In this document: in pieces, positions 1 through 64,000 of the stretch
Layout of the letters: the number at the start of each line of letters is the position of its first letter
Numbering within the stretch: the stretch's first letter is position 1
NCBI RefSeq assembly: GCF_014698965.1
Contig: NZ_JACXAE010000072.1
Location: 1-64,000, forward strand
DNA from: Iningainema tapete BLCC-T55
Lineage (GTDB): Bacteria > Cyanobacteriota > Cyanobacteriia > Cyanobacteriales > Nostocaceae
Length of the DNA: 64,000 bases
Reading direction: 5' to 3'
Notes under the pieces: generated by a model
What the model was told of the DNA's origin: nothing
What the model saw: the letters and a program-made list of their open reading frames with translations, nothing else
The model's database searches: none
Translations under genes and position numbers: made by a program

Positions 1-224
1 ATCATGTTGAGATTTATCCTGACTCAGTACTAACATTAGCTGTGTTTGTCCTGACTATTTGAATGTTTCTGCCAAAACTGGATGCTCCCTGCTCGATCAT
101 CCTCCAAGTGCTAACGGTTGCAGTTTTCTGCAAATGCTATACCTTCGTAACTTCTGCTGTCTTCTATTTGTGTATGGTATACTTATATTGTACTTATCCA
201 AAAGCGGGTTAGACACTTGAGAAT

Positions 225-761
225 ATGACCAGACCGATATCATCTGATCTAGAAACGGTCGAAACCAAACGCCAAAACTTCAACATCACTCCAGAGCAAG
301 AAGCACAACTTAACTGGCTGCGCGAAGCAATCAATGCTCCTAATATCAAAGAAACCATCCTTCGCTCCATTGAGGTCATGTTAACTCTCAAGCGCCACAT
401 GCACCCAGGTACTCAACTATTTCTCCATACAAAAGAAGGGCAAGTCCGCCTACTTATCCCAGAACTTGAACCCATCGAAACTAATGAATGGCAGTATCTA
501 GTGGCACGTCCTCACCCTTGGCGGCGGCAACTTTATATCAAAGGACGGAAACTACTTGCCTCTACTGTCTGGGGAGATATGATTGCTAACCAGATGTCTC
601 CTGAAGAAGCAGCAGAAAATTGGAACCTTCCCCTTGCTGCCATTCATGAAGCTGTTTGCTATTGCGAAAGTCACCGAGAACTCCTCAACCTGGAAGCTCA
701 AGAAGAGCGTTACCGCCTCGAAGAACAAGGAGGCGACCTTGAGCCTAAAGCTACTCATTGA
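225..761 (+). CDS. conserved hypothetical protein, DUF433-like C-terminal half
   Basis: A 178-residue soluble protein with no signal peptide or membrane segment. The N-terminal part (about residues 1-50) is helical and charged. The C-terminal half contains GRKLLASTVWGD, then MSPEEAAENWNLPLAAIHEA and a Glu/Arg-rich tail. This resembles DUF433 proteins, whose small HTH-like fold is often found in antitoxin-like or regulatory proteins; the family link is recalled, not searched. The ATG at 225 gives the full frame and no better start is visible. No toxin-like partner is adjacent, so a role in a toxin-antitoxin pair is not supported here. Function unknown. Confidence 0.6.
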   Translation: MTRPISSDLETVETKRQNFNITPEQEAQLNWLREAINAPNIKETILRSIEVMLTLKRHMHPGTQLFLHTKEGQVRLLIPELEPIETNEWQYLVARPHPWRRQLYIKGRKLLASTVWGDMIANQMSPEEAAENWNLPLAAIHEAVCYCESHRELLNLEAQEERYRLEEQGGDLEPKATH

Positions 762-1118
762 TGAGGACTCCCAAGCTCAGAGCTTGACTCGCTCAGCATC
801 AATCTATTCCCATTAGTGAAACATAAAAAAATATTTTTATAGCGGTTCTCACGGACGTGAGGTACGCCGAAAAAGTAATTAACCACAGATGAACACAGAT
901 AAACACAGATAAATTTGTACCTTAGCTGATTAGGAAACGCTATATATCAATAATTATTTATTAGTACAAATAGAGAAATAATTCTCTTACTTGTTTCTAT
1001 AATATTACGTACAAAAACTTGAATCAGAAAAAATAGTCTGACACTATGTAACTGTAAACAATTCATCCCCAAAACTATTTATTAAGGATGAATTTTTATA
1101 GTTATCAAGGAGATTTAA
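762..1118. other. gene-free stretch with short direct repeats
   Basis: AT-rich leader region between the first gene and the small peptide gene. At about 880-912 there are degenerate tandem copies of ACACAGATAA-like units, a common dispersed motif in cyanobacterial intergenic DNA. A Shine-Dalgarno sequence (AAGGAGAT, about 1107-1114) lies just before the GTG at 1119. No other gene is visible. Confidence 0.5.
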
Positions 1119-1355
1119 GTGGCTACAATTACGATTTTTGTTCTGCGTCCTGCTGGTTCTGAGCTATTTTCTCATTCTGAAAGCTACCTGGGCAACTTGT
1201 CTGAAGAAGAACTTAGTGTCTATGGCGGGATAACCCCATCAACTACCCTTGCTGCCTCCAGCATTTCTTGTGCACATAGTATTGCAGTTAGTGTTGCAGC
1301 AGTTACTGCTTCTTTAGTTTATAGTGCTGCACAAATCATAAGTAAGTCGGCGTAA
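1119..1355 (+). CDS. putative RiPP/bacteriocin-type precursor peptide with double-glycine leader
   Basis: A 78-residue peptide starting at GTG 1119 behind a very good ribosome binding site (AAGGAGAT). The N-terminal half has the layout of a peptidase-cleaved leader: RPAGSELF, then an acidic stretch LSEEELSVYGG ending in Gly-Gly at about residues 37-38. The remaining ~40 residues are small, hydroxylated and hydrophobic (many Ser, Thr, Ala, Val) with one Cys (SISCAHS). This matches cyanobacterial precursor peptides whose leaders are cut by C39-type peptidases during export. No modification enzyme or transporter gene is in the window, so modification is unproven. The last codons overlap one arm of a 16-bp inverted repeat. 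Confidence 0.6.
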   Translation: MATITIFVLRPAGSELFSHSESYLGNLSEEELSVYGGITPSTTLAASSISCAHSIAVSVAAVTASLVYSAAQIISKSA

Positions 1356-1470
1356 AAAATTAAAGGTTTGTAGTCAGCGCTGAGTGCGCGCAAGGGCGCT
1401 AACTACGAGCGAAAGAGATGAACTTTACGTTTCTTTACATAGTTCTGTTTATTCACGCCGACTTACTTAT
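1338..1470. repeat. 133-bp segment bounded by perfect 16-bp inverted repeats
   Basis: The 16-mer ATAAGTAAGTCGGCGT at 1338-1353 recurs as its exact reverse complement at 1455-1470. Between the arms lies an imperfect palindrome (GTAGTCAGCGC ... GCGCTAACTAC, about 1370-1406), a type of hairpin repeat common between cyanobacterial genes. The left arm covers the end of the small peptide gene and the right arm ends at the stop codon of the truncated gene on the opposite strand. It could be a non-autonomous MITE-like insertion or a recombination scar. Confidence 0.6.
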
Positions 1471-1714
1471 AAGCATTTAAAGCTGTTTGCCAAATTGCGA
1501 TGCTTTCTTGAAAATCTCCTGCTTTGTATCGCTCAATTCCTTGCTGTACTAATTGCGAATTACTGTTTTGAGCAGTTACCACTCTTAATTGCAAGAGCCA
1601 CAAGCAAAATACAAGACTGCATAAAAATATAATTCTTAAAAATTTCCGCTTACGGGATTTGCTGCGGTGTTTATTTTTCATAAAAGTGCAGCATTTGAGT
1701 ATATTATAAATCAT
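1463..1714 (-). pseudogene. truncated N-terminus of a secreted TPR (probably CHAT-type) protein
   Basis: This 83-codon frame reads a basic start, a hydrophobic signal segment (FLRIIFLCSLVFCLWLLQL), then a classic first TPR helix pair: LVQQGIERYKAGDFQESIAI. It stops immediately after ALNAYK, in the middle of a TPR array. Full-length relatives in cyanobacteria run for many hundreds of residues and often carry a C-terminal CHAT protease domain; they are frequently found near filamentous-hemagglutinin-like genes, as here (divergent gene starting at 2040). The stop lies inside the right arm of the 16-bp inverted repeat, so truncation by that element is plausible. Probably a dead 5' remnant. Confidence 0.6.
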
Positions 1715-2039
1715 TTTTTATTTGAATTTATCTAAACCTATTTTTTTCATAGTTCGTTTTTTATTTTTGACAATTTAATGTTTATTAATACACGAAAAAT
1801 ATGACAATTTTTCTTAGATAATACAAATTATTAATTTTTTCCAAATAATTTTAAATAATTGTACATTACTAAATTAGCATTTTTTTTGAGATAAAAACTG
1901 TGATTAATAACAAATGAACTAGCTAGGGCAATGGTGCCGTACTCCTAGTTAACGCACCCTACGGATTTAAGATTTACTTTATAAATCAGAGATAACCGTC
2001 CGTTGTTAAATAATCACTAGTATTTTCTTGAGGGATACA
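1715..2039. other. AT-rich divergent promoter region
   Basis: About 325 bases, strongly AT-rich, between the truncated TPR gene (minus) and the exoprotein gene (plus). It should hold the exoprotein promoter. A Shine-Dalgarno-like TTGAGGGA lies at 2028-2035, which favours the ATG at 2040 as start. Nothing else is recognised. Confidence 0.4.
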
Positions 2040-4811
2040 ATGTCTAGCTTTGATAGTACTAATGGTCGGAGTTGGGTTACTTATTTAGGAATAGGGATTG
2101 CGATCAGTGGTGCGTTATTTTCCCATGCAAATTGTGCCGTAGCTCAAATTACCCCAGATACCACTTTACCCAATAATTCTCAGGTCATACTACAAGATAA
2201 CATGAGAATTATTGAGGGAGGAACGCAAGCTGGACATAATTTATTCCACAGTTTCCAAGAGTTTTCTGTCCCCACTGGTTCCACAGCTTTCTTCAACAAT
2301 GCTCAAGACATTCAAAACATTATTAGCCGAGTTACGGGTAGTTCAGCTTCTAACATTGACGGGTTAATCAGTGCTAACGGTACAGCCAACCTGTTTTTGC
2401 TGAATCCTAAAGGGATGATTTTTGGTAGAAATGCCTCACTGAACATTGGTGGCTCGTTTGTGGTAAGTACGGCAAGTAGCCTGAATTTTGCTGATGGCAC
2501 ACAGTTCAGTACTACTGTAACCCAATCGCCGCCCCTGCTAACTATCAGTGTTCCCGTTGGTTTGCAGTTCGGACCAACACCAGCAGCAATTCAGGTACAA
2601 GGGAATGGTAAAGGTACAAGAACAACAACTGATCTAATTGATACTAATGAGGCTTTACGTGTACAGCCCAATCAAACTTTAGCCCTGGTGGGCGGTGACA
2701 TAAAGCTCTTAGGGGGAACTCTGAAAACAGCAGGAGGACGAATTGAATTGGGGAGTGTGGCAGGTTCCAGTCTAGTCAACCTGACACCAACGGCAAAAGG
2801 CTGGACTTTTGGCTATGAAAGTGTCCCAACCTTCGGGGACATTCAACTGTCTCAGCAGGCGACAGTTGATGCTAGTGGCGCAGGTGGTAATGTCCAAGTA
2901 CAGGGCAAGCGGTTAACGCTACAGGAAAGTTCTCAAATTGAAGTCAGTACTTTGGGAGAGGGAGCCGCAGGAGCGTTGTCTGTTAGCACTTCTGAATTGG
3001 TGGAATTGACTGGAAGTACAGCCTATGGTCAGTTTCCCACCAGCTTGAGTGCTAACACTCAAGGGACAGGAAAGGCGGGAAATGTGACAATTAACACACA
3101 GCAATTGCTCATCTCTAATGGAGCAGAGGTTTCCACAGGCACCTTGGGTTCAGGGGATGGGGGAAGTTTGAATGTCAATGCCTCTCAATCGGTGCAACTG
3201 ATTGGTACTTCAAGAGATGGTCAGTTTTTTCCCGTCAGCTTGTTCACTGGAACTCAAGGGACAGGAAAGGCGGGAAATGTGACAATTAACACACAGCAGT
3301 TGCTCATCTCTGATGGGGCACTAGTCTTTACTGGCAGCATTGGAGAAGGAGATGGAGGGAGTTTGAGTGTTAATGCCTCTCAATCGATACAACTAATCGG
3401 TACTTCAGCCGATGGTCGGTTTCCCAGTGGCTTGATTGCTAGCACTCAAGGGACAGGAAAGGCGGGAGATTTAAGGATTACCACACAGCAGTTGCTCATC
3501 TCTGACGGGGCACAGATCTTTACTGGCACCAATGGTTCAGGGGATGGGGGGAGTTTGAATGTCAATGCCTCCCAATCGGTACAACTAATCGGTACTTCAG
3601 CCAATGGTCAGTTTCTCAGTGGCTTGTTTGCTAACACTCTAGGGGTAGGAAAGGCGGGAGATTTGACGATTACTACTCCCGTGTTGCAAGTTCTGGATGG
3701 GGCACAGATTATTACTGGCACGAATGGTTCAGGGGATGGGGGGAGTTTGAATGTCAATGCCTCCCAATCGGTACAACTAATTGGTACTTCAACCAATGGT
3801 CAGTTTCCTACCGGCTTGTTTGCTAACACTCAAGGGACAGGAAAGGCAGGAGATTTGACAATTAACACACAGCAGTTGCTCATCTCTAATGGGGCACTAG
3901 TCTTTACTGGCAGCAGCGGAGAAGGGGTAGGAGGCGACGTTGACATCACTGCTAGCGACCTGCGGCTAGACAACGGTCTGATTACAGCACAGACCTTCTC
4001 TGGTAATGGCGGCAACCTCAAGTTGAACATTACAAATTTATTGCTGATGCGTCGTGGTAGTAGAATATCCACCACCGCAGGCACGGAGCAAAAGCCGGGA
4101 GACAGTGGTAATATCACCATTAATGCTCCATCGGGCTTCATCGTCGCCGCCAAGGGTGAAAATAGTGACATCACTGCTAATGCGTTTACTGGTCAGGGAG
4201 GTAAAGTTACTATTAACGCTACAGGCATCTTTGGAATCTTACCACTTAGGCGGCAAGACCTTGAGAGGTTGCGTCCATTAGATTTAAACCCGCGTCAACT
4301 TTCGACCAATGACATTACAGCAATTTCTCAGGAAAACCCTTCTTTAAGCGGTCAGGTAACTATCAACACACCCGATTTAGACCCAAGTCGCGGATTTGTG
4401 GAACTACCATCCAATCTCGTCGATCCGTCTAGGCAGATTATGCAAAACTGTGCGGATCAAAGAGGAACAACCGCTAATTCTTTTTATATTACCGGACACG
4501 GGGGCTTACCTGTGCGTCCTGGAGATCTTCCCATTTCATATTACCCCACCGGATTCGTGCGTTCTGTTCCCACACAACCAACTATTAACAAAAAACCAAC
4601 GGCGATCGCAGATCCTCCTGGTGTTGGTTCTGCCAAAATAGACACGCCGATTATAGAAGCGCGTGGGTGGATAGTGGATAGTAATGGAGATGTAGTTTTG
4701 GTCGCTTCTGCACCTAATGCCACTCCTTATAGTCCCTGGCTCACGCCAGTGTCTTGTGCTGTGCCTCAAAACATCCGGAGCAAATTATCCTCTCAACCCA
4801 CTCAAGCTTGA
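2040..4811 (+). CDS. filamentous hemagglutinin N-terminal domain (two-partner secretion) exoprotein
   Basis: A large secreted beta-helix protein. From ATG 2040 (GAGGG upstream) it has a signal peptide ending near ANCAVAQ. A TPS/haemagglutinin N-terminal domain follows, with the hallmark FLLNPKGMIFGRNASLNIGG (about residues 120-140) and the GSFVVSTA region. Residues ~330-620 are about four near-identical 65-70-residue units built on GTGKAGNVTINTQQLLISNG, GSGDGGSLNVNASQSVQLIG and DGQFP, also nearly identical at DNA level. The C-terminal ~130 residues are non-repetitive with two Cys. Such proteins are exported by a TpsB/Omp85-type partner; none is adjacent. The role is likely cell-surface adhesion or sheath contact (family inference). 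Confidence 0.85.
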   Translation: MSSFDSTNGRSWVTYLGIGIAISGALFSHANCAVAQITPDTTLPNNSQVILQDNMRIIEGGTQAGHNLFHSFQEFSVPTGSTAFFNNAQDIQNIISRVTGSSASNIDGLISANGTANLFLLNPKGMIFGRNASLNIGGSFVVSTASSLNFADGTQFSTTVTQSPPLLTISVPVGLQFGPTPAAIQVQGNGKGTRTTTDLIDTNEALRVQPNQTLALVGGDIKLLGGTLKTAGGRIELGSVAGSSLVNLTPTAKGWTFGYESVPTFGDIQLSQQATVDASGAGGNVQVQGKRLTLQESSQIEVSTLGEGAAGALSVSTSELVELTGSTAYGQFPTSLSANTQGTGKAGNVTINTQQLLISNGAEVSTGTLGSGDGGSLNVNASQSVQLIGTSRDGQFFPVSLFTGTQGTGKAGNVTINTQQLLISDGALVFTGSIGEGDGGSLSVNASQSIQLIGTSADGRFPSGLIASTQGTGKAGDLRITTQQLLISDGAQIFTGTNGSGDGGSLNVNASQSVQLIGTSANGQFLSGLFANTLGVGKAGDLTITTPVLQVLDGAQIITGTNGSGDGGSLNVNASQSVQLIGTSTNGQFPTGLFANTQGTGKAGDLTINTQQLLISNGALVFTGSSGEGVGGDVDITASDLRLDNGLITAQTFSGNGGNLKLNITNLLLMRRGSRISTTAGTEQKPGDSGNITINAPSGFIVAAKGENSDITANAFTGQGGKVTINATGIFGILPLRRQDLERLRPLDLNPRQLSTNDITAISQENPSLSGQVTINTPDLDPSRGFVELPSNLVDPSRQIMQNCADQRGTTANSFYITGHGGLPVRPGDLPISYYPTGFVRSVPTQPTINKKPTAIADPPGVGSAKIDTPIIEARGWIVDSNGDVVLVASAPNATPYSPWLTPVSCAVPQNIRSKLSSQPTQA
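3040..3915 (+). repeat. tandem ~200-bp coding repeats inside the exoprotein gene
   Basis: Successive copies share long identical blocks such as GGGACAGGAAAGGCGGGA, CAGTTGCTCATCTCTGA and AATGTCAATGCCTC. Near-identity at DNA level implies recent duplication or gene conversion, and the copy number is likely to vary between strains and to be misassembled from short reads. Confidence 0.75.
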
Positions 4812-5389
4812 TGCTTCACTTGAGGAAAAACCTTAGACAGGTGAATAACCAAATCAGGAAAAAATGGGAGATTAACTGATTCATGAGGCAGAAAAATTAA
4901 CTTTCTGCGATAACCAAATTTACCTTGCACTTGATATGGTTCACTGTAAAATTCCAAGAAATTGTCTACTAAATTAAATATCCAATAATCAGAAATACCG
5001 CCTTCAGCATAAATTGGTAGTTTAACCTCTTGGTCATATTTTAAAGAAGAATCAGCAATTTCAATTAAAAGTAAGACATCACTTGGGTTGGGATGAGCAT
5101 CAAGATAGTCATCTTCTCGATTGCGAAGAATGGCGATGTCTGGTTCAGGTTCACTATTATTCGGAATAACAACAGGATCTTGACTTTGTATAGTAGCGCG
5201 ATCGCCTAGCAGCCTTGATAATTCCCTGATCAACCTTCTGTTAAAAGTGGAATGCTGTGTACCTTTAGCTGGCATCTGGAAGAGTTCTCCCTTGATCAGT
5301 TCAACTCGCTCATCCTCTCCAAAGAATCCGAGTTCTGCTAAACGGTGATATTCAGCTATAGTAAAACGTTTAGCGGTGGTGATAGTCAT
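4802..5389 (-). CDS. Uma2 family endonuclease-like protein (DUF820)
   Basis: 195 residues with the Uma2 layout: FTIAEYHRLAELGFFGEDER at the N-terminus, RVELIKGEL, the acidic EPEPDIAILR motif near residue 95, then LLLIEIADSSLKYD and KLPIYAEGGISDYWIFNL. These residues form a PD-(D/E)XK-like core. Uma2 proteins are extremely abundant in cyanobacteria; their biological substrate is unknown and many sit in toxin-like or mobile contexts. The ATG at 5389 overlaps the stop of the upstream fragment (TAATG), so the two were once translationally coupled. It converges with the exoprotein gene and overlaps its last bases. Confidence 0.85.
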   Translation of the reverse strand: MTITTAKRFTIAEYHRLAELGFFGEDERVELIKGELFQMPAKGTQHSTFNRRLIRELSRLLGDRATIQSQDPVVIPNNSEPEPDIAILRNREDDYLDAHPNPSDVLLLIEIADSSLKYDQEVKLPIYAEGGISDYWIFNLVDNFLEFYSEPYQVQGKFGYRRKLIFLPHESVNLPFFPDLVIHLSKVFPQVKHQA

Positions 5390-5571
5390 TATAAAATAGT
5401 CAGGTAGGTTTGCTCAGAATTCATGGGCAACACACGCAACTTACGATTTTTTAAATCTAGTTCTAACCCAAGAACTTCCATTGGCGTTACACCTAACAAC
5501 GCATAAGGCACTTCTGTTAGTTCCAATATTTTTGTGGGGTGGGCAGGAAAGCCCGCCCCAAATTGACACAA
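5389..5571 (-). pseudogene. 3' remnant of a clan AA aspartic-protease-like gene
   Basis: The C-terminal ~45 codons resemble the end of cyanobacterial clan AA aspartic proteases: LELTEVPYALLGVTPMEVLG, then LELDLKNRKLRVLPM and SEQTYLTIL. The catalytic D-[ST]-G part is absent. The first residues of the frame (CQFGAGFPAHP) are only the translation of a palindromic intergenic repeat at 5535-5560. The frame ends TAATG into the Uma2 gene, so the original gene was a partner of it. The 5' part is lost between here and secA. Confidence 0.6.
5535..5560. repeat. palindromic hairpin at secA 3' end
   Basis: TGGGGTGGGC and GCCCGCCCCA form a 10-bp stem (one G-T pair) around AGGAAA. It lies 16 bases beyond the secA stop and is translated as the junk start of the protease remnant. 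It may serve as secA terminator, although no T-run follows. Confidence 0.55.
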
Positions 5572-5575
5572 ATCC

Positions 5576-8368
5576 CTACACCATCTCCGATGAAGTTTGC
5601 ACTACTGGCTGGGGTTGGGGCTGAAACATGAACAAAGAGTATACCACATCTCGACGGATATTGGTCATCATATCCAAGAAAAGTTCGTAACCCTCAGTCT
5701 TGTACTCAATCAACGGGTCTTTTTGACCATAACCGCGCAATCCCACAGATTCACGTAAAGCATCCATTTGCTGCAAGTGTTCTCGCCACAGAGTATCGAT
5801 CCGCTGCAAAATAAAGAACCGTTCTGCTTGGCGCATTAATCCGGGTTGGATTTGGTCAATTTGTGCCTCCTTAAGATCGTAGGCAATCCGCACCTGTTCG
5901 TGGAGGAAAGCTTTAATCTCACCCATCGACATATCTTCTAATTGACTGGACTGCAAGTCCGCTAGCAGATAAACAAATTCTTTAACTTTCTCCACCAACT
6001 TATCTAATTCCCATTCCTCTGAAGGTAAATCTGGGTTGATGTAGTAGTTAACGATGTCATCCATCGTTCTTTCAGCGTACTCGATCACTTGTTCTTTGAG
6101 GTCTTGACCTTCTAGCACGCGACGACGTTCAGCATAAATAGCACGACGCTGATTGTTCATCACCTCGTCATACTCAAACACCTGCTTACGAATGTCGTAG
6201 TAGTAAGTTTCGACTTTCTTCTGCGCACCTTCCAAACTGCGGGTAAGCATTCCAGACTCAATAGGCATATCTTCCTCAACGCGGAACATATTCATCAAGT
6301 TGGCTACGCGATCGCCACCAAAAATCCGTAGCAAATTATCTTCCAACGAAAGGAAAAATCTCGTCGAACCGGGGTCCCCTTGTCTGCCTGCACGTCCGCG
6401 CAACTGGTTGTCAATCCGACGCGACTCGTGACGTTCGGTACCAATTACGTGTAACCCGCCGATTTCTACTACCTCATCGTGTTCCCGCTTGGTAAACACT
6501 TCATACTCTTGCTTAACACGGTTGTAAGCTTCCCGCATTTTCTGGATGACAGGATCGCTAGTTGGAGCTTTCTCAGCTGCCACAGCTACTTTGTCTTCCG
6601 CTTCCAGTTCTGATAAATTGCGTTCGCCATACTCTTTGACAGCAACTTCCACAGCTTGTTTAAGCATTTGTTCTGCTTCTCGTGAAAGCTGAGTGGGGAA
6701 AACCTGTGGCGAAGCCTTCCAAGTTTTTACCTTTTTACCAGGAACAAAACCTTGACCACCAGCTCCTGCACCTGGTAATCCTGCTGCTCTGTGAATGCCA
6801 AACATATCTTCATCTTCTGGTTTGACAATCCGGGGCATAAAATATTCCCGCATCTTCAAACGTGCCATGTACTCAGCATTACCACCGAGAATAATGTCTG
6901 TACCTCTACCAGCCATGTTTGTAGCGATAGTTACCGCCCCCTTTCGTCCGGCTTGAGCAACAATCTCCGCTTCTCGCTCGACATATTCTGGTCTGGCATT
7001 GAGCAACTGGTTGGGAACACCTTGCTGTTTGAGGAGTTGATTGAGGTATTCTGATTTTTCTACACTCGTGGTTCCTACCAATACTGGTCTGCCTTGCGAG
7101 TGCATTTCGGCACATTCTTTAGCAATTGCATTCCACTTGCCTGCTTCCGTCTTAAAGACCATATCAGACAAGTCTTGACGTCTCCTCACTCTGTTGGTAG
7201 GAATTACCGTAACTTCCAGTTTATAAATTTTTTCAAACTCTGCTTCTTCCGTCTTTGCCGTTCCCGTCATTCCACCTAATTTGGGATAGAGCAAAAACAG
7301 GTTTTGATAGGTAATTGTTGCCAGAGTTTGAGTTTCTGGTTGAATTTCTACCCGTTCTTTGGCTTCAATGGCTTGATGCAGTCCATCACTCCAACGTCTT
7401 CCGGGAAGAACCCTACCTGTAAATTCATCTACGATGACTACTTCGCCATTACGAACAATATAGGTAACGTCTTTGAGAAAAAGTTCTTTAGCTTTAATAG
7501 CGTTAAAAACAAAGTGCGCCCAAGGATCTTCTGGATCAAATAAATCTTTTACTTCCAAAAGCTTTTCTGCTTCGGCAAAACCCTCATCTGTCAACAGTAC
7601 GTTACGAGCTTTTTCATCCACTTCATAATGCTCGTCTTTTTTTAAAACTGTGGCAATCTGCGCGGCTTTGATATATTTTTCTGTAGGTCTTTCTACTTGT
7701 CCAGAAATAATTAACGGCGTCCGCGCTTCATCAATTAAGATTGAGTCTACTTCGTCAATTACACAATAGTTAAACGGGCGCTGCACTACGTCTTTGATCT
7801 CTGTCGCCATATTGTCGCGCAGGTAGTCAAAGCCCACTTCACTGTTAGTGACATAGGTAATGTCGCAATCGTAGTTTTTCTTGCGCTCTGGTGGCGTCAT
7901 GCTTTGCTGAATTAGTCCTACGCTCAAACCCAAGAAGCGATGCACTTGTCCCATCCATTCCGCGTCCCGACGAGCTAGGTAATCGTTGACGGTAACAACG
8001 TGTACTCCTTTACCAGTAAGAGCATTCAAATAACTGGGTAAGGTAGCCACTAAGGTTTTGCCTTCTCCAGTTTTCATTTCGGCAATTTGCCCTGTATGCA
8101 AAATAATGCCACCTAAAAGTTGAACATCAAAGTGCCGCAAACCCAAAACTCGCCTTCCTGCTTCCCGCACCACAGCAAAAGCTTCTGGCAGAATGTCGTC
8201 AAGGGTTTCGCCTTTGGCAAGACGCTGTTTAAATTCCAAAGTTTTGCCCTTGAGTTCGTCATCGCTCAGGGCTTTAATGTCTTCCTCTAAAACGTTAACG
8301 TCGGTAATGTAAGGTTGGTATTTTTTAAGTTTACGAGCGTTGGGGTCGCCCAACAAGGTTTTTAGCAT
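5576..8368 (-). CDS. secA: preprotein translocase ATPase SecA
   Basis: The 930-residue motor ATPase drives proteins through SecYEG into the periplasm and, in cyanobacteria, the thylakoid lumen. Visible: Walker A in [15 protein letters not shown] (about residue 100), the [20 protein letters not shown] block (about 210), PPXD region, NMAGRGTDI (about 490), [20 protein letters not shown] and [17 protein letters not shown] in NBD2, and the helical wing and scaffold to the end. There is an insertion around residues 525-620 as in other cyanobacterial and plastid SecA. The C-terminus lacks the Cys-rich zinc SEC-C motif, normal for cyanobacteria. Start ATG 8368 gives the conserved [14 protein letters not shown]. 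Confidence 0.98.
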
Positions 8369-8672
8369 GGCAGGTTATTCAACTGAATAAAGGAGGATGG
8401 GATTAAAGGTTTTGCATTAGATTATAAGCGTTTAACCCAACCGATACGAATGTGGTAGCGGATGGGGGGTAAAATGAGTATTGGCTCAAAACAGCTTAGA
8501 CCTCAGATTTGCCAATCAGTTTACTAAATGATTGCTTTTAACTAATAGCTTTTATTTGGACTGTTTTTATAGTATCATTTCAACTCCCATTGAGGCAGAG
8601 AACACCACGTCACAGAGGTAGCGATCGCCCCCCCTCGATATGAGGAGTGGGGGAGATGAGGGAGTGTTCTTT
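8369..8672. other. gene-free spacer upstream of secA
   Basis: About 300 bases between the dihaem cytochrome gene and secA, both on the minus strand. It should contain the secA promoter. A C-rich/G-rich imperfect palindrome lies around 8627-8655 (CCCCCCTCGATATGAGGAGTG). No coding sequence is recognised. Confidence 0.4.
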
Positions 8673-9248
8673 TCACGGTGAGTTCTCCCACTCACTAGTA
8701 AGGCGACGGAAGTTATACTCTGTAGCACTTTGATGACAATTGACACAACTACCAATTTCTACAGGGCTGGAAAATTTTACTCTTGGATGTATTGCTTTGA
8801 AATAACGTGAGTTTTTGACGCGATAGGGCGTTTCTTCGTCTTTAAGCTGAGGACGGGAAAAAGCCTCAATATACCTCCAAACTAGAATGCGCGGAGGATC
8901 TACCAAAGGCTTTAACCTTGCACCGTAATGCTGTTCATCTTCTAGGAGATTTTTCCAGGTTTGGGTAGGCAAAACAGCTGGTGGTAGAGCAATGTGACAA
9001 CTAGCGCAGTTTTCTAGATACAATTGTTGTCCTAACTGATACTTTGCTGGGACTACGTCAACCGTAATCATGGACGTGGGAGTAGCACCATGAACATTAT
9101 ATGATAAGGTTAATAACCAGCCCATAGCTAAACTCCAAGTAAGGATCACCAAAAGTAAACCAATGGGCTTGCGTTTCAGTGTGCGATTATCGCGAAAGCT
9201 CTTCATCATATTTGACATTGCCCAGCCTACATATACTATTACAATCAT
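8673..9248 (-). CDS. membrane-anchored dihaem cytochrome c
   Basis: About 190 residues with an N-terminal basic region and one hydrophobic anchor (PIGLLLVILTWSLAMGWLL), then a periplasmic/lumenal domain with two haem-binding motifs: CASCH (about residue 80) and CVNCH near the C-terminus. This matches the Dihaem cytochrome c (DHC-type) family, believed to take part in electron transfer of unknown partner. The start is uncertain: ATG 9248 lies close behind the ribF stop; ATG 9218 (GTAGG upstream) or 9209 would give the more usual basic N-terminus. Transcribed with ribF on the same strand. Confidence 0.8.
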   Translation of the reverse strand: MIVIVYVGWAMSNMMKSFRDNRTLKRKPIGLLLVILTWSLAMGWLLTLSYNVHGATPTSMITVDVVPAKYQLGQQLYLENCASCHIALPPAVLPTQTWKNLLEDEQHYGARLKPLVDPPRILVWRYIEAFSRPQLKDEETPYRVKNSRYFKAIHPRVKFSSPVEIGSCVNCHQSATEYNFRRLTSEWENSP

Positions 9249-9260
9249 CTCTAGCAACTA

Positions 9261-10313
9261 TCAAGCACGAAAAAAAGCTCTTGCCTCAGCACAGTCAAGT
9301 TGAATTTGTGTTTTCAGCGCTTCAAGCGTTGGAAATTTTTGTTCAGGGCGCAAAAACTTTTCTAGTTCTACTGTCAGTTTTTTGCAATACAAATCACCCT
9401 TCCAATCTAACAAATGTACTTCCACTGTTGGATGAGTACCATTTACTGTGGGGCGAGAGCCAATATTCATTACTCCCACGCAGTCAAAAGCAGTAGCATC
9501 TGGTACTTCACCCAAACTTTTAACACGGACAGCGTAAACTCCAAAACGTGGCAAAAACTTTTGTTTAGGAAGTTGTAGGTTGGCGGTGGGAAAGCCGATA
9601 GTTCTACCCAGTTGTTGACCTTTGACCACAGAACCCATTAGTGTATAAGGGCGTCCTAGCAGTTGGTTGGCTTTTTCAATATCTCCGTGTTCTAGATGTT
9701 GACGGACAAGTGAACTGCTGATCCTTTCGCTGTCCGAGTATTCCTGCCCATCACAATTACAAGTTTCCAAAGGAACGATGGTAACAGGGATATCATACTT
9801 TGCTGCAATTTGTTGTAATAAAGTGGCAGTACCACTGCGTTGGCTACCAAAACGAAAATCTTGTCCAACGCTAATTCGTTGGCATTGTAGTTGTTGTACA
9901 AGAATCTTTTCCACAAACTCTTCAGGAGTTAAAGCAGATAATTCTTTATCAAATGGTAGTAGTAAGAGTTGTTCTACCCCAAGACTGCGCAATTGATAAA
10001 TTTTTTCATCCAATGGTGTTAACAGAGTACGGGGTTTTCCCGTAAAAAACTCCTGCGGATGAGGATTAAAAGTCACAACTGTTGAGTAGGCATATCCAGA
10101 AGGGAGTGAAAGATCTTTTGCAGTTGGGGAGGACTTTGAGAATGTCATCCCTGTTAGATCCAAACGATCTGCTTTTAATATTGGTTGAATTACCTGTTGA
10201 TGACCACGATGTACACCATCAAATTTACCTAAAGCAATAACAGTTGGCGTTAGAGCCAATTCAGTCGAAGATGTTACCCACACAGAACACCCATTTTGAG
10301 ACAGATTTAGCAC
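9261..10313 (-). CDS. ribF: bifunctional riboflavin kinase / FAD synthetase
   Basis: Makes FMN from riboflavin and then FAD. The N-terminal nucleotidyltransferase domain shows ALGKFDGVHRGHQQVI (about residues 27-42) and the FxxNPHP motif (VTFNPHPQEFF). The C-terminal riboflavin kinase domain shows GRPYTLMGSVVKGQQLGRTIGFPTANL and the substrate loop GVMNIGSRPTVNG. Length (350) is slightly above the usual ~310-330 because of a segment around residues 50-70 that includes AKDLSLPSGYAYS. The start is GTG 10313; a somewhat shorter start is possible. Downstream gene is the dihaem cytochrome c. Confidence 0.95.
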   Translation of the reverse strand: MLNLSQNGCSVWVTSSTELALTPTVIALGKFDGVHRGHQQVIQPILKADRLDLTGMTFSKSSPTAKDLSLPSGYAYSTVVTFNPHPQEFFTGKPRTLLTPLDEKIYQLRSLGVEQLLLLPFDKELSALTPEEFVEKILVQQLQCQRISVGQDFRFGSQRSGTATLLQQIAAKYDIPVTIVPLETCNCDGQEYSDSERISSSLVRQHLEHGDIEKANQLLGRPYTLMGSVVKGQQLGRTIGFPTANLQLPKQKFLPRFGVYAVRVKSLGEVPDATAFDCVGVMNIGSRPTVNGTHPTVEVHLLDWKGDLYCKKLTVELEKFLRPEQKFPTLEALKTQIQLDCAEARAFFRA

Positions 10314-10513
10314 ATCAATTTTGGGATCTTAGGTTTATAAAGCCGTTAGCTGACTAATCGCTATAAGCAATATTTACACAATCTCATCTAAAATCTACAC
10401 TCTTCTAAGTAGCAACTTGATTCAAACCATGCAAGCCCAGACTCCTATTATAACCGCAGCAATATGCTACTATTATAAATAAGAGCAAAAATGGTAGAAT
10501 AGTCGCCTGGTGC

Positions 10514-11419
10514 TTAAGTTAAAGGTAGAGAGTCAATCACAGAAAAAGATTCTGATAAAGCAACTGATGCCCCTACCCTGAGTACCATACCTTCGCGTGC
10601 CATAATCGCACCCGGAAACTTACGCATTGCTTCTTCCCCGACACGATCCAAAAACTCATCATCGTGGGAAGGATCGTGATGAAAAATCACTAGAGTTTTG
10701 ACATTAGCCGCTAGCGCTACTTTCACAGCTTCTTGCCAAGTTGAGTGTCCCCAGCCAATTTTTGGTTTGGTGGGCAAATAATATTCTTCATTGGTATAAG
10801 TAGAATCATAAATAAGAATATCGGCATTACGAGCTAGCCACAAAACATTTTCATCAAGTCTGTCCGGGAAGTGTTCAGTATCTGTAATGTAGACAACAGC
10901 ATGATCTTGCCAATTAACACGGTATCCCACAGCTTCACCAGGATGATTCAAAGGAGCTGTTTCTACGGTAATGTCGTCGATTAGTATAGGTTGCCCTGGT
11001 ACAACATCATGAAAATCTAAATTGGCTTGCATAATCTGTAAGGGTACGGGAAAATTCGGATGGAGCATCTGATCGTTAAGACGTTGTTCAATGGTGGAAC
11101 CATCGGGTGCGATCGCGCCATATATATGAAAGGAATTTCCCTTCACAAACCCAGGAGTAAAGAAAGGAAAACCTTGCATGTGATCCCAGTGAGAGTGGGT
11201 AAAGAAAATATGAGCGTCAACTGGCATTTTGGGCAACAATGATTGCCCTAAAACGTGCAGTCCCGTACCACCATCAAAAATTAAGCGTTTGCCGTCCACT
11301 TGCATCTCAATGCAAGGGGTATTACCGCCATAACGAACGGTGTGTAGTCCCGGACAAGGTATACTGCCGCGAACACCCCAAAAATGGACTGTAAATTGGT
11401 GGTTCTTGATCCTAGACAT
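10514..11419 (-). CDS. MBL-fold metallo-hydrolase (phosphodiesterase-like)
   Basis: 301 residues of the metallo-beta-lactamase superfamily. Near the N-terminus is FWGVRGSIPCPG and YGGNTPCIEM, typical of the cyclic-phosphodiesterase/PqsE-like branch. The metal site is THSHWDHMQGFPFF (HxHxDH, about residue 77-82); further ligands are in LNHPGEAVGYRV, ITDTEHF and the final IFHHDPSHDDE. It is cytosolic, with no signal peptide. The substrate cannot be deduced; cyclic nucleotides or phosphoribosyl cyclic phosphate are family precedents. The gene stands alone; start ATG 11419. Confidence 0.85.
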   Translation of the reverse strand: MSRIKNHQFTVHFWGVRGSIPCPGLHTVRYGGNTPCIEMQVDGKRLIFDGGTGLHVLGQSLLPKMPVDAHIFFTHSHWDHMQGFPFFTPGFVKGNSFHIYGAIAPDGSTIEQRLNDQMLHPNFPVPLQIMQANLDFHDVVPGQPILIDDITVETAPLNHPGEAVGYRVNWQDHAVVYITDTEHFPDRLDENVLWLARNADILIYDSTYTNEEYYLPTKPKIGWGHSTWQEAVKVALAANVKTLVIFHHDPSHDDEFLDRVGEEAMRKFPGAIMAREGMVLRVGASVALSESFSVIDSLPLT

Positions 11420-11868
11420 GGTGTTGCTTGCAAGATAGAGCGGGATATGAATAAAAAATGTTTACTTATTTTGTTCAGTTTATGCTGTCTCACTGTTTTT
11501 AGTAGAGAGTAAATTTATTGGTAAAACAGCATACCAAGTTTAACAGTGTTGCTAAACTTGGTTAGGCAAGAGCCTCTTAGAGAAATATATGTACAACCTG
11601 TGATCAATCATACACTTAATTCCGAAAACTCCTTGCGTGAAAACCCATACAATCATAATTTGACGAAGACATTTTTCTGCACTTTTATGAGCGCAACCAT
11701 AACTTTGATAACATAGTTTGATGGGTAGCGAAAACCACTTTACGCAATGGGCAATGGGCAATGGGCAATGGGCAATGGTTTGAGCGGTTGAGCGTCCGAG
11801 AAATTGTGAAAATCAATTATTTCTTACCTAGCCCCATGCCCTATTCCCCATGCCCCACTTATCATGGT
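11420..11868. other. intergenic region with heptanucleotide tandem repeat
   Basis: About 450 bases separate the MBL gene from surE. The only clear structure is five perfect copies of GCAATGG at 11744-11778, a short tandem heptanucleotide repeat (STRR) as described in heterocystous cyanobacteria. I see no convincing gene. Confidence 0.6.
11744..11778. repeat. STRR heptanucleotide repeat, (GCAATGG)x5
   Basis: Five uninterrupted, identical 7-base units. Copy number in such arrays varies between strains through slippage. Confidence 0.9.
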
Positions 11869-12666
11869 TCACGGAAACTTCAATTCCCATTCAGACAGTG
11901 TACACAATCCAGAGGCGTAAGTAAGATTGTATTGCAATGGAGTTATGCTAATGTAGTTTTTCCGAACCACATGTACATCCATTGGTAAATGCTGTGGTAA
12001 ATTTAAACCAGCTGGTGGTTCCACATCTTCTAGAACTTCTCCAGTTAACCAGTAGTAGGTTTTACCACGCGGATCTACTCTTTGATCAAAAACATCAATG
12101 TAGCGTCGCACTCCTTGACGAGTTATCATCACTCCAGTAATTTCTGGCGCTGGAACAGCAGGAACATTAACATTAAGCAACATTAACTCTGGTAAAGGCT
12201 GTTGGGCTAGTTTTGCTACTAGGTTACACGCAAAATTAGCAGCTGGCTGAAAGTTTTTGTAAGAAAAACTGGCAAGACTCATTGCCACGCTGGGAATACC
12301 TTCGATTAAACCTTCCATAGCCGCAGAAACAGTACCAGAATAAAGAATTTCTGTTCCCAGATTAGCTCCTTGATTGATCCCAGAAACAACCAAATCGGGA
12401 GGAGACTCAAGTAATGCCCACAGCGCTAATTTAACACAGTCAGAAGGAGTACCATCGCAAGCCCAGGCTTTGACAGCCGGATCAAAGATTGACTCGACAA
12501 TTTCAGCGCGAATTGGCTGGTGAAGAGTAAGTCCGTGTCCAGTTGCTGAACGTTCTCGATCTGGGCAAACTACAGTAACATCGTGACCTGCTTGAGCTAA
12601 GGTATTTGCTAGAGTGCGTATACCCAAGGCATAAACACCATCATCATTGCTAATCAGTAATTTCAT
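11869..12666 (-). CDS. surE: 5'/3'-nucleotidase SurE
   Basis: A 265-residue metal-dependent nucleoside monophosphatase (survival protein family). The active-site Asp pair is in [13 protein letters not shown] (residues 8-9). Also present: [15 protein letters not shown] and [20 protein letters not shown], which carry the metal-binding Ser and Asn, and AAMEG. Length and domain layout are normal. It acts in the cytosol on 5' or 3' nucleotides and short polyphosphates by family knowledge. The gene is on the minus strand, divergent from pheS, with a spacer that holds palindromes and a heptad repeat. Confidence 0.95.
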
Positions 12667-12688
12667 AGTTAATCATCATCATCCATTA

Positions 12689-12717
12689 GTAGAGACGCCC
12701 CGAGGGGGCGTCTCTAC
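12689..12717. repeat. perfect palindrome, 13-bp stem
   Basis: GTAGAGACGCCCC and GGGGCGTCTCTAC flank GAG. It belongs to a family seen again, in variants, at 40812-40832, 44999-45037 and 53886-53914 of this window. Confidence 0.8.
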
Positions 12718-12788
12718 ATTAGTTATTGTAAATACCTCAATGAGGCGTATGTACATTAGTTATTTTAAATACCCCAGGGAGGCATTTA
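12715..12788. repeat. two degenerate 37-bp tandem units
   Basis: TACATTAGTTATT begins both units (12715-12751 and 12752-12788); each ends in a small inverted motif (CCTCAATGAGG, CCCCAGGGAGG). Together with the neighbouring palindrome this looks like an accumulation of small repeat elements in the surE-pheS spacer. Confidence 0.55.
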
Positions 12789-12930
12789 CAGGTCGAAAGT
12801 TAAAACTTCAATTTAGTCTGACGTAAAGCGGCTACACTGGTAAAGAGAAATTCAGTTTTCACCATTGCCTTAGACTTGTGCAGTGGCATATTACTAATTT
12901 TATGTGACCAGCAATCCCAAGCTGTAGACA

Positions 12931-12951
12931 AATGATTAATGATTAATGATT
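12931..12951. repeat. STRR heptanucleotide repeat, (AATGATT)x3
   Basis: Three perfect 7-base units ending 8 bases before the pheS start codon, where a ribosome binding site would normally be; no purine-rich Shine-Dalgarno is present. Confidence 0.8.
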
Positions 12952-12959
12952 AAATACTA

Positions 12960-13952
12960 ATGACTAGCAATTTAGAGGCTCAACTATTAACACTTCAAGC
13001 AGAAGGAGAAAAAGCGATTTTCTCCGCAGATTCGCTGGAACGTCTAGAGGAACTCAGAGTTAACTATCTGGGCAAAAAGGGAGAGTTGGGGGCGCTGTTG
13101 CGGAGTATGGGACAACTAAGTGCCGAAGAACGCCCAAAAATTGGGGCGATCGCCAACACAGTCAAAGAAGCCATACAAAACAGTATAGACCAACAACGCG
13201 CTTCCTTGGAAGCCGCTGAAATTCAAGGACGGCTAGAAGCTGAAACTCTGGATGTGACGATGCCGGGAATTTATCGTCCCCAAGGTCGTATTCATCCCCT
13301 CAATGGCATAATAGACCGGGCAACAGATATTTTCGTCGGCATGGGCTATACTGTAGCAAATGGTCCAGAAATGGAAACAGATTACTACAACTTCGAGGCG
13401 CTCAACACTCCGCCAGATCACCCAGCCCGTGATATGCAGGATACCTTTTACCTTCCTGACGGAAATCTGCTGCGCACTCAAACCTCGTCAGTACAAATTC
13501 GTTACATGGAAGCCGAGGAACCACCAATTCGGATTATTGCTCCAGGGCGAGTATACCGAAAAGATGAAGTAGACGCAACTCACACCGCAGTTTTCCATCA
13601 AATTGAACTTTTAGCGGTAGACGAAGGACTCACCTTTACCGACCTTAAAGGTACTATCAAAATGTTTTTACAAGCGATGTTTGGCGAAGTGCCAATCCGC
13701 TTTCGTGCCAGTTACTTCCCATTCACAGAACCCTCCGCTGAAGTAGACTTGCAGTGGAATGGTCGCTGGCTCGAAGTTATGGGCTGTGGTATGGTCGATC
13801 CAAACGTGTTAAAAGCAGTAGGTTATGACCCAGAAGTATACACCGGATTCGCCGCCGGTTTTGGTGTAGAACGTTTTGCTATGGTGCTACACCAACTTGA
13901 TGACATTCGGCGTGTTTACTCCAGTGATTTGCGGTTTTTACGACAATTTTAA
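12960..13952 (+). CDS. pheS: phenylalanine--tRNA ligase alpha subunit
   Basis: 330 residues, the normal size of the bacterial alpha subunit of the (alpha-beta)2 enzyme that charges tRNA-Phe. The N-terminal coiled-coil is followed by the class II catalytic core. Visible: [19 protein letters not shown], then the motif 2 region ([21 protein letters not shown]-type loop), [16 protein letters not shown], and motif 3 [20 protein letters not shown]. pheT is not adjacent, as is usual in cyanobacteria. The 3' end overlaps the convergent recQ by 4 bases. An STRR array sits just before the start. Confidence 0.97.
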
Positions 13953-15391
13953 CGGTGGCAATTATCACAATGACCACAACGCCATGCTGGTTCAAGTTTA
14001 AAACCAAAGGCGTTTAACAAAAACTGCCAACGGCATTGCTTGGTAGTAATATATCTATTCATCTGCACAACTGCGATCAGTTCCTTGGTAGACTGATTTA
14101 GTCTGCCAGGGATGATGCTGTAATTAAAAGGGTCTAACCACTTTAATTGACCAGCGCTGTGGAGTAAAGCCAGAGCAATTGCACCGTCGGGAAATTTTCT
14201 TGCTACTGCATTGACTTCCCCTTGAGAGGGTAGCTTTTTCACCAGCTGCTGTGCGGATATTTGTTGCGATCGCACCCGCTCTTCAAAAAACCGCTGTCTT
14301 TGTTTATCCTCTGGATCTAACCATCCCGTAGGTTCACTTACCAAAGTCAGGGCATCACTTGGTTTACCATCCCGCCCAGCACGTCCAATTTCCTGCAAAT
14401 ACTCTGATAGCAACAACGGCGCGTGAAAATGAACCACCCAACGGACATCACTTTTATTTATCCCCATACCAAAAGCAGACGTACAGATGACAAACGGCAT
14501 ATTTCCCCCTAGCCATTTCGCCTCTACACTGCGCCTCTCCTCTGCTCCTAGCCCAGCGTGATAACTAGCTGTAACATAACCCATAGAGTGCAGCCACGCA
14601 GCTAAATCCTCACTATCTCGCCTTGTCCGAACATAAACTAGCCCAGTTTGTTTTGGTCTATTTTGTATAAATTTTAATAATTGTTGCTTTCTGCCTCGTG
14701 GTGTCCAAACTATGCGTACACTTGGGTTCAGATTAGAACGGTAGACAGGAAGCTGGAAAACATCCGGTTCTTCTAATTGTAAAGTTTCTTGAATTATTTT
14801 TTGAGCTAGAGGGTCAGCAGTGGCGGTAAAAGCAGCTAATGCTATTTTTGTTCCCGGTGGTTTTGATTTTAGCAGCGTTGGTCGCACTACCCCCAATCTT
14901 CGATACGCTGGTCTAAACGTCTCTCCCCACTGCACCAGACAATGAGCTTCATCTAAAATCAAACTGTTAATTACCAGTTGTGGATTTACCAATCTTTCCC
15001 ATACCGACTCACTTAATAAAGTCTCTGGAGACAAGTATAGTAACCGTAGCTTTTGTCTTTCTATAGCTTGTAAAGTTTGTCGCCGCATCAAAGATGGTAA
15101 TTCACCATGCAAAATCCCTGCTGGTAAGTTCCGTTGACGCAGTTCCTGCACTTGGTTTTCCATCAAAGCAATCAACGGAGAAACTACCAGCGTTAATCCA
15201 GTTTGTAGCAGTGCCGGAAGTTGAAAGCAAATAGACTTTCCCCCACCTGTGGGCATAATAATCAGCGCATCTTTCTTTGCCAATAAAGAGTGAATAATTT
15301 CTCCTTGTGGTGGACGGAAATCCTCGTAACCCCAGATTTTATGCAAAGCTGCGCGGATTTCGTTAAGAGACGTTGTTGGTGGGTGATTCAT
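13949..15391 (-). CDS. recQ: ATP-dependent DNA helicase RecQ (short form)
   Basis: A superfamily 2 3'-5' DNA helicase of 480 residues. Motif I is [16 protein letters not shown], motif II DEAH ([13 protein letters not shown]), motif [11 protein letters not shown], motif [21 protein letters not shown] and [16 protein letters not shown]. The C-terminus has a compact zinc-binding arrangement (one Cys in KQCRWQF, then [11 protein letters not shown]) but no winged-helix or HRDC domain, so it is shorter than E. coli RecQ (about 600). It is probably a second, short RecQ paralogue acting in repair or recombination. Overlaps pheS by 4 bp at the 3' end. Confidence 0.9.
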
Positions 15392-15503
15392 TCTTCACAA
15401 GAACATGAGCGTGACTCTCAATATATCCTTCGCTCTTAAGCTACTGGCTCAGTGATTCACACAAAACAAACAACATCCACCTGCGATTTAAATCGCTTTT
15501 CTT

Positions 15504-15549
15504 ATAGCTAAAGTCCTCTAAAGAGGACTAAGATGCTTTTTTGGCTATA
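15504..15549. repeat. palindromic element with AGTCCTCT stem
   Basis: AGTCCTCT-AA-AGAGGACT (15512-15529) nested inside TATAGC ... GCTATA. A sibling with AGTCATCT-AA-AGATGACT occurs at 49277-49294, so this is a dispersed repeat family with compensating changes in the stem. Confidence 0.65.
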
Positions 15550-15669
15550 GTACAAGGGTTATCTTCGCGTCCTTGGCGTCTTTGCGGTTCATTTATCTTC
15601 TCCAAATCTCATACTGCACATGAGTAGAATAGCCCCTACAATACTTTAAACACTAGGTGCAGCAGCGAT

Positions 15670-16128
15670 ATGACTGAAGAATTAAAACATAAATTTTACA
15701 TTAGTACTGATAAATCTAAATTAGATATTTCCCTGATTAATAATTCTTTAAAAACTTTGTATTGGACTGAGAATATACCATTAGCAATATTATCCAAGTC
15801 AATCAACAATTCTTTATGCTTTGGACTGTATGAAGGCGATAAACAAGTGGGCTTTGCCAGAGTCATCACTGACTATGCAACTTCAGCTTTGTTAAAAGAC
15901 GTTTTTATTCTAGAACCATACCGCGAACAAGGTTTAGGAATATGGTTTGTTGAATATATTTTGGAATACCCAGAACTACAAGAAGTCGCAATGTGGTTAT
16001 TAGGAACAAAAGATGCTCATGGACTTTATCGCCGTTACGGTTTTAAAGATTTGAAACAACCGGAAAGAATTATGATACGTTTAAATCCAAATATTATGCG
16101 GCATAAAAGTGGTCTTCCTGTAGAGTAG
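15670..16128 (+). CDS. GNAT family N-acetyltransferase
   Basis: A 152-residue single GNAT domain, which transfers acetyl from acetyl-CoA to an amino group of unknown substrate. The acetyl-CoA loop region is DVFILEPYREQGLGIWFVEYI (motif A, Q/RxxGxG/A form RE-QGLG), preceded by VGFARVITDYATSALLKD. The C-terminal part AMWLLGTKDAHGLYRRYGF is typical. Compared with its neighbours it is AT-rich. It stands alone between recQ and the phytase-like gene. Confidence 0.85.
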   Translation: MTEELKHKFYISTDKSKLDISLINNSLKTLYWTENIPLAILSKSINNSLCFGLYEGDKQVGFARVITDYATSALLKDVFILEPYREQGLGIWFVEYILEYPELQEVAMWLLGTKDAHGLYRRYGFKDLKQPERIMIRLNPNIMRHKSGLPVE

Positions 16129-16241
16129 CCCCACGTCAGATTCATTATCACACGCAAGTTAATGAGGGTTTAAGAAAGCCTTAGTTTTAAGCCAACCTCT
16201 GTATGGTACGGTAGCGAGGAAATGTTCTTTCACCGCTACAT

Positions 16242-17408
16242 ATGAGTACAATCAAAAATTTATCTTTCATTGGACAGGCGCTGTTTCCAGCACGCACTCA
16301 AACGCTTGACGACACGACCATTGGAGGTCTTTCAGGGCTTACTTACGATGCGCTGAATGAACGCTACTATGCTATTTCAGACGACAGAGGGGGACAACCC
16401 AATGAGCCTGGTGATCCACCACGCTTCTATACCTTAACTCTCGATTTGAGTGACGGGACTTTTGATAATAGCCGTGTTTCCTTTACAGAAGTGACACGCT
16501 TGCGTCGTGAAGATGGTTCCTTTTACCCAAACTTTTCTACAGATTTGGAGAGCATTCAGCTTACCAATTCTGGAACTTTACTGATAACTTCAGAGGGAGA
16601 GACAGCAGGAACAGGACAGATTCGCACCAATCCTTTCCTCAACGAGTACAACTTAGATGGTACTCTGATTCGCTCACTGCCAATTCCTAAAAAGTTCATT
16701 CCCGATGCTTCCATAGCTGCTGACCAAACACGCGGTGTGCGTGATAACCTCGCTTTTGAAAGTGGAGCCATCACCCCAGATGGTTTGACGTTCTTCACTG
16801 CAAGTGAAAATGCCTTGGTGCAGGATGGACCTGTGGGAAGTGTGACCAGCGACACGCGATCGCGCCTTATAAGCTATGATCTGCTTACTGGACAACCCAA
16901 GGGCGAATTCCTGTATGTGACTGACGCTGTGGCATTTGCGCCAGAGCCAAGCAACGGCTTTACTAGCACAGGATTAGTAGACTTACTCGCCCTAGACAAT
17001 GGTACGACGCTGCTTGCTTTAGAGCGCTCCTTTTCTTTAGGTAGACCTGGTGGCGGTAACACCATTAAGCTGTATGAAGTTTCTTTAGGCGAAGCAACTG
17101 ATATCACGGAGATACCTTCTCTCAATGACCTCAGTGCAACAGAACTCGCGAATATTCGCCCTGCCGAAAAACAATTGCTGCTCGATCTCAACGACCTGGG
17201 GTTGGAAAATGGACTCAATAATATTGAAGGCATTGCATTAGGTTCTCAATTACCCAACGGTTTGCAGTCGCTCATTTTAGTCAGTGACGATAACTTTAAT
17301 TTGGGCAACATTCCGCAGGTACCTTTCTTGGAATTTACACAGTTTCTGGTATTTGGAATAGAGTTAAACTCGCACAATCCTACTCTAGTAACTGATCTGG
17401 GATTGTAG
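16242..17408 (+). CDS. esterase-like activity of phytase family protein
   Basis: 388 residues matching the phytase-like esterase family (six-bladed beta-propeller). Motifs: GGLSGLTYDALNERYYAISDD near residues 28-48, DLESIQLTNSGTLLITSEGE, the NLAFESGAITPDGLTFFTASE segment, LLALDNGTTLLALERSF, and LNNIEGIALGSQLPNG near the end. These proteins are usually exported, but no signal peptide is evident here from the ATG at 16242, so it may be cytosolic or use another route. The natural substrate is unknown. It faces the PNPOx-like gene, with a palindrome between them. Confidence 0.85.
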   Translation: MSTIKNLSFIGQALFPARTQTLDDTTIGGLSGLTYDALNERYYAISDDRGGQPNEPGDPPRFYTLTLDLSDGTFDNSRVSFTEVTRLRREDGSFYPNFSTDLESIQLTNSGTLLITSEGETAGTGQIRTNPFLNEYNLDGTLIRSLPIPKKFIPDASIAADQTRGVRDNLAFESGAITPDGLTFFTASENALVQDGPVGSVTSDTRSRLISYDLLTGQPKGEFLYVTDAVAFAPEPSNGFTSTGLVDLLALDNGTTLLALERSFSLGRPGGGNTIKLYEVSLGEATDITEIPSLNDLSATELANIRPAEKQLLLDLNDLGLENGLNNIEGIALGSQLPNGLQSLILVSDDNFNLGNIPQVPFLEFTQFLVFGIELNSHNPTLVTDLGL

Positions 17409-17438
17409 GTAAGCTTTTGATTTAGGGTTTCAGTCCGC

Positions 17439-17471
17439 AATGCCCACCACATCCAGGTTTTGGTGGGCATT
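17439..17471. terminator. hairpin between convergent genes
   Basis: AATGCCCACCA and TGGTGGGCATT form an 11-bp perfect stem with an 11-base loop, located between the convergent esterase (ends 17408) and PNPOx-like (ends 17510) genes. Placement suggests a two-way terminator; it may also be a dispersed repeat. Confidence 0.5.
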
Positions 17472-17509
17472 GCCCACCCTACGTGTATTTCAAAAATTAA
17501 ATAGTAGCC

Positions 17510-18193
17510 TTATATACGTGTGTAATTATACAAATAATTTGGTATTTCAATTTTGGATTGTAAATGCGAGTCATCGTAGACGCGCTGCTTGTCGTCAGAC
17601 ATCGCCTCACCTGCAACCAATTGCAAGGGAAGAACACCCGCCCACACTGGCAAACTGTAATCTGCTTCATCATCCATTGGCATACCTGTCCGTACTTTTG
17701 CGGATGCTTCTGTTAAGGGTAGCGAAAGTACCAAGGTTCCCTGTAACTCTTGGCTGTTGGGTTGGCGCACTTCTTCCCACCGTCCTGGCACTACATGCTC
17801 CGTGAAAGCTCGTAGGGCTTCTAGTTTTTGCTCTGCTTCTTGTATTAGGGTTGCTGTACCAAATATTACAACTGAACGGTAGTTCATTGAATGGTGGAAC
17901 GCAGATCGAGCCAGTACTAGCCCATCAAGCAAAGTAACTGTTACGCAAACTTCTATCCCACTGAGTAACGAACGCAACATTCGACTGGCGGGAGAACCAT
18001 GAATATAAAGTTGGTCTTCCACTCGTCCATAAGCAGTGGGAATGACAAAAGGCTGGTTATCAACAATAAATCCTACATGGCAAACTAACGCTTCATCTAA
18101 AATATCATAGATGACTTGACGTTCATAATTTCCACGTTTCGCCATTCGCTTAATTTGAGTGCGTTCTGTCGCAGTTAATTGTTCTTGATTCAT
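17510..18193 (-). CDS. pyridoxamine 5'-phosphate oxidase-like flavin-binding protein
   Basis: 227 residues of the split-barrel FMN-binding family. Visible: KRGNYERQVIYDILDEALVC, the FVIPTAYGRVEDQLYIHGSP core that contacts flavin, VLARSAFHHSMNYRSVVIFG, and a C-terminal segment ending in DYSLPVWAGVLPL. Family members are FMN- or F420-dependent oxidoreductases of unknown substrate. It shares the strand with the GNAT gene 5 bases upstream, hence one operon, and is divergent from a MocR-type regulator (start 18782), which suggests that regulator controls it. Confidence 0.85.
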   Translation of the reverse strand: MNQEQLTATERTQIKRMAKRGNYERQVIYDILDEALVCHVGFIVDNQPFVIPTAYGRVEDQLYIHGSPASRMLRSLLSGIEVCVTVTLLDGLVLARSAFHHSMNYRSVVIFGTATLIQEAEQKLEALRAFTEHVVPGRWEEVRQPNSQELQGTLVLSLPLTEASAKVRTGMPMDDEADYSLPVWAGVLPLQLVAGEAMSDDKQRVYDDSHLQSKIEIPNYLYNYTRI

Positions 18194-18198
18194 TTCGG

Positions 18199-18675
18199 TT
18201 AAATTAAATCCAATTGCATTGAATTACTGGCGGAAAAACCAAGACTGTCGTAGACTGGTTTGCCCGCAGGAGAAGCGTTGAGAAGCACTCGTGTACAACC
18301 AACTGCTTTTAGGTGTGCGATCGCCATATTGGTTAGTTGTTTGGCAATTCCTTGTCTGCGGTAAGGTGGTTCAACGTAAACGCCCCAGATGTATCCATAT
18401 TGTCGGTACTGCGGCTTGAGAACATTTGGGTATGTCAAATATATTTGACAACTTGCCGAGCCAACAACTGCGCTATCAACTTCTGCGACAAACCCTTTGT
18501 AAGACAATTCCTGACGAGCGTTTTCGATAAATTCAAGGGTAATATTTAGCCAGTCAGAATTGATATCGTCATCAGGAACACCAATATCTCGCCACATTTG
18601 GTAAAAGTGCTGGGCAATGAGAGAGTCTTCCTCTACAGTTGCTTCTCTGATAGTGATATGTCGTTCTATCAGCAT
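18199..18675 (-). CDS. GNAT family N-acetyltransferase
   Basis: A 158-residue acetyltransferase. The N-terminus IREATVEEDSLIAQHFYQMW is a standard GNAT beginning; the acetyl-CoA motif is YVEPPYRRQGIAKQLTNMAI (R/QxxGxG/A as RRQGIA). The C-terminal VLLNASPAGKPVYDSLGF is typical. It is the first gene of a two-gene unit with the PNPOx-like gene (5-base gap), divergent from the MocR regulator. The pairing GNAT + PNPOx-like + MocR is a common genomic trio. Substrate unknown. Confidence 0.88.
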   Translation of the reverse strand: MLIERHITIREATVEEDSLIAQHFYQMWRDIGVPDDDINSDWLNITLEFIENARQELSYKGFVAEVDSAVVGSASCQIYLTYPNVLKPQYRQYGYIWGVYVEPPYRRQGIAKQLTNMAIAHLKAVGCTRVLLNASPAGKPVYDSLGFSASNSMQLDLI

Positions 18676-18781
18676 TGTTAACGGCGCTTAATTCAATTAC
18701 TGTTAGCGTAATTCTCAAACTGGTCTTCCACAAGAGCCAATTTTGTGATTTAATACCAGTCCACTATCCTTGATGTGAACT
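18676..18781. promoter_or_regulatory. divergent promoter region GNAT / MocR regulator
   Basis: A 106-base spacer between divergently transcribed genes, where both promoters and any MocR operator should lie. I see no clear direct repeat operator by eye. Confidence 0.35.
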
Positions 18782-20248
18782 ATGGATTTAGCGATCGCAC
18801 TCGACAGCAATTCCCCCATACCACTCCATCAACAACTTTACGAAGAACTACGTCAAGCCATCCTAAGCGGACGGTTGTTACCAGGAGAACGCATTCTTTC
18901 GACACGCACGCTGGCAAAATCTCTCTCGATTTCTCGCTCCACTGTCACTACTAGCTATGAGCAACTACTAAGTGAGGGCTATCTAGAGACTATTGTTGGT
19001 TCAGGTACGTTTGTTTGCACTCAACTTCCCGATGATTTGCTGCGTTCAACATCTGTTGAGTCTGCTATAAAAATCACTCGTCCACAAGTCAAGCTATCTG
19101 GGTATGGAGCAACTCTAATTGAGGCAGATAATTTCCTTCGAGTTGTTGAACCTGAACTACCGATTAACTTCCGCTACGGACGTCCAGCCCTTGAGCAATT
19201 TCCTATCAAGCTGTGGCGCAAGCTACTGTCTCGTTACTGTTGCTCTAATTTACATTGGCTGGACTATTCAACAGATCTCTTGGGTGACAAACCTTTACGC
19301 GAAGCAATTGCTCGCTACCTTTCCCGCTCTCGTGCTGTAAACTGCATACCAGAACAAGTGCTAATTGTCAATGGTACACAGCAAGCACTTGATTTAATTG
19401 TACGGCTATTCATTGAGCCAGATGATGTTATTGCCTTGGAAGATCCAGGCTACTTAAGCGCACGGCTGATCTTTAAGACTCAAGGTGCTAAACTTTTGCC
19501 CATTGCTGTGGATGAGTCAGGCTTGGTAGTCAAAGACTTGGCATACTCAAACGAACAAATCCGACTTGTTTACGTAACACCTTCTCACCAATTCCCAACT
19601 GGAGCAACTCTATCACTACCACGACGGTTGGAACTACTAGCTTGGGCGCAACAAACTGGGGCGTTAATTATCGAAGATGATTATGATAGTGAATATCGCT
19701 ATGGTGACAGACCAATTCCTGCTCTGCAAGGTTTAGATCAAAGTGATTCAGTGCTTTACATTGGTACTTTCTCAAAAGTGCTGTTTCCTTCACTGCGAAT
19801 TGGCTATTTGGTACTGCCAAAAAGTTTGGTTTCGCCCTTTGCCGGTGCTAAATGGTTAAGCGATCGTCATTTACCGTTGCTAGAACAGCAGGTGCTGGCA
19901 GACTTTATTGAAGAAGGGCATTTAGAACGTCATATTAGAAGAATGCGCGAACTTTACGATCAGCGTCGTCAAGTGCTGGTGAAAGTGTTAAAAGTTCACT
20001 TTGGCGATCGCTCAACAATTTTAGGAGAAAAGGCGGGACTTCATTTAATGGTGCGATTGCACACTCCTCTGTGTGATGAAGAAATTATTCAGCGTGCTGC
20101 CTCTGTTGGTGTAGCAATGATGTCAGCCGCACCCCACTATCTCAAACCACATCCCTCAGGAGAGTTTATTTTTGGCTACGGAGAACTGAAAGAGCAGCAG
20201 CTAGAGGAAGGTATTCTTAGATTAGCTAAAATTCTGACGATGATGTAG
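18782..20248 (+). CDS. MocR/PdxR-family transcriptional regulator (GntR HTH fused to aminotransferase fold)
   Basis: 488 residues. The N-terminal GntR winged helix covers about residues 10-78 (PLHQQLYEELRQAILSGRLL, RTLAKSLSISRSTVTTSYEQ, GYLETIVGSGTFV). The rest is a class I aminotransferase-like domain with YTTPSHQFPTG-type motif (YVTPSHQFPTG), IIEDDYDSEYRY, and the PLP-binding Lys in YIGTFSKVLFPSLRIGY (about residue 336). Family members sense PLP and control vitamin B6, GABA or related genes. Because it is divergent from a GNAT/PNPOx-like pair, that operon is the likely target (inference). Confidence 0.9.
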   Translation: MDLAIALDSNSPIPLHQQLYEELRQAILSGRLLPGERILSTRTLAKSLSISRSTVTTSYEQLLSEGYLETIVGSGTFVCTQLPDDLLRSTSVESAIKITRPQVKLSGYGATLIEADNFLRVVEPELPINFRYGRPALEQFPIKLWRKLLSRYCCSNLHWLDYSTDLLGDKPLREAIARYLSRSRAVNCIPEQVLIVNGTQQALDLIVRLFIEPDDVIALEDPGYLSARLIFKTQGAKLLPIAVDESGLVVKDLAYSNEQIRLVYVTPSHQFPTGATLSLPRRLELLAWAQQTGALIIEDDYDSEYRYGDRPIPALQGLDQSDSVLYIGTFSKVLFPSLRIGYLVLPKSLVSPFAGAKWLSDRHLPLLEQQVLADFIEEGHLERHIRRMRELYDQRRQVLVKVLKVHFGDRSTILGEKAGLHLMVRLHTPLCDEEIIQRAASVGVAMMSAAPHYLKPHPSGEFIFGYGELKEQQLEEGILRLAKILTMM

Positions 20249-20388
20249 CTCTAGTTCAATTGGCGTTTGCTTGGGTGAGACAAGCCAATGCTCCCTTGAT
20301 TCTTGGGCAGACAAACTTTTTCTTGGAATTCGATGTTTGTTTCTACCGTTCCACACAGGAGTTTGAGATCAAGCCAAAACAGGAGTAA
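20249..20388 (+). pseudogene. 3' remnant of an aspartyl-protease-like gene
   Basis: Immediately after the MocR gene, a second frame reads ...WVRQANAPLILGQTNFFLE FDVCFYRSTQEFEIKPKQ and a stop at 20386-20388. The segment APLILGQ-NFF-EFDVCFYRS is, as I recall it, the conserved C-terminus of a small cyanobacterial retropepsin-like family. No start codon or catalytic part is present, and the frame begins inside the MocR gene end. It is probably a decapitated leftover. Confidence 0.45.
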
Positions 20389-20402
20389 GTTGTATGGACT
20401 AT

Positions 20403-20645
20403 TTACCAAATTTCATTCCCCACAGCGATTCCGGTATCAATCTCAGAATGGAATTTATCTGGTGTCATGCTTTGGAGTAATTCATCAAGCCTATATTTTT
20501 TCCGCTTTTTTAGTGTGATTACAATGCTGTCTCCCGAAATGCTAAGAGTCACTTCAGTTCCTTCTTGAACTTGTACCTGTTCAGCCAATGCTTTGGGAAT
20601 GCGAATAGCTAAGCTATTTCCCCATTTAGTAACGACGGTGATCAT
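20403..20645 (-). CDS. AbrB/MazE-type antitoxin-like DNA-binding protein (orphan)
   Basis: 80 residues from ATG 20645: VVTKWGNSLAIRIPKALAEQ is the SpoVT/AbrB swapped-hairpin DNA-binding domain, and the C-terminal tail (about residues 45-80, ending GIAVGNEIW) is the toxin-neutralising tail of MazE antitoxins. A mazF would be expected directly downstream on the minus strand, but that space holds only the aspartyl-protease remnant and the MocR gene. It is therefore an orphan antitoxin, or it is paired in trans. The IS607 element lies just upstream. Confidence 0.8.
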   Translation of the reverse strand: MITVVTKWGNSLAIRIPKALAEQVQVQEGTEVTLSISGDSIVITLKKRKKYRLDELLQSMTPDKFHSEIDTGIAVGNEIW

Positions 20646-20738
20646 AAATACCGCTTGTAAAAGTCTGGACAAAGCTACCTACGAGTAGACAACTTTGGAC
20701 AGGAGGAAGTTAGCGGTTTATCTTCCCAGAAATTACCC

Positions 20739-22214
20739 TTAGCGCTTTCGCTTGCTTTGTTCAGACTGCTCTGACCATCGCTTGACCAAGGATTCCCAGT
20801 TAGAGATAGAGTAGAAGCTGTGACGCCTGACTCCAAATTTCTTTATTTGGCTATTTAGTTGACTCCACTGGCTCCATACGTGCTTTCCAGCCTTCACGGC
20901 AAGATAGGCGGTTATGGAGCCATGCATTCTTTCTTTTAATCTCATACCACGTCTAGCAATAGCCATAGCCGCAGCTTCATCACTAGCTAATCCATATTGA
21001 CGCGCAAACTTTACTAGTCCAATCACACTGGTGAATGCGGGATTCACCTTCATGAGATAGATACCTCGGTTGCTCAAAATACTTTCTAGCAATTCGTAAA
21101 ATCGACTATAAGCCCAGCCAGAAAGCATTCGAGCATACTTTTTACCACGTTCTTTAAGCTGCTCTTTCTTGGTTGAGAAATCTAATTCTTCACAGACAAT
21201 AGGACAGACATAAGTATTAGCTAAGACTGCTAATTGTCAGCAAGCATCTACAATTTGAGCATCTTGTTTACCAAATGGCAGTCCCATTTGTAATGGTATT
21301 TGTCCATGAGCTTTCAGGTTGCCATCGTGATCAACATATGCCCAACCAATTGATCCCGGATTCAAATCAATCCCAATACAACCATAAGCAGAATGTCGAG
21401 AAATACGTTGAACTGGCGCTGGTGTAAATTGAACTGCTACATTCCATTTTCCTTCTTTACGGTAGAAATGCCATGTTTTAGCTCCATCGGAAGGTAATCG
21501 ATTAATATTGCGATCAAAATTACCTATTTTGGTTTGAACATATTTACCAAACTTCGATTCTAAACAAGCTGGTACTCGAAATTTGAGGAAATCGCCATTC
21601 CATTGACAAACCTGATTACCAAAACTTTCATCTTTAGAACCAACTACAAAAGCTTGGTTTCTCGGAATAACAGTATGAATTGGTGCTGTTTTTAAATGCT
21701 TAATTTGTTGTTGTAGTTGATACGCACGACGTTTTTTATTGTGGATTTGAAAACTTAAGTTTTGCCAATTGTTATCACGAAATTCGCTTGAGCAAGAGAG
21801 TGGTAATTTACAACCTGTCTGAGAATTATGCCAATTTTTCTTACTATAAAACTTTTGGGAATCTGCGAGTTTTTTTTCAGACTTAGTAATCCAAGCAGTA
21901 ATAGATTTTAGTTTTCCTTCAAGCGTCTTTATATGGGTTGCTCTATTCTTTCTAGAAGCATCTACAGCACCTTGAGCGTGAGCAATGACACCATTTGCAT
22001 GACGTTTTGAGATACCATAAGTAATTTGTAAATAAGTATTCCAATTGGATTTATTAAAATCTTTGGTAGCAAGAAGATGGTTGGCTGTCTCACACGCTGC
22101 TTTATGGAATATCGGACTGTAAGCAGCAAGAAACATCTCCAACTCTGTGAATCCTAAAATATTTAATTCTTCTGCTGGTGTCGGTAATCCTTTAACATAC
22201 GTGAGAGTTGCCAT
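20739..22214 (-). pseudogene. tnpB: TnpB-related RNA-guided nuclease gene with one in-frame TGA
   Basis: The frame is one continuous 491-codon reading of a TnpB-related protein, broken only by a TGA at 21237-21239, between IVDAC and QLAVLANTYVCPIVCEELD. The RuvC-like triad is intact: Asp in GCIGIDLNPGSIGWAYVD (before the stop), Glu in CEELDF, and Asp in GLASDEAAAMAIARRG (after the stop). TnpB is an IS-encoded RNA-guided DNA nuclease, related to Cas12. The truncated 325-residue product would lack two catalytic residues. The restart at ATG 21128 (LSGWAYSRFY) cannot give a working enzyme alone. Inactive unless the stop is read through. Confidence 0.8.
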
Positions 22215-22859
22215 TTATTTATTTACCTCATCAATTACGCTTGATATTCCATCAATTAACTTCTTGTTTTTGCGACTACGAGAACCATACAAACGTGCTG
22301 AAAACACTGTAATCAGTTCAATCATGTCTTGCACTAGTTCTTGCTCAAAAGTAATCTCTTCATTCGATTTATTTACTATTACAACCTCAGTTTCAAACTC
22401 TTCACACATAGCAAATACAAGTTCTGCACCAAAGCGTAGAAGTCGGTATTTATGAGTTAGGACTAATCTGCCCACATCGCCTCGCATAATGCGATGTAGA
22501 AGTTTTTGGAGTCCTTTCTTGTTCTAGTTCAGACCACTACCTAAATCTTGAATAGTTTCAAACTGCCAACCATTAGCACTACTAAATGCCTCTAAAACTT
22601 GTACTTGACGCACTAAATCTGCTTTTTGGTCATGACTTGAAACACGAGCATAGTTAATTGTTACGCGCTCATCTAGCTGCTTCAGGTCACGAGGTGTAAT
22701 GCGTCTAATATCAGCTAGAAAAAATCTTCTTTGTCCTGTTGGTGAACGCTCTGACTTTATCTTGCCTGAATCTGCCCAACGTCTTAAAGTCTTTGTGGAA
22801 ACGCCCAACTCCTTAGAGGCGTCCCCAATGCTGATAGTCACTTCAGATGTATTCTCCAT
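22215..22859 (-). pseudogene. tnpA: IS607-family serine recombinase tnpA with one in-frame TAG
   Basis: The N-terminal MerR-like HTH (IGDASKELGVSTKTLRRWAD) is followed by the serine recombinase domain with the catalytic Ser in INYARVSSHDQKADLVRQ. After QDLGSGLN a TAG at 22524-22526 interrupts, and the same frame continues NKKGLQKLLHRIMRGDVGRL to the normal end at 22215. Relatives have Tyr or a similar residue at that site. One substitution would restore a 214-residue transposase. TnpA catalyses excision and integration of the element through a 5'-phosphoserine intermediate. Confidence 0.85.
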
Positions 22860-22974
22860 ATCAACTCAACTGATCTAGACTACATCTTTATAGTTCCCCA
22901 TTCCGGAAAAGATGTCAATGGTTGTCTAATAAATTTCTTTCAGTTTCCTCCCCCTAATAATGTTCTTTAAACAA

Positions 22975-23217
22975 TTACACACTCAAGCGATGTGCTGTCT
23001 GCTTACTTGCAAAGGACGCTATCGGTTCAATCTGTGAAGCTCTAACTTCAACGGTAATTCCTTTAATGGGAACACTAAAACCTTCTAGACTATAGCCGTC
23101 TTCGATACCTTCTAACATGGGGTAGTGTTCAATCACTATTGCTACATCCCCTTTTTTCAAACCGTATTCCGGCAAATCTTCCTTTAATGCTACTTGGGTA
23201 TACAGTTCAATTGCCAT
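22975..23217 (-). CDS. DUF4926 domain protein
   Basis: 80 residues from ATG 23217: MAIELYTQVALKEDLPEYGL, then KKGDVAIVIEHYP and EGFSVPIKGITVEVRASQIEPI. This is the DUF4926 pattern, a small beta-rich domain of unknown function common in cyanobacteria, often near toxin-antitoxin-like genes or mobile DNA. A longer frame from an upstream TTG adds residues with no family similarity, so the ATG is preferred. No partner gene (often a DUF6883-type protein) is visible next to it. Confidence 0.7.
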   Translation of the reverse strand: MAIELYTQVALKEDLPEYGLKKGDVAIVIEHYPMLEGIEDGYSLEGFSVPIKGITVEVRASQIEPIASFASKQTAHRLSV

Positions 23218-23267
23218 TACTCTTGACTTATTAAGATACCAATGTAACAAACTAAATTTACATGATT

Positions 23268-23654
23268 TTAGACTTGCTCTCGCCCGATGAGTTTCAGTTG
23301 CTGAAATTTTTCAGGGGTGTCGGCTTCAGGTAAAGGAGTAAACATTACCAATCGCAAGTCTAGTGAACCTTCTGGTTGAAAAACCGTGTACTCGAAAACT
23401 AAGCGTCCTACTATAGGATGGTTGTACTCTTTACGCCCTTCGTTTTTCTCGTATACGTCATGACGGGACCACCATTCTCGAAATTGTACACTAACTCTTT
23501 GCAGGTCTTCTATCAATTCTGTTAACTTTTCATCCCCTAAGTAACGGCTACAGATGCCACGAAACTTGGAAACAATCAGTTGAGCATGGTTTTCCCAATC
23601 AATCAACATATGACGATGTGCAACGTTTGTAAAAAAGAACCAGACGAAGTTACG
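23268..23654 (-). pseudogene. 3' part of an XRE/MmyB-type transcriptional regulator
   Basis: The readable part is the C-terminal ligand-binding half of MmyB-like regulators: RNFVWFFFTNVAHRHMLIDW, then QFREWWSRHDVYEKNEGRKE and HPIVGRLVFEYTVFQPEGSLDL. Homology runs upstream in frame past the ATG at 23609 as far as about 23654, with no start codon there. The N-terminal helix-turn-helix that binds DNA is absent. Its frame ends exactly where the remnant dehydrogenase reading on the plus strand begins, so a single deletion between two divergent genes is the simplest explanation. A product from 23609 would be a DNA-binding-deficient fragment. Confidence 0.7.
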
Positions 23655-23655
23655 T

Positions 23656-24435
23656 TTTTTGGCTGATTTACGAGATACTGATAAACTAGCTCAAGCAGCA
23701 CAAGAAGCTGATGGAGTGATTCACACAGCTTTTATTCATGACTTCAGTAACTTTGCGGAAGTTGTTCAAATTGAGCGTAATGTCATTGCTGCCTTCGTTT
23801 CGGCGCTGTCAGGTTCAGGAAAACCGTTTGTGGCAACCTCTGGTACGGGAGTGATAGGAGACACTGGTGAGCGTATTGTTGACGACACAGAAAAAGTTAG
23901 TTCAGAAGATATTTTTTTAACTGTCAGAGCAAAAGCTGAGCAAGACATCCACAGTGCAGCCAAACATAATATTCGTAGTAGTATATTACGCCTGCCAGTT
24001 TTTGTTTACGGTCGCGGTGGCAGTACATTCATTCCCTTCTTGATTAAAGATGCTCGTGAAGCAGGCGTGGCACGTTATGTTGAGCCGGGGAATAACAAAT
24101 ACTCTGTTGTTCATGTCGATGATGTTGCAGAACTTTACGTACTGGCTCTGGAGAAAGGGACGGCAGGTTCAGTTTACCACGCTGTTTCCGAGTCGGGAAT
24201 TACAGTTAAAGCGATCGCTCAAGCCACAGCTAATTTATTAGGCTGTGAAGCTCAAGGTATATCTAAAGATGAAGCCAAAAAGTTATGGGGAAAAGAACTT
24301 GCTACATTCTTCTCAATTAATAATCAGATATCAAGTTCTAAAGCCGAAAAGGAATTAGGTTGGAAACCCCAAGTAACAAGTAAAATCCTTGAAGACATTG
24401 AACACGGTTCATACCGTAATTTACGAGATAAATGA
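23656..24435 (+). pseudogene. 5'-truncated NAD(P)-dependent epimerase/SDR
   Basis: The remaining 258 codons match the middle and C-terminal part of an atypical SDR: LADLRDTDKLAQAAQEADGV, then IHTAFIHDF, VATSGTGVIGDTGER, SILRLPVFVYGRGGSTFIPF, VVHVDDVAELYVLALE and ELGWKPQ. The N-terminal Rossmann GxxGxxG nucleotide-binding loop and about 45 residues are missing; the frame begins without a ribosome binding site at a TTG (23659). It abuts the broken MmyB-type regulator, which normally controls such a divergent SDR gene. An active enzyme is unlikely. Confidence 0.7.
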
Positions 24436-24489
24436 TAAAGTTATGATTGCTCTTTGCGTGAGATGATCATTTACAAAACCGAGGTTTTT

Positions 24490-24780
24490 ATGCAAGTTTT
24501 GGTAATTGCACGAGTAGTTGCAGGGACGGCAATGGAAAAAGTTTTACCCCTAGTGAAACCTGAAGCTGCCAAAGTTTGGGAGTACTACGCAGCTAATCTA
24601 GTTCACACCATACATTACATTGCCGACCACAGTGGAGCAGTGCTACTGTTTGAAGCACCCAGTGTGGAAGCAGTGAATGAGGCTGTGGCAAAATTGCCAA
24701 TGGTAGAAGCAGGGGTGTTGGAGTGCGAAGTTATTCCCCTAGTGCCATACACGGGACTTGCAGAATTGTTTGCCAAATAA
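24490..24780 (+). CDS. small dimeric alpha/beta-barrel protein (muconolactone isomerase/YciI-like)
   Basis: 96 residues from ATG 24490, chosen because GAGG lies 9 bases upstream; an ATG at 24463 lies further back in frame but has poor context. The sequence MQVLVIARVVAGTAMEKVLP ... VHTIHYIADHSGAVLLFEAP ... EAVAKLPMVEAGVLECEVIP fits a ferredoxin-like dimeric barrel such as muconolactone isomerase or YciI-like proteins. It precedes an NmrA-type oxidoreductase by 22 bases, so the two are probably one operon. Function unknown; a detoxification or oxidation role is only suggested by its neighbours. Confidence 0.75.
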   Translation: MQVLVIARVVAGTAMEKVLPLVKPEAAKVWEYYAANLVHTIHYIADHSGAVLLFEAPSVEAVNEAVAKLPMVEAGVLECEVIPLVPYTGLAELFAK

Positions 24781-24802
24781 TTGGAATTTTGATTTGCTAA
24801 TT

Positions 24803-25696
24803 ATGAGTACTTCCCCTGTTGCCTTAATTCTTGGTGCCACAGGAAAGACAGGTTCTCACCTCGTCAACCTTCTAGAACAAGATGGTGGTTCAGATCATCT
24901 AAGTATCCGCGTTGCCGTTCGCAAACCTGAACAAGCTGAAACCTTTACAAAACGGGGCATTCCGACTGTACATCTTGACTTAGATGACCTCTCAACCTAT
25001 GAATCAGCACTGCAAGGGGTACAGCGCCTATTCATGGTAACAGGCTACACCGTGGATATGCTGAGCCAGGGCAAAAACTTAACAGATGCTGCATTAAAAG
25101 CAGGTGTGGAATACATTGTCCATGTTGGCACATTCCATCAACCAGATCGTCCGCAAACAAAACTAATACGCCATTACATCTGGCATCAACTGATTGAAAC
25201 CTATATTGAAGCAAGTGGTATCGCTTGGACTCATCTGCACCCCAACGCCTTCATGCAAAACTTCTTTGGTGCTGTGCAAGATGGCAAATTGCGTATGTTT
25301 TTTGGTCACGAGCGTGTTGGATTGGTGGACTGTTTTGACATAGCTCGTGTTGCTGCAGCCGCGTTGCGTGAACCCGAAAAACATGCGTCCGGGCGATATT
25401 TTTTGAGTGTGGAAGCGCTGACAATGACTGAAGCTGCACAAATCTTGTCGTCCGAGATTGGCAAACCTATCACCTACGAGGCGCTACCCGCTTCTGATTT
25501 GCGCAAGTTACCTATCGGTCAAACTATGGAGTCTGCTTACTTTGAGTGTATTGTCCGTCAGATGGAATTGCTTCAGGGTGGACAACTCCCGGATTTCGCT
25601 GATGTTTATGACAATATTGGGCAAATTATTGGGGAAAAACCAATTATGTTCCGCGATTTTGTGAGAAATAATCTTGCTAATTTTGCGGCTGGGTAA
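24803..25696 (+). CDS. NmrA-like NAD(P)-binding oxidoreductase (atypical SDR)
   Basis: 297 residues from ATG 24803. N-terminal Rossmann motif VALILGATGKTGSHLVNLLE (GxxGxxG), then HLDLDDLSTYESALQGVQRLFMV and the central HVGTFHQPD and WTHLHPNAFMQNFF. These match NmrA/azoreductase-like SDRs, which bind NADP(H) and may be sensors or reductases. It follows the small barrel protein by 22 bases. Downstream is a GC-rich repeat zone and another SDR. The substrate is not deducible. Confidence 0.85.
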   Translation: MSTSPVALILGATGKTGSHLVNLLEQDGGSDHLSIRVAVRKPEQAETFTKRGIPTVHLDLDDLSTYESALQGVQRLFMVTGYTVDMLSQGKNLTDAALKAGVEYIVHVGTFHQPDRPQTKLIRHYIWHQLIETYIEASGIAWTHLHPNAFMQNFFGAVQDGKLRMFFGHERVGLVDCFDIARVAAAALREPEKHASGRYFLSVEALTMTEAAQILSSEIGKPITYEALPASDLRKLPIGQTMESAYFECIVRQMELLQGGQLPDFADVYDNIGQIIGEKPIMFRDFVRNNLANFAAG

Positions 25697-25724
25697 GTTG
25701 AGAAAAGAATAATGAACCGCCTTC

Positions 25725-25830
25725 TCTTCGAGAGGCTTCGCCAACGCGCAGCGTCTCGTTCGCGTTCGCGTTCGCGTCCCGAAGGGAAGCGTCTCCGACA
25801 GGAGAAGAGAAGACGCCAAGAGCGCCAAGG
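25725..25830. repeat. GC-rich repeat cluster with CGTTCG hexamers
   Basis: GAGAGGCTTCGCC, then CGTCTCGTTCGCGTTCG with three or more CGTTCG units, CCGAAGGGAAGCGTCTC and the GACGCCAAGAGCGCCAAGG motif. These are dispersed elements typical of Nostocales intergenic DNA, much richer in GC than the flanks. Confidence 0.7.
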
Positions 25831-25900
25831 AAGAAATAAAAGGTAATGTTTTGAAGGTAAGAAGGCGATCGCTACTTGATCACAGAAATGGAGTTTCACA

Positions 25901-26743
25901 ATGACTAACAACAAAAAAGTTTGGTTAATTACTGGTAGTTCTACTGGGTTTGGACGTGCTTTAGCTGAGGCAGTGCTTAAGCATGGCGATTATGTTGTTA
26001 CTACTGCCCGCAAGCTGGAACAATTAGATGAACTAGTCAGTGAATATCCGGAAACTACTAAGGCTGTTCGTTTGGATGTTACTAATCTTGGTGAGGTAAA
26101 AGCAGCAGTAGAGGCAGCGGTAGAAGCTTTTGGTCGAATTGATGTACTTGTGAATAACGCTGGCTTTGGTTTGATTGGGGCGCTCGAAGAAGTTAGTGAA
26201 GAGCAAATTCGGCGTAATTTTGAGACTAACTTGTTTGGTGCAATTAACATGATGCGAGCTGTTTTGCCGATTATGCGGCAACAGAAAGCCGGAAATATTC
26301 TCAATATGTCTGCAATTGCTGGATTTACCAATGAACTTGGCTTCTCTATCTATGGTGGTGCTAAGTTTGCCTTAGAAGGAGTATCGGAAGCTGTGCAAGG
26401 TGAAGTTGCACCTCTTGGTATTAAGGTGACAATTGTCGAACCTGGTCCTTTTCGGACTGATTTTATCGGGCGATCGCTTGATCGCGCAGAAAATAGTATG
26501 GCTGAATATCAAGAAACTGTCGGTAAGTTCCTCCAATTCCTGGATAAGATTGAGGGAACTCAACCTGGCGATCCCGACAAAGCGGCACAAGTACTGATTC
26601 AAGTTGTGAATTCGGAAAATCCACCGTTACGTTTGGTGTTGGGTAAGTACGCTTACAGTAAATTCCGCAAGAAGATTGAGTCGCTGAGTGCTGAGTTAGA
26701 TGCTTGGGAATCTGTAGCTGCGAATACTGATTTTGAAACTTGA
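25901..26743 (+). CDS. classical SDR family oxidoreductase
   Basis: 280 residues. The cofactor motif is VWLITGSSTGFGRALAEAVL (TGxxxGxG), followed by VLVNNAGFGLIGALEEVSEE (NNAG), catalytic Ser in ILNMSAIAGF, and the active-site YxxxK as SIYGGAKFALEGVSEAVQGE. The PGPFRTDFIG loop follows. Length is normal for an NADP(H)-dependent single-domain SDR with a broad role on aldehydes or ketones. It follows the NmrA-type gene on the same strand across the repeat cluster. Confidence 0.9.
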   Translation: MTNNKKVWLITGSSTGFGRALAEAVLKHGDYVVTTARKLEQLDELVSEYPETTKAVRLDVTNLGEVKAAVEAAVEAFGRIDVLVNNAGFGLIGALEEVSEEQIRRNFETNLFGAINMMRAVLPIMRQQKAGNILNMSAIAGFTNELGFSIYGGAKFALEGVSEAVQGEVAPLGIKVTIVEPGPFRTDFIGRSLDRAENSMAEYQETVGKFLQFLDKIEGTQPGDPDKAAQVLIQVVNSENPPLRLVLGKYAYSKFRKKIESLSAELDAWESVAANTDFET

Positions 26744-26780
26744 TCAACAGGGGCAGGCACGATGCCTGCACCACAAGAAT

Positions 26781-28379
26781 TTAATGTGCGGTCACTTGCT
26801 GTTGATTTTGAACATTTTGTAATGATTTGTACAATCTGTTAAGTGCATTTACGTATGCTTGAGCAGAAGCTACGATGATGTCTGTATTTGCCGCATGACC
26901 TGAAAATACCCGTCCTTCATGTTTTAAGCGGATTGTGACTTCCCCAATCGCATCAATTCCGGCTGTTACTGATTGTACGGAAAATTCAATTAACTGGTTT
27001 GGTACGTTTACCACGCGGTTAATAGCTTTGTAAACAGCATCTACAGGTCCTGTACCGATCGCCGCATCGGTTAATTCTTCACCTTCTGGGGTGCGCAGGG
27101 TGACTGTTGCTGTGGGGCGGGCGCTGCTGCCGCTGGAAACCTGTACCAATTCTAACCGGAACAAATGGAGTGCTTGTTGAATTTCATCATTCACAATTGC
27201 TTCCAAATCCCAATCCGAAATTTCTTTCTTTTTATCAGAAACCTCTTTAAATCTCACGAATGCTTTATTTAATTCAGTTTCTGACAGTTCATAACCCAAC
27301 TCTCTCAACCGCGTGCGGAAAGCATTTCTACCCGAAAGTTTGCCTAAGACAATTTGATTTTCTGTTAATCCAATCAATTGGGCATCCATAATTTCATAGG
27401 TGAGCTTGTTTTTCAACACCCCATCTTGATGAATGCCTGACTCATGGGCAAAAGCATTTGCCCCGACAATTGCTTTATTCGGTTGCACTAGCATTCCCGT
27501 CAGATTAGATACTAGACGGGAGGTTTTATAAATTTGTCTAGTATCAATATTTGTTAAGGGTTCCTCACAATCTGCTGGGCGTCCCAAAAACGGGTTGAAA
27601 TATTGTCTTCGGACATGCATTGCCATTACTAATTCTTCTAGCGCTGCATTTCCTGCCCGTTCCCCAATTCCGTTGATAGTACATTCTAACTGCCGTGCGC
27701 CATTTTTTACAGCTTCTAAGAAGTTGGCAACTGCCAAACCTAAATCATTATGTCCGTGAACGGAGATAATTGCTTGATCAATGTTGGGGACATTTTCTTT
27801 AATGCCCTTAATTATTGCCCCATATTCACTTGGTGTTGTGTACCCTACAGTATCGGGAATATTAACTGTTGTTGCTCCGGCTGCGATCGCTCGCTCTAAT
27901 ACTTGATAAAGAAATTCTGGCTCTGATCTTCCTGCATCTTCGGGGGAGAATTCTACATCTGGTGTGAAAGTTTTGGCATAAGCAACCATTTCTTCGGCAA
28001 TTGCCAATACTTCTGATTTTGTCTTTTTGAGTTTGTACTTGAGGTGAATATCGCTGGTAGCGATAAAAGTATGAATTCTCCCTTTAGCAGCACCTCTGAT
28101 CGCTTCTGCTGCGACTTTGATATCTTCCTGTCGCGCTCTTGCTAAGCTACAAATTACTGGACCATTTTCCGATCCTACACTCTGGGCGATCGCGCTGACA
28201 GCTTCAAAATCTCCTGGACTAGCAAAAGCGAATCCCGCTTCGATTACATCTACACCCAAACGCGCTAATTGCTTAGCTATTGCTAACTTTTCATCTATGT
28301 TCAAAGTTGCGCCTGGAGATTGTTCACCATCTCGGAGTGTGGTATCAAAAATGATTATTTTTTCTGATGGGTTATACAT
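26781..28379 (-). CDS. leuA: 2-isopropylmalate synthase
   Basis: First committed enzyme of leucine synthesis, condensing 2-oxoisovalerate with acetyl-CoA. 532 residues. Catalytic domain: [19 protein letters not shown] near the N-terminus, [17 protein letters not shown], and the metal-binding [12 protein letters not shown]. The central [19 protein letters not shown] and the C-terminal regulatory LeuA dimer domain with leucine-binding (from about residue 390) are complete. It is monocistronic, convergent with the SDR gene. Feedback control by leucine is expected from the regulatory domain. Confidence 0.97.
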
Positions 28380-28473
28380 AGCTGCACCTCGTTGTATAAG
28401 TTTTACTTGTAGCTTAAAATACCTTAAATTTTATTTTTTTTGCTTGTAGATTTGTAAATAATAATTACTGAAT

Positions 28474-28998
28474 TCATTGACCATCTATCTTTTCTATTTG
28501 CTCTCGTATATCATTTAAATCTATGTATCTATCCGTCGCATTACGTAATTCTCTGGCTATCATTCCTTCTGTTGATACTACTGTAATATGTGTGTTTTTT
28601 GAGCGTAATAGTTCAATTGCTCTTTCAAAATCTCCATCTCCACTAAATAAAACTACTCGATCATACTGATCCACGGTATTAAACATATCTACAACAATTT
28701 CAATATCTAAATTTGCTTTTTGCGAGTAACGTCCAGAGGAATCATCATAGTATTCTTTAAGAACTTTAGTTCTCACTGTATATCCTAGACTAATGAGAGC
28801 ATCTCTGAAACCTCGCTGATCTTGTTGGTCTTTTAAACCAGTGTACCAGAATGCATTAATCAAGGTGGTTTCTGACTGCTCGTGTCTAAAATATTCTAAT
28901 ACTCGCCTTGGGTCAAAAAACCACCCATTTTTTTGTTGAGCATAGAACATATTGTTTCCGTCTACAAAAATAGACAGACGATTCATTGGAGAACCCAT
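28474..28998 (-). CDS. NYN domain protein (LabA/DUF88-like)
   Basis: 174 residues with a PIN/NYN nuclease fold: LSIFVDGNNMFYAQQKNGWF (first Asp and Asn), LDIEIVVDMFNT (middle Asp), and RVVLFSGDGDFERAIELLR (C-terminal Asp pair), followed by ITVVSTEGMIARELRNATD. Proteins of this family are putative RNases; in cyanobacteria LabA-type members affect circadian gene expression, though this one is not proven to be LabA. It lies in the same direction as leuA, 94 bases upstream of it. Confidence 0.85.
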   Translation of the reverse strand: MGSPMNRLSIFVDGNNMFYAQQKNGWFFDPRRVLEYFRHEQSETTLINAFWYTGLKDQQDQRGFRDALISLGYTVRTKVLKEYYDDSSGRYSQKANLDIEIVVDMFNTVDQYDRVVLFSGDGDFERAIELLRSKNTHITVVSTEGMIARELRNATDRYIDLNDIREQIEKIDGQ

Positions 28999-29780
28999 AG
29001 TAAACTTACACCTAATAATATAAAAGAATTTAGATTGAACAATAGATTATAGCAATTATAAAATGACAACTTTGCTAATATCTATAAATTATATTGTCAT
29101 ATATAGCTTTTATCTAACCTCACTTAAATTAAAAAAATTGGTGGAAACATTGATGTTGTTGGCATCTTGTAATGCTAAACTTCTTTCACCATTGGCGTGA
29201 CGATAACACCCTGTGATCAAAATCTACCAATAAAATTGAGCAACTACAGCTTTTTTAACTGTATCTCAGTTAAGTTTACTCCTAAAGAGGTATGGAATAG
29301 ACTGGAATAGGGTGTATCCAAGCACTTATCCATCTGTAGCCTTTGTTTGAGCATGTTAATTAAGTTTGCATCCTCCATCTGTCTTGTTATGAGGCAAGGG
29401 GAAAGAGGGGAAGGGAAATGCTTACCACATTAGCCTACAAAGTATCCTACATAGCAAGGCTGACAAAAACTTGTAAGAAAAGCTACATAAATGCTAGAGT
29501 AGCAACTGAAACTAATGATGGCAAAATTTTGCCCTAAATTATGTTTCCCTAGAATAATAACTTATCATGTTGCTGGAGTTAGGCAGCGACATGATCGCTT
29601 GATGGCTATTCATTGCACTGCTGCGTTGAGTAACCGCCAACGATAGAACAGCTAGGGAATGGGCTACTACCAACTACTGAATTTTTTACAAGTTAGGTAA
29701 AGAATAAAAAGTAGTTTACAAAAGTATAAGAAGTATTTTCATTTAAACCTTATTGTCGATCTTGTTGCACCATAACGTGT
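28999..29780. other. 780-bp gene-poor region
   Basis: I recognise no gene. Features noted: an imperfect stem-loop at 29566-29594 (TCATGTTGCTG / CAGCGACATGA with an 8-base loop), and a short minus-strand reading at about 29110-29215 (YRHANGERSLALQDANN) that looks protein-like but has no start codon. The 3' part should contain the promoter of the kinase gene. Confidence 0.4.
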
Positions 29781-32222
29781 GTGTCAATAACTAAAGACGT
29801 AATACGTAAATCAATTAGCAATAACTATATGGCAGAAAAACCTACATCTACCTTAACCAAAAAAGCAAGTACTGCTTCCCATCAACCGTCCAGTAAACTG
29901 ACAAAGCTCACTTCGACAGTACTGGCATGGCAGTTAAAGCAGATGAATCGTTTAGGTCATCTGCTGAGTGGTGTTTCGGTAGTTGGAGCTACCCTGCTGA
30001 CAACAAGTAGTTTAAATTTGGCTCAATTTATGGAAAATCAGGCGCAATCGATGTTTTATCTCCTGCGCGGACCAATCGCTCCCAATGAAGACATTGTGAT
30101 TTTGGCAATAGACGATCAGTCAATTTCTATCCCTGAAGATTATTATGGCACTGACTCAAAGCAGTATGCCTATTTAGAACCGTTAAAATCTTTTCCTTAT
30201 CAACGTCATGCTTATGCGATCGCCATTGAAAAGTTGATTGCCTCTGGCGCACGTTCTGTAGCTATTAACGTATTATTTGATACACCAAGTAGCTATGGGG
30301 TGGAAGATGATGAAAAGTTACGCTCTTCATTACAGCAACACGGCACAAAAGTGACTTTAGCTGCACTGTACGAAAATTCTCATACATATCAAGGTCAAAC
30401 TACACAACTAAAGTTACCTTCTCAGATGTTTCTTACCGGAGCTACATCAGTGGGCTTAGTGAATTTTCCCATAGAGCCAGATGGCAAAATTCACAAATTA
30501 GCTAGCGAATTACATAAGTTAACACCAGAAGAAAATGCTCTCACACCAAAAATACCAACATTTAGTGAAGCAGTTTTGCGCTCCGCCAACGTAAAATATC
30601 CTAAACCAAAAGGCTCGCGCATTTATTTCAACGGAGCTGCTGGTACATTTAAGGTAATTCCCTTCTGGTATTTATTTGACCCACAAAATTGGGATACATT
30701 TTTACAGCAGGGAAAGGTTTTTCAAGACAAAATTGTACTGATTGGAGCCACGGCTAAGTTAAGCAATGACTATCATCCAGTGGCAGTCTCGGACAGTTGG
30801 CTGTATCAAACGCCGATGTCAGGAGTAGAAATCCATGCGTCGGCGATCGCAACTTTAATGGAAGGTAAAACAGTTGCTTTGGCAATCGAAACTCCACAAG
30901 GGCGCGGTTTATTTGTACTAGCTTTAGTAGGTGGGTATGCAGTAATAGTTGCAAGAATTAAACGCGGTATCAGCAGATTAGTTTACTGCCTTGGGGGAGC
31001 GATCGCTTGGTCAACCACAAGTTATATTTTATTTGTATATGCTCAATTCCTCATCCCAACTGCTGTACCTGTAGGAGCAATTACTTTAATTGGACTGGGT
31101 TACTTGGGAACTGAAGCATTTAGGGAAATAGTCAGAAAAAGTCAACTAATAGATATTTTTCAAAAATATGCATCTCACTATGTTGTACAGGAAATTCTTA
31201 GTCAACAGGATGACTTAAGAGATTTACTTCAACAGAGATCTAAGGCTGTATCTGGAAAAATTCTCGACTGGCGTTATAAAATTGTCAAAGTTCTTGGTTC
31301 TGGTGGATTTAGTGAAACCTATGTCGCCGAAGATACTAAACTTCCTGGCAACCCTTTATGTGTTGTTAAGCAACTAAAACCAGTAAACAATAAATCTGAA
31401 CAGTTAGCAGTTGCAAGACGTTTATTTAACTCAGAAGCTCAAACTTTGCAGAAATTGGGAACACATAACCAGATACCTCAACTTTTGGCTTATTTTGAAG
31501 AGGAAGAAGAATTTTATTTAGTTCAAGAGTATATTATTGGTCATGCTTTGAGTCAAGAGCTGCCCAAAGGAAAACGTCTTCCACAAACAGCAGTCATTGA
31601 AATACTAAGAGATCTATTGCAAACATTGACATTTGTCCATCAAAATGGTGTGATTCACCGCGATATTAAACCTAGCAATATCATTCGCCGAGAAAAAGAT
31701 CAAAAGTTGGTACTGATTGATTTTGGTGCAGTCAAGGAAGTAACCACACAACTGCTAGATCATCAAGAACAAACTGCTTTTACTATCGGTATTGGAACCA
31801 AGGGTTATGCACCAACAGAACAATGCTTTGGGCGTCCTCAATATAGCAGTGATATTTACGCAGTTGGCATGATTGGGATTAAAGCCTTGACTGGTATGAC
31901 ACCTCATGAAATAGTTCGGGATGCTAATGGGGAGTTGAAATGGATCGATAAGGCGTACGTGAGTCATACTCTAGCCAATATTCTTAGTCAGATGGTACGA
32001 GAAGATTTTCAGCAAAGGTATCAGTCAGCACCCCAGGCACTTGCAGCATTGAATAATCTCATTAATTCTGAAGAAGGACAATTGCCAACACAAGGGGTAT
32101 CAATGACAACTGTGATTTTGGAAGATGATTCTGATACTCCCACCACACCTTGGACAGGAGCATTAGATGAAACGCCATCAATTTCTTCTACATCTATCTT
32201 ACCGCCACGAAATCAGTCGTGA
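29781..32222 (+). CDS. CHASE2-domain serine/threonine protein kinase
   Basis: 813 residues from GTG 29781; ATG 29829 is an alternative start. One N-terminal membrane segment (residues ~60-80) leads to an extracytoplasmic CHASE2 sensor (FYLLRGPIAPNEDIVILAID ... GVEIHASAIATLMEGKTV). Two to three membrane segments follow (about 375-445), then a cytosolic Hanks-type kinase: VLGSGGFSETYVAEDT (about 503), VVKQLKP, HRDIKPSNI (about 625), LIDFGAVKE and GTKGYAPTEQ. All catalytic residues are intact. In cyanobacteria CHASE2 proteins often neighbour FecR-domain proteins, as here (convergent FecR gene). Confidence 0.92.
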   Translation: MSITKDVIRKSISNNYMAEKPTSTLTKKASTASHQPSSKLTKLTSTVLAWQLKQMNRLGHLLSGVSVVGATLLTTSSLNLAQFMENQAQSMFYLLRGPIAPNEDIVILAIDDQSISIPEDYYGTDSKQYAYLEPLKSFPYQRHAYAIAIEKLIASGARSVAINVLFDTPSSYGVEDDEKLRSSLQQHGTKVTLAALYENSHTYQGQTTQLKLPSQMFLTGATSVGLVNFPIEPDGKIHKLASELHKLTPEENALTPKIPTFSEAVLRSANVKYPKPKGSRIYFNGAAGTFKVIPFWYLFDPQNWDTFLQQGKVFQDKIVLIGATAKLSNDYHPVAVSDSWLYQTPMSGVEIHASAIATLMEGKTVALAIETPQGRGLFVLALVGGYAVIVARIKRGISRLVYCLGGAIAWSTTSYILFVYAQFLIPTAVPVGAITLIGLGYLGTEAFREIVRKSQLIDIFQKYASHYVVQEILSQQDDLRDLLQQRSKAVSGKILDWRYKIVKVLGSGGFSETYVAEDTKLPGNPLCVVKQLKPVNNKSEQLAVARRLFNSEAQTLQKLGTHNQIPQLLAYFEEEEEFYLVQEYIIGHALSQELPKGKRLPQTAVIEILRDLLQTLTFVHQNGVIHRDIKPSNIIRREKDQKLVLIDFGAVKEVTTQLLDHQEQTAFTIGIGTKGYAPTEQCFGRPQYSSDIYAVGMIGIKALTGMTPHEIVRDANGELKWIDKAYVSHTLANILSQMVREDFQQRYQSAPQALAALNNLINSEEGQLPTQGVSMTTVILEDDSDTPTTPWTGALDETPSISSTSILPPRNQS

Positions 32223-32225
32223 ATA

Positions 32226-32267
<42 letters not shown>

Positions 32268-32316
32268 ATAATTTTTGTCATTAGTTTTGTCAGGGTACAA
32301 AATTTAACAGTTTTGC

Positions 32317-34068
32317 TCAAGTACTGGGTTTTGGAGGCATTGGTGTTAAAGGATTTATTGATGTTGGCACTGGTGGTTTCGTTGTCGGTGCTGGCGTGGT
32401 GGTAGGTGGTGAAGGCGGTGATACTGATGGTGTTGGATTGGTGGTATTGCCATTAGTTGGCAGTGAAGTTGTTGGTGGGTTGACAGGGGTGACGGGAGTT
32501 GTTGGTGGTGTGACGGGGATGATCGGGATACCATTATTTGGTGGTGTGATAGGAGTGGTGTTAATTGGTGGTGTGACAGGGGTGATGGGAATGGTGCTGG
32601 TTGGTGGTATGACAGGGGTGACGGGAGTTGTTGGTGGTGTGATAGGAGTGGTGTTAATTGGTGGTGTGACAGGAGTGATGGGAATGGTGCTGGTTGGTGG
32701 TATGACAGGGGTGACGGGAGTTGTTGGTGGTGTGACAGGGGTGACGGGAGTTGTTGGTGGATTGGTAGTGTTGCCGTTGGTTGGTGGTATGACAGGGGTG
32801 ACGGGAGTTGTTGGTGGTGTGACAGGGGTGATGGGAGTTGTTGGTGGATTGGTAGTGTTGCCGTTGGTTGGTGGTGTGACAGGGGTGACGGGAGTTGTTG
32901 GTGGTGTGACAGGGGTGACGGGAGTTGTTGGTGGTGTGACAGGGGTGATGGGAGTTGTTGGTGGTGTGACAGGGGTGACGGGAGTTGTTGGTGGATTGGT
33001 AGTGTTGCCGTTGGTTGGTGGCTGGTTATTGGGCGTTGAAGGTTTTATAGGTTCAATTATTTGTGATGAAGTAGGTGGTTGAATTGATGGCTCTGATGGC
33101 GGCTTTGAATTTTCAGTTGGCGGCGTTACTGATGGTGATGGATTAGGTGGTTTGGTTACAGACTCTGATGGTATGTAAGGTTTCAGAGGTTGATCTGTTT
33201 CTATGATCTGTAGGGGCTGTTTTTCTTGATTTGAAAAGACTTGTCCTGTTTCCAGTAACGTATTTACTGGTGTATTGTCTCTAACATTATTGTTGCTAGT
33301 GGATGAGTTAGTACTAGCAGTTAGCTTGACAAAAGTTGGGTTTTCTACTACTCCTTGACCAACTATTGGCTTTTGAGCAGCAACAGCCGCCGCCGTTTCC
33401 TGTTGAACTTGTGCGATCGCCGGATCTGGACTAGGTTTACCACGCAAAGGCAAATCGAGTCCCCGAACTAAATCGCTCGTGTCATAGAAAGTCCTCAAAT
33501 CAAAATCGTATAAACCCTTAAATTTTCCTTTAACTACCACGATCATTTGCCCTGCTTGAAGCTCCTGACTTTGAGAAGCATTCTGGTTATAAACTTGAAT
33601 ACCACTATTTGTGAGCGCTCCTACTAGTGTGGTATCAGTTGCTTGGTCATAACGCACAAATAATGCCGATCCACGAATTGCCGCTGCTGCACTTGGCGTG
33701 TTGATACGTGTTTGCCCTTGTCCTGGTGGAATCACCAATAGAACAGTTCCATTGGAAAGTCTAAAGTTTCTCGTCTGCGGTAAAAATCGAAACACCGCTT
33801 GTTCGCCCACTCTTGCTAGAGAACCATCATTAAAGCGCAAGTCTGCTAAGGATGCTCGTCCTGTTGACAAACCATCTCCGGGAGTCATTGCATCTTTATG
33901 CTTTGCTTTACGCTTCGGCTCATTTAGACGCATCAGTTGCACTAAATTACGAAGGTCTTGAATTTCTGCTTTAGTCAAGGGAGTAGCCGCGTTTGCTTTT
34001 TCGGGCAACTGTAGAACAAAAACCCCCCATAAACCAATTACTGTTAGAGAAATAAACTTGCGCAACAT
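32317..34068 (-). CDS. FecR-domain protein with long Pro/Thr repeat tail
   Basis: 583 residues. Signal peptide [20 protein letters not shown] ending near KANA. FecR domain at about residues 65-190 ([51 protein letters not shown]). From about residue 300 the chain is Pro/Thr/Asn-rich, with residues 350-540 made of PVTPPTT and [11 protein letters not shown] repeats. It is an exported protein, probably periplasmic or wall-spanning. Cyanobacterial FecR-domain proteins may act as envelope ligands rather than iron sensors. It converges with the CHASE2 kinase and is divergent from the beta-barrel gene. Confidence 0.88.
32470..33020. repeat. 30-bp tandem minisatellite in the FecR gene
   Basis: More than a dozen near-identical units built on ACAGGGGTGACGGGAGTTGT plus GGTGGTGTG (plus-strand reading), with larger 80-90-bp blocks that include GTAGTGTTGCCGTTGGTTGG. 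They encode PVTPPTT repeats. Length is a multiple of three throughout, so copy-number change keeps the frame. A long open frame on the opposite strand is only a by-product. Confidence 0.85.
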
Positions 34069-34391
34069 TATTTGAAGCCTCTGATATTTTCTATAAACCC
34101 AAATCGTTTGAAGACAGATTTTGATGTTAAATGTTTCTGTCTGCTAGTTAGTTATAACAACCGTATATTTGCTGACTTTTGCTGAAAAATATACAAAATA
34201 CTCATGTTCTTTTGAGTAATTTCTTAATTTTTCTTAAAATCTTATGTTACACTGTAACATCTATTACCTCTCTTTTTTCCAATTAAGTATAAATACTTGG
34301 TACTGTGACTAAAATTGATAGGAAATTTAAGATTCCCGTTTGGAACTCTCAACATAGCTTTTGTGTCTATGTTTGCCAAAAGCAGAAAAAC
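34069..34391. promoter_or_regulatory. divergent promoter region FecR / beta-barrel genes
   Basis: About 320 AT-rich bases between divergent genes. If the barrel gene uses GTG 34305 the spacer is 236 bases. No operator-like repeat is evident. Confidence 0.35.
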
Positions 34392-35930
34392 ATGCAACAC
34401 AAAGGCTGGAAAAAAATAATGTATTGGATCTTATTAGCCTCTAGTGGTGCAAACTTTTGTTGCACTAAGGTAGATGCAGCGTGGGCTAAAAATTCAAACT
34501 TATTGGTCAATAAAAATCACCTTCTATCCAGAATACCATCTTTAGGAGTGATCAAAACAACTTCAAAGCCAAATCAAAAACCTTTTTTACACATAACCCC
34601 TGATGTGGTTAGCGAAGAGTTACAAGCACCATTTTCTGGGATAGAAAACTACCCAGTGTGGACAGTACAAAACACACCAACTCCCTCACCGCCTACAGTA
34701 TCACCACCAGAATTAACTCCTGCGCCAACACCACCATCACCAGAACTAACTCCTACACCACCCCCACCTAATCTCACCATTCCATCTCCACCATCACCTG
34801 CACTAACTCCTACACCACCTCCTGCACTACCACCCCAACAATATCCTGTATTACCAACAGAATCGCCCACCAACAATATTCAACAGGAGATTGAGCCGCC
34901 ACAACTTGAAGGACAACCGACGGATTTTTTCAAACCAACGCCAGTACAAATAAAACCAAGCTTGGATGAACCGGAAATAAATCGTGTACAAAGAATAGAG
35001 AGACTTCTTTTGCGATTGCAAGAGAAAAAACAAACTTCTCAAGAATCAAATAGCTATGGAGAACTAGGTAGATTGCTGGTGAGGGAATCGGCTGAGCAAT
35101 CAGATAATAACGACTTAGGTACACTGCGTTTGCAAGAAAAACCTTTAGAACAGCTACCTCCTCCATCACCACCGTCACCTACCACCGAGTCTAAACCCAT
35201 AGGTTATCTACTTGCTAATGTTGGCTACTTTCACACTAGTAATATTTTTTCCTCAGATATTCCGGTACAAGACGGCTTAATCTATTCTGGACTGACGCTA
35301 GCCTCTGCTGGTTTGCCGATAGGAGCTAATACTTTTATCAATGGCTCAATTGATGGTAACGTGATTCGTTACATAGAACAGTCACAATATAATTATAACC
35401 AAATAAGATTTAATTTAAGTATTTACCAGCAGTTCAATCGGCAAATGTATGCTGAAATTGGTTGGAGTAATCAACAGTTTTTCTACGCCACAAATAACTC
35501 TTTTGCTCAAGCTGGCGATCGCTTTTTGAACGAAAATTCTTTCCGCCTATCTTTAGGACGAAGAGATATTTTAAATCCCCGGATGACGTTAGATAGTTTC
35601 TACGAATTTCGTTTCAGTTTGACTAATCCTCCCAGTCAACCAGACAGTCGCGATCGCCTCATCAACTCCTTGTGGGTTTCTTTGAACTATTATTTACGAA
35701 AATCACTGCAAATTGGGCTTGATTACCAGTTTGGGTTATCTAATTTTACACAACGTTTTCGAGAAGATCAGTATCATCGGATCTTTGCTCACTTGAACTA
35801 TAAAATTACTCCCTACACTAATCTTAGTTTACAAGGAGGTGTAACTACTGGTAGCTCTACTGATGCCAAAATTGATTTTGATGGTTGGTTCTTCACCGTC
35901 AATTACAATTTAGAATTGGGTCGATTTTGA
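34392..35930 (+). CDS. outer-membrane beta-barrel protein with proline-rich linker
   Basis: From ATG 34392 the N-terminus is basic then hydrophobic (KKIMYWILLASSGANFCC), a signal peptide with cleavage near VDAAWA; GTG 34305 would add 29 residues. Residues ~100-190 (counted from 34392) are Pro/Ser/Thr-rich (PTPPSPELTPTPPPPN-like). From about residue 280 the chain alternates hydrophobic and polar residues, rich in Tyr/Phe/Asn (GYFHTSNIFSS, YNYNQIRFNLSIYQQF), and ends FFTVNYNLELGRF with the terminal Phe typical of outer-membrane barrels. It probably forms an envelope unit with the divergent FecR protein. Specific function unknown. Confidence 0.78.
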   Translation: MQHKGWKKIMYWILLASSGANFCCTKVDAAWAKNSNLLVNKNHLLSRIPSLGVIKTTSKPNQKPFLHITPDVVSEELQAPFSGIENYPVWTVQNTPTPSPPTVSPPELTPAPTPPSPELTPTPPPPNLTIPSPPSPALTPTPPPALPPQQYPVLPTESPTNNIQQEIEPPQLEGQPTDFFKPTPVQIKPSLDEPEINRVQRIERLLLRLQEKKQTSQESNSYGELGRLLVRESAEQSDNNDLGTLRLQEKPLEQLPPPSPPSPTTESKPIGYLLANVGYFHTSNIFSSDIPVQDGLIYSGLTLASAGLPIGANTFINGSIDGNVIRYIEQSQYNYNQIRFNLSIYQQFNRQMYAEIGWSNQQFFYATNNSFAQAGDRFLNENSFRLSLGRRDILNPRMTLDSFYEFRFSLTNPPSQPDSRDRLINSLWVSLNYYLRKSLQIGLDYQFGLSNFTQRFREDQYHRIFAHLNYKITPYTNLSLQGGVTTGSSTDAKIDFDGWFFTVNYNLELGRF

Positions 35931-35938
35931 AGAATCCA

Positions 35939-36760
35939 TCACATATAACTAATCCAGTCACTCCAACTACCAGCATAAAGTTTACCAGTTTTGATGCCAG
36001 CTAGTTCCAAAGATAGTAAATTAACACAAGCAGTCACACCAGAACCACAATAAACAAAAATTTCCTTGGCTTGTTCTAAATTAGACCAACGTTCGCGTTG
36101 GTCTTTTAATGTTCTCACATAACCTGCAACATCTGTAACTTCCAGCCAAGGATAGTTTTGCGCACCAGGGATATGACCTGCTATTCTATCAATGGGTTCG
36201 CTAATTCCCAGATAGCGATCGCGCTCTCGTGAATCGACTAACACTACTTCAGGGGAATCTTTACGACTTTTTACATCAGTAATATCCACTGTTCTTTGTC
36301 TTTGTATATTAGGAACGAAAGAAGTAGCCGTGTTCGATTCACAAACGACATTTGTGACAGGATAACCTGCTTTTAGCCATCCAGCAAAACCTCCATCTAG
36401 TACAGCAACTTGTTCATGTCCAAGATAGCGTAACAGCCACCACAGTCGAGCGGCAAAGGCTTGGCGAGAGTCATCATAAGCTACAACAATTTTTTGCGCA
36501 CTTACCCCCATAGCTGATAACTTTTTAGCTAACACAGTAGGATCGGGTAAAGGATGTCTTCCGCCATGTTCTGATACAGCACTCGAAAGATCCTGGTTTA
36601 AATCTAGATAGTAAGAACCTTTGATATGACTCATCTGGTATTGCTGTTTTCCCAAAAGCGGATCGGCAAGAGAAAAACGACAATCCACTATGATTACTTG
36701 CGGATCTTCTAAGTGTTCATATAGCCATTCAGCCGAAACAACATAAGAGGTGTTAGTCAT
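35939..36760 (-). CDS. sulfurtransferase, two rhodanese domains (SseA-like)
   Basis: 273 residues. The first rhodanese domain (1-125) is catalytically empty; the second has the active-site loop FVYCGSGVTACVN (Cys about residue 239). The CGSGVT type loop is characteristic of 3-mercaptopyruvate sulfurtransferases rather than thiosulfate ones. Other markers: DCRFSLADPLLGKQQY, HIKGSYYLDLN, DGGFAGWLKAGYPV, HIPGAQNYPW. Cytosolic sulfur transfer. Convergent with the barrel gene (8-base gap). Confidence 0.92.
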   Translation of the reverse strand: MTNTSYVVSAEWLYEHLEDPQVIIVDCRFSLADPLLGKQQYQMSHIKGSYYLDLNQDLSSAVSEHGGRHPLPDPTVLAKKLSAMGVSAQKIVVAYDDSRQAFAARLWWLLRYLGHEQVAVLDGGFAGWLKAGYPVTNVVCESNTATSFVPNIQRQRTVDITDVKSRKDSPEVVLVDSRERDRYLGISEPIDRIAGHIPGAQNYPWLEVTDVAGYVRTLKDQRERWSNLEQAKEIFVYCGSGVTACVNLLSLELAGIKTGKLYAGSWSDWISYM

Positions 36761-36809
36761 AAAGGTTAGATTGTTAATAGCAGTTAGCCATTAGCCCATT
36801 ATTCAGTAA

Positions 36810-37697
36810 ATGTCAGATCTAGATAATTTTATCCCACAAGCAACAGCAGATGGCTCATTTACCTTCTTTTCCCAAGAATTTGGCGAATCATTTCATAGCA
36901 GTTACGGAGCGCATCAGGAGAGTTTTTTCAAGTTTGCGGTTCCTACTGAATTGTCAAAGAAAGCTAACAAACCTGTGGTGCGGTTGTTAGATGTTTGTTA
37001 TGGGCTTGGGTATAATACAGCCGCAGCTTTACAGACAATTTGGACAGTTAATCCTGATTGTTACATAGAAGTCATTGGTTTAGAACTGAATGCAGCAGTG
37101 CCACAAGCTGCTATTGGGCATAACTTATTTAACAACTGGAATTGCGAGTATACTGAGATTTTGACTCAGTTAGCTTTTTCACTGAGTGTGCAATCCCCAC
37201 GACTAACAGCGAAGTTACTGATTGGTGATGCCAGAAGTTCGATTCAGCTTGTGAATAATTCCAATTTCCGTGCAGATGCAATTTTTCTCGATCCTTTTTC
37301 CCCACCACACTGCCCACAATTATGGACTGTTGAGTTTATTCAACAACTTTCTCTCTCGTTACATGAGTCTGGGAGCCTCGCCACTTATTCCTGTGCTGCT
37401 GCTGTGCGTACAGCACTTTTAACTGCTGGATTGCAAATAGGTTCCACACCACCAGTAGGAAGGCGTGCGCCTGGTACCGTCGCTACTTGGGCTTCCCCTA
37501 CTCCCCTGCCTCCTCTGTGCCAAGCAGAAAAAGAACACTTACTTACTCGTGCGGCTATTCCTTACCGAGATCCAGAATTGAGCGATTCCCCACAAGTCAT
37601 TATCAAACGACGAGAACAAGAGCAACTGACTTGCGGAATGGAACCCACTTCTCGTTGGCGAAAAAGGTGGATAAAGAAAGGAACTATTCAAATGTAA
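36810..37697 (+). CDS. mnmD: MnmD-like tRNA (mnm5s2U34) methyltransferase (DUF752)
   Basis: 295 residues matching the methyltransferase part of MnmC, found alone (MnmD) in many cyanobacteria. Markers: TADGSFTFFSQEFGESFHSS, GAHQESFFKF, the SAM-binding LLDVCYGLGYNTAAALQ, then VIGLELN, and DAIFLDPFSPPHCPQLWTVE (acidic DPFSP active-site region). No FAD oxidase domain is attached. It is expected to methylate the nm5-group of U34 in some tRNAs. The gene is monocistronic, divergent from the sulfurtransferase. Confidence 0.88.
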   Translation: MSDLDNFIPQATADGSFTFFSQEFGESFHSSYGAHQESFFKFAVPTELSKKANKPVVRLLDVCYGLGYNTAAALQTIWTVNPDCYIEVIGLELNAAVPQAAIGHNLFNNWNCEYTEILTQLAFSLSVQSPRLTAKLLIGDARSSIQLVNNSNFRADAIFLDPFSPPHCPQLWTVEFIQQLSLSLHESGSLATYSCAAAVRTALLTAGLQIGSTPPVGRRAPGTVATWASPTPLPPLCQAEKEHLLTRAAIPYRDPELSDSPQVIIKRREQEQLTCGMEPTSRWRKRWIKKGTIQM

Positions 37698-38096
37698 AAT
37701 TTTTTACGTTTTTTTTGCTTTTTACTGAAAATTGTGGCTTAATAAATTTTTATAGTCTAAACTACTTGACAAATTAATATGTATTTTTTAATACTTGTAT
37801 GTTAAGTTATTTAAGTTACTCTTTTGCTTTACAGGGAAAATACATAGGTCACTTAATCTCAATATGAAAAGTCTAAATTACAAATTACAAACTTTGATAT
37901 TAATCAATCCAAGTAAATACTTTATTTCACTATGATGTTAATAAATCTCCGTAAAACACCTGATTTAAGATTTACAATCATTGCTCATACTGGAATTATA
38001 GAGACAAAATTTATCAAAACTATTTTCTATGTTGTCAGAAAATGTACGGGCTATCATTATACATCATAAAAAGCAAGTTAGACATAACATTGCATA
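37698..38096. other. AT-rich gene-free spacer
   Basis: About 400 bases, AT-rich with T-runs after the MnmD gene (possible terminator), then the promoter zone of the HD-GYP regulator. No gene or clear repeat seen. Confidence 0.4.
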
Positions 38097-39362
38097 ATGC
38101 TTGGGAAAATGAAGACTGGAAGACAGTCAAATACTAAAATCTTGTGTAAGCATGTAAAATCCTTAACTGTTGTATCAAACTGGAGTGCCTTTGTGGTTCA
38201 ATGGGAATCCAAGTATACAGGCTTTGCTGAACAAATTGTTAATGAGTCTAACCCCCCCAACAAAGTGAATATTCTTGGTGCAAATTCCGCTTTAACAAAA
38301 GCTAATGAAACCTCGCTTTTTTGGACAAACCAAAGCGTAAATTCTAGTTACAATTCTTTGATTTCTAGAACGTTACAAATTCAAGGTTCTATAGTGAATG
38401 GCTTTGATTCAGATGCGCCGAAAGTTTTAGTTGTTGACGATCATGCTGCCAGCCGCATGACTGCTGTAGCCCTTTTGGCGATGGAAGGCTACGAAGTCAT
38501 TGAAGCAGAAAGTGGTTTAAGAGCAGTAGAACTGGTGTCACAAAAACAACCCGATTTAATTTTGCTAGATGTGATGATGCCAGAAATGGATGGGTTTGAA
38601 GTTTGCCAATTGCTCAAGCAAAATGAGCATACTAGACTAATACCAGTAATTTTTATTACCGCATTGAATGATCGAAGAGCACGTATCCAAGGAATTGAAG
38701 TCGGAGCAGATGACTTTATTACCAAACCATTTGATCGTGTGGAACTAGCGGCACGGGTAAAGTCTTTAGTGCGCCAAAAGCGCTTAAATGAAGATCTAGA
38801 TCACGCTGAACAAGTTCTGTTTTCGATCGCCAGAGCAATTGAAAGTCGCGATCCCAATACAGGAGATCATTGTGAACGGTTAGTAAAACTTGGACAAGCT
38901 TTTGGTGAATATCTTAATTTCCCAAGACATCAAATTCGAGATTTGATGTGGGGCGGTTATCTACATGATATAGGTAAAGTCGGAATTCCTGATGCAGTAC
39001 TACTCAAGAAAGGCAAACTCACCTCCTCTGAGTGGGTAATTATGAGGCAGCATGTTCTGATTGGCGAAAAAATTTGCCAGCCATTACGCAGTATGCAAGG
39101 TGTAATTCCGATTATCCGTCATCATCACGAACGTTGGGATGGTTCTGGCTACCCTGACAAACTTGTCGGAAATGATATTCCCGTATTAGCACAAGTATTT
39201 CAATTAATTGACATTTTTGATGCTCTTACCAGCGAACGACCTTATAAAATAGCTTTTACCCCAACAGAAGCACTCAGTATAATGGCGGAAGAAACAGCAA
39301 AGGGTTGGCGCAATCCTAAATTAATGGAACAGTTTACAGAGTTCATTCAGGCATTTTGCTGA
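38097..39362 (+). CDS. response regulator with HD-GYP domain
   Basis: 421 residues. Residues 1-105 are an unassigned N-terminal extension without similarity I recognise. REC domain about 108-225: KVLVVDDHAASRMTAVALLA with acceptor Asp in LILLDVMMPEMDG (about 158) and Lys in DDFITKPFD. HD-GYP domain about 240-400: HD in YLHDIGKVGIPDAVLLKKG, then HHHERWDGSGYPDKL containing the GYP motif. HD-GYP proteins hydrolyse cyclic di-GMP, so this is likely a phosphorylation-controlled c-di-GMP phosphodiesterase. No kinase gene is adjacent; the real start may be further downstream than 38097. Confidence 0.9.
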   Translation: MLGKMKTGRQSNTKILCKHVKSLTVVSNWSAFVVQWESKYTGFAEQIVNESNPPNKVNILGANSALTKANETSLFWTNQSVNSSYNSLISRTLQIQGSIVNGFDSDAPKVLVVDDHAASRMTAVALLAMEGYEVIEAESGLRAVELVSQKQPDLILLDVMMPEMDGFEVCQLLKQNEHTRLIPVIFITALNDRRARIQGIEVGADDFITKPFDRVELAARVKSLVRQKRLNEDLDHAEQVLFSIARAIESRDPNTGDHCERLVKLGQAFGEYLNFPRHQIRDLMWGGYLHDIGKVGIPDAVLLKKGKLTSSEWVIMRQHVLIGEKICQPLRSMQGVIPIIRHHHERWDGSGYPDKLVGNDIPVLAQVFQLIDIFDALTSERPYKIAFTPTEALSIMAEETAKGWRNPKLMEQFTEFIQAFC

Positions 39363-39461
39363 CTGCGCTGAATTCATTCATATAGCTGATATCATGAATG
39401 AGCTTGGAATTAAAAATCACAAACTTATTCATTGCAATTCTCTCATCGCCAGTAGCTAAGT

Positions 39462-40811
39462 ATGGTAGTTGTAGCAATTTTAGCGGCAGGACGCGGGACG
39501 CGGATGAAATCAAACCTACCTAAGGTTTTACATTCTTTGGGTGGGCGATCGCTCATTGAACGAGTGCTCGATGGTGTCGAACCGCTATCGCCCACAAGGC
39601 AAATGCTGATTGTGGGATATCAGGCTCTAGAAGTGAAAGCAGCCTTGCAGTCAATTCCCAACTTAGAGTTTGTTGAACAAACTGCACAACTGGGAACAGG
39701 TCATGCGATCCAGCAATTACTCCCTCACTTACAGGGTTATACTGGTGATCTACTAGTATTATACGGAGACGTGCCGTTATTACGTACCGAAACCCTCAAG
39801 CAACTATTACTTATTCATCAAAAACATCAAAATTCTGCCACCATCCTCACCGCCCACATGGCAAATCCCAAAGGCTATGGACGGGTTTTTTGTAATGATG
39901 AAAATCTTGTGCAACAAATTATTGAAGACAAAGATTGCACAACTGAGCAAAAACAAAATCGTCGGATCAATGCCGGAATTTACTGCTTCCGCTGGCAAGA
40001 TTTAGAACTTGTCTTACCTAATTTACAGCCGAACAATGTTCAGAAAGAATACTACCTAACTGATGCTGTCAGTCACTTGTCGCCAGTAATGGCAGTGGAT
40101 GTGGAGGATAACCAAGAAATTCTGGGCATTAACGATCGCCTGCAACTAGCAACAGCATACTCCATTTTACTTCATCGAATCAAAGAAAAATGGATGGCGG
40201 AGGGTGTCACCTTGATTGACCCCACTAGCATTACCATTGATGACACAGTAGAAATACAATCAGATGTAATTATTGAACCCCAAACTCACCTACGTGGTAA
40301 AACCGTCATTCACACAGGGAGTCGCATCGGACCGGGGAGTTTAATTGAAGATAGCCAGATTGGTGAAAATGTCACAGTGTTGTATTCTGTGGTCAAAGAT
40401 AGTATTGTGCAGCCAGGAACCACGATTGGTCCCTACACTCATTTACGTGGGCGCGTACAAGTAGGCGCTGGTTGTCGTCTAGGTAATTTTGTCGAATTGA
40501 AAAATACTAAGTTAGGCGATCGCACTAACGTTGCCCATTTGTCCTACTTGGGAGATACCACGGCGGGGAACCGCGTGAATATTGGTGCTGGTACAATTAC
40601 TGCCAACTACGATGGCGTGAAAAAACACCCCACCAAGATTGGTGATAATACCAAAACTGGTGCTAATAGTGTTTTAGTTGCTCCCTTGACATTGGGAGAC
40701 AATGTTTATGTGGCAGCTGGTTCCACTGTTACAGAAGATGTCCCTGATGAAAGTCTTGTCATTGCCCGTGCCCGTCAAGTAGTAAAACCTGATTGGCAAT
40801 TGAAATCGTAG
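39462..40811 (+). CDS. glmU: bifunctional UDP-GlcNAc pyrophosphorylase / GlcN-1-P acetyltransferase
   Basis: 449 residues. N-terminal uridyltransferase: [34 protein letters not shown]-terminal left-handed beta-helix with hexapeptide repeats ([20 protein letters not shown] ... [20 protein letters not shown]) carrying acetyltransferase activity. It supplies UDP-GlcNAc for peptidoglycan and lipid A. Complete and of normal length. Convergent with the isoaspartyl peptidase, with a palindrome between. Confidence 0.97.
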
Positions 40812-40832
40812 AGACGTTCCGGCGGAACGTCT
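40812..40832. terminator. palindrome between convergent genes glmU and isoaspartyl peptidase
   Basis: AGACGTTCC-GGC-GGAACGTCT, starting right after the glmU stop and ending 4 bases before the stop of the opposite gene. It is a variant of the AGACGCCCC palindrome family and probably serves as a two-way terminator. Confidence 0.6.
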
Positions 40833-40835
40833 GTA

Positions 40836-41792
40836 CTACATTGTGCTGCCAACCTCTGTCCCAGCTGGAATTTCCAAAGTATCACCCATCTTGTCGCCGT
40901 CGTGATAAGCCGCAAGGAGGGCTTCACTAGTTTTTGCCCAAGCGATCGCACCCGATGCATCTAAAGCGATCGCTCCAAAATCTCGCTTGTGTTCGTGTGC
41001 TTCTGCAAACGAGCGCTGCATGGCATCCTTGAGCGACATTCCATCAGTAACACGCACCACAATCCGTGCTGCTAAACACTCATCTATAATGTCTTCTCCA
41101 ATACCAGTACAGCTGACTGCTGCATGTGCCGTAGCATAATTACCTGCAGGCATTGCCGAATCACTGACACGCCCAATCCGCTCAAATCCCTTACCACCCG
41201 TAGAAGTACCAGCAGCTAATCTTCCATAGGTGTCCAAAGCTACCACACCAATCGTACCGCGCCTCGCATTGCTGGTGGACAAAAGTTCTGCTTCTGCCAC
41301 CACACCCGCCATCGTGCGTTGAAAATTGTCCTGACGTTCTTTGATCCACTCTTGCAACCGCAACTCGGTTAAACCGTTGTAGCTAGGAATTTGCAACTCC
41401 CGTGCTAGTTCCGCCGCACCAAAATCTGACAAAACTCTATCTGGAGAGGTTTGGAGAAATTGCGCCAAGTCAATCGGATTTTTGATCCGCGAGACATTAA
41501 TCACGCCACTAAAACTTTGAGATGTGCTATCCATTAGGGAAGCACTCATGCGAATTTGTCCATCTGATTGCAGCACCGAACCAGTACCAGAATTAAAGCA
41601 GGGGTCATCTTCCAACATTTGACAACCCCGCACCACCGCCTCCTTGGCACTTACTCCTTCAAGTAGTAAAGAATACACTTCATCTACTATTGGATAGAGC
41701 GATCGGCGCACCGTCTCGACTCCTCCTTTACTTCTGAGGGAACTACCAGCCCCCCCATGAATAATTAATTTAGGTTGCACCTCGGTATCCAT
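40836..41792 (-). CDS. isoaspartyl peptidase / L-asparaginase (Ntn-hydrolase)
   Basis: 318 residues of the plant-type asparaginase family, made as a precursor that cuts itself before the catalytic Thr. N-terminus KLIIHGGAGSSLRSKG, then EDDPCFNSGTGSVL; the autocleavage site is in ARRGTIGVVALDTYGRLAAG (Thr about residue 179), followed by STGGKGFERIGRVSDSAMPG-like residues and VSCTGIGEDII. It removes isoaspartyl residues from damaged peptides and degrades asparagine; in cyanobacteria such enzymes also split the cyanophycin-derived dipeptide beta-Asp-Arg. Next upstream on the same strand is the DUF2256 gene. Confidence 0.93.
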   Translation of the reverse strand: MDTEVQPKLIIHGGAGSSLRSKGGVETVRRSLYPIVDEVYSLLLEGVSAKEAVVRGCQMLEDDPCFNSGTGSVLQSDGQIRMSASLMDSTSQSFSGVINVSRIKNPIDLAQFLQTSPDRVLSDFGAAELARELQIPSYNGLTELRLQEWIKERQDNFQRTMAGVVAEAELLSTSNARRGTIGVVALDTYGRLAAGTSTGGKGFERIGRVSDSAMPAGNYATAHAAVSCTGIGEDIIDECLAARIVVRVTDGMSLKDAMQRSFAEAHEHKRDFGAIALDASGAIAWAKTSEALLAAYHDGDKMGDTLEIPAGTEVGSTM

Positions 41793-41815
41793 TTCTGCTT
41801 TATGTTCTTTTAATT

Positions 41816-41995
41816 TCAGTAAGGGTTTGTTTGATTTGTTTCATTTTTAGCGTCAGAACGACGACGACGGCAACGCTCTGAGCAGTATTTCACATCATCC
41901 CAGCAATTCTCCCATTTCTTGCGCCAGGTAAAGGGGCGTTGACATACCGGACAAAGTTTTGTCGGCAAGTCAGATTTAGAACGAGAACGTGCCAT
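41816..41995 (-). CDS. DUF2256 small zinc-ribbon-like protein
   Basis: 59 residues from ATG 41995: [20 protein letters not shown], then [25 protein letters not shown]. Two Cys pairs (CPVC and CSERC plus a Cys in ENCW) form a probable zinc site. This is the DUF2256 pattern, a short basic protein often encoded near photolyase or cryptochrome-like genes elsewhere; here it is 24 bases upstream of the isoaspartyl peptidase. Function unknown, nucleic-acid binding suspected from the basic tail. Confidence 0.85.
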
Positions 41996-42108
41996 ATCAA
42001 TAGTATGCACTTATCTGTGGAAGACAATTATAACTAGATTGTGGCAATTATGATGTAACTTTAGCAACTAATTGTGGAGACACGGATTTATCTGTGACAT
42101 CTTACTTT

Positions 42109-44967
42109 TTACTTATTGTTACTTGCTAACGGCAACACTAAGCGGCTAACTACCCTACCATCTGGTAATTGATAAAAATGTAACTCTCCATGTAGTTGTA
42201 GCATGAGTTTTTGGCAGATAGCTAAGTGCAAACCTAGTGGTTGATCGAGAGTAGAGGGAGCAAGCATATCTAATGGTGTATCTTGATGTAGTTCTGTTAG
42301 TAGTGCCGGGTTAATGATGCCATAGTCGGTGATGGACACCTCTAATAATTTTTCATCTAGACGACGACACCAGATATCAATTCTTCCCGCGTCAAGACTT
42401 CGCCCAGTTGCAGCAACCAACAATTCATATAGAACTAACTCAATTTTCACGCTGTCGCCAGTAATCAGTAATAAAGATTGTGGCGATGCATTAGCTGGCA
42501 AATCTGTTTGAGAGGATTTTTCTTCGTCACCTTGTAGCTGTTGTCCCAAACCATGCACACCGATCCACAACTTTCTTTGTTTGCGTAAATTTTCAATCCT
42601 TTCCAAGGTTCGTTTGAGCAAACTGGTTAATGGTATAGTTTCCCAGTTGATGTGTAACTGCCACTGCTCAAGTTTAAGTAATGCAGTCATTGAGGCGGTT
42701 GTATTATCTAACTGTCGCAGTAGTTGCTGATAGCGCACATGAGTAAGTTCATTTTTATGAATGTCCAATTCGTGCATTTGATCTACCAACATCGTTACAG
42801 TTCTTTGCATGTCTTCTAAACGTCGATGCTTGTACCAATTAAGCTGTCGTAATTCTTCAGTTGTCAAACAGAATTTTGAGCTAATTTGTAGCCATCGACG
42901 TGACCAAGCTAATTGACAAATTAAGGTTGTTGTGGCATCTAGACTCTGTTGTGACCACTGACGATCAAAAGAATCTGCTATAATCACCACACCCGTGGGT
43001 TGATAATGGACACTTGTGCGTAACGCCATCACCAAAATTTGTCCACTGTCGCCAATCAACCATTTTCTCGTAGGCTTTGGTAAATCATTCACTTTCAGTG
43101 TAAACATACCATCTGTGCCTAGCGCCCACTGAATCAGTGGCTCAGTTTCGAGTGAAATTGTCGCATCAGCAGCAATTATGAATTGACTATTGTCAATCAC
43201 ACCAGGTATTATTTTTGCAGTATTTTGACCAGGATACCACGCGATTAAGAGTGTTAAAGGACAGTTGAGATGTGAGGCTATTTGTTCTAGTGCTATACGT
43301 TCTAACTGTTGCAAGCTCATGGTCGAACTATGTGCCTGTTCCATAATGCGCAGGCATTGCTGAAAGCTGAGCAAGATTTTTTGCTGTTGCTCTGTCTGGC
43401 GATGCAGTTGCCATTGACGCACAACTACACCAATTTGTTGACTAACAACTTGTATCAGTTCCAATTCTTGTTTTGTCCAAGAGCGATTGATTTCTGTAGC
43501 GATGAGTAGCAGTACCTCTGGTGCGTTGCCTTGAGCGCAATTACTAATTAAAAGCGATCGCACCCCCTGCTCCAATAGCAAGGGATGCCAGTTAAACAAC
43601 CGCAAATCTTTTTCTAAATTCTCAATTCCCCAAGCTACAGCAGCCTGTTGCAAAAGCTGCCAGTCTAAATCATTGAGGGCATCAAAGGCAATTGTAATTT
43701 TGCGGCGCTCTTTAAGCTGGCTTTGGTAAAAAACTTGGTACTTATTTTGATCAGGATCGTACTGTAGTAGTAAAAACCGCGTAGCAGCAAGTTGCTCCAA
43801 TACTAAGATCGCACATTGGTGTAAAACAGACTCTAAATCATGATCACTATATATAGCTTGGACAATTTGGCTAGTTAGTTGAGCGTCAAGTTGAACTTTT
43901 TTGATTGTGGTTTCCATTCCTTCAGTAGGAACAACCAAGGAAATCAACTCCGCAGCACCCTTAACAAAATTTTTATCGGCATCTGTCCAGATTCGAGCGT
44001 CTTTGCCCTCTACTGCCAAAAAGCCGTACAAGTCATTTTGCCATATAATCGGAGCTGCCAAAAGCGATCGCGCAGATAGGCGATGTAGCAGCTTAATCGT
44101 AAAATCACTTTTTAGGGAACTGCGCCCATCTCCAATTGAGACAATTTGATTCACCGATAAAGCATAATAAAAGTCGCTTAACTCCTGCACTGTTATTCCT
44201 GCTACTGCTTGCTGATTGCTTGAGTTTGATACCATGTTGACGAGCTGATTACTCATGCGCAGCCAAAAATAGCGCTTTTCCCGCTCAAACCAGTAAATAT
44301 TTGTGCGCGTAGGCAAAACAAATTGATGGGTGGCTTTGATTGCTGCTTCTAGTCTTTGATCCAGGTTTCTCAGATTGCGCAAATTTTCTAGCAATCGTAA
44401 CAACGGCTCGTCAACACGCCTGGTTTGCTTATACTGCAAATCAATTTCTCCTTGATAAAGCACAGCGCCCAGTTCGCCCAAAACCATCATTAGTCTTGCT
44501 TTGGCATCACCATTAAGTAGGTAGCCCCAGCGTTGAGAGCCTAGTAACACCAAACCCAAACAGCGATCTTTATAACGAATTGGCAGAATAATCGTTCCTT
44601 GAATATCGTATTTTTTTGCTATTTCCTGCCATCCAACTGAGCGCATTTCTAGTCGTAAATCCGCTACACCCAAGGGACGCTGTTCAATCATTACTTGCTC
44701 TAGTAAATCCCCTGAGTTGAGAACTAATCTTTGTTGCAAAAAACTGGTATGATTACCTGGTATTACACCTCCTTTGCCAAATAATACGTGATTCAGGCGA
44801 TCGTACAGAGCAATCCAAATCAAGCTGTACTCGAACTGCTCTTTGAGATAGGCAATTGTAGTCTCTATCAAAACGTCAACATCATCCTCTTCTCGCAGAC
44901 TCTGGAGGACACGCCCTAAGGAAAGGATATGTTGTTCACTGGCTATAGGTTTTTGTGGCTGTCCCAT
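42109..44967 (-). CDS. multi-GAF sensor protein with degenerate histidine-kinase module
   Basis: About 952 residues from ATG 44967 (MGQPQKPIASEQHILSLGRV). A longer frame upstream would only translate a palindromic repeat at 44999-45037, so it is rejected. Several GAF-like domains lie in tandem (about 20-185, 210-355, 380-530, 560-720). A helical DHp-like region (RRLEDMQRTVTMLVDQMHEL) lacks the usual H-E/D motif, and the ATPase part is degenerate: the N box is IELVLYELLVAATG without the key Asn, the G1 box reads DYGIINPALL. It probably senses signals through GAF ligands without kinase activity. Function unknown. Confidence 0.8.
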   Translation of the reverse strand: MGQPQKPIASEQHILSLGRVLQSLREEDDVDVLIETTIAYLKEQFEYSLIWIALYDRLNHVLFGKGGVIPGNHTSFLQQRLVLNSGDLLEQVMIEQRPLGVADLRLEMRSVGWQEIAKKYDIQGTIILPIRYKDRCLGLVLLGSQRWGYLLNGDAKARLMMVLGELGAVLYQGEIDLQYKQTRRVDEPLLRLLENLRNLRNLDQRLEAAIKATHQFVLPTRTNIYWFEREKRYFWLRMSNQLVNMVSNSSNQQAVAGITVQELSDFYYALSVNQIVSIGDGRSSLKSDFTIKLLHRLSARSLLAAPIIWQNDLYGFLAVEGKDARIWTDADKNFVKGAAELISLVVPTEGMETTIKKVQLDAQLTSQIVQAIYSDHDLESVLHQCAILVLEQLAATRFLLLQYDPDQNKYQVFYQSQLKERRKITIAFDALNDLDWQLLQQAAVAWGIENLEKDLRLFNWHPLLLEQGVRSLLISNCAQGNAPEVLLLIATEINRSWTKQELELIQVVSQQIGVVVRQWQLHRQTEQQQKILLSFQQCLRIMEQAHSSTMSLQQLERIALEQIASHLNCPLTLLIAWYPGQNTAKIIPGVIDNSQFIIAADATISLETEPLIQWALGTDGMFTLKVNDLPKPTRKWLIGDSGQILVMALRTSVHYQPTGVVIIADSFDRQWSQQSLDATTTLICQLAWSRRWLQISSKFCLTTEELRQLNWYKHRRLEDMQRTVTMLVDQMHELDIHKNELTHVRYQQLLRQLDNTTASMTALLKLEQWQLHINWETIPLTSLLKRTLERIENLRKQRKLWIGVHGLGQQLQGDEEKSSQTDLPANASPQSLLLITGDSVKIELVLYELLVAATGRSLDAGRIDIWCRRLDEKLLEVSITDYGIINPALLTELHQDTPLDMLAPSTLDQPLGLHLAICQKLMLQLHGELHFYQLPDGRVVSRLVLPLASNNK

Positions 44968-44998
44968 CTGTTGAAAAATTTTGACTGCGTGGATGCGT

Positions 44999-45037
44999 GG
45001 ATTGTGGAGACGCCCCACCGGGGCGTCTCCACAATCC
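44999..45037. repeat. long palindrome just upstream of the GAF gene
   Basis: GGATTGTGGAGACGCCCC and GGGGCGTCTCCACAATCC-type arms (17-18 bp) around a tiny ACC loop. Same family as 12689-12717; here it lies between the GAF protein start and pyrD. Confidence 0.8.
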
Positions 45038-45148
45038 AAAATAGAAATAGAATGCCTGTTAATATTAAGATGCCCAAAAAAGAACTAAAAATTAAGCGTT
45101 TGCTTAATCCCTAGTACTAATCTAAAATCTCAAATCGGTAAAGCTAAA

Positions 45149-46279
45149 TTGGATATTTATCAAGTTTTTCTTCGTCCGCTTTTGTTTAATGTGGTAAAGG
45201 CAGATCCAGAGTGGCTGCACTCTTCAACGATTCGCAGTTTAAGCTGGTTAGGAAATAGCGTCAGCCCAACTACTAGCTGGGTGAAGAATCGTTTGGTGCA
45301 GTCTTTGTGTCTTGATGATGAGCGTCTGAAACAAAATTTGTTTGGGTTACACTTTCCCAATCCTGTAGGTTTGGCGGCTGGGTTTGATAAGGATGGTTTA
45401 GCTACTTCAATTTGGTCAAATCTTGGTTTTGGCTTTGCGGAGGTGGGAACTGTAACTTTTCATGCACAACCAGGGAATCCGCCGCCTCGATTGTTTCGCT
45501 TACCTTTGGATCGAGCAGCCCTCAACCGTATGGGTTTTAATAATTGTGGTGCGCAAGCAATGGCGGCTCATTTAACAAAACTTAACCAGGAGTTAATGTC
45601 AATACCTATAGGTATAAATTTAGGTAAGTCAAAAGTTACGCCACTGGAACTTGCTTTTGAAGATTATCTGGAAAGTTTTCGCCTGCTTAAGAATTGTGGT
45701 GACTATTTTGTCGTTAATGTATCTTCCCCGAATACGCCTGGATTGCGATCGCTTCAAAATGCCGCGATGCTCGGTTCGATTTTGTCTGCCTTGCAACAGG
45801 AAAATACTGCACAAAAACCTTTGTTTGTCAAGATAGCACCCGATTTGGAATGGGAAGCGATCGCGGAAATTATCTCCCTGGCTACAAATTATCAATTGGC
45901 TGGAATTATTGCCACTAACACCACTATCCGCCGGGATGAACTTAATACTCGTACTTTACCACAAACTGGTAAATCTGTCAAGGAAGAAGCAGGTGGTATA
46001 AGTGGTGAGCCATTACGCGATCGCTCCACCGAAGTAATTCGCTTTATTTGGCAGAAAACTCAAGGGCAAATGCCAATCATTGGCGTTGGTGGTATTTTTA
46101 CTCCTCGTGATGCATGGGAGAAAATTACTGCAGGTGCAAGCTTGATCCAAGTTTACACTGGTTGGATTTACGAAGGTCCACTGATGGTACGCCGTATTCT
46201 TGAGGGTTTACTGGTTCTATTAAAACAAAACGGATTAAGTTCTATTTCTGAAGCTGTAGGCAAACAAGTAAAAAGTTAA
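45149..46279 (+). CDS. pyrD: quinone-dependent dihydroorotate dehydrogenase (class 2)
   Basis: 376 residues from a TTG start. N-terminal membrane-association helices: [23 protein letters not shown]-barrel motifs: [49 protein letters not shown], the catalytic-Ser stretch [16 protein letters not shown], and [30 protein letters not shown]. It oxidises dihydroorotate to orotate in pyrimidine synthesis with quinone as acceptor at the membrane. Complete. Convergent with the next gene. Confidence 0.95.
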
Positions 46280-46292
46280 AAGAAATTTCTAT

Positions 46293-47030
46293 TTACTTTT
46301 TACTTTCAGCTTCTTCAAGTGGGAAAAACTCCTTTGTTTGTCGGGAGTATTTCCAAGCAATACCATCTGGATCTTTATTGCGGCTCCATTCAGGAAAATC
46401 TGGGTCATCTCGCCTTTTGTATACTGTACTGGAATAAACATTTAAGCGTTTGGCAAGCTCGGATTGAATCAGAGAACCAAACATTAACTGTTTCTCCAGA
46501 GGTAGTTTTACCTCCTGTTGGGTTGAGTGTGTTGGTAATTCAGTTTCAGTTTCTGGATCTGGCTCTTGTTTGGGAGGTGGAGCTAGAAGTGGCAAGGCAT
46601 TCGTAGGAACAGAATGAGACATAAGTTCTTTTGGTGGCTCACTACTGTCAAGTATGCTGCCTAGAGTACTAGCAGTAAGAAAGTAGTAAACTGAGCTTCC
46701 ATCTTCTGAATCAAGGGAACGGGCACCAAACTCTACTGCTTTAGTGTCGAGATACCGTTTTGCCCTCTCTCCCGTAAAATTGCCCTTGATTGCCAAATCC
46801 ATTGGCGTAATCCTGCCTTGGTTTTCCCGAATTAGTTGATGGAAAGTCGGGTTAACGGCACGACACCACTTTTGCCATTGATATTGCTGCCAAATGTTAA
46901 AAGCCAAGACTAGCAAAATTGACGCTAGCCAAATCCGCCAAGTAGCAACCAGGAAAATAATCAAAAACGAGATTGGCAAAAGTAGAACGAGAAAACCTTT
47001 GCCATAGCTTTCTATTGTTTTTTCACTCAT
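46293..47030 (-). CDS. membrane-anchored protein with C-terminal HTH-like region
   Basis: 245 residues from ATG 47030 (MSEKTIESYGKGF). Two close hydrophobic segments (FLVLLLPISFLIIFLVATW, IWLASILLVLAFNIW) anchor the N-terminus. A cytosolic segment with ITPMDLAIKGNFTGERAKRY resembles a small helix-turn-helix. A Pro/Glu-rich linker (PPPKQEPDPETETELP) leads to a C-terminal region QSELAKRLNVYSSTVYKRRD ... AWKYSRQTKEFFPLEE, also HTH-like. I know similar cyanobacterial proteins only as hypothetical. A membrane-tethered regulator is a reasonable but unproven guess. It lies divergent from the Y RNA-like genes. Confidence 0.7.
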   Translation of the reverse strand: MSEKTIESYGKGFLVLLLPISFLIIFLVATWRIWLASILLVLAFNIWQQYQWQKWCRAVNPTFHQLIRENQGRITPMDLAIKGNFTGERAKRYLDTKAVEFGARSLDSEDGSSVYYFLTASTLGSILDSSEPPKELMSHSVPTNALPLLAPPPKQEPDPETETELPTHSTQQEVKLPLEKQLMFGSLIQSELAKRLNVYSSTVYKRRDDPDFPEWSRNKDPDGIAWKYSRQTKEFFPLEEAESKK

Positions 47031-47156
47031 GCGATTTTTGCCCAAGTGATTTATTGGAAAATAATATTATCTTGGCAAAAATTGGGACATTTGTTTGTAG
47101 CTTTTGTCTATTTGCCCAAATTTTTTCCTGGCAAACGCTCTATGGAAAAATGCGCT

Positions 47157-47189
47157 AGAAACCCGGTTTCTTGAAGAAACCGGGTTTCT
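47157..47189. repeat. perfect palindrome AGAAACCCGGTTTC
   Basis: A 14-bp perfect stem (AGAAACCCGGTTTC / GAAACCGGGTTTCT) with loop TTGAA, a common repeat in cyanobacterial intergenic DNA. A degenerate relative lies at 52322-52365. It sits between the membrane protein gene and the Y RNA promoter. Confidence 0.8.
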
Positions 47190-47241
47190 CCTCGCTTAAA
47201 TACCCTTAACTGAAGCAACCAAAAAATTTTTCTCAACCTAC

Positions 47242-47270
47242 TTGACACTTGGTAATACATATACTACATT
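47242..47270 (+). promoter_or_regulatory. predicted sigma-70-type promoter of the tRNA-like genes
   Basis: A perfect -35 box TTGACA (47242-47247), 17-base spacer, and a TACATT -10 box (47265-47270). Transcription would begin around 47277, about 18 bases before the first tRNA-like RNA. No promoter of similar quality is seen between the two RNA genes or before the Ro gene, so co-transcription is likely. Confidence 0.55.
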
Positions 47271-47294
47271 AATAATACAAGCTACAAATTCCTG

Positions 47295-47416
47295 TGGTGG
47301 GTAGCTCAGTGGTAGAGCGCTTAAACATCCTTGTTCAACCCTTGCCTGCAAAGGACGAAGAATGAGGGTTATCGATTTGGGATCGAGAGGTCGCGGGTTC
47401 AAATCCCGCCCCACTA
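47295..47416 (+). ncRNA. YrlA-like Y RNA / tRNA mimic 1, tRNA-Pro(UGG)-like cloverleaf with 51-nt insert
   Basis: Acceptor TGGTGGG/CCCACTA (7 bp), TA linker, D arm GCTC-AGTGGTA-GAGC, and T arm GCGGG-TTCAAAT-CCCGC are canonical. The anticodon arm is CTCGA-TTTGGGA-TCGAG (anticodon TGG), but its 5' strand is split after CT (47320-47321) by a 51-nt insert at 47322-47372. The insert has a small hairpin AACA-TCCT-TGTT and a second stem-loop AACCCTTG ... TGAGGGTT capped by CCT-GCAA-AGG followed by ACGAAG. The segment GACGAAG resembles the Ro-binding motif I recall for bacterial Y RNAs (GNCGAANG-type). CCA is not encoded. Position upstream of a Ro60 gene supports a Y RNA identity. Confidence 0.75.
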
Positions 47417-47458
47417 CACCTATTAATTTAAATAAAATCCAAAATCCAAAATTCCATG

Positions 47459-47583
47459 TGGCGGATAGCTCAGTGGATAGAGCGCCAAAAACATCCTTGT
47501 TCACCCCTTGTCTGAAAAGACCGAAGAATGAGGGTTATCGACTCATAATCGGGAGGGTCGCGGGTTCAAATCCCGCTCCGCCA
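47459..47583 (+). ncRNA. YrlA-like Y RNA / tRNA mimic 2, CAU-anticodon cloverleaf with 52-nt insert
   Basis: Acceptor TGGCGGA/TCCGCCA, D arm GCTC-AGTGGATA-GAGC, T arm GCGGG-TTCAAAT-CCCGC identical to the first copy. The anticodon arm CCCGA-CTCATAA-TCGGG (anticodon CAT) is split after CC (47485-47486) by a 52-nt insert (47487-47538) homologous to the first. Its apical stem is TCT-GAAA-AGA, extended by a G-C pair, versus CCT-GCAA-AGG in copy 1: a compensating T-A to C-G change with conserved GNAA loop, which argues for a selected RNA structure. The motif here is ACCGAAG. It ends 38 bases before the Ro60-like start codon. CCA is not encoded. Confidence 0.75.
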
Positions 47584-47621
47584 CCTTCCATTTTTGCCTG
47601 CAAGGGCTGGGAGACAAAGCG

Positions 47622-49226
47622 ATGAATTACAAATTTTTCACCCAAAAAAACACAGCTACACCCCAAACTCAGCCTATCCCTGGACGGGAATCGGAAATGA
47701 TTCAGGGTAGATCCCAAGGTTGGATGTTCGATGCGGGTGTTTGGAAAATGCTGCGGCGCTGTTTGCTAATTGGTACGGCAAAAAGCACTTACTATGCTGG
47801 CAAACATGAATTAACAGAGGATTTTGTCACAGTTATCAGGCAGGCGATCGCCGAAAACCCAGAGCGTGTTGCCGAAGAAATCCTTTACGCTAGCGATGGA
47901 CGCTCCATCAACAACAGTGCGCCTATCCTTGCTTTAGTATTGCTGTCAATGGGTGAAGCACCTGAAGCCAAAAAGGCATTTGCGGAAATCTTCCCCCAAG
48001 TTGTGCGTACAGGTAGTCATTTCTATGAATGGCTCAGCTACACCAAGTCCATGCGGGGATTTGGTAAAGTTGTGCGCGAAGCTGGTAAAAATTGGTTTTT
48101 ACGCGAAGATGTTAAAGGTTTAGCTTACCAGTTGCTCAAGTACCAGCAACGCCATGACTTCTCAAGTCGTGACGCTTTGCGGTTGTTCCATGTCAAACCA
48201 CCAACACAAGATCATCAACAGTTGTTTGAGTGGGTAGTCAAAGGCTGGGAAGCATTGCCAGCAGAAATTCCCTCTCCTGCTCTAGCCCAAATTTGGTGGT
48301 ACGAATGGCTCAAGCGTAATCCAGAAAAAACACATGAAGCCATACTACAAGGACGCCTAACTCATGAAATGGCGGCACCTGTGGCAAAAATGGATCAAGC
48401 AGCTTGGCAGTTGCTGTTTAACGAAATGCCAATTGGTGCATTGCTGCGTAACCTGGGTTCACTAACTGAACTGGGTGTTTTAAGTGCTGATGAACCTACT
48501 AATTTGCATCGCATTGAAGCAGTTCTTAACAACAAAGATTATCTACGTAAAGGACGTATCCATCCCATTGATGTATTGAAAGCACTCAAAACTTATCAAT
48601 CTGGTGGAAAATTAGGACGTAGTCAGAAGACTTGGAATCCAGTTAGTCGGATTGTGGACATTTTAGAAAAGGCAGTTGAACTGTCTTTTGATGTGGTGGA
48701 ACCCACAGGCAAAGTGTTCATGCACGCCGTAGATGTTTCTGGTTCTATGTCTTACTGCACTGTGGAGTCAGTGGCACTGAGTTGCTGTGAAATTGCCACA
48801 ACAATGGCATTGGTAACAGCAAAGGCTGAGAAGAACTACATGATTCGCGGCTTTGCTACAGACTTCCGTGACTTAGGTATCACGAATATAGATAGTTTTA
48901 GTTCAGCTATTCGCAAAGCTAGCAACCAAAACTTTGGTGGTACAGATGCGTCTGTGGCTTACGACTGGATGATTAAGAATAAGTTCAAGGCTGATGTAGT
49001 TTGCTTTTGGACTGACAGTGAGTCATGGGCTGGGTACAAGCATCCAAGTCAAGCGCTAGCCCAATATCGGCAAAAAATTAATCCCAATGTCAAGGCAGTT
49101 TATCTCACCCTTGCACCTTACCAGATTACCTTAGTAGATCCGAAAGACCCCCTGTCTTGGGATTTAGGTGGATTCGATCCGGGAACACCCCGCATCATTC
49201 AGATGTTGGCTACAGGTGAACTGTAG
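47622..49226 (+). CDS. rsr: TROVE-domain Ro60 orthologue (Rsr)
   Basis: 534 residues. TROVE domain (HEAT-like RNA-binding ring) from about residue 15 to 350: GRESEMIQGRSQGWMFDAGV, LRRCLLIGTAKSTYYAG, LVLLSMGEAPEAKKAF, RTGSHFYEWLSYTKSMRGFG. A C-terminal von Willebrand A-like domain follows, with a MIDAS motif in MHAVDVSGSMSYC (DxSGS, about residue 370) and FGGTDASVAYDWM. In Deinococcus and Salmonella, Rsr with Y RNA controls exoribonucleases such as PNPase and helps RNA decay and stress survival. Here it is immediately behind two tRNA-like Y RNA candidates. The length and motifs are complete. Confidence 0.93.
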   Translation: MNYKFFTQKNTATPQTQPIPGRESEMIQGRSQGWMFDAGVWKMLRRCLLIGTAKSTYYAGKHELTEDFVTVIRQAIAENPERVAEEILYASDGRSINNSAPILALVLLSMGEAPEAKKAFAEIFPQVVRTGSHFYEWLSYTKSMRGFGKVVREAGKNWFLREDVKGLAYQLLKYQQRHDFSSRDALRLFHVKPPTQDHQQLFEWVVKGWEALPAEIPSPALAQIWWYEWLKRNPEKTHEAILQGRLTHEMAAPVAKMDQAAWQLLFNEMPIGALLRNLGSLTELGVLSADEPTNLHRIEAVLNNKDYLRKGRIHPIDVLKALKTYQSGGKLGRSQKTWNPVSRIVDILEKAVELSFDVVEPTGKVFMHAVDVSGSMSYCTVESVALSCCEIATTMALVTAKAEKNYMIRGFATDFRDLGITNIDSFSSAIRKASNQNFGGTDASVAYDWMIKNKFKADVVCFWTDSESWAGYKHPSQALAQYRQKINPNVKAVYLTLAPYQITLVDPKDPLSWDLGGFDPGTPRIIQMLATGEL

Positions 49227-49276
49227 GTATCATCACCCGCCATAGCCATAGGTTTTAACCTATGGCTAATAGCTAA

Positions 49277-49294
49277 AGTCATCTAAAGATGACT
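49277..49294. repeat. palindromic element with AGTCATCT stem
   Basis: AGTCATCT-AA-AGATGACT, sibling of the element at 15512-15529, located shortly after the Ro gene. Confidence 0.6.
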
Positions 49295-49318
49295 AGTTAT
49301 CCTTAAGATCTCGTGGAT

Positions 49319-49389
49319 CTCGTTCCCAGGCTTAGTCTCTCGTTCCCAGGCAGGAGCCTGGGAATGCCTACACAGAGGCTCTGCCTCTG
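49319..49389. repeat. composite palindromic repeat (TTCCCAGGC / AGAGGC)
   Basis: A direct repeat of TCGTTCCCAGGC followed by a 9-bp perfect hairpin TTCCCAGGC-AGGA-GCCTGGGAA (49343-49364) and a second hairpin AGAGGC-TCT-GCCTCT (49374-49388). This cassette is a known style of Nostocales dispersed repeat. It may terminate both the Ro gene and the convergent SPFH-FHA gene. Confidence 0.75.
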
Positions 49390-49396
49390 ATTTAAA

Positions 49397-50488
49397 CTAA
49401 GCTTCAAAAGTCCAAGTTTGACTACCAATCCTAATGACATTTCCCGGAGAAAGCCAGACAGGTTGATTAGCTACAAGCTTTTGTCCACCTAAAAAAGTGC
49501 CATTGGAACTGCCTACATCAATTAACTGGTAACGTGTACCTTCAGTATCATGTACCTGATTAATTCTGGCATGATAACGCGAACTCAAGGCATCGTCGAG
49601 GATGAGGGTGTTAGTGGGTTCGCGTCCAATTGTAAAGGGGCTAGCTGACAAAATTGCGATCGCTCCTGTGGAATGGTTCACCAACCGTGCAATCCCAGAG
49701 TCGCCTGAATTCGGATCTAATACTGTTGGCGCAAGTGTTCGGCGATCGCGTTGAGGTGTTCCTTCAATGACAACGTTAGTAGCGTCTTCGTTAGCGCCAA
49801 GCACAGGGTTGGGGACATTAGGGTTACTACCTGACACAATATTGACTTGTTGCACAGGTTGTGGTAATATATCTGGTCTTCCTGCTTGAGCAATCTGTAC
49901 CTTGAGTGCTGCTTCGTATTCGGCTTGTTGTCGAGCGCTCAAACCTTCAACTTGACGAATTATCCCAGAAGTTTGGGGAAAGCTGATGTCATTCACCCGT
50001 ACATCTTCTAAAGCAAAGCCAATAGAATAAGAAACATCTGTATTATTAAGAATGTATTGCCGGACTAACGCTCTACCTTGATTTGTCAACTGTTCGACAC
50101 GTAGCTGACTAACTACCGCCCCTAGAGTGTCTTTAACAGCACTTGTCAGGGCATTAAGAGGATCGGATAATTCCAAAGCAACTCGCTTGGCATCCACTAC
50201 CTGATACATTACGTTTAGGGAAACATTAATCAGAAATTGGTCTTTACATAAAAAATCCCCATGAGAAACAATTTCTACATGGCGAATCTTCGTATCTACC
50301 AGTACTAGTTGACATTGCTCCAGTAGGGGAAGGGCAAAGCTGAAATGACGCCCAGGTTCCCATCTACGCACCAGACGACCATTTTTGATTAATAAACCAG
50401 TATAACCTGCCTCAATAAAATCCATGCTCCACCCCGCCCAGCGATCCGGGGTTAACGTTTGGATCAAAGGAGGAGAATTGGTGGACAT
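49397..50488 (-). CDS. SPFH/band-7 domain fused to FHA domain
   Basis: 363 residues. N-terminal SPFH-like region (about 20-200): MDFIEAGYTGLLIKNGRLVR, ARRWEPGRHFSFALPLLEQC-like residues, then DVRVNDISFPQTSGIIRQVE. A low-complexity linker (about 205-270) leads to a C-terminal FHA domain with the phosphothreonine-binding signature FTIGREPTNTLILDDALSSR-YHARI and DVGSSNGTFLGGQKL. No membrane segment is seen. The pairing suggests a scaffold that binds a Thr-phosphorylated partner, perhaps a Hanks kinase substrate. Divergent from the GR-like gene; convergent with rsr. Confidence 0.82.
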   Translation of the reverse strand: MSTNSPPLIQTLTPDRWAGWSMDFIEAGYTGLLIKNGRLVRRWEPGRHFSFALPLLEQCQLVLVDTKIRHVEIVSHGDFLCKDQFLINVSLNVMYQVVDAKRVALELSDPLNALTSAVKDTLGAVVSQLRVEQLTNQGRALVRQYILNNTDVSYSIGFALEDVRVNDISFPQTSGIIRQVEGLSARQQAEYEAALKVQIAQAGRPDILPQPVQQVNIVSGSNPNVPNPVLGANEDATNVVIEGTPQRDRRTLAPTVLDPNSGDSGIARLVNHSTGAIAILSASPFTIGREPTNTLILDDALSSRYHARINQVHDTEGTRYQLIDVGSSNGTFLGGQKLVANQPVWLSPGNVIRIGSQTWTFEA

Positions 50489-50925
50489 GAGAATTTACCC
50501 AGAAAAGTAGTTGACTATGGTCGTATCGTGTTTATTTTAAGAGTAGCAAAGAATCCATAGGTTGCGTGTACAGGCTTAGGATCTGTAGTCTAGCTCCCAA
50601 AAGATGATATCGTAATAATCTTGATGGTAACTTTTCTCAGTAATTTATAAGTAGTTGGACAAAATTAAATTCATTCGTTCAGGCAGGAGTCAGGAGTCAG
50701 AAAAAAGTTTGTGTAATTAATTCTGTCGGATTACTTATGGCAAAAAAAAGATGGATTCGCTTACCTGATAAAAAGCCGAGGTGGGAAATATTGCAAGGTT
50801 TTTCTTTAGTTGATAGATAACCAGCAGTAAGAAAAATCAAAGTAAAGATAGATGCCAATTTAGCTGAGAATTGTAAAGATATAAGAAAAAATACACTCTT
50901 TGCACTTCCCGACCGAACGTAAATC
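50489..50925. other. spacer with STRR remnants
   Basis: About 440 bases between divergent genes. Two CAGGAGT heptads at 50684-50697 precede an AT-rich stretch. A minus-strand open frame here (50697-50927) overlaps the next gene's start and shows no recognisable protein features, so I do not call it. Confidence 0.45.
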
Positions 50926-52272
50926 ATGGCATTCGATTACGACCTGTTTGTCATTGGTGCTGGTCCTGGGGGACTAGCAGCAGCTAAAAAAGCAGCCAGC
51001 TACGGCGCTCGTGTAGCGATCGCAGAACAAGAAGCCCTGGGTGGTACTTGTGTAAATCGCGGTTGCACACCGAAAAAATTCATCGTCCATGCTGCTGACG
51101 TTGCCCTGCAAGATCAACTAGCGCACAGCTACGGTTGGAGTGACTGCAAAAGGCACTTTGACTGGACGAAATTTATCAAGTCCGTACATCAAGAAATTGA
51201 AAACATTCACGGTTCCTATCTCGATCAGTTGCAAAAAGCTGGTGTTGAGTTAATTCCCAGTAAAGCTACTTTTGTCGATCCGCATACCATTGAGATACAT
51301 GGACGCAAAGTTACAGCTGATAAAATTCTCATTGCTGTGGGTGGACACCCGCTCAAACCTGAAATCCCAGGTATAGAATTCTCCATCTCTTCCCGGCAGA
51401 TGTTTGACCTACCCTACCTGCCCAAACGCTTGGCAATTATTGGCGGTGGTTACATTGGCGTAGAATTTTCTAGCATGATGAACGCTTTGGGCTGTGAAGT
51501 CACGCTGATTGATCGAGATGAAATGATTTTATCAGGATTTGATGATGACATCCGCTCATGTGTTCAAGAAGGTTTGAGCAAACGGGGAGTTAAGTTTATT
51601 GGCAACAGTACGGCTAAAGAAATCAAATTCTCAGAAGAGTGTTTACTGTTGACCATTTCTGACAAATCGGAAAAAATCATTACAGCAGATACTATCCTCG
51701 TTGCTACAGGACGCGCCCCTAACACAAAAAATTTGGGTTTGGAAAAAGTTGGAGTATCCCTGGGCGAAAAAGGCGAAATCAAAGTAGATGAATACAGTCG
51801 TACAACCCAGGAAAATATTTTTGCTGTGGGTGATTGCACCAACCGAATGCAATTGACACCAGTTGCTAAGGCAGAAGCCATTGCTTTTGCCGATACAGTT
51901 TTTGGCAAAAAGCAGCAAAAAGTTAGTTATGATTATGTGCCATCTGCTGTTTTTGCCCGTCCAGAAGCGGCTAGTGTAGGAATGTCAGAGGCAAAAGCAA
52001 AAGAAAAATTTGGTGAATCTGTAAAATGCTACCGCGATCGCTTCCAACCTTTGTTGTTGCAGCTCACCCAAGATGAGCAACAAGCTACGATTAAGTTAGT
52101 GGTTGAAGGTGAATCTGAACGTGTTTTAGGTGCTCACATGGTGGGTGAAAATGCAGCGGATATTATTCAAAGTCTTGCTGTTGCGATCCGCAAGGGCATT
52201 ACCAAGCAGGATCTAGATGAAACGCTTGGCATTCATCCCACTTCAGGAGAAGAATTCCATTTGTTTGAGTAA
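50926..52272 (+). CDS. glutathione-reductase-like FAD/NAD(P) disulfide oxidoreductase, paralogue 1
   Basis: 448 residues. FAD-binding DLFVIGAGPGGLAAAKKAAS, redox-active disulfide GGTCVNRGCTPKKF, NAD(P)-binding LAIIGGGYIGVEFSSMMNAL, second FAD motif NIFAVGDCTNRMQLTPVA, and C-terminal His-Glu site IHPTSGEEF. It is about as similar to the next gene as a recent-to-moderate tandem duplicate would be. After the second glycine motif it reads VTLIDRDEMIL, with Asp where NADH-using members have an acid, whereas its neighbour reads VTQILRKDLIL. It may therefore use NADH, or another disulfide substrate, instead of GSSG. Confidence 0.85.
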   Translation: MAFDYDLFVIGAGPGGLAAAKKAASYGARVAIAEQEALGGTCVNRGCTPKKFIVHAADVALQDQLAHSYGWSDCKRHFDWTKFIKSVHQEIENIHGSYLDQLQKAGVELIPSKATFVDPHTIEIHGRKVTADKILIAVGGHPLKPEIPGIEFSISSRQMFDLPYLPKRLAIIGGGYIGVEFSSMMNALGCEVTLIDRDEMILSGFDDDIRSCVQEGLSKRGVKFIGNSTAKEIKFSEECLLLTISDKSEKIITADTILVATGRAPNTKNLGLEKVGVSLGEKGEIKVDEYSRTTQENIFAVGDCTNRMQLTPVAKAEAIAFADTVFGKKQQKVSYDYVPSAVFARPEAASVGMSEAKAKEKFGESVKCYRDRFQPLLLQLTQDEQQATIKLVVEGESERVLGAHMVGENAADIIQSLAVAIRKGITKQDLDETLGIHPTSGEEFHLFE

Positions 52273-52321
52273 GCAAGACCTTGATTAATTGTACTTGAAT
52301 ACTCCTGTATTACCACATGCT

Positions 52322-52365
52322 AGAAACTTGGTTTCTTGATGGTATTTAGGAGAAACCGGGTTTCT
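52322..52365. repeat. degenerate copy of the AGAAACC palindrome
   Basis: AGAAACTTGGTTTCT and AGAAACCGGGTTTCT, 14 bases apart, located between the two reductase genes; related to 47157-47189. Confidence 0.6.
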
Positions 52366-52395
52366 TTTTTCTTGTTTGAGAAGGAATTGGAATTT

Positions 52396-53769
52396 ATGAC
52401 TTATGATTACGACTTGTTTGTTATCGGTGCTGGTTCTGGAGGATTGGCGGCTTCCAAACGTGCGGCAAGTTATGGGGCAAAAGTAGCGATCGCTGAACAA
52501 GATTTAGTCGGTGGCACTTGTGTGATTCGCGGCTGCGTTCCCAAAAAACTGATGGTTTATGGCTCTCATTTTCCCGCATTGTTTCATGATGCGGCGGGCT
52601 ATGGCTGGAAGGTTGGTAACGCCGAATTGGATTGGGAGCATTTCATTACAGTTATTGATAAGGAAGTTCGGCGTCTTTCTGGGCTACATATTAACTTTCT
52701 CGAAAAAGCTGGAGTAGAACTAATTCCCACTCGCGCTACTCTGGTAGATCCACATACTGTAGAGGTAGATGGACGCAAAGTTACAGCCGACAAAATTTTG
52801 ATTGCTGTTGGGGGACGTCCGATTAAGCCAGATATTCCTGGCATGGAATATGCTATCACTTCTAACGAAATGTTTCACCTCAAAGAGCAACCAAAGCATA
52901 TCGCGATTATTGGTGCTGGCTATATTGGTACGGAATTTGCCTGTATCATGCGCGGTTTGGGTAGTGAGGTAACTCAGATTCTACGTAAAGATCTGATTTT
53001 GAAAGGTTTTGATGACGATATCCGTACCGAAATTCAAGATGGCATGATCAACCACGGTATCCGGATAATTCAAAATCAACTGGTGACAGCAGTTGAGCGT
53101 GTACCTGAGGGGTTAAAGCTTACTTTGTCAAAAGATGAAGAACCAGTAATTGCCGATGTATTTTTGGTAGCGACTGGTCGAGCACCGTATGTAGACGGAT
53201 TGGGTTTGGAAAATGCCGGTGTTGATTTAATCGCTAGTTCAGTAGAAGGGCTAGGGTATAGTATTACGCCAGCGATCGCTGTCAATGAATATAGTCAAAC
53301 TTCTCAACCAAATATCTACGCTGTAGGTGATGTTACGGATAGAATGAATTTGACTCCTGTAGCGATTGGTGAAGGTCGTGCTTTTGCTGATAGTGAATTC
53401 GGGAATAACCGTCGTGTATTAAGTCACGAAAATGTACCCACAGCCGTGTTTTCTACTCCTGAAGCTTCTACAGTAGGTTTAACTGAAGCCCAAGCCAGAG
53501 AAAAATTGGGTGAGGATGTGAAAATCTATCGCACCCGGTTCCGTCCTTTGTTCCACAGTTTGACTGGTGCTCCAGAAAAGACCATGATGAAGTTGGTGGT
53601 GGATGCTAAAACAGACAAGGTTTTGGGCGCTCACATGGTGGGAGAAAGTGCGGCGGAAATTATTCAAGGTGTGGCGATCGCAGTTAATATGGGCGCTACC
53701 AAAAAAGATTTCGACGCCACTGTTGGTGTTCATCCTTCAGCTGCAGAAGAATTTGTCACCATGCGCTAG
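52396..53769 (+). CDS. gor: glutathione-disulfide reductase
   Basis: 457 residues from ATG 52396; a longer frame only adds translated repeat. FAD motif DLFVIGAGSGGLAASKRAAS, disulfide GGTCVIRGCVPKKLMVYGS (the form typical of cyanobacterial GR), NADPH domain IAIIGAGYIGTEFACIMRGL then VTQILRKDLIL with basic residues, NIYAVGDVTDRMNLTPVA, C-terminal active-site VHPSAAEEFVTMR. It reduces GSSG to GSH with NADPH. Tandem with a paralogue (124-base spacer), probably co-transcribed. Confidence 0.92.
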   Translation: MTYDYDLFVIGAGSGGLAASKRAASYGAKVAIAEQDLVGGTCVIRGCVPKKLMVYGSHFPALFHDAAGYGWKVGNAELDWEHFITVIDKEVRRLSGLHINFLEKAGVELIPTRATLVDPHTVEVDGRKVTADKILIAVGGRPIKPDIPGMEYAITSNEMFHLKEQPKHIAIIGAGYIGTEFACIMRGLGSEVTQILRKDLILKGFDDDIRTEIQDGMINHGIRIIQNQLVTAVERVPEGLKLTLSKDEEPVIADVFLVATGRAPYVDGLGLENAGVDLIASSVEGLGYSITPAIAVNEYSQTSQPNIYAVGDVTDRMNLTPVAIGEGRAFADSEFGNNRRVLSHENVPTAVFSTPEASTVGLTEAQAREKLGEDVKIYRTRFRPLFHSLTGAPEKTMMKLVVDAKTDKVLGAHMVGESAAEIIQGVAIAVNMGATKKDFDATVGVHPSAAEEFVTMR

Positions 53770-53885
53770 TAAGATCGTGACAGACGCGAGGCAATACAAA
53801 GAAGAAGTGTTGCAACGTACCATCCCCACTATCATCTTGCATGGACAACATGATGAAGTGATAATCTATTATCTGTACCAATTCT

Positions 53886-53914
53886 GTACAGACGCCCCGC
53901 CGAAGCGTCTGTAC
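53886..53914. repeat. palindrome GTACAGACGC ... GCGTCTGTAC
   Basis: 10-bp perfect stem with 9-base GC-rich loop, 9 bases before the hisC start, where a ribosome binding site would be expected. Member of the AGACGCCCC family. Confidence 0.7.
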
Positions 53915-53922
53915 GATTCCCT

Positions 53923-55047
53923 ATGCTGCCATTTATTCGCTCGGACTTAGCTCAATTTTCTGCTTATCAATCTCACCCAGAGAGCGATTGTGCCCAACCA
54001 GTCCCAACTCAGCTTGATCGTCTGGATACAAATGAAAGTCCTTATGATTTGCCCAGTGAGTTAAAAGAAAAGTTGGCTGACGCATATCAGCAAGTCATGG
54101 AAACGAATCGTTACCCGGATGGTGGACATGAAACACTTAGAAGTGCGATCGCTCAGTATGTTAATGAGTCAGCGCAGTTGTCGCCATCTTTGTTTACCCA
54201 AGCCCATATTTCTGTTGGTAATGGTTCAGATGAACTCATCCGCTCATTATTAATTGCCAGCTGTTTAGGTTCTGGCTCTGTTCTTGTGGCTTCTCCCACT
54301 TTCTCTATGTACTCAATTTTGGCACAAACTCTGGGTATTCCCGTAGTGACTGTGGGTAGAAATGATGAGAATTTTGAAATTGATTTACTTGCGGCTGCTA
54401 AAGCGGTGGAGTCAACCCAAAATCAATTCGTGCGTGCGGTTTTCGTAGTTCATCCTAATTCTCCTACTGGTAATGCTTTAACAATCAAAGAGTTGGAATG
54501 GTTAAGAAGTTTACCAGAACAGATTTTAGTCGTGATTGATGAAGCTTACTTTGAATTTAGCCAAAATACTTTGGTTGGTGAGTTATCACAGCATCCCAAC
54601 TGGGTAGTACTACGTACATTTTCTAAAGCTTTTCGGTTAGCAGCGCATCGAGTTGGCTATTGTGTTGCTCATCCTGAATTAATTTCGGTCGTAGAAAAAG
54701 TTCGTTTACCTTACAATCTTCCTAGTCTCTCATTAGCAGCTGCCTTAATTGCTTTGCAAAACCGCTGCTTATTGCTAGAGTCTATTCCTGACACCCTAGC
54801 TGAACGTACTAAACTTATGCAGGCTTTGTCCCAACATCCAGACTTACAAATTTGTCCAAGTGCGGCTAATTTTATTTATATACGTGGGAAAAATAATCTT
54901 CAATCTCCAGAAGTATATTTAGAAAGTCTTTACCAAAAACTCAAAGCTGCTGGCACTCTTGTACGGTACTTGAAATTTGGGTTACGAATTACTATTGGGA
55001 CAGCCGAGGAAAATCTTCGGACGCTAAATAGAATTTTGTATCTTTAG
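53923..55047 (+). CDS. hisC: histidinol-phosphate aminotransferase
   Basis: 374 residues, PLP-dependent fold type I enzyme of histidine synthesis. Markers: [59 protein letters not shown], and the PLP Lys in [17 protein letters not shown]. The N-terminus ([16 protein letters not shown]) is as in related cyanobacterial HisC proteins. A palindrome lies immediately upstream and may influence translation. Following gene is convergent. Confidence 0.92.
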
Positions 55048-55213
55048 TGGTGATGAAGACAAAACTATTTGATTGATGAAAAAATCAAAATTTCATAGTT
55101 TTATATTGTTGTTAATTGCTTTTTTATCATTCTGAACCTTAGCCATTATGTTATTAGCAGTCTTAATGAAAGTTTCATGTAAACAAGAGGACTGCTACGT
55201 AACTATACTTAGA

Positions 55214-55768
55214 TCAATAATCAAATCTGCCATCTAAAGCACTACCTAAACGTCTTACAATCCCTACAGTTTGTGGTAGAACACCTACTAATAGAGCAAA
55301 GGTAACATCCGGCAGTTGAGCCACCATTTCTAATGGAAAGTATTGTTCAAATTGATCGAGAATCTTCTGGACACGCTGCTGGGGAACTGGGTTTTCCGTG
55401 ATTTGTTTAATTAACCTAATCCACTGTCGCCTAATCAAGTAAGCTTTTTGGCGCTCATCATGAGATTCAGGAGTTAATAAAGACAGGTTTCCTATGGGCA
55501 AAGCTCCTTGGCAATCGCGATCATAATCACCACCCACAGTTGCCCCAGGTCCGGCAAACTCTGCATGATAGCGTTTGAACAATATTAACCCATTCCGCCT
55601 GCGGCTGTTGACCATAAAAACCTTTCCACTGAGCAGCATTGTCAGAAGATCCGAGCTATAGGATTGCTCAGTTCCGTTTGTCATGACAGCATAGTCAAGG
55701 AAACTGGTGTCAGGGTAATAAGTTGATACCATAGCAGTCTGATAGCGTTGGCGCTTTTCGCTATCCAT
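55214..55768 (-). CDS. conserved hypothetical protein
   Basis: 184 residues without signal peptide or membrane segment. Features: MDSEKRQRYQTAMVSTYYPD, FMVNSRRRNGLILFKRYHAE, a Gly-rich GPGATVGGDYDRDCQGALPI and an Arg/Lys-rich helical region (ERQKAYLIRRQWIRLIKQI). I recall no named family. It appears to be a real gene by its amino-acid composition and start context. It is flanked by hisC (convergent) and a 680-base gene-free stretch. Confidence 0.6.
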   Translation of the reverse strand: MDSEKRQRYQTAMVSTYYPDTSFLDYAVMTNGTEQSYSSDLLTMLLSGKVFMVNSRRRNGLILFKRYHAEFAGPGATVGGDYDRDCQGALPIGNLSLLTPESHDERQKAYLIRRQWIRLIKQITENPVPQQRVQKILDQFEQYFPLEMVAQLPDVTFALLVGVLPQTVGIVRRLGSALDGRFDY

Positions 55769-56445
55769 GTTTTTGCGTTAATTTGGGCTGAATTTGGTAC
55801 TAGTCTCTCATTAAATAGGTAGTTGGCTGTTGAATGAATTTGTTTTTTTTCTTATTTTCAACAATTTTTTGCTCTATTTAACTAAGATCAGAATCAATAG
55901 GCGTATAGCAGTAATTGAGTAATCATATTTTATGAAATTTAAATGGATTTGTCTCTAAACTAAACCTCTATTTTCTTAAAGTTTTTATAAAGATGAATAT
56001 TTGTAATACAAAGTTATTATGAGGATTTGACTAATTGGATGACGTAGTTTTACTGATATCATAATGATAATTGATTTTTGATTAGAAATGATTTGCCACT
56101 CGATAATTAAATTATTTTCAAGGATGTAGTATACAAATTAGAAATATTTCAAGCAATGAGACATAGTATTTTTTATTCTTATATATTTAGTCAGTATATC
56201 TTGAGAAAAATTCCCGATGAAACATTTAGTTGTTGTGCGAAATAATTATACAATTCAAGAATAAATAGTTATATAAATTAACAGTGTTAGTTAAAAATCT
56301 TTATATTTTGCCAAAAAAGCAAAAATTGTTTACCCGGTTGCCTACCGCATGGGTAAAGTAAGTCAGTATCGAAAAACTGATATATGGTATAAAGTATGAA
56401 GGCTTATTTGTCAAGCTCTAACCAAATTAATTTGGAGAGAAATAT
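55769..56445. other. very AT-rich gene-free region
   Basis: About 680 bases of AT-rich sequence with scattered T/A runs. No open frame of protein-like quality, no tRNA and no clear repeat was seen. Confidence 0.45.
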
Positions 56446-57063
56446 TCAGATAATTGAGTCAGTGCTAATATGCTTATGCAAGAATATTTGCCGTGAGCTT
56501 CTAAAAATAAACCTATTCCAATGAGATTCGACTTTATGCACTCGATAACCTAGCTTAAAATAAAGCTGCCATGCCTGATGATTATTTTCCAAAACATGGA
56601 GGTACAAATCTTGAAATCCCCAAGAAAGGACAACTTTTTCACAGGCAGCAAGCAATTGGGAGGCAGCCCCCTGCCTACGGTATTGGGGGTGAATTGCTAA
56701 ATTAGATAGGTAAGGAAAACTTTTGCCCACCTGTGTCCAAGAGTCACTAAAACGCACACCTAATTCTACAGTACCGACTAAGTGTTCTAACTGATCTACA
56801 CTTGTGTCAGTAGCTACTAAACAAACGTGATGAGGATCTGATGTTCCCAGGCGATACCTTAAGTCTTCATGGATACCCAAGCGTAGTAATGGAAAAGCCC
56901 ACCCCCACATGCCATTTTGGGAGTGAAAACTTTCGGCAATGATTTGAGCAACATCTGTCAAGTCATTAAGTGTTGCGGGACGAATTTGGAATCGGCTAGA
57001 AGCTTTGTGGGAAAAAGCTTTTGTCGGTTCAGGGTAAGATGGATGAAAAAACCAGGGTGTCAA
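56446..57063 (-). CDS. GNAT family N-acetyltransferase
   Basis: 205 residues. N-terminal extension of ~25 residues, then the GNAT core: FQIRPATLNDLTDVAQIIAE, LVGTVELGVRF, acetyl-CoA motif LAIHPQYRRQGAASQLLAAC (Q/RxxGxG/A) and LYLHVLENNHQAWQLYFKLG. Substrate unknown; this ribosomal-protein-acetyltransferase-like arrangement is common in cyanobacteria. Monocistronic. Confidence 0.87.
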   Translation of the reverse strand: MTPWFFHPSYPEPTKAFSHKASSRFQIRPATLNDLTDVAQIIAESFHSQNGMWGWAFPLLRLGIHEDLRYRLGTSDPHHVCLVATDTSVDQLEHLVGTVELGVRFSDSWTQVGKSFPYLSNLAIHPQYRRQGAASQLLAACEKVVLSWGFQDLYLHVLENNHQAWQLYFKLGYRVHKVESHWNRFIFRSSRQIFLHKHISTDSII

Positions 57064-57788
57064 GGCTAATTTAGTTTTGGTTGGACACTACAAAAATCTT
57101 AGACATATCCTCAAACACCATTTAACATGATTGAACTAATTTTAAGCTAGTAGTGAGCAATTCTCGTTTGCCATAGCTTCCTACTCAGAGCTTGTTAGCA
57201 ACCACGTAAATTCTTAATTCAATTTACATACATCTACAACTATACTTTTCTTGTCAGACTAGGGAGGCGTGTAAATAGTCAATTATTTGAGGAATCTAGG
57301 CTAACTATAGCGGGATGATAGTCTTGATTGCTAAATTGAAAATAGCTATTTGTCTAATAGTATACTTTCAGCATAAAGTTTCTAGGTGTAATATTACTGA
57401 TTTCGCCATGAGAGCCATAAAGAAAATTTACCAGCAAGTGTTAGCTAAGTGTGTTCAAACGGGAAAACTTAATATGCAGCAACAGTAGAATTGTTTAGCA
57501 CTTCCCTGAAAGCTGTATATAGAGTTTAACGGTTCTTGCCGGAGGTGAGGGGAGATTTGGCAAGCTTGCATCAATTTTGTAAGACTAAAACTTACCATCT
57601 ACCATGTTGGGGTGCACAAAGATCGCTCGTTGGCAGTCAGCACAAGGTATTTAAGCCCTTGACTGTAAATGACAGTTATTTAGGCAAACTACCATTACGC
57701 TCGAAATGCTCTGCTCTCACCTAAAAAAAATCCCACCAGAGATCAGAATGTTCTTTATCCGACTGCTATTGCAGCAGGAAAGCGGTGC
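57064..57788. other. gene-free region upstream of the cyclase
   Basis: About 725 bases. A short plus-strand frame (57536-57724) shows no protein-like features and no ribosome binding site. The region should hold the cyclase promoter; no firm element identified. Confidence 0.4.
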
Positions 57789-60710
57789 ATGAAGTCCCAA
57801 GTAAATACTAAACCTAAAATTTTAGTTGTTGATGACGAACCTGACAACCTGGATCTGCTTTACCGCACCTTTTACCGCGAATATAAGGTGTTAAAAGCTG
57901 GTTCTGGCCCTGCGGCGCTGGAGTTACTGGCGCAAGAGGGAGATGTATCGGTCATCATTTCCGATCAAAGAATGCCGATGATGAGCGGTACAGAATTTTT
58001 GAGCCTGACAGCGACTCAATATCCAGATATTATCCGGATTATCTTAACTGGCTACACTGATGTCGAAGACTTGGTGGAAGCAATCAATGCTGGAAAGGTA
58101 TTTAAATATGTCACAAAACCGTGGGAAGCTGAGGAACTTAAAGCGGTAGTACGTCAAGCCTTAGATACCCACAATGTTTTGAAAGCTCGCACCCGTGAGT
58201 TGTGTCGTACCTTACGTCAAGAATCGCTGTTGAATACTGTGACAAATACAATTCGCAGCGCATTAGATTATCGGCAAATTCTGCAAACAATTGTCGATAC
58301 TGTTGGTCATATGCTGGAAGTAGACGTTTGCCTTTTACGTCCTTTTCAAAATGACCAGTTAATTGACGAAGGATTTATTTATCAGAAGACAGATCAAGCA
58401 GGAGTAGCGGTGAGTGGGAGTAGGGGTGAGGGGGAGAAAAATCATTCTTTCCCCCCGGATTCCTTACTGGCGCAAACAATATGGGAAACCCGCGAAGTTC
58501 AAGTTATTAACGATGTGAGTGATGATGAGCGTGTCCAACAACGGGCTGCGGCTTTCGCTACAGCTAACATTTGCTCTAGCTTAGTGATACCTTTGATTTG
58601 CCGACAAGAACTTATGGCTGTGCTGGCGCTACACCAGTGCAAATTGCCCCGCATCTGGGAAACAGACGAAGTACAGTTAGTTATGATGGTGGCAGATCAG
58701 GCAGCTTTAGCTTTGTCTCAAGCTCGTGCTTACGAGCAAGTACGCGAAGGTCGAGAGCGTTTGCTGGAATTAGACAAACAAAAAACTGAATTTTTTCAAA
58801 ACATCTCACACGAGTTTCGCACACCCATAACCTTGATTCAAGGACCTCTAGAATCAGCTGTTGCTTCTCATGAGGGTTTGTCTTATGCCCAAAGCGCGAT
58901 CGCTCTACGTAACTCCCGGCGTCTACTGCGATTAGTAAATCAACTACTAGATTTACAACGCCTTGATGCTGGCAGGATGCAGCCTAGTTTCCGTCCTGGT
59001 GATTTAGTCGAATTCGTCAGCCAAATTGTCGAGTCGTTCCGCCCTTACTGTGAGAAAAAAGGACTGCATCTAGTTACTATGATGGATCAATGTCCATTAG
59101 TATATTTAGATACAGAAAAATTTGACAAGGTAGTTTATAATCTCTTGTCCAATGCCATGAAATTTACTCCAGAAGGTGGCACCATCACGGTGATAGTGCG
59201 ACCGGAACTTAATCATTGTACTCTTCAAGTTCAAGACACTGGAATTGGCATTGTTAAAGAACAACTACCCCACTTATTTGAACGCTTCCGCCAAGCTGAA
59301 GGCTCAGAAAATCGCTCCTATGAAGGTAGTGGTTTAGGGTTGGCTTTAGTCAAAGAATTAGTAGAACTCCACGGTGGTCAAGTCACAGTAGAATCAGTGT
59401 ACGGTGAAGGGACAACCTTTACTGTGCAGCTTGTTCCTGGTGTGAAACACTTACCAAAAGAACAGTTACTAGAAGCACCTTTGGAACTAAACACAGCTAG
59501 GGCTAGCGTAGAATTGGCTGATTTAGAACTGTTAGAAGTTGATAGCGATTTAAATTGGGATTCCGAGCAGGAAGCTGACAACTCCCAATCCAAAATCGGC
59601 CCCAGACAGGAGCCTAACGAGCCAAAATCCCAAATTCTCGTAGTAGACGACAACCCCGATCTCCGCGCCTATGTATCTGGTATTCTACGTGATAACGGCT
59701 ATCAAGTACAAACTGCTCGTAATGGTTCAGAAGGTTTCCGTAAAGCAAAGGCAATTTTACCTAGCTTAATTGTCAGCGACTTGATGATGCCTTTGATATC
59801 TGGATTAGAGATGATTCGGATGATTCGTAAAGAGGATGATTTGAAAGGAACACCAATTATTTTACTGACAGCAAAAGTTGATGAGGAAACTCGCATTGAA
59901 GGTACAGAGCGTGGTGCAGATGCATATCTAGCTAAACCATTTAACGATCGCGAACTGCTTGCAGAAGTACGAAATCTTCTCGCTTTGAAGGAAAATGAAC
60001 GACGAGTGGTGGAGTTAAATACTTATCTGACGGAGTCGGTACTCAAGCGCTTTTTACCACAGGCTTTAGTGGAAAAAGCGGCAGTGGGAAATTTAGTGTT
60101 AGATTTGCGCCCAGAACCACGTTTGATTACGGTTTTGTTTAGTGATATTGTCGGTTTTACTCAATTGGCAAACACTTTAAGATCGCGACGAGTAGCAGAG
60201 TTATTGAATGAATATTTAGAAGAAATGACTAAAGCGGTGTTTGATAATGGCGGCACTGTAGATAAATTTATGGGAGACGCTATTTTAGCTTTATTTGGAG
60301 CGCCAGAAGAATTAACGCCCAATGAACAAGTTCGTCGTGCCATCAATACAGCCCGAGCTATGTTACACTCATTACAAAAACTTAACCAACGCTGGCAAGA
60401 GCAAGGTATATTTGATGCTGACGGACGCACAGGCGTAGAGTTTCGCTGTGGCATTCACCAAGGTACAGCAGTTGTAGGTATGTTTGGTAGTTCCGAACGT
60501 GCTGATTATACAGCGATCGGTCCGAGTGTGAATATTGCCGCTCGGTTACAACAAGCTGCAGCCCCAAGTACTATACTCGTCTCAGCTGCCGTCGCAGATT
60601 ATTTACAAGAATATGAAATTATTAAACGTAGTCCTCTAGAACTTAAAGGAGTAGATGAAACAGTTCTGACTTTTGCTGTAACTCCAGAATTAGTAGTTCA
60701 TAGATCGTAG
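57789..60710 (+). CDS. cyaC: hybrid sensor histidine kinase / adenylate cyclase (CyaC-like)
   Basis: 973 residues with domain order REC-GAF-HisKA-HATPase-REC-cyclase, the architecture of cyanobacterial CyaC. REC1 about 10-125 (ILVVDDEPDNLDLL; acceptor in IISDQRMPMMSG). GAF about 150-310. DHp with phospho-His in FFQNISHEFRTPITLIQGP (about 340); ATPase boxes VVYNLLSNAMKFTPEGG and VQDTGIGIVKEQL, GLGLALVKELVE. REC2 about 615-735 (SQILVVDDNPDLRAY; SDLMMPLISG). Class III cyclase about 775-965: ITVLFSDIVGFTQLA (metal Asp), DKFMGDAILALFG and ADYTAIGPSVNIAARLQ. It should make cAMP under phosphorelay control. Confidence 0.93.
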   Translation: MKSQVNTKPKILVVDDEPDNLDLLYRTFYREYKVLKAGSGPAALELLAQEGDVSVIISDQRMPMMSGTEFLSLTATQYPDIIRIILTGYTDVEDLVEAINAGKVFKYVTKPWEAEELKAVVRQALDTHNVLKARTRELCRTLRQESLLNTVTNTIRSALDYRQILQTIVDTVGHMLEVDVCLLRPFQNDQLIDEGFIYQKTDQAGVAVSGSRGEGEKNHSFPPDSLLAQTIWETREVQVINDVSDDERVQQRAAAFATANICSSLVIPLICRQELMAVLALHQCKLPRIWETDEVQLVMMVADQAALALSQARAYEQVREGRERLLELDKQKTEFFQNISHEFRTPITLIQGPLESAVASHEGLSYAQSAIALRNSRRLLRLVNQLLDLQRLDAGRMQPSFRPGDLVEFVSQIVESFRPYCEKKGLHLVTMMDQCPLVYLDTEKFDKVVYNLLSNAMKFTPEGGTITVIVRPELNHCTLQVQDTGIGIVKEQLPHLFERFRQAEGSENRSYEGSGLGLALVKELVELHGGQVTVESVYGEGTTFTVQLVPGVKHLPKEQLLEAPLELNTARASVELADLELLEVDSDLNWDSEQEADNSQSKIGPRQEPNEPKSQILVVDDNPDLRAYVSGILRDNGYQVQTARNGSEGFRKAKAILPSLIVSDLMMPLISGLEMIRMIRKEDDLKGTPIILLTAKVDEETRIEGTERGADAYLAKPFNDRELLAEVRNLLALKENERRVVELNTYLTESVLKRFLPQALVEKAAVGNLVLDLRPEPRLITVLFSDIVGFTQLANTLRSRRVAELLNEYLEEMTKAVFDNGGTVDKFMGDAILALFGAPEELTPNEQVRRAINTARAMLHSLQKLNQRWQEQGIFDADGRTGVEFRCGIHQGTAVVGMFGSSERADYTAIGPSVNIAARLQQAAAPSTILVSAAVADYLQEYEIIKRSPLELKGVDETVLTFAVTPELVVHRS

Positions 60711-60711
60711 C

Positions 60712-60757
60712 TAATGGCTAATTGTTAATAGTTAATAATCTTAACAATTAGCCATTA
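60712..60757. repeat. 17-bp inverted repeat downstream of cyaC
   Basis: TAATGGCTAATTGTTAA (60712-60728) and its perfect complement TTAACAATTAGCCATTA (60741-60757), 12-base loop; followed by a second ACAATTAGCCATTA copy up to the next start codon. This is both an STRR-like repeat and a possible terminator. Confidence 0.75.
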
Positions 60758-60777
60758 ACAATTAGCCATTAACAATT

Positions 60778-61950
60778 ATGACGCAATCGGTTGCTGACAA
60801 AACCCCTATTCCAGCAAAAACATGGAGGCGACACACAGACCCACCCGGTTTATGGATTGGTGTAGCCACAGCTTCAGTTACTATACATCTGTTGCTGTTC
60901 TTTTTGTTTCGCTCCTACATTTTTATATCTACACCACAAGACTCAAGTGCTGTTGTTCCCATTGAATTAGTCGAGATTCCGTCTTCATCACCATCAACAA
61001 AACCAGTAACTCAATCGAGTCAAGCATCTCCACCACAGCAAGTAACTTCATCCACCGCTTCACAATTACCTCCTAGCGATGAAGATAACAACGCCATCGC
61101 TTTCACAAAAGAGCAACCTCCGCAACCAGTCAAAGCCTCTAAACCTAAAACCCAAGCTAACCCCCCGAAAAAAATTACAGTTGAGAAAAAAATAGCCACG
61201 CTAGAAACCAAACCTGTCGCCAAGCCAGAATTGAAAGTGCTTACGCCCCTAACTCCTGACGCTACTAAACCAATTTCCACCCCCACACCGGAAACTCCAG
61301 AAAATCAAACTCCATCACCAACGCCTACACCGGAAACTACAGAAAATCAAACTCCATCACCAACGCCTACACCGGAAACTACAGAAAATACAAACACAAC
61401 ACAGCAACAATTACCATTAAGTGAGCAAAATCAGCCTTCACCGTTACCGCCCAATACAGATACCTCGCCTCGCCCAGATGAACAACAGCAACCACCCCCG
61501 TCTAGTGATTTACCCAACAATCTTCCCAGTCAACCTAGTGGTGATGTCAAAGTTGGACAGGAAACATCATTAAATAAAGAAGGAGGAGGAATCGCGGTAG
61601 CGACTTGGGAAGTAGAACCAGGTGCATTGAAGAATCTACCAGACAACCCGGCTCAACCGAAAACAAACATTCGGGAAAAATTATTGGATTTTCCTTCACT
61701 CAACCAAGATTCCGATTTTCAGCCCAAAGATTTCCGAGTTTTTCTTTTCATTGACAATAATACTGGTAAGCTCACTAAAGTATTCATTTATCCAGAAGAT
61801 ATAAAAAGTATCCCAGAAGCGCAAAGAAGCCAATATCAAAAGTATGTCGAGGAAATTTTCCAAGATGTGGAATTTACCACCGCATCTAACAATGGTATAA
61901 AATCAGAATCTGCCCAACTGGTAGTGCGCATAAAAATTGAGCGTCGCTAG
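60778..61950 (+). CDS. TonB-like envelope protein, single anchor with proline-rich linker
   Basis: 390 residues. Short cytosolic N-terminus, one membrane segment (LWIGVATASVTIHLLLFFLF, about 25-50), then a long Pro/Thr/Ser/Gln-rich extended linker (about 60-275) and a compact C-terminal domain (about 300-388: PKDFRVFLFIDNNTGKLTKV, YVEEIFQDVEFTTAS). This is the layout of TonB/energy-transducer proteins. Two to three direct repeats of ENQTPSPTPTPETT occur in the linker (36-bp DNA repeat near 61290-61385). No ExbB/ExbD or receptor gene is adjacent. It follows cyaC by 67 bases, so it may be in one operon. Confidence 0.75.
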   Translation: MTQSVADKTPIPAKTWRRHTDPPGLWIGVATASVTIHLLLFFLFRSYIFISTPQDSSAVVPIELVEIPSSSPSTKPVTQSSQASPPQQVTSSTASQLPPSDEDNNAIAFTKEQPPQPVKASKPKTQANPPKKITVEKKIATLETKPVAKPELKVLTPLTPDATKPISTPTPETPENQTPSPTPTPETTENQTPSPTPTPETTENTNTTQQQLPLSEQNQPSPLPPNTDTSPRPDEQQQPPPSSDLPNNLPSQPSGDVKVGQETSLNKEGGGIAVATWEVEPGALKNLPDNPAQPKTNIREKLLDFPSLNQDSDFQPKDFRVFLFIDNNTGKLTKVFIYPEDIKSIPEAQRSQYQKYVEEIFQDVEFTTASNNGIKSESAQLVVRIKIERR

Positions 61951-61997
61951 CTTGACTTTTTCTCAGGTTGTGTTATTTTATATGTAATACCAAATTT

Positions 61998-62068
61998 GCG
62001 GGCGTAGTTTAGTGGCAAAACTTTAGCCTTCCAAGCTAATAATGCGGGTTCGATTCCCGCCGCCCGCT
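61998..62068 (+). tRNA. tRNA-Gly (TCC anticodon)
   Basis: Acceptor GCGGGCG/CGCCCGC, D arm GTTT-AGTGGCAA-AAC region, anticodon arm with loop CTTCCAA (anticodon TCC), T arm GCGGG-TTCGATT-CCCGC and discriminator T. CCA is not encoded. It is a standard, uninterrupted cloverleaf, in contrast to the two Y RNA-like genes. The following integrase suggests this tRNA is an attachment site. Confidence 0.95.
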
Positions 62069-62073
62069 TGAAA

Positions 62074-62110
62074 AAAAAGCCCCTGAAAAGCATTAATTTC
62101 AGGGGTTTTA
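62074..62110 (+). terminator. rho-independent terminator after tRNA-Gly
   Basis: CCCCTGAAA (62080-62088) and TTTCAGGGG (62097-62105) form a 9-bp stem flanked by an A-run and TTTTA. Confidence 0.85.
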
Positions 62111-62139
62111 TAGTTTTTACTGCTTTACCAAGAGCATTT

Positions 62140-62231
62140 TTGACTATGAATTAACTATGAATTGACTATGAATTTTGACTATGAATTGACTATGAATAGT
62201 CTGGGGGTGAAATAATAGTGTTCATAGTCAA
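62140..62231. repeat. five direct and one inverted copy of TTGACTATGAAT, helically phased
   Basis: Copies begin at 62140, 62151 (TTAACTATGAAT), 62162, 62175 and 62186, that is at 11, 11, 13 and 11-base steps. An inverted copy (TTCATAGTCAA) lies at 62221-62231, overlapping the longest possible start of the integrase. Spacing close to one helical turn implies a protein bound cooperatively on one face, plausibly an Int arm site, Xis or autoregulator site. Confidence 0.75.
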
Positions 62232-62250
62232 AGTCACAGGGGTTTTGAGC

Positions 62251-63435
62251 GTGAGTCAAGAAATGAAGCAATCTAGAGGTTCTGTAGGAATCGAGAGTTA
62301 TCAAGGAAGATTGAGGCTTCGTTTACCCAGGCTAGTTTATGAGGGCAAGCAAAAATACTTAACAGTTGGACTGGGGGACACACCAGAGAATCGCGAGCTA
62401 GCTGAAGAGAAAGTTAGACAGATTGAGTTAGATATCGTCTCAGATGACTTCGATCCAACTCTTGCTAAATACAAACCGAAGACGCATTTAACAGTAATTA
62501 CCGGACTCAAGCCTAAACAAGAGCCTCTGTTGAACGAATTGTGGGAAAAATTTGTTGAGTACAAACGCCCGCAATGCTCACATAACACAATGCTTCATGT
62601 CTATGGTCACTTTACCAAGTACCTAGAGAAGTTACCAACCTATGATTTGAATAGAGCTAACGAAATTCGAGACTATGCTTTAAAGACTTTTCCTATCGAT
62701 TCTTGCAAAAGATTCATTGTTCGTTTAAATGCTTGCTGCATCTGGGCAATGAAGTCAGGATTGATTTCGGAGAATCCATTTGTAGGAATGGCTTGTGAAA
62801 TCAAACTTCCCAAATCTCAAAAGTGTTCTGAAGATGAAGACATTCTCCCGTTTTCGGTAGAAGAGCGAGATTATATAATCAGGGCGATCGCTCTGAATTC
62901 CTTTTGCAATAAGCGCTCTGGCTTCAAGCATTCCTACTATGCACCCTACGTTGAGTTTATGTTTATGACTGGATGCCGTCCTAGTGAGTCAATCGCTCTA
63001 GAATGGAAACACATCAGCGAGGATTTCAAATTTATCAGCTTTGAACAAGCGATTATAGAAACAGGTAAAGGTAGGACAGTTCGAGAAGGATTAAAGACTC
63101 AGGCTAGAAGACGGTTTCCATGTAATGGAAAACTCCAAAGCTTACTCCAGGCAATTAAATCTGAAAACTGCGATTTAGAGTCCCTAGTTTTTCCTGGGTA
63201 TAGGGGAGGACATCTTGATAATAAATCATTCCGTAAAAACATTTGGAAACCAGTTCTAGATGGCTTAGGAATTGAGTACCGAAAGCCTTACCAAACAAGA
63301 CATACATTCATCACTTTAGCTTTGGAAAACGGCTTAGATGCCAAAGATGTAGCTCGGTTAGTAGGCAATTCTCCAGAAGTAATTTATCGTTACTATGCAG
63401 GAAACAAACGGGAATTATTTGTACCTGAATTTTAA
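62251..63435 (+). CDS. tyrosine-type site-specific recombinase / integrase
   Basis: About 394 residues from GTG 62251 (AGGGG 11 bases upstream); GTG 62218 or ATG 62263 are alternatives. N-terminal arm-binding-like domain GSVGIESYQGRLRLRLPRLV, SAM-like core-binding domain, and catalytic domain with Arg in MTGCRPSESIALEW, His-x-x-Arg in YQTRHTFITLA, and nucleophilic Tyr in VIYRYYAGN. It lies directly after tRNA-Gly, the usual attachment site of such elements, but no cargo or second att copy (tRNA 3' end) is found before the pstB gene, so the element seems reduced or new. Confidence 0.9.
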   Translation: MSQEMKQSRGSVGIESYQGRLRLRLPRLVYEGKQKYLTVGLGDTPENRELAEEKVRQIELDIVSDDFDPTLAKYKPKTHLTVITGLKPKQEPLLNELWEKFVEYKRPQCSHNTMLHVYGHFTKYLEKLPTYDLNRANEIRDYALKTFPIDSCKRFIVRLNACCIWAMKSGLISENPFVGMACEIKLPKSQKCSEDEDILPFSVEERDYIIRAIALNSFCNKRSGFKHSYYAPYVEFMFMTGCRPSESIALEWKHISEDFKFISFEQAIIETGKGRTVREGLKTQARRRFPCNGKLQSLLQAIKSENCDLESLVFPGYRGGHLDNKSFRKNIWKPVLDGLGIEYRKPYQTRHTFITLALENGLDAKDVARLVGNSPEVIYRYYAGNKRELFVPEF

Positions 63436-63688
63436 TTAACACTAGATATATCCAAGCATTCTTTTTTTAAAAATGAGAGTAATAAAAGCGTGCTACTTAC
63501 TTGCGCTAGCACCGTCACTACTGCCAACGGAAATTTTCTAATCAGGGCTGATTTGATCGGCAGCATCTGCCACTCTTTTAATCACCTTTTAAGGTAGAAG
63601 TTACATGTAAATTTACAAATTAAGGTGCATTAGGAAAACTCCCAACACACCCTAAAAATGCATTTGGCAAATAATTAACACATAATAT
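63436..63688. other. spacer between integrase and pstB
   Basis: About 250 bases, AT-rich. I searched it by eye for a repeat of the tRNA-Gly 3' end and found none. No gene. Confidence 0.4.
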
Positions 63689-64000
63689 TTAACCAAACTT
63701 ACCGCTAACGTATTCTTGAGTAGATTGTTGCTGAGGATTGCTAAAAATATTCTCAGTACGATCATACTCTACCAGGTAGCCTGTACGACCGCCTTTTTCT
63801 GTAGTTACATTGAAAAAAGCAGTCATATCAGATACCCGTGAAGCTTGTTGCATGTTATGGGTAACAATAATGATTGTGTAATGTTCCTTAAGTTCGTGCA
63901 GTAATTCTTCCACCCGCAAAGTAGATTTAGGGTCAAGAGCAGAACAAGGTTCGTCCATTAAAATTACATCAGGCTGAGTAGCAACCGCCCGCGCAATACA
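63689..64000 (-). CDS. pstB: phosphate ABC transporter ATP-binding protein PstB (3' part, runs off the window)
   Basis: The C-terminal ~103 codons of PstB are visible, reading from the right edge [20 protein letters not shown] (Walker B), then [19 protein letters not shown], the switch His in [15 protein letters not shown], and the end [24 protein letters not shown]. PstB powers high-affinity phosphate uptake with PstSCA. The 5' part, with the Walker A motif, lies beyond base 64000. The upstream pst genes are likely to its right. Confidence 0.93.

Follow-up and report, generated by a model that had tools for sequence, protein, structure and literature searches.

Tandem tRNA-like RNAs beside a cyanobacterial Ro60/Rsr gene: probable Y RNAs in normal tRNA order that keep an anticodon arm

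The closest described relatives of the RNAs considered here are the bacterial YrlA RNAs, of which the Salmonella example (PDB 6CU1) is described, in the excerpted text of PMC11472068, as circularly permuted relative to tRNA. According to excerpts of PMC8394870, YrlA binds Rsr through its basal stem, and the tRNA-like domain is modified by DusA and TruB and said to interact with PNPase; an excerpt of PMC7790460 raises the possibility that the YrlA tRNA domain acts as a competitive inhibitor of an anticodon nuclease. The vertebrate Ro60 site is described as a 7-bp helix in which a bulged C lies across from a 3-nt bulge (excerpt of PMC4726728). For TROVE genes, excerpted reports describe a dramatic rise in transcripts when Chlorogloeopsis fritschii PCC 9212 was given erythromycin (PMC6424891) and a TROVE gene that rose together with RtcB in coculture (PMC11423583).

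In the window, by which we mean the whole 64,000-nucleotide stretch of Iningainema tapete BLCC-T55 DNA that was analysed, a gene at 47622..49226 (+) encodes a 534-residue protein that carries Pfam TROVE (59.7 bits) and vWA_Ro60 (120.1 bits) domains and resembles the solved structures of Rsr (PDB 2nvo, E 6.5e-70) and Ro60 (1yvp, E 1.1e-64), a combination that marks it as Ro60/Rsr. Upstream lie two tRNA-like cloverleaves with a Y-module insert between nt 28 and 29, the second of which ends 37 nt before the ro start. RNA1 runs from G(-1) to C73 over 47294..47417 (+), with a core of 47295-47416 inside the G(-1):C73 pair (47294 and 47417); its 51-nt insert was placed by the parser at 47322..47372 (+), and its anticodon, UGG, lies in the loop TTTGGGA (47376..47382, +) on a stem formed by 47320-47321 plus 47373-47375 with 47383-47387. 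RNA2 runs from G(-1) to C73 over 47458..47584 (+), with a core of 47459-47583 inside its own G(-1):C73 pair (47458 and 47584), a 52-nt insert at 47487..47538 (+) and anticodon CAU in the loop CTCATAA (47542..47548, +), the stem being 47485-47486 plus 47539-47541 with 47549-47553. Both RNAs have U1:A72 together with the eighth acceptor pair G-1:C73, and neither encodes CCA, C73 being followed by ACC in RNA1 and CTT in RNA2. A first-pass annotation of this DNA had described two tandem tRNA-like RNAs with an insert at an identical position and a full cloverleaf only once that insert is removed. Its coordinates proved right within 1-2 bases, and the conditional cloverleaf was borne out: neither intact RNA was called by ARAGORN or by the Rfam tRNA model at its cut-off, whereas with the insert cut out and CCA added ARAGORN called RNA1 as tRNA-Pro(tgg) and RNA2 as tRNA-Met(cat), each with an anticodon stem of five pairs out of five. 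Folding energy of the whole RNAs gives weak support (z = -1.2 and -2.4) and the minimum-energy folds of both lack the 5-bp anticodon stem as drawn, so the case for these RNAs is a comparative one. Upstream of RNA1, a consensus scan finds a promoter-like site with 10 of 12 matches, TTGACA-17-TACATT (47242..47270, +); with two such sites in the region, where shuffled sequence has 0.9 on average, the signal is weak. By eye, a near-perfect inverted repeat, AGAAACCCGGTTTCTTGAAGAAACCGGGTTTCT, is also seen upstream of both RNAs, at 47157-47192.

The Y module itself was modelled as R1, a covariance model built from 39 modules of equal length, longer modules being left out (alignment A2, 40 picks less the false pick L059:3422). 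In RNA1 the module spans 47328..47374 (+) and comprises a main stem (47328-47336 with 47360-47368), a small stem (47344-47346 with 47353-47355, +) whose first pair is a G-A mismatch, and the segment UUAUCG (47369-47374); it scores 71.8 bits, a value that is not independent, this module (L081) being one of the 39 rows that build R1. The RNA2 module spans 47494..47540 (+; 75.1 bits), with its main stem at 47494-47502 and 47526-47534, its small stem at 47510-47512 and 47519-47521 (+) and UUAUCG at 47535-47540. Across the insert, TCCTTGTTC pairs with GAATGAGGG over 9 bp, with 94.6% of alignment cells paired and both-side changes at three pairs among the 39 modules; registers slid along this main stem give at most 60% pairing. 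When the 9-bp stem is taken together with the small stem that caps it, 94.0% of cells are paired compared with 89.8% in shuffled alignments, both-side changes occur in 17 cells compared with 3.0, and the covariation score is 0.200 compared with 0.124. Thirteen of the 47 columns are invariant, the final six, UUAUCG, included. An earlier MAFFT alignment (A1, 60 picks less the false picks L043:7840 and L011:1778) had the main stem in the wrong register and was replaced by A2. The homology of the two inserts, as first proposed, thus extends to one structured module whose stems covary and which recurs beside Ro across the window's class, and the compensating T-A to C-G change noted in the small stem is present and covaries in the family, where the variable pair is CG in 31 of the 39 modules, UA in 4, UG in 2 and something else in 2. 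The hairpin AACA-TCCT-TGTT that the inserts were also said to share fared less well: it is not conserved, its variable pair being formed in 53% of 205 copies. The CGAAG..UUAUC of the module may resemble the vertebrate Ro60 site.

R1 matches 53 of the 291 genomes of the window's class and TROVE 56 of them (28 and 29 of 131, respectively, when counted by genus). Both occur in 52 genomes, the module alone in one, TROVE alone in four and neither in 234, a co-occurrence with a Fisher p of 1.5e-51, which overstates independence, the genomes being related. Of the 81 module hits, 79 share a contig with a TROVE match, at a median distance of 1095 bp and a maximum of 2451 bp (measured to one TROVE position per genome, or two for two genomes); the remaining two are the G027 hit and one G227 hit on another contig. 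The exceptions fit this pattern: of the four genomes with TROVE and no R1 match, three (G301, G169 and G184) have variant copies beside TROVE and in the fourth (G028) the TROVE match is an 83-residue fragment, while G027, with a module and no TROVE, gives a weak, A+T-rich match next to a gene that by eye resembles the one flanking the RNAs in the window. The corresponding stretches, L192 (G027) and L191 (G028), look like losses of the system, with a decayed-looking module and a TROVE fragment, respectively. At the level of whole RNAs, blastn matches to the window pair are found at 78 of 80 Ro loci from named genomes (the best 80 of 169 by Ro similarity), with only a 30-nt piece at L051; L018 and L068 gave no blastn match, and a motif scan gives three candidates in L068. 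The first-pass annotation had proposed a covariance-model search and had named the lack of any insert homologue next to other cyanobacterial Ro genes as a reason to doubt a Y RNA reading; the search tied the module to TROVE in 52 of 53 matched genomes, and homologues proved to be the rule at these loci. Genome G137 has further RNA matches spread over several contigs, copies are also present in the laboratory strain Picosynechococcus sp. PCC 7002, where three of them precede SYNPCC7002_RS15900 on pAQ7 and R1 matches the locus, and a blastn comparison of the window RNAs with plasmids gave no match.

Requiring an acceptor, a D arm and a T arm of every copy, our parser recovered 295 distinct copies among the 80 loci, present at 74 of them with 1 to 10 copies each, counts that are mostly lower bounds because copies identical between loci were counted once. 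By the pairing rule, the module is forward with a class-I-size middle in 213 copies, forward with a larger middle in 45 (class-II-like bodies and some parsing errors) and reversed in 37, where its far end points toward the tRNA core and an anticodon-like hairpin forms the cap. In some class-II copies the module replaces the anticodon loop altogether (L001:3506, folded), and an RNA downstream of ro (L030:5648-5766) has an acceptor and a T arm but carries a Y stem at the D-arm position; RNAs like the latter were seen at similar places downstream of ro in other loci. G-1:C73 is present in 225 of the 295 copies and U1:A72 in 249. A few copies pass the Rfam tRNA cut-off of 29 bits (L062:3528-3650, 44.5 bits; L172:1938-2057, 43.0 bits; L197:2690-2796, 47.1 bits), and public genomes may list such copies as tRNAs.

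The anticodon arm is maintained well beyond the window. After one insert cut, a perfect 5-bp stem with a 7-nt loop results in 171 of 244 class-I-size copies, compared with 7.6% of tail-shuffled ones; a further 30 have four pairs, 31 three, 11 two and one none, and many of these 73 non-perfect copies are of the reversed type or have 6-nt loops. Within the 171, U33 is found in 163 and R37 in 165, and 26 different anticodons occur; ARAGORN called all 171 after insert removal and none before, in a set chosen for its perfect stem. Among 95 distinct rows selected for five pairs out of five, both-side changes were counted in 50 at 31:39, 39 at 28:42 and 25 at 29:41, and G-1:C73, a pair not used in the selection, is formed in 88% compared with 63% after shuffling. 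The anticodon triplet behaves differently from its surroundings. For the Ro-proximal copy of 45 loci (copies with five pairs out of five, from several subfamilies, with the D loop, variable region and insert unscored), entropy is highest of the positions scored at nt 34, 35 and 36 (1.85, 1.82 and 1.80 bits) and zero at nt 33, G-1, U1, A72 and C73; many other body positions fall at 0-0.4 bits and a number at ~0.5-1.4. Since pooled figures mix paralogs, anticodon change was compared with change at ro fourfold sites inside stem-defined subfamilies of at least five copies. In the 17-copy subfamily the respective values were 0.33 and 0.16 for the closest pairs, 0.38 and 0.25 for the middle ones and 0.22 and 0.34 for the farthest; in the 12-copy subfamily they were about equal (0.41 and 0.49), and in the 7-copy subfamily the anticodon AGG is fixed, with 0 throughout. 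These subfamily comparisons do not show diversifying selection on the anticodon; being faster in close pairs, slower in far ones and equal or fixed elsewhere, the triplet is therefore often free to change.

To look beyond cyanobacteria, we compared RNA1 and RNA2 by blastn with 50,697 phage records and found matches in eight: seven are Gordonia records, which represent five phages and match at 91-93% over 45 nt, and the eighth is a tRNA-Pro of a Streptomyces phage. The match was mapped in one of these, Gordonia phage Boopy, where it falls (L198:5237-5281, by arithmetic) on a permuted RNA; this RNA lies ~1.1 kb past a Ro gene, from which tRNA and tmRNA genes separate it. It reads Y strand, UUAUCG, CGA AUUGGGA UCG AG and T arm (UUAUCG and CGA sharing CG), and after the T arm come an acceptor closed by UUCG, the D arm, CU, AAAAA and a Y strand; apart from the place of its ends, its order matches that of window RNA1, which makes it a circular permutation, and the Y-stem letters differ. 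The arm of phage Sixama, CU|CGA AUUGGGA UCGAG, compares closely with CU|CGA UUUGGGA UCGAG in RNA1, and Boopy's reads as Sixama's by eye, the permuted-order parser having chosen another register there. Applied to 14 Ro loci (13 non-cyanobacterial and that of PCC 7002), this parser gave 15 candidates at 12 loci and none in the PCC 7002 or Rhizobium locus. Twelve of the 15 have an anticodon arm of five pairs out of five, where ~2.3 were expected from shuffles, and nine of these twelve are cut exactly at 28|29; among the twelve, U33 is present in 11 and the anticodons vary. By eye, a Y-type strand ending in GGTTA precedes the anticodon hairpin in 12 of the 15, and the cyanobacterial module resembles the Y-type strands of the actinophage RNAs; R1 gave no match at six non-cyanobacterial Ro loci. 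The order of these RNAs and their nearness to Ro are the basis for regarding them as Y RNAs. The permuted actinophage RNAs keep the anticodon arm, which is therefore common to both topologies and not unique to cyanobacteria; normal tRNA order was seen only in cyanobacteria in this survey. Separately, L196:8140-8500, part of an uncultured phage record of 68.8 kb, reads by eye as permuted tRNA-like RNAs that have an anticodon hairpin as well as GGGUUAUCG, and an IF3 gene lies ~1.6 kb away; TROVE was not found in that record, and an unpermuted reading was rejected because the acceptor order is permuted. Another viral pattern match, L195, looks like chance, and the second of the two viral patterns gave no match.

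In the 5' leader of ro, a hairpin, GCCTGCAAGGGC, and then TGGGAG, a likely ribosome-binding site, occupy 47596..47613 (+). This hairpin (UUUGCC..GGC, then GGGAG), similar in look to the Y module's small one, overlaps the likely ribosome-binding site. The strict pattern TTTGCC..GGC is found in at least 51 of 68 distinct stretches taken as leaders, 51 being a lower bound as the 68 include loci with another offset, and in 45 of 70 loci a distance of 36-38 nt separates the end of the Ro-proximal copy from the start of ro. Judged from sequence, autoregulation by Rsr through the leader hairpin is possible. Downstream of ro, the window encodes an SPFH (Band 7) and FHA protein at 49397-50488 and, at 50926-53769, two adjacent and similar open reading frames that are glutathione reductase-like by eye; PADLOC, run on three window proteins, gave no match. 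In Chlorogloeopsis, erythromycin is described as inducing an SPFH gene as well as a TROVE gene (excerpt of PMC6424891).

Several other accounts of the locus have to be weighed. The functional RNA could be a permuted YrlA that reaches from the 3' half of RNA1 into the 5' half of RNA2, the outer halves being incidental, as the Rfam YrlA model (RF02553) does align end to end over 47365-47517. This alignment, however, scores 28.8 bits, far under the cut-off of 69, and weak matches (E up to 0.01) appear in 49 of the 291 class genomes but also in 8 of 14 controls, E. coli included, so the window's match counts for little; at the cut-off, YrlA was found in none of the 291 genomes, and the model was dropped as a cyanobacterial detector. 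The Rfam comparison proposed in the first-pass annotation yields a sub-threshold YrlA alignment and, with the tRNA model, nothing at the cut-off. The YrlA cut-off in any case does not separate topologies, because the permuted actinophage RNAs that were scanned also fall below it (52.1, 42.2, 36.7, 36.1, 32.9 and 30.0 bits). The window RNAs have the tRNA-like D, T and acceptor arms of YrlA and not its permuted order, their acceptor halves lying at both predicted ends and the Y module being internal with its own loop. The 3' acceptor half of RNA1 pairs at 5 of 7 positions with the 5' acceptor half of RNA2 and each pairs at 7 of 7 with its own partner, and loci such as L005, L034 and L077 show a single place, at which no span could form; we regard a spanning YrlA as scarcely credible. 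A cis-acting role, in which tRNA-like elements and hairpin would form an Rsr-bound autoregulatory 5' UTR and not free RNAs, draws on the recurrent spacing to ro and on the Y-hairpin look-alike over the probable ribosome-binding site, but sits poorly with up to 10 parsed copies per locus, with copies downstream of ro and with the scattered matches of G137. As a full account we consider it improbable; a cis-acting leader and a Y RNA are nevertheless compatible, and each can hold alongside the other.

The two genes could also be read as tRNA genes, each interrupted at 28|29 by a small bacterial intron whose splicing would yield ordinary tRNA-Pro(UGG) and tRNA-Met/Ile(CAU), and removing the insert does give canonical tRNAs, with the ARAGORN calls described above for the perfect-stem set. 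An intron would hardly be expected to track TROVE, to replace the anticodon loop or to stand reversed in neighbouring copies, and splicing hardly explains the permuted relatives near Ro in actinophages. Canonical tRNAs have no large insert and an anticodon fixed within orthologs; here the insert is large, and the anticodon often differs between Ro-proximal copies, being varied in two subfamilies and fixed in a third. The host, with a genome of 9.5 Mb, moreover already has two tRNA-Pro(UGG) and two tRNA-Met(CAU) genes among at least 54 tRNA genes found by ARAGORN (38 stretches, with 150 of 526 candidates scored, so that absences from this survey carry no meaning). Splicing to ordinary tRNAs is thus very unlikely in our view. 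Alternatively, the molecules might be decoding tRNAs with a Ro-binding arm, charged for example by HisRS, for which G-1:C73 is an identity element, and used in translation. The canonical U33, R37 and cloverleaf, the frequency of G-1:C73 and the retention of AGG in one subfamily of seven all accord with this. Against it, the 26 anticodons coexist with G-1, U1, A72 and C73 that are constant in all 45 Ro-proximal copies, a ~50-nt branch sits in the anticodon stem, and the window RNAs lack an encoded CCA. Given an anticodon that is often free to vary and one unusual acceptor end common to most copies, we do not expect these RNAs to decode and hold such a role to be distinctly unlikely.

Our preferred reading, to which we assign a probability of about 0.86 on comparative grounds, is that the window RNAs are unpermuted Y RNAs, predicted partners of the adjacent Ro60/Rsr, in which the Y module occupies the anticodon stem of a tRNA mimic. 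Tandem tRNA-mimic Y RNAs that keep an anticodon arm were what the first-pass annotation had suggested, and the suggestion is strengthened by TROVE in 52 of 53 module genomes, by adjacency to ro, by module conservation and by permuted actinophage relatives with the same arm. The hairpin inserted in the anticodon stem is probably Ro-binding. In the mechanism we envisage, the RNAs would be co-transcribed with ro from a promoter before RNA1 and excised at their acceptor ends by tRNA-processing enzymes. Rsr would then bind the module through its stem and two conserved segments, CGA(A/C)G and UUAUCG, a step proposed because the module co-occurs with TROVE and is conserved. The bound RNA could show a tRNA-shaped effector domain, anticodon hairpin included, to tRNA-recognising proteins, acting as a tether, gate or decoy. 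More tentatively, and with doubt outweighing belief, the anticodon loop might keep tRNA geometry while its triplet changes freely so that the RNAs serve as bait or sensors for anticodon-binding or anticodon-cleaving enzymes, and the unpermuted RNAs might be ancestral, with permuted YrlA arising from tandem arrays, an idea suggested by the stretch between neighbouring inserts, which already equals a permuted Y RNA.

Finding what is probably one Y RNA design both in normal tRNA order, in cyanobacteria, and in permuted order with an anticodon arm, near Ro in actinophages, makes the link between tRNA and Y RNA concrete. Among the literature matches listed, we recognised no description of cyanobacterial or unpermuted Y RNAs, and the novelty of unpermuted, anticodon-bearing Y RNAs is claimed provisionally; Chen et al. 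(2014) reportedly identified probable Y RNAs in over 250 species of bacteria and phages, and some of the present finding may therefore be in print. An anticodon loop that is kept while its triplet is often free bears on the published idea of competition with an anticodon nuclease (excerpt of PMC7790460). In light of the YrlA, anticodon-nuclease, erythromycin and RtcB-coculture observations cited at the outset, a role in translation or tRNA stress is plausible by analogy. The matches listed gave no account of the origin of the permuted Y RNA order.

To our knowledge, vertebrate Y RNAs have no tRNA domain, and we know of no Ro link for tmRNA or viral tRNA-like structures. As described in excerpts of PMC8394870 and PMC11472068, tmRNA and viral tRNA-like structures are also tRNA mimics with an extra domain, one that differs from the Y module. 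YrlA comes nearer: its RF02553 consensus has tRNA-like D, T and acceptor arms with a Y stem at the anticodon position, and it shares with the window RNAs an Rsr partner, predicted in our case. The consensus is, however, permuted, with ends in the Y stem, an acceptor closed by a loop and no anticodon hairpin, whereas the window RNAs follow tRNA order, retain an anticodon arm and score under the RF02553 cut-off. The permuted RNAs near Ro in actinophages and in the actinobacterium Nonomuraea match the window RNAs in their Y-type strand, anticodon arm and varied anticodons, and differ from them in having their ends in the Y stem, in closing the acceptor by UUCG or other loops and in the letters of the Y stem.
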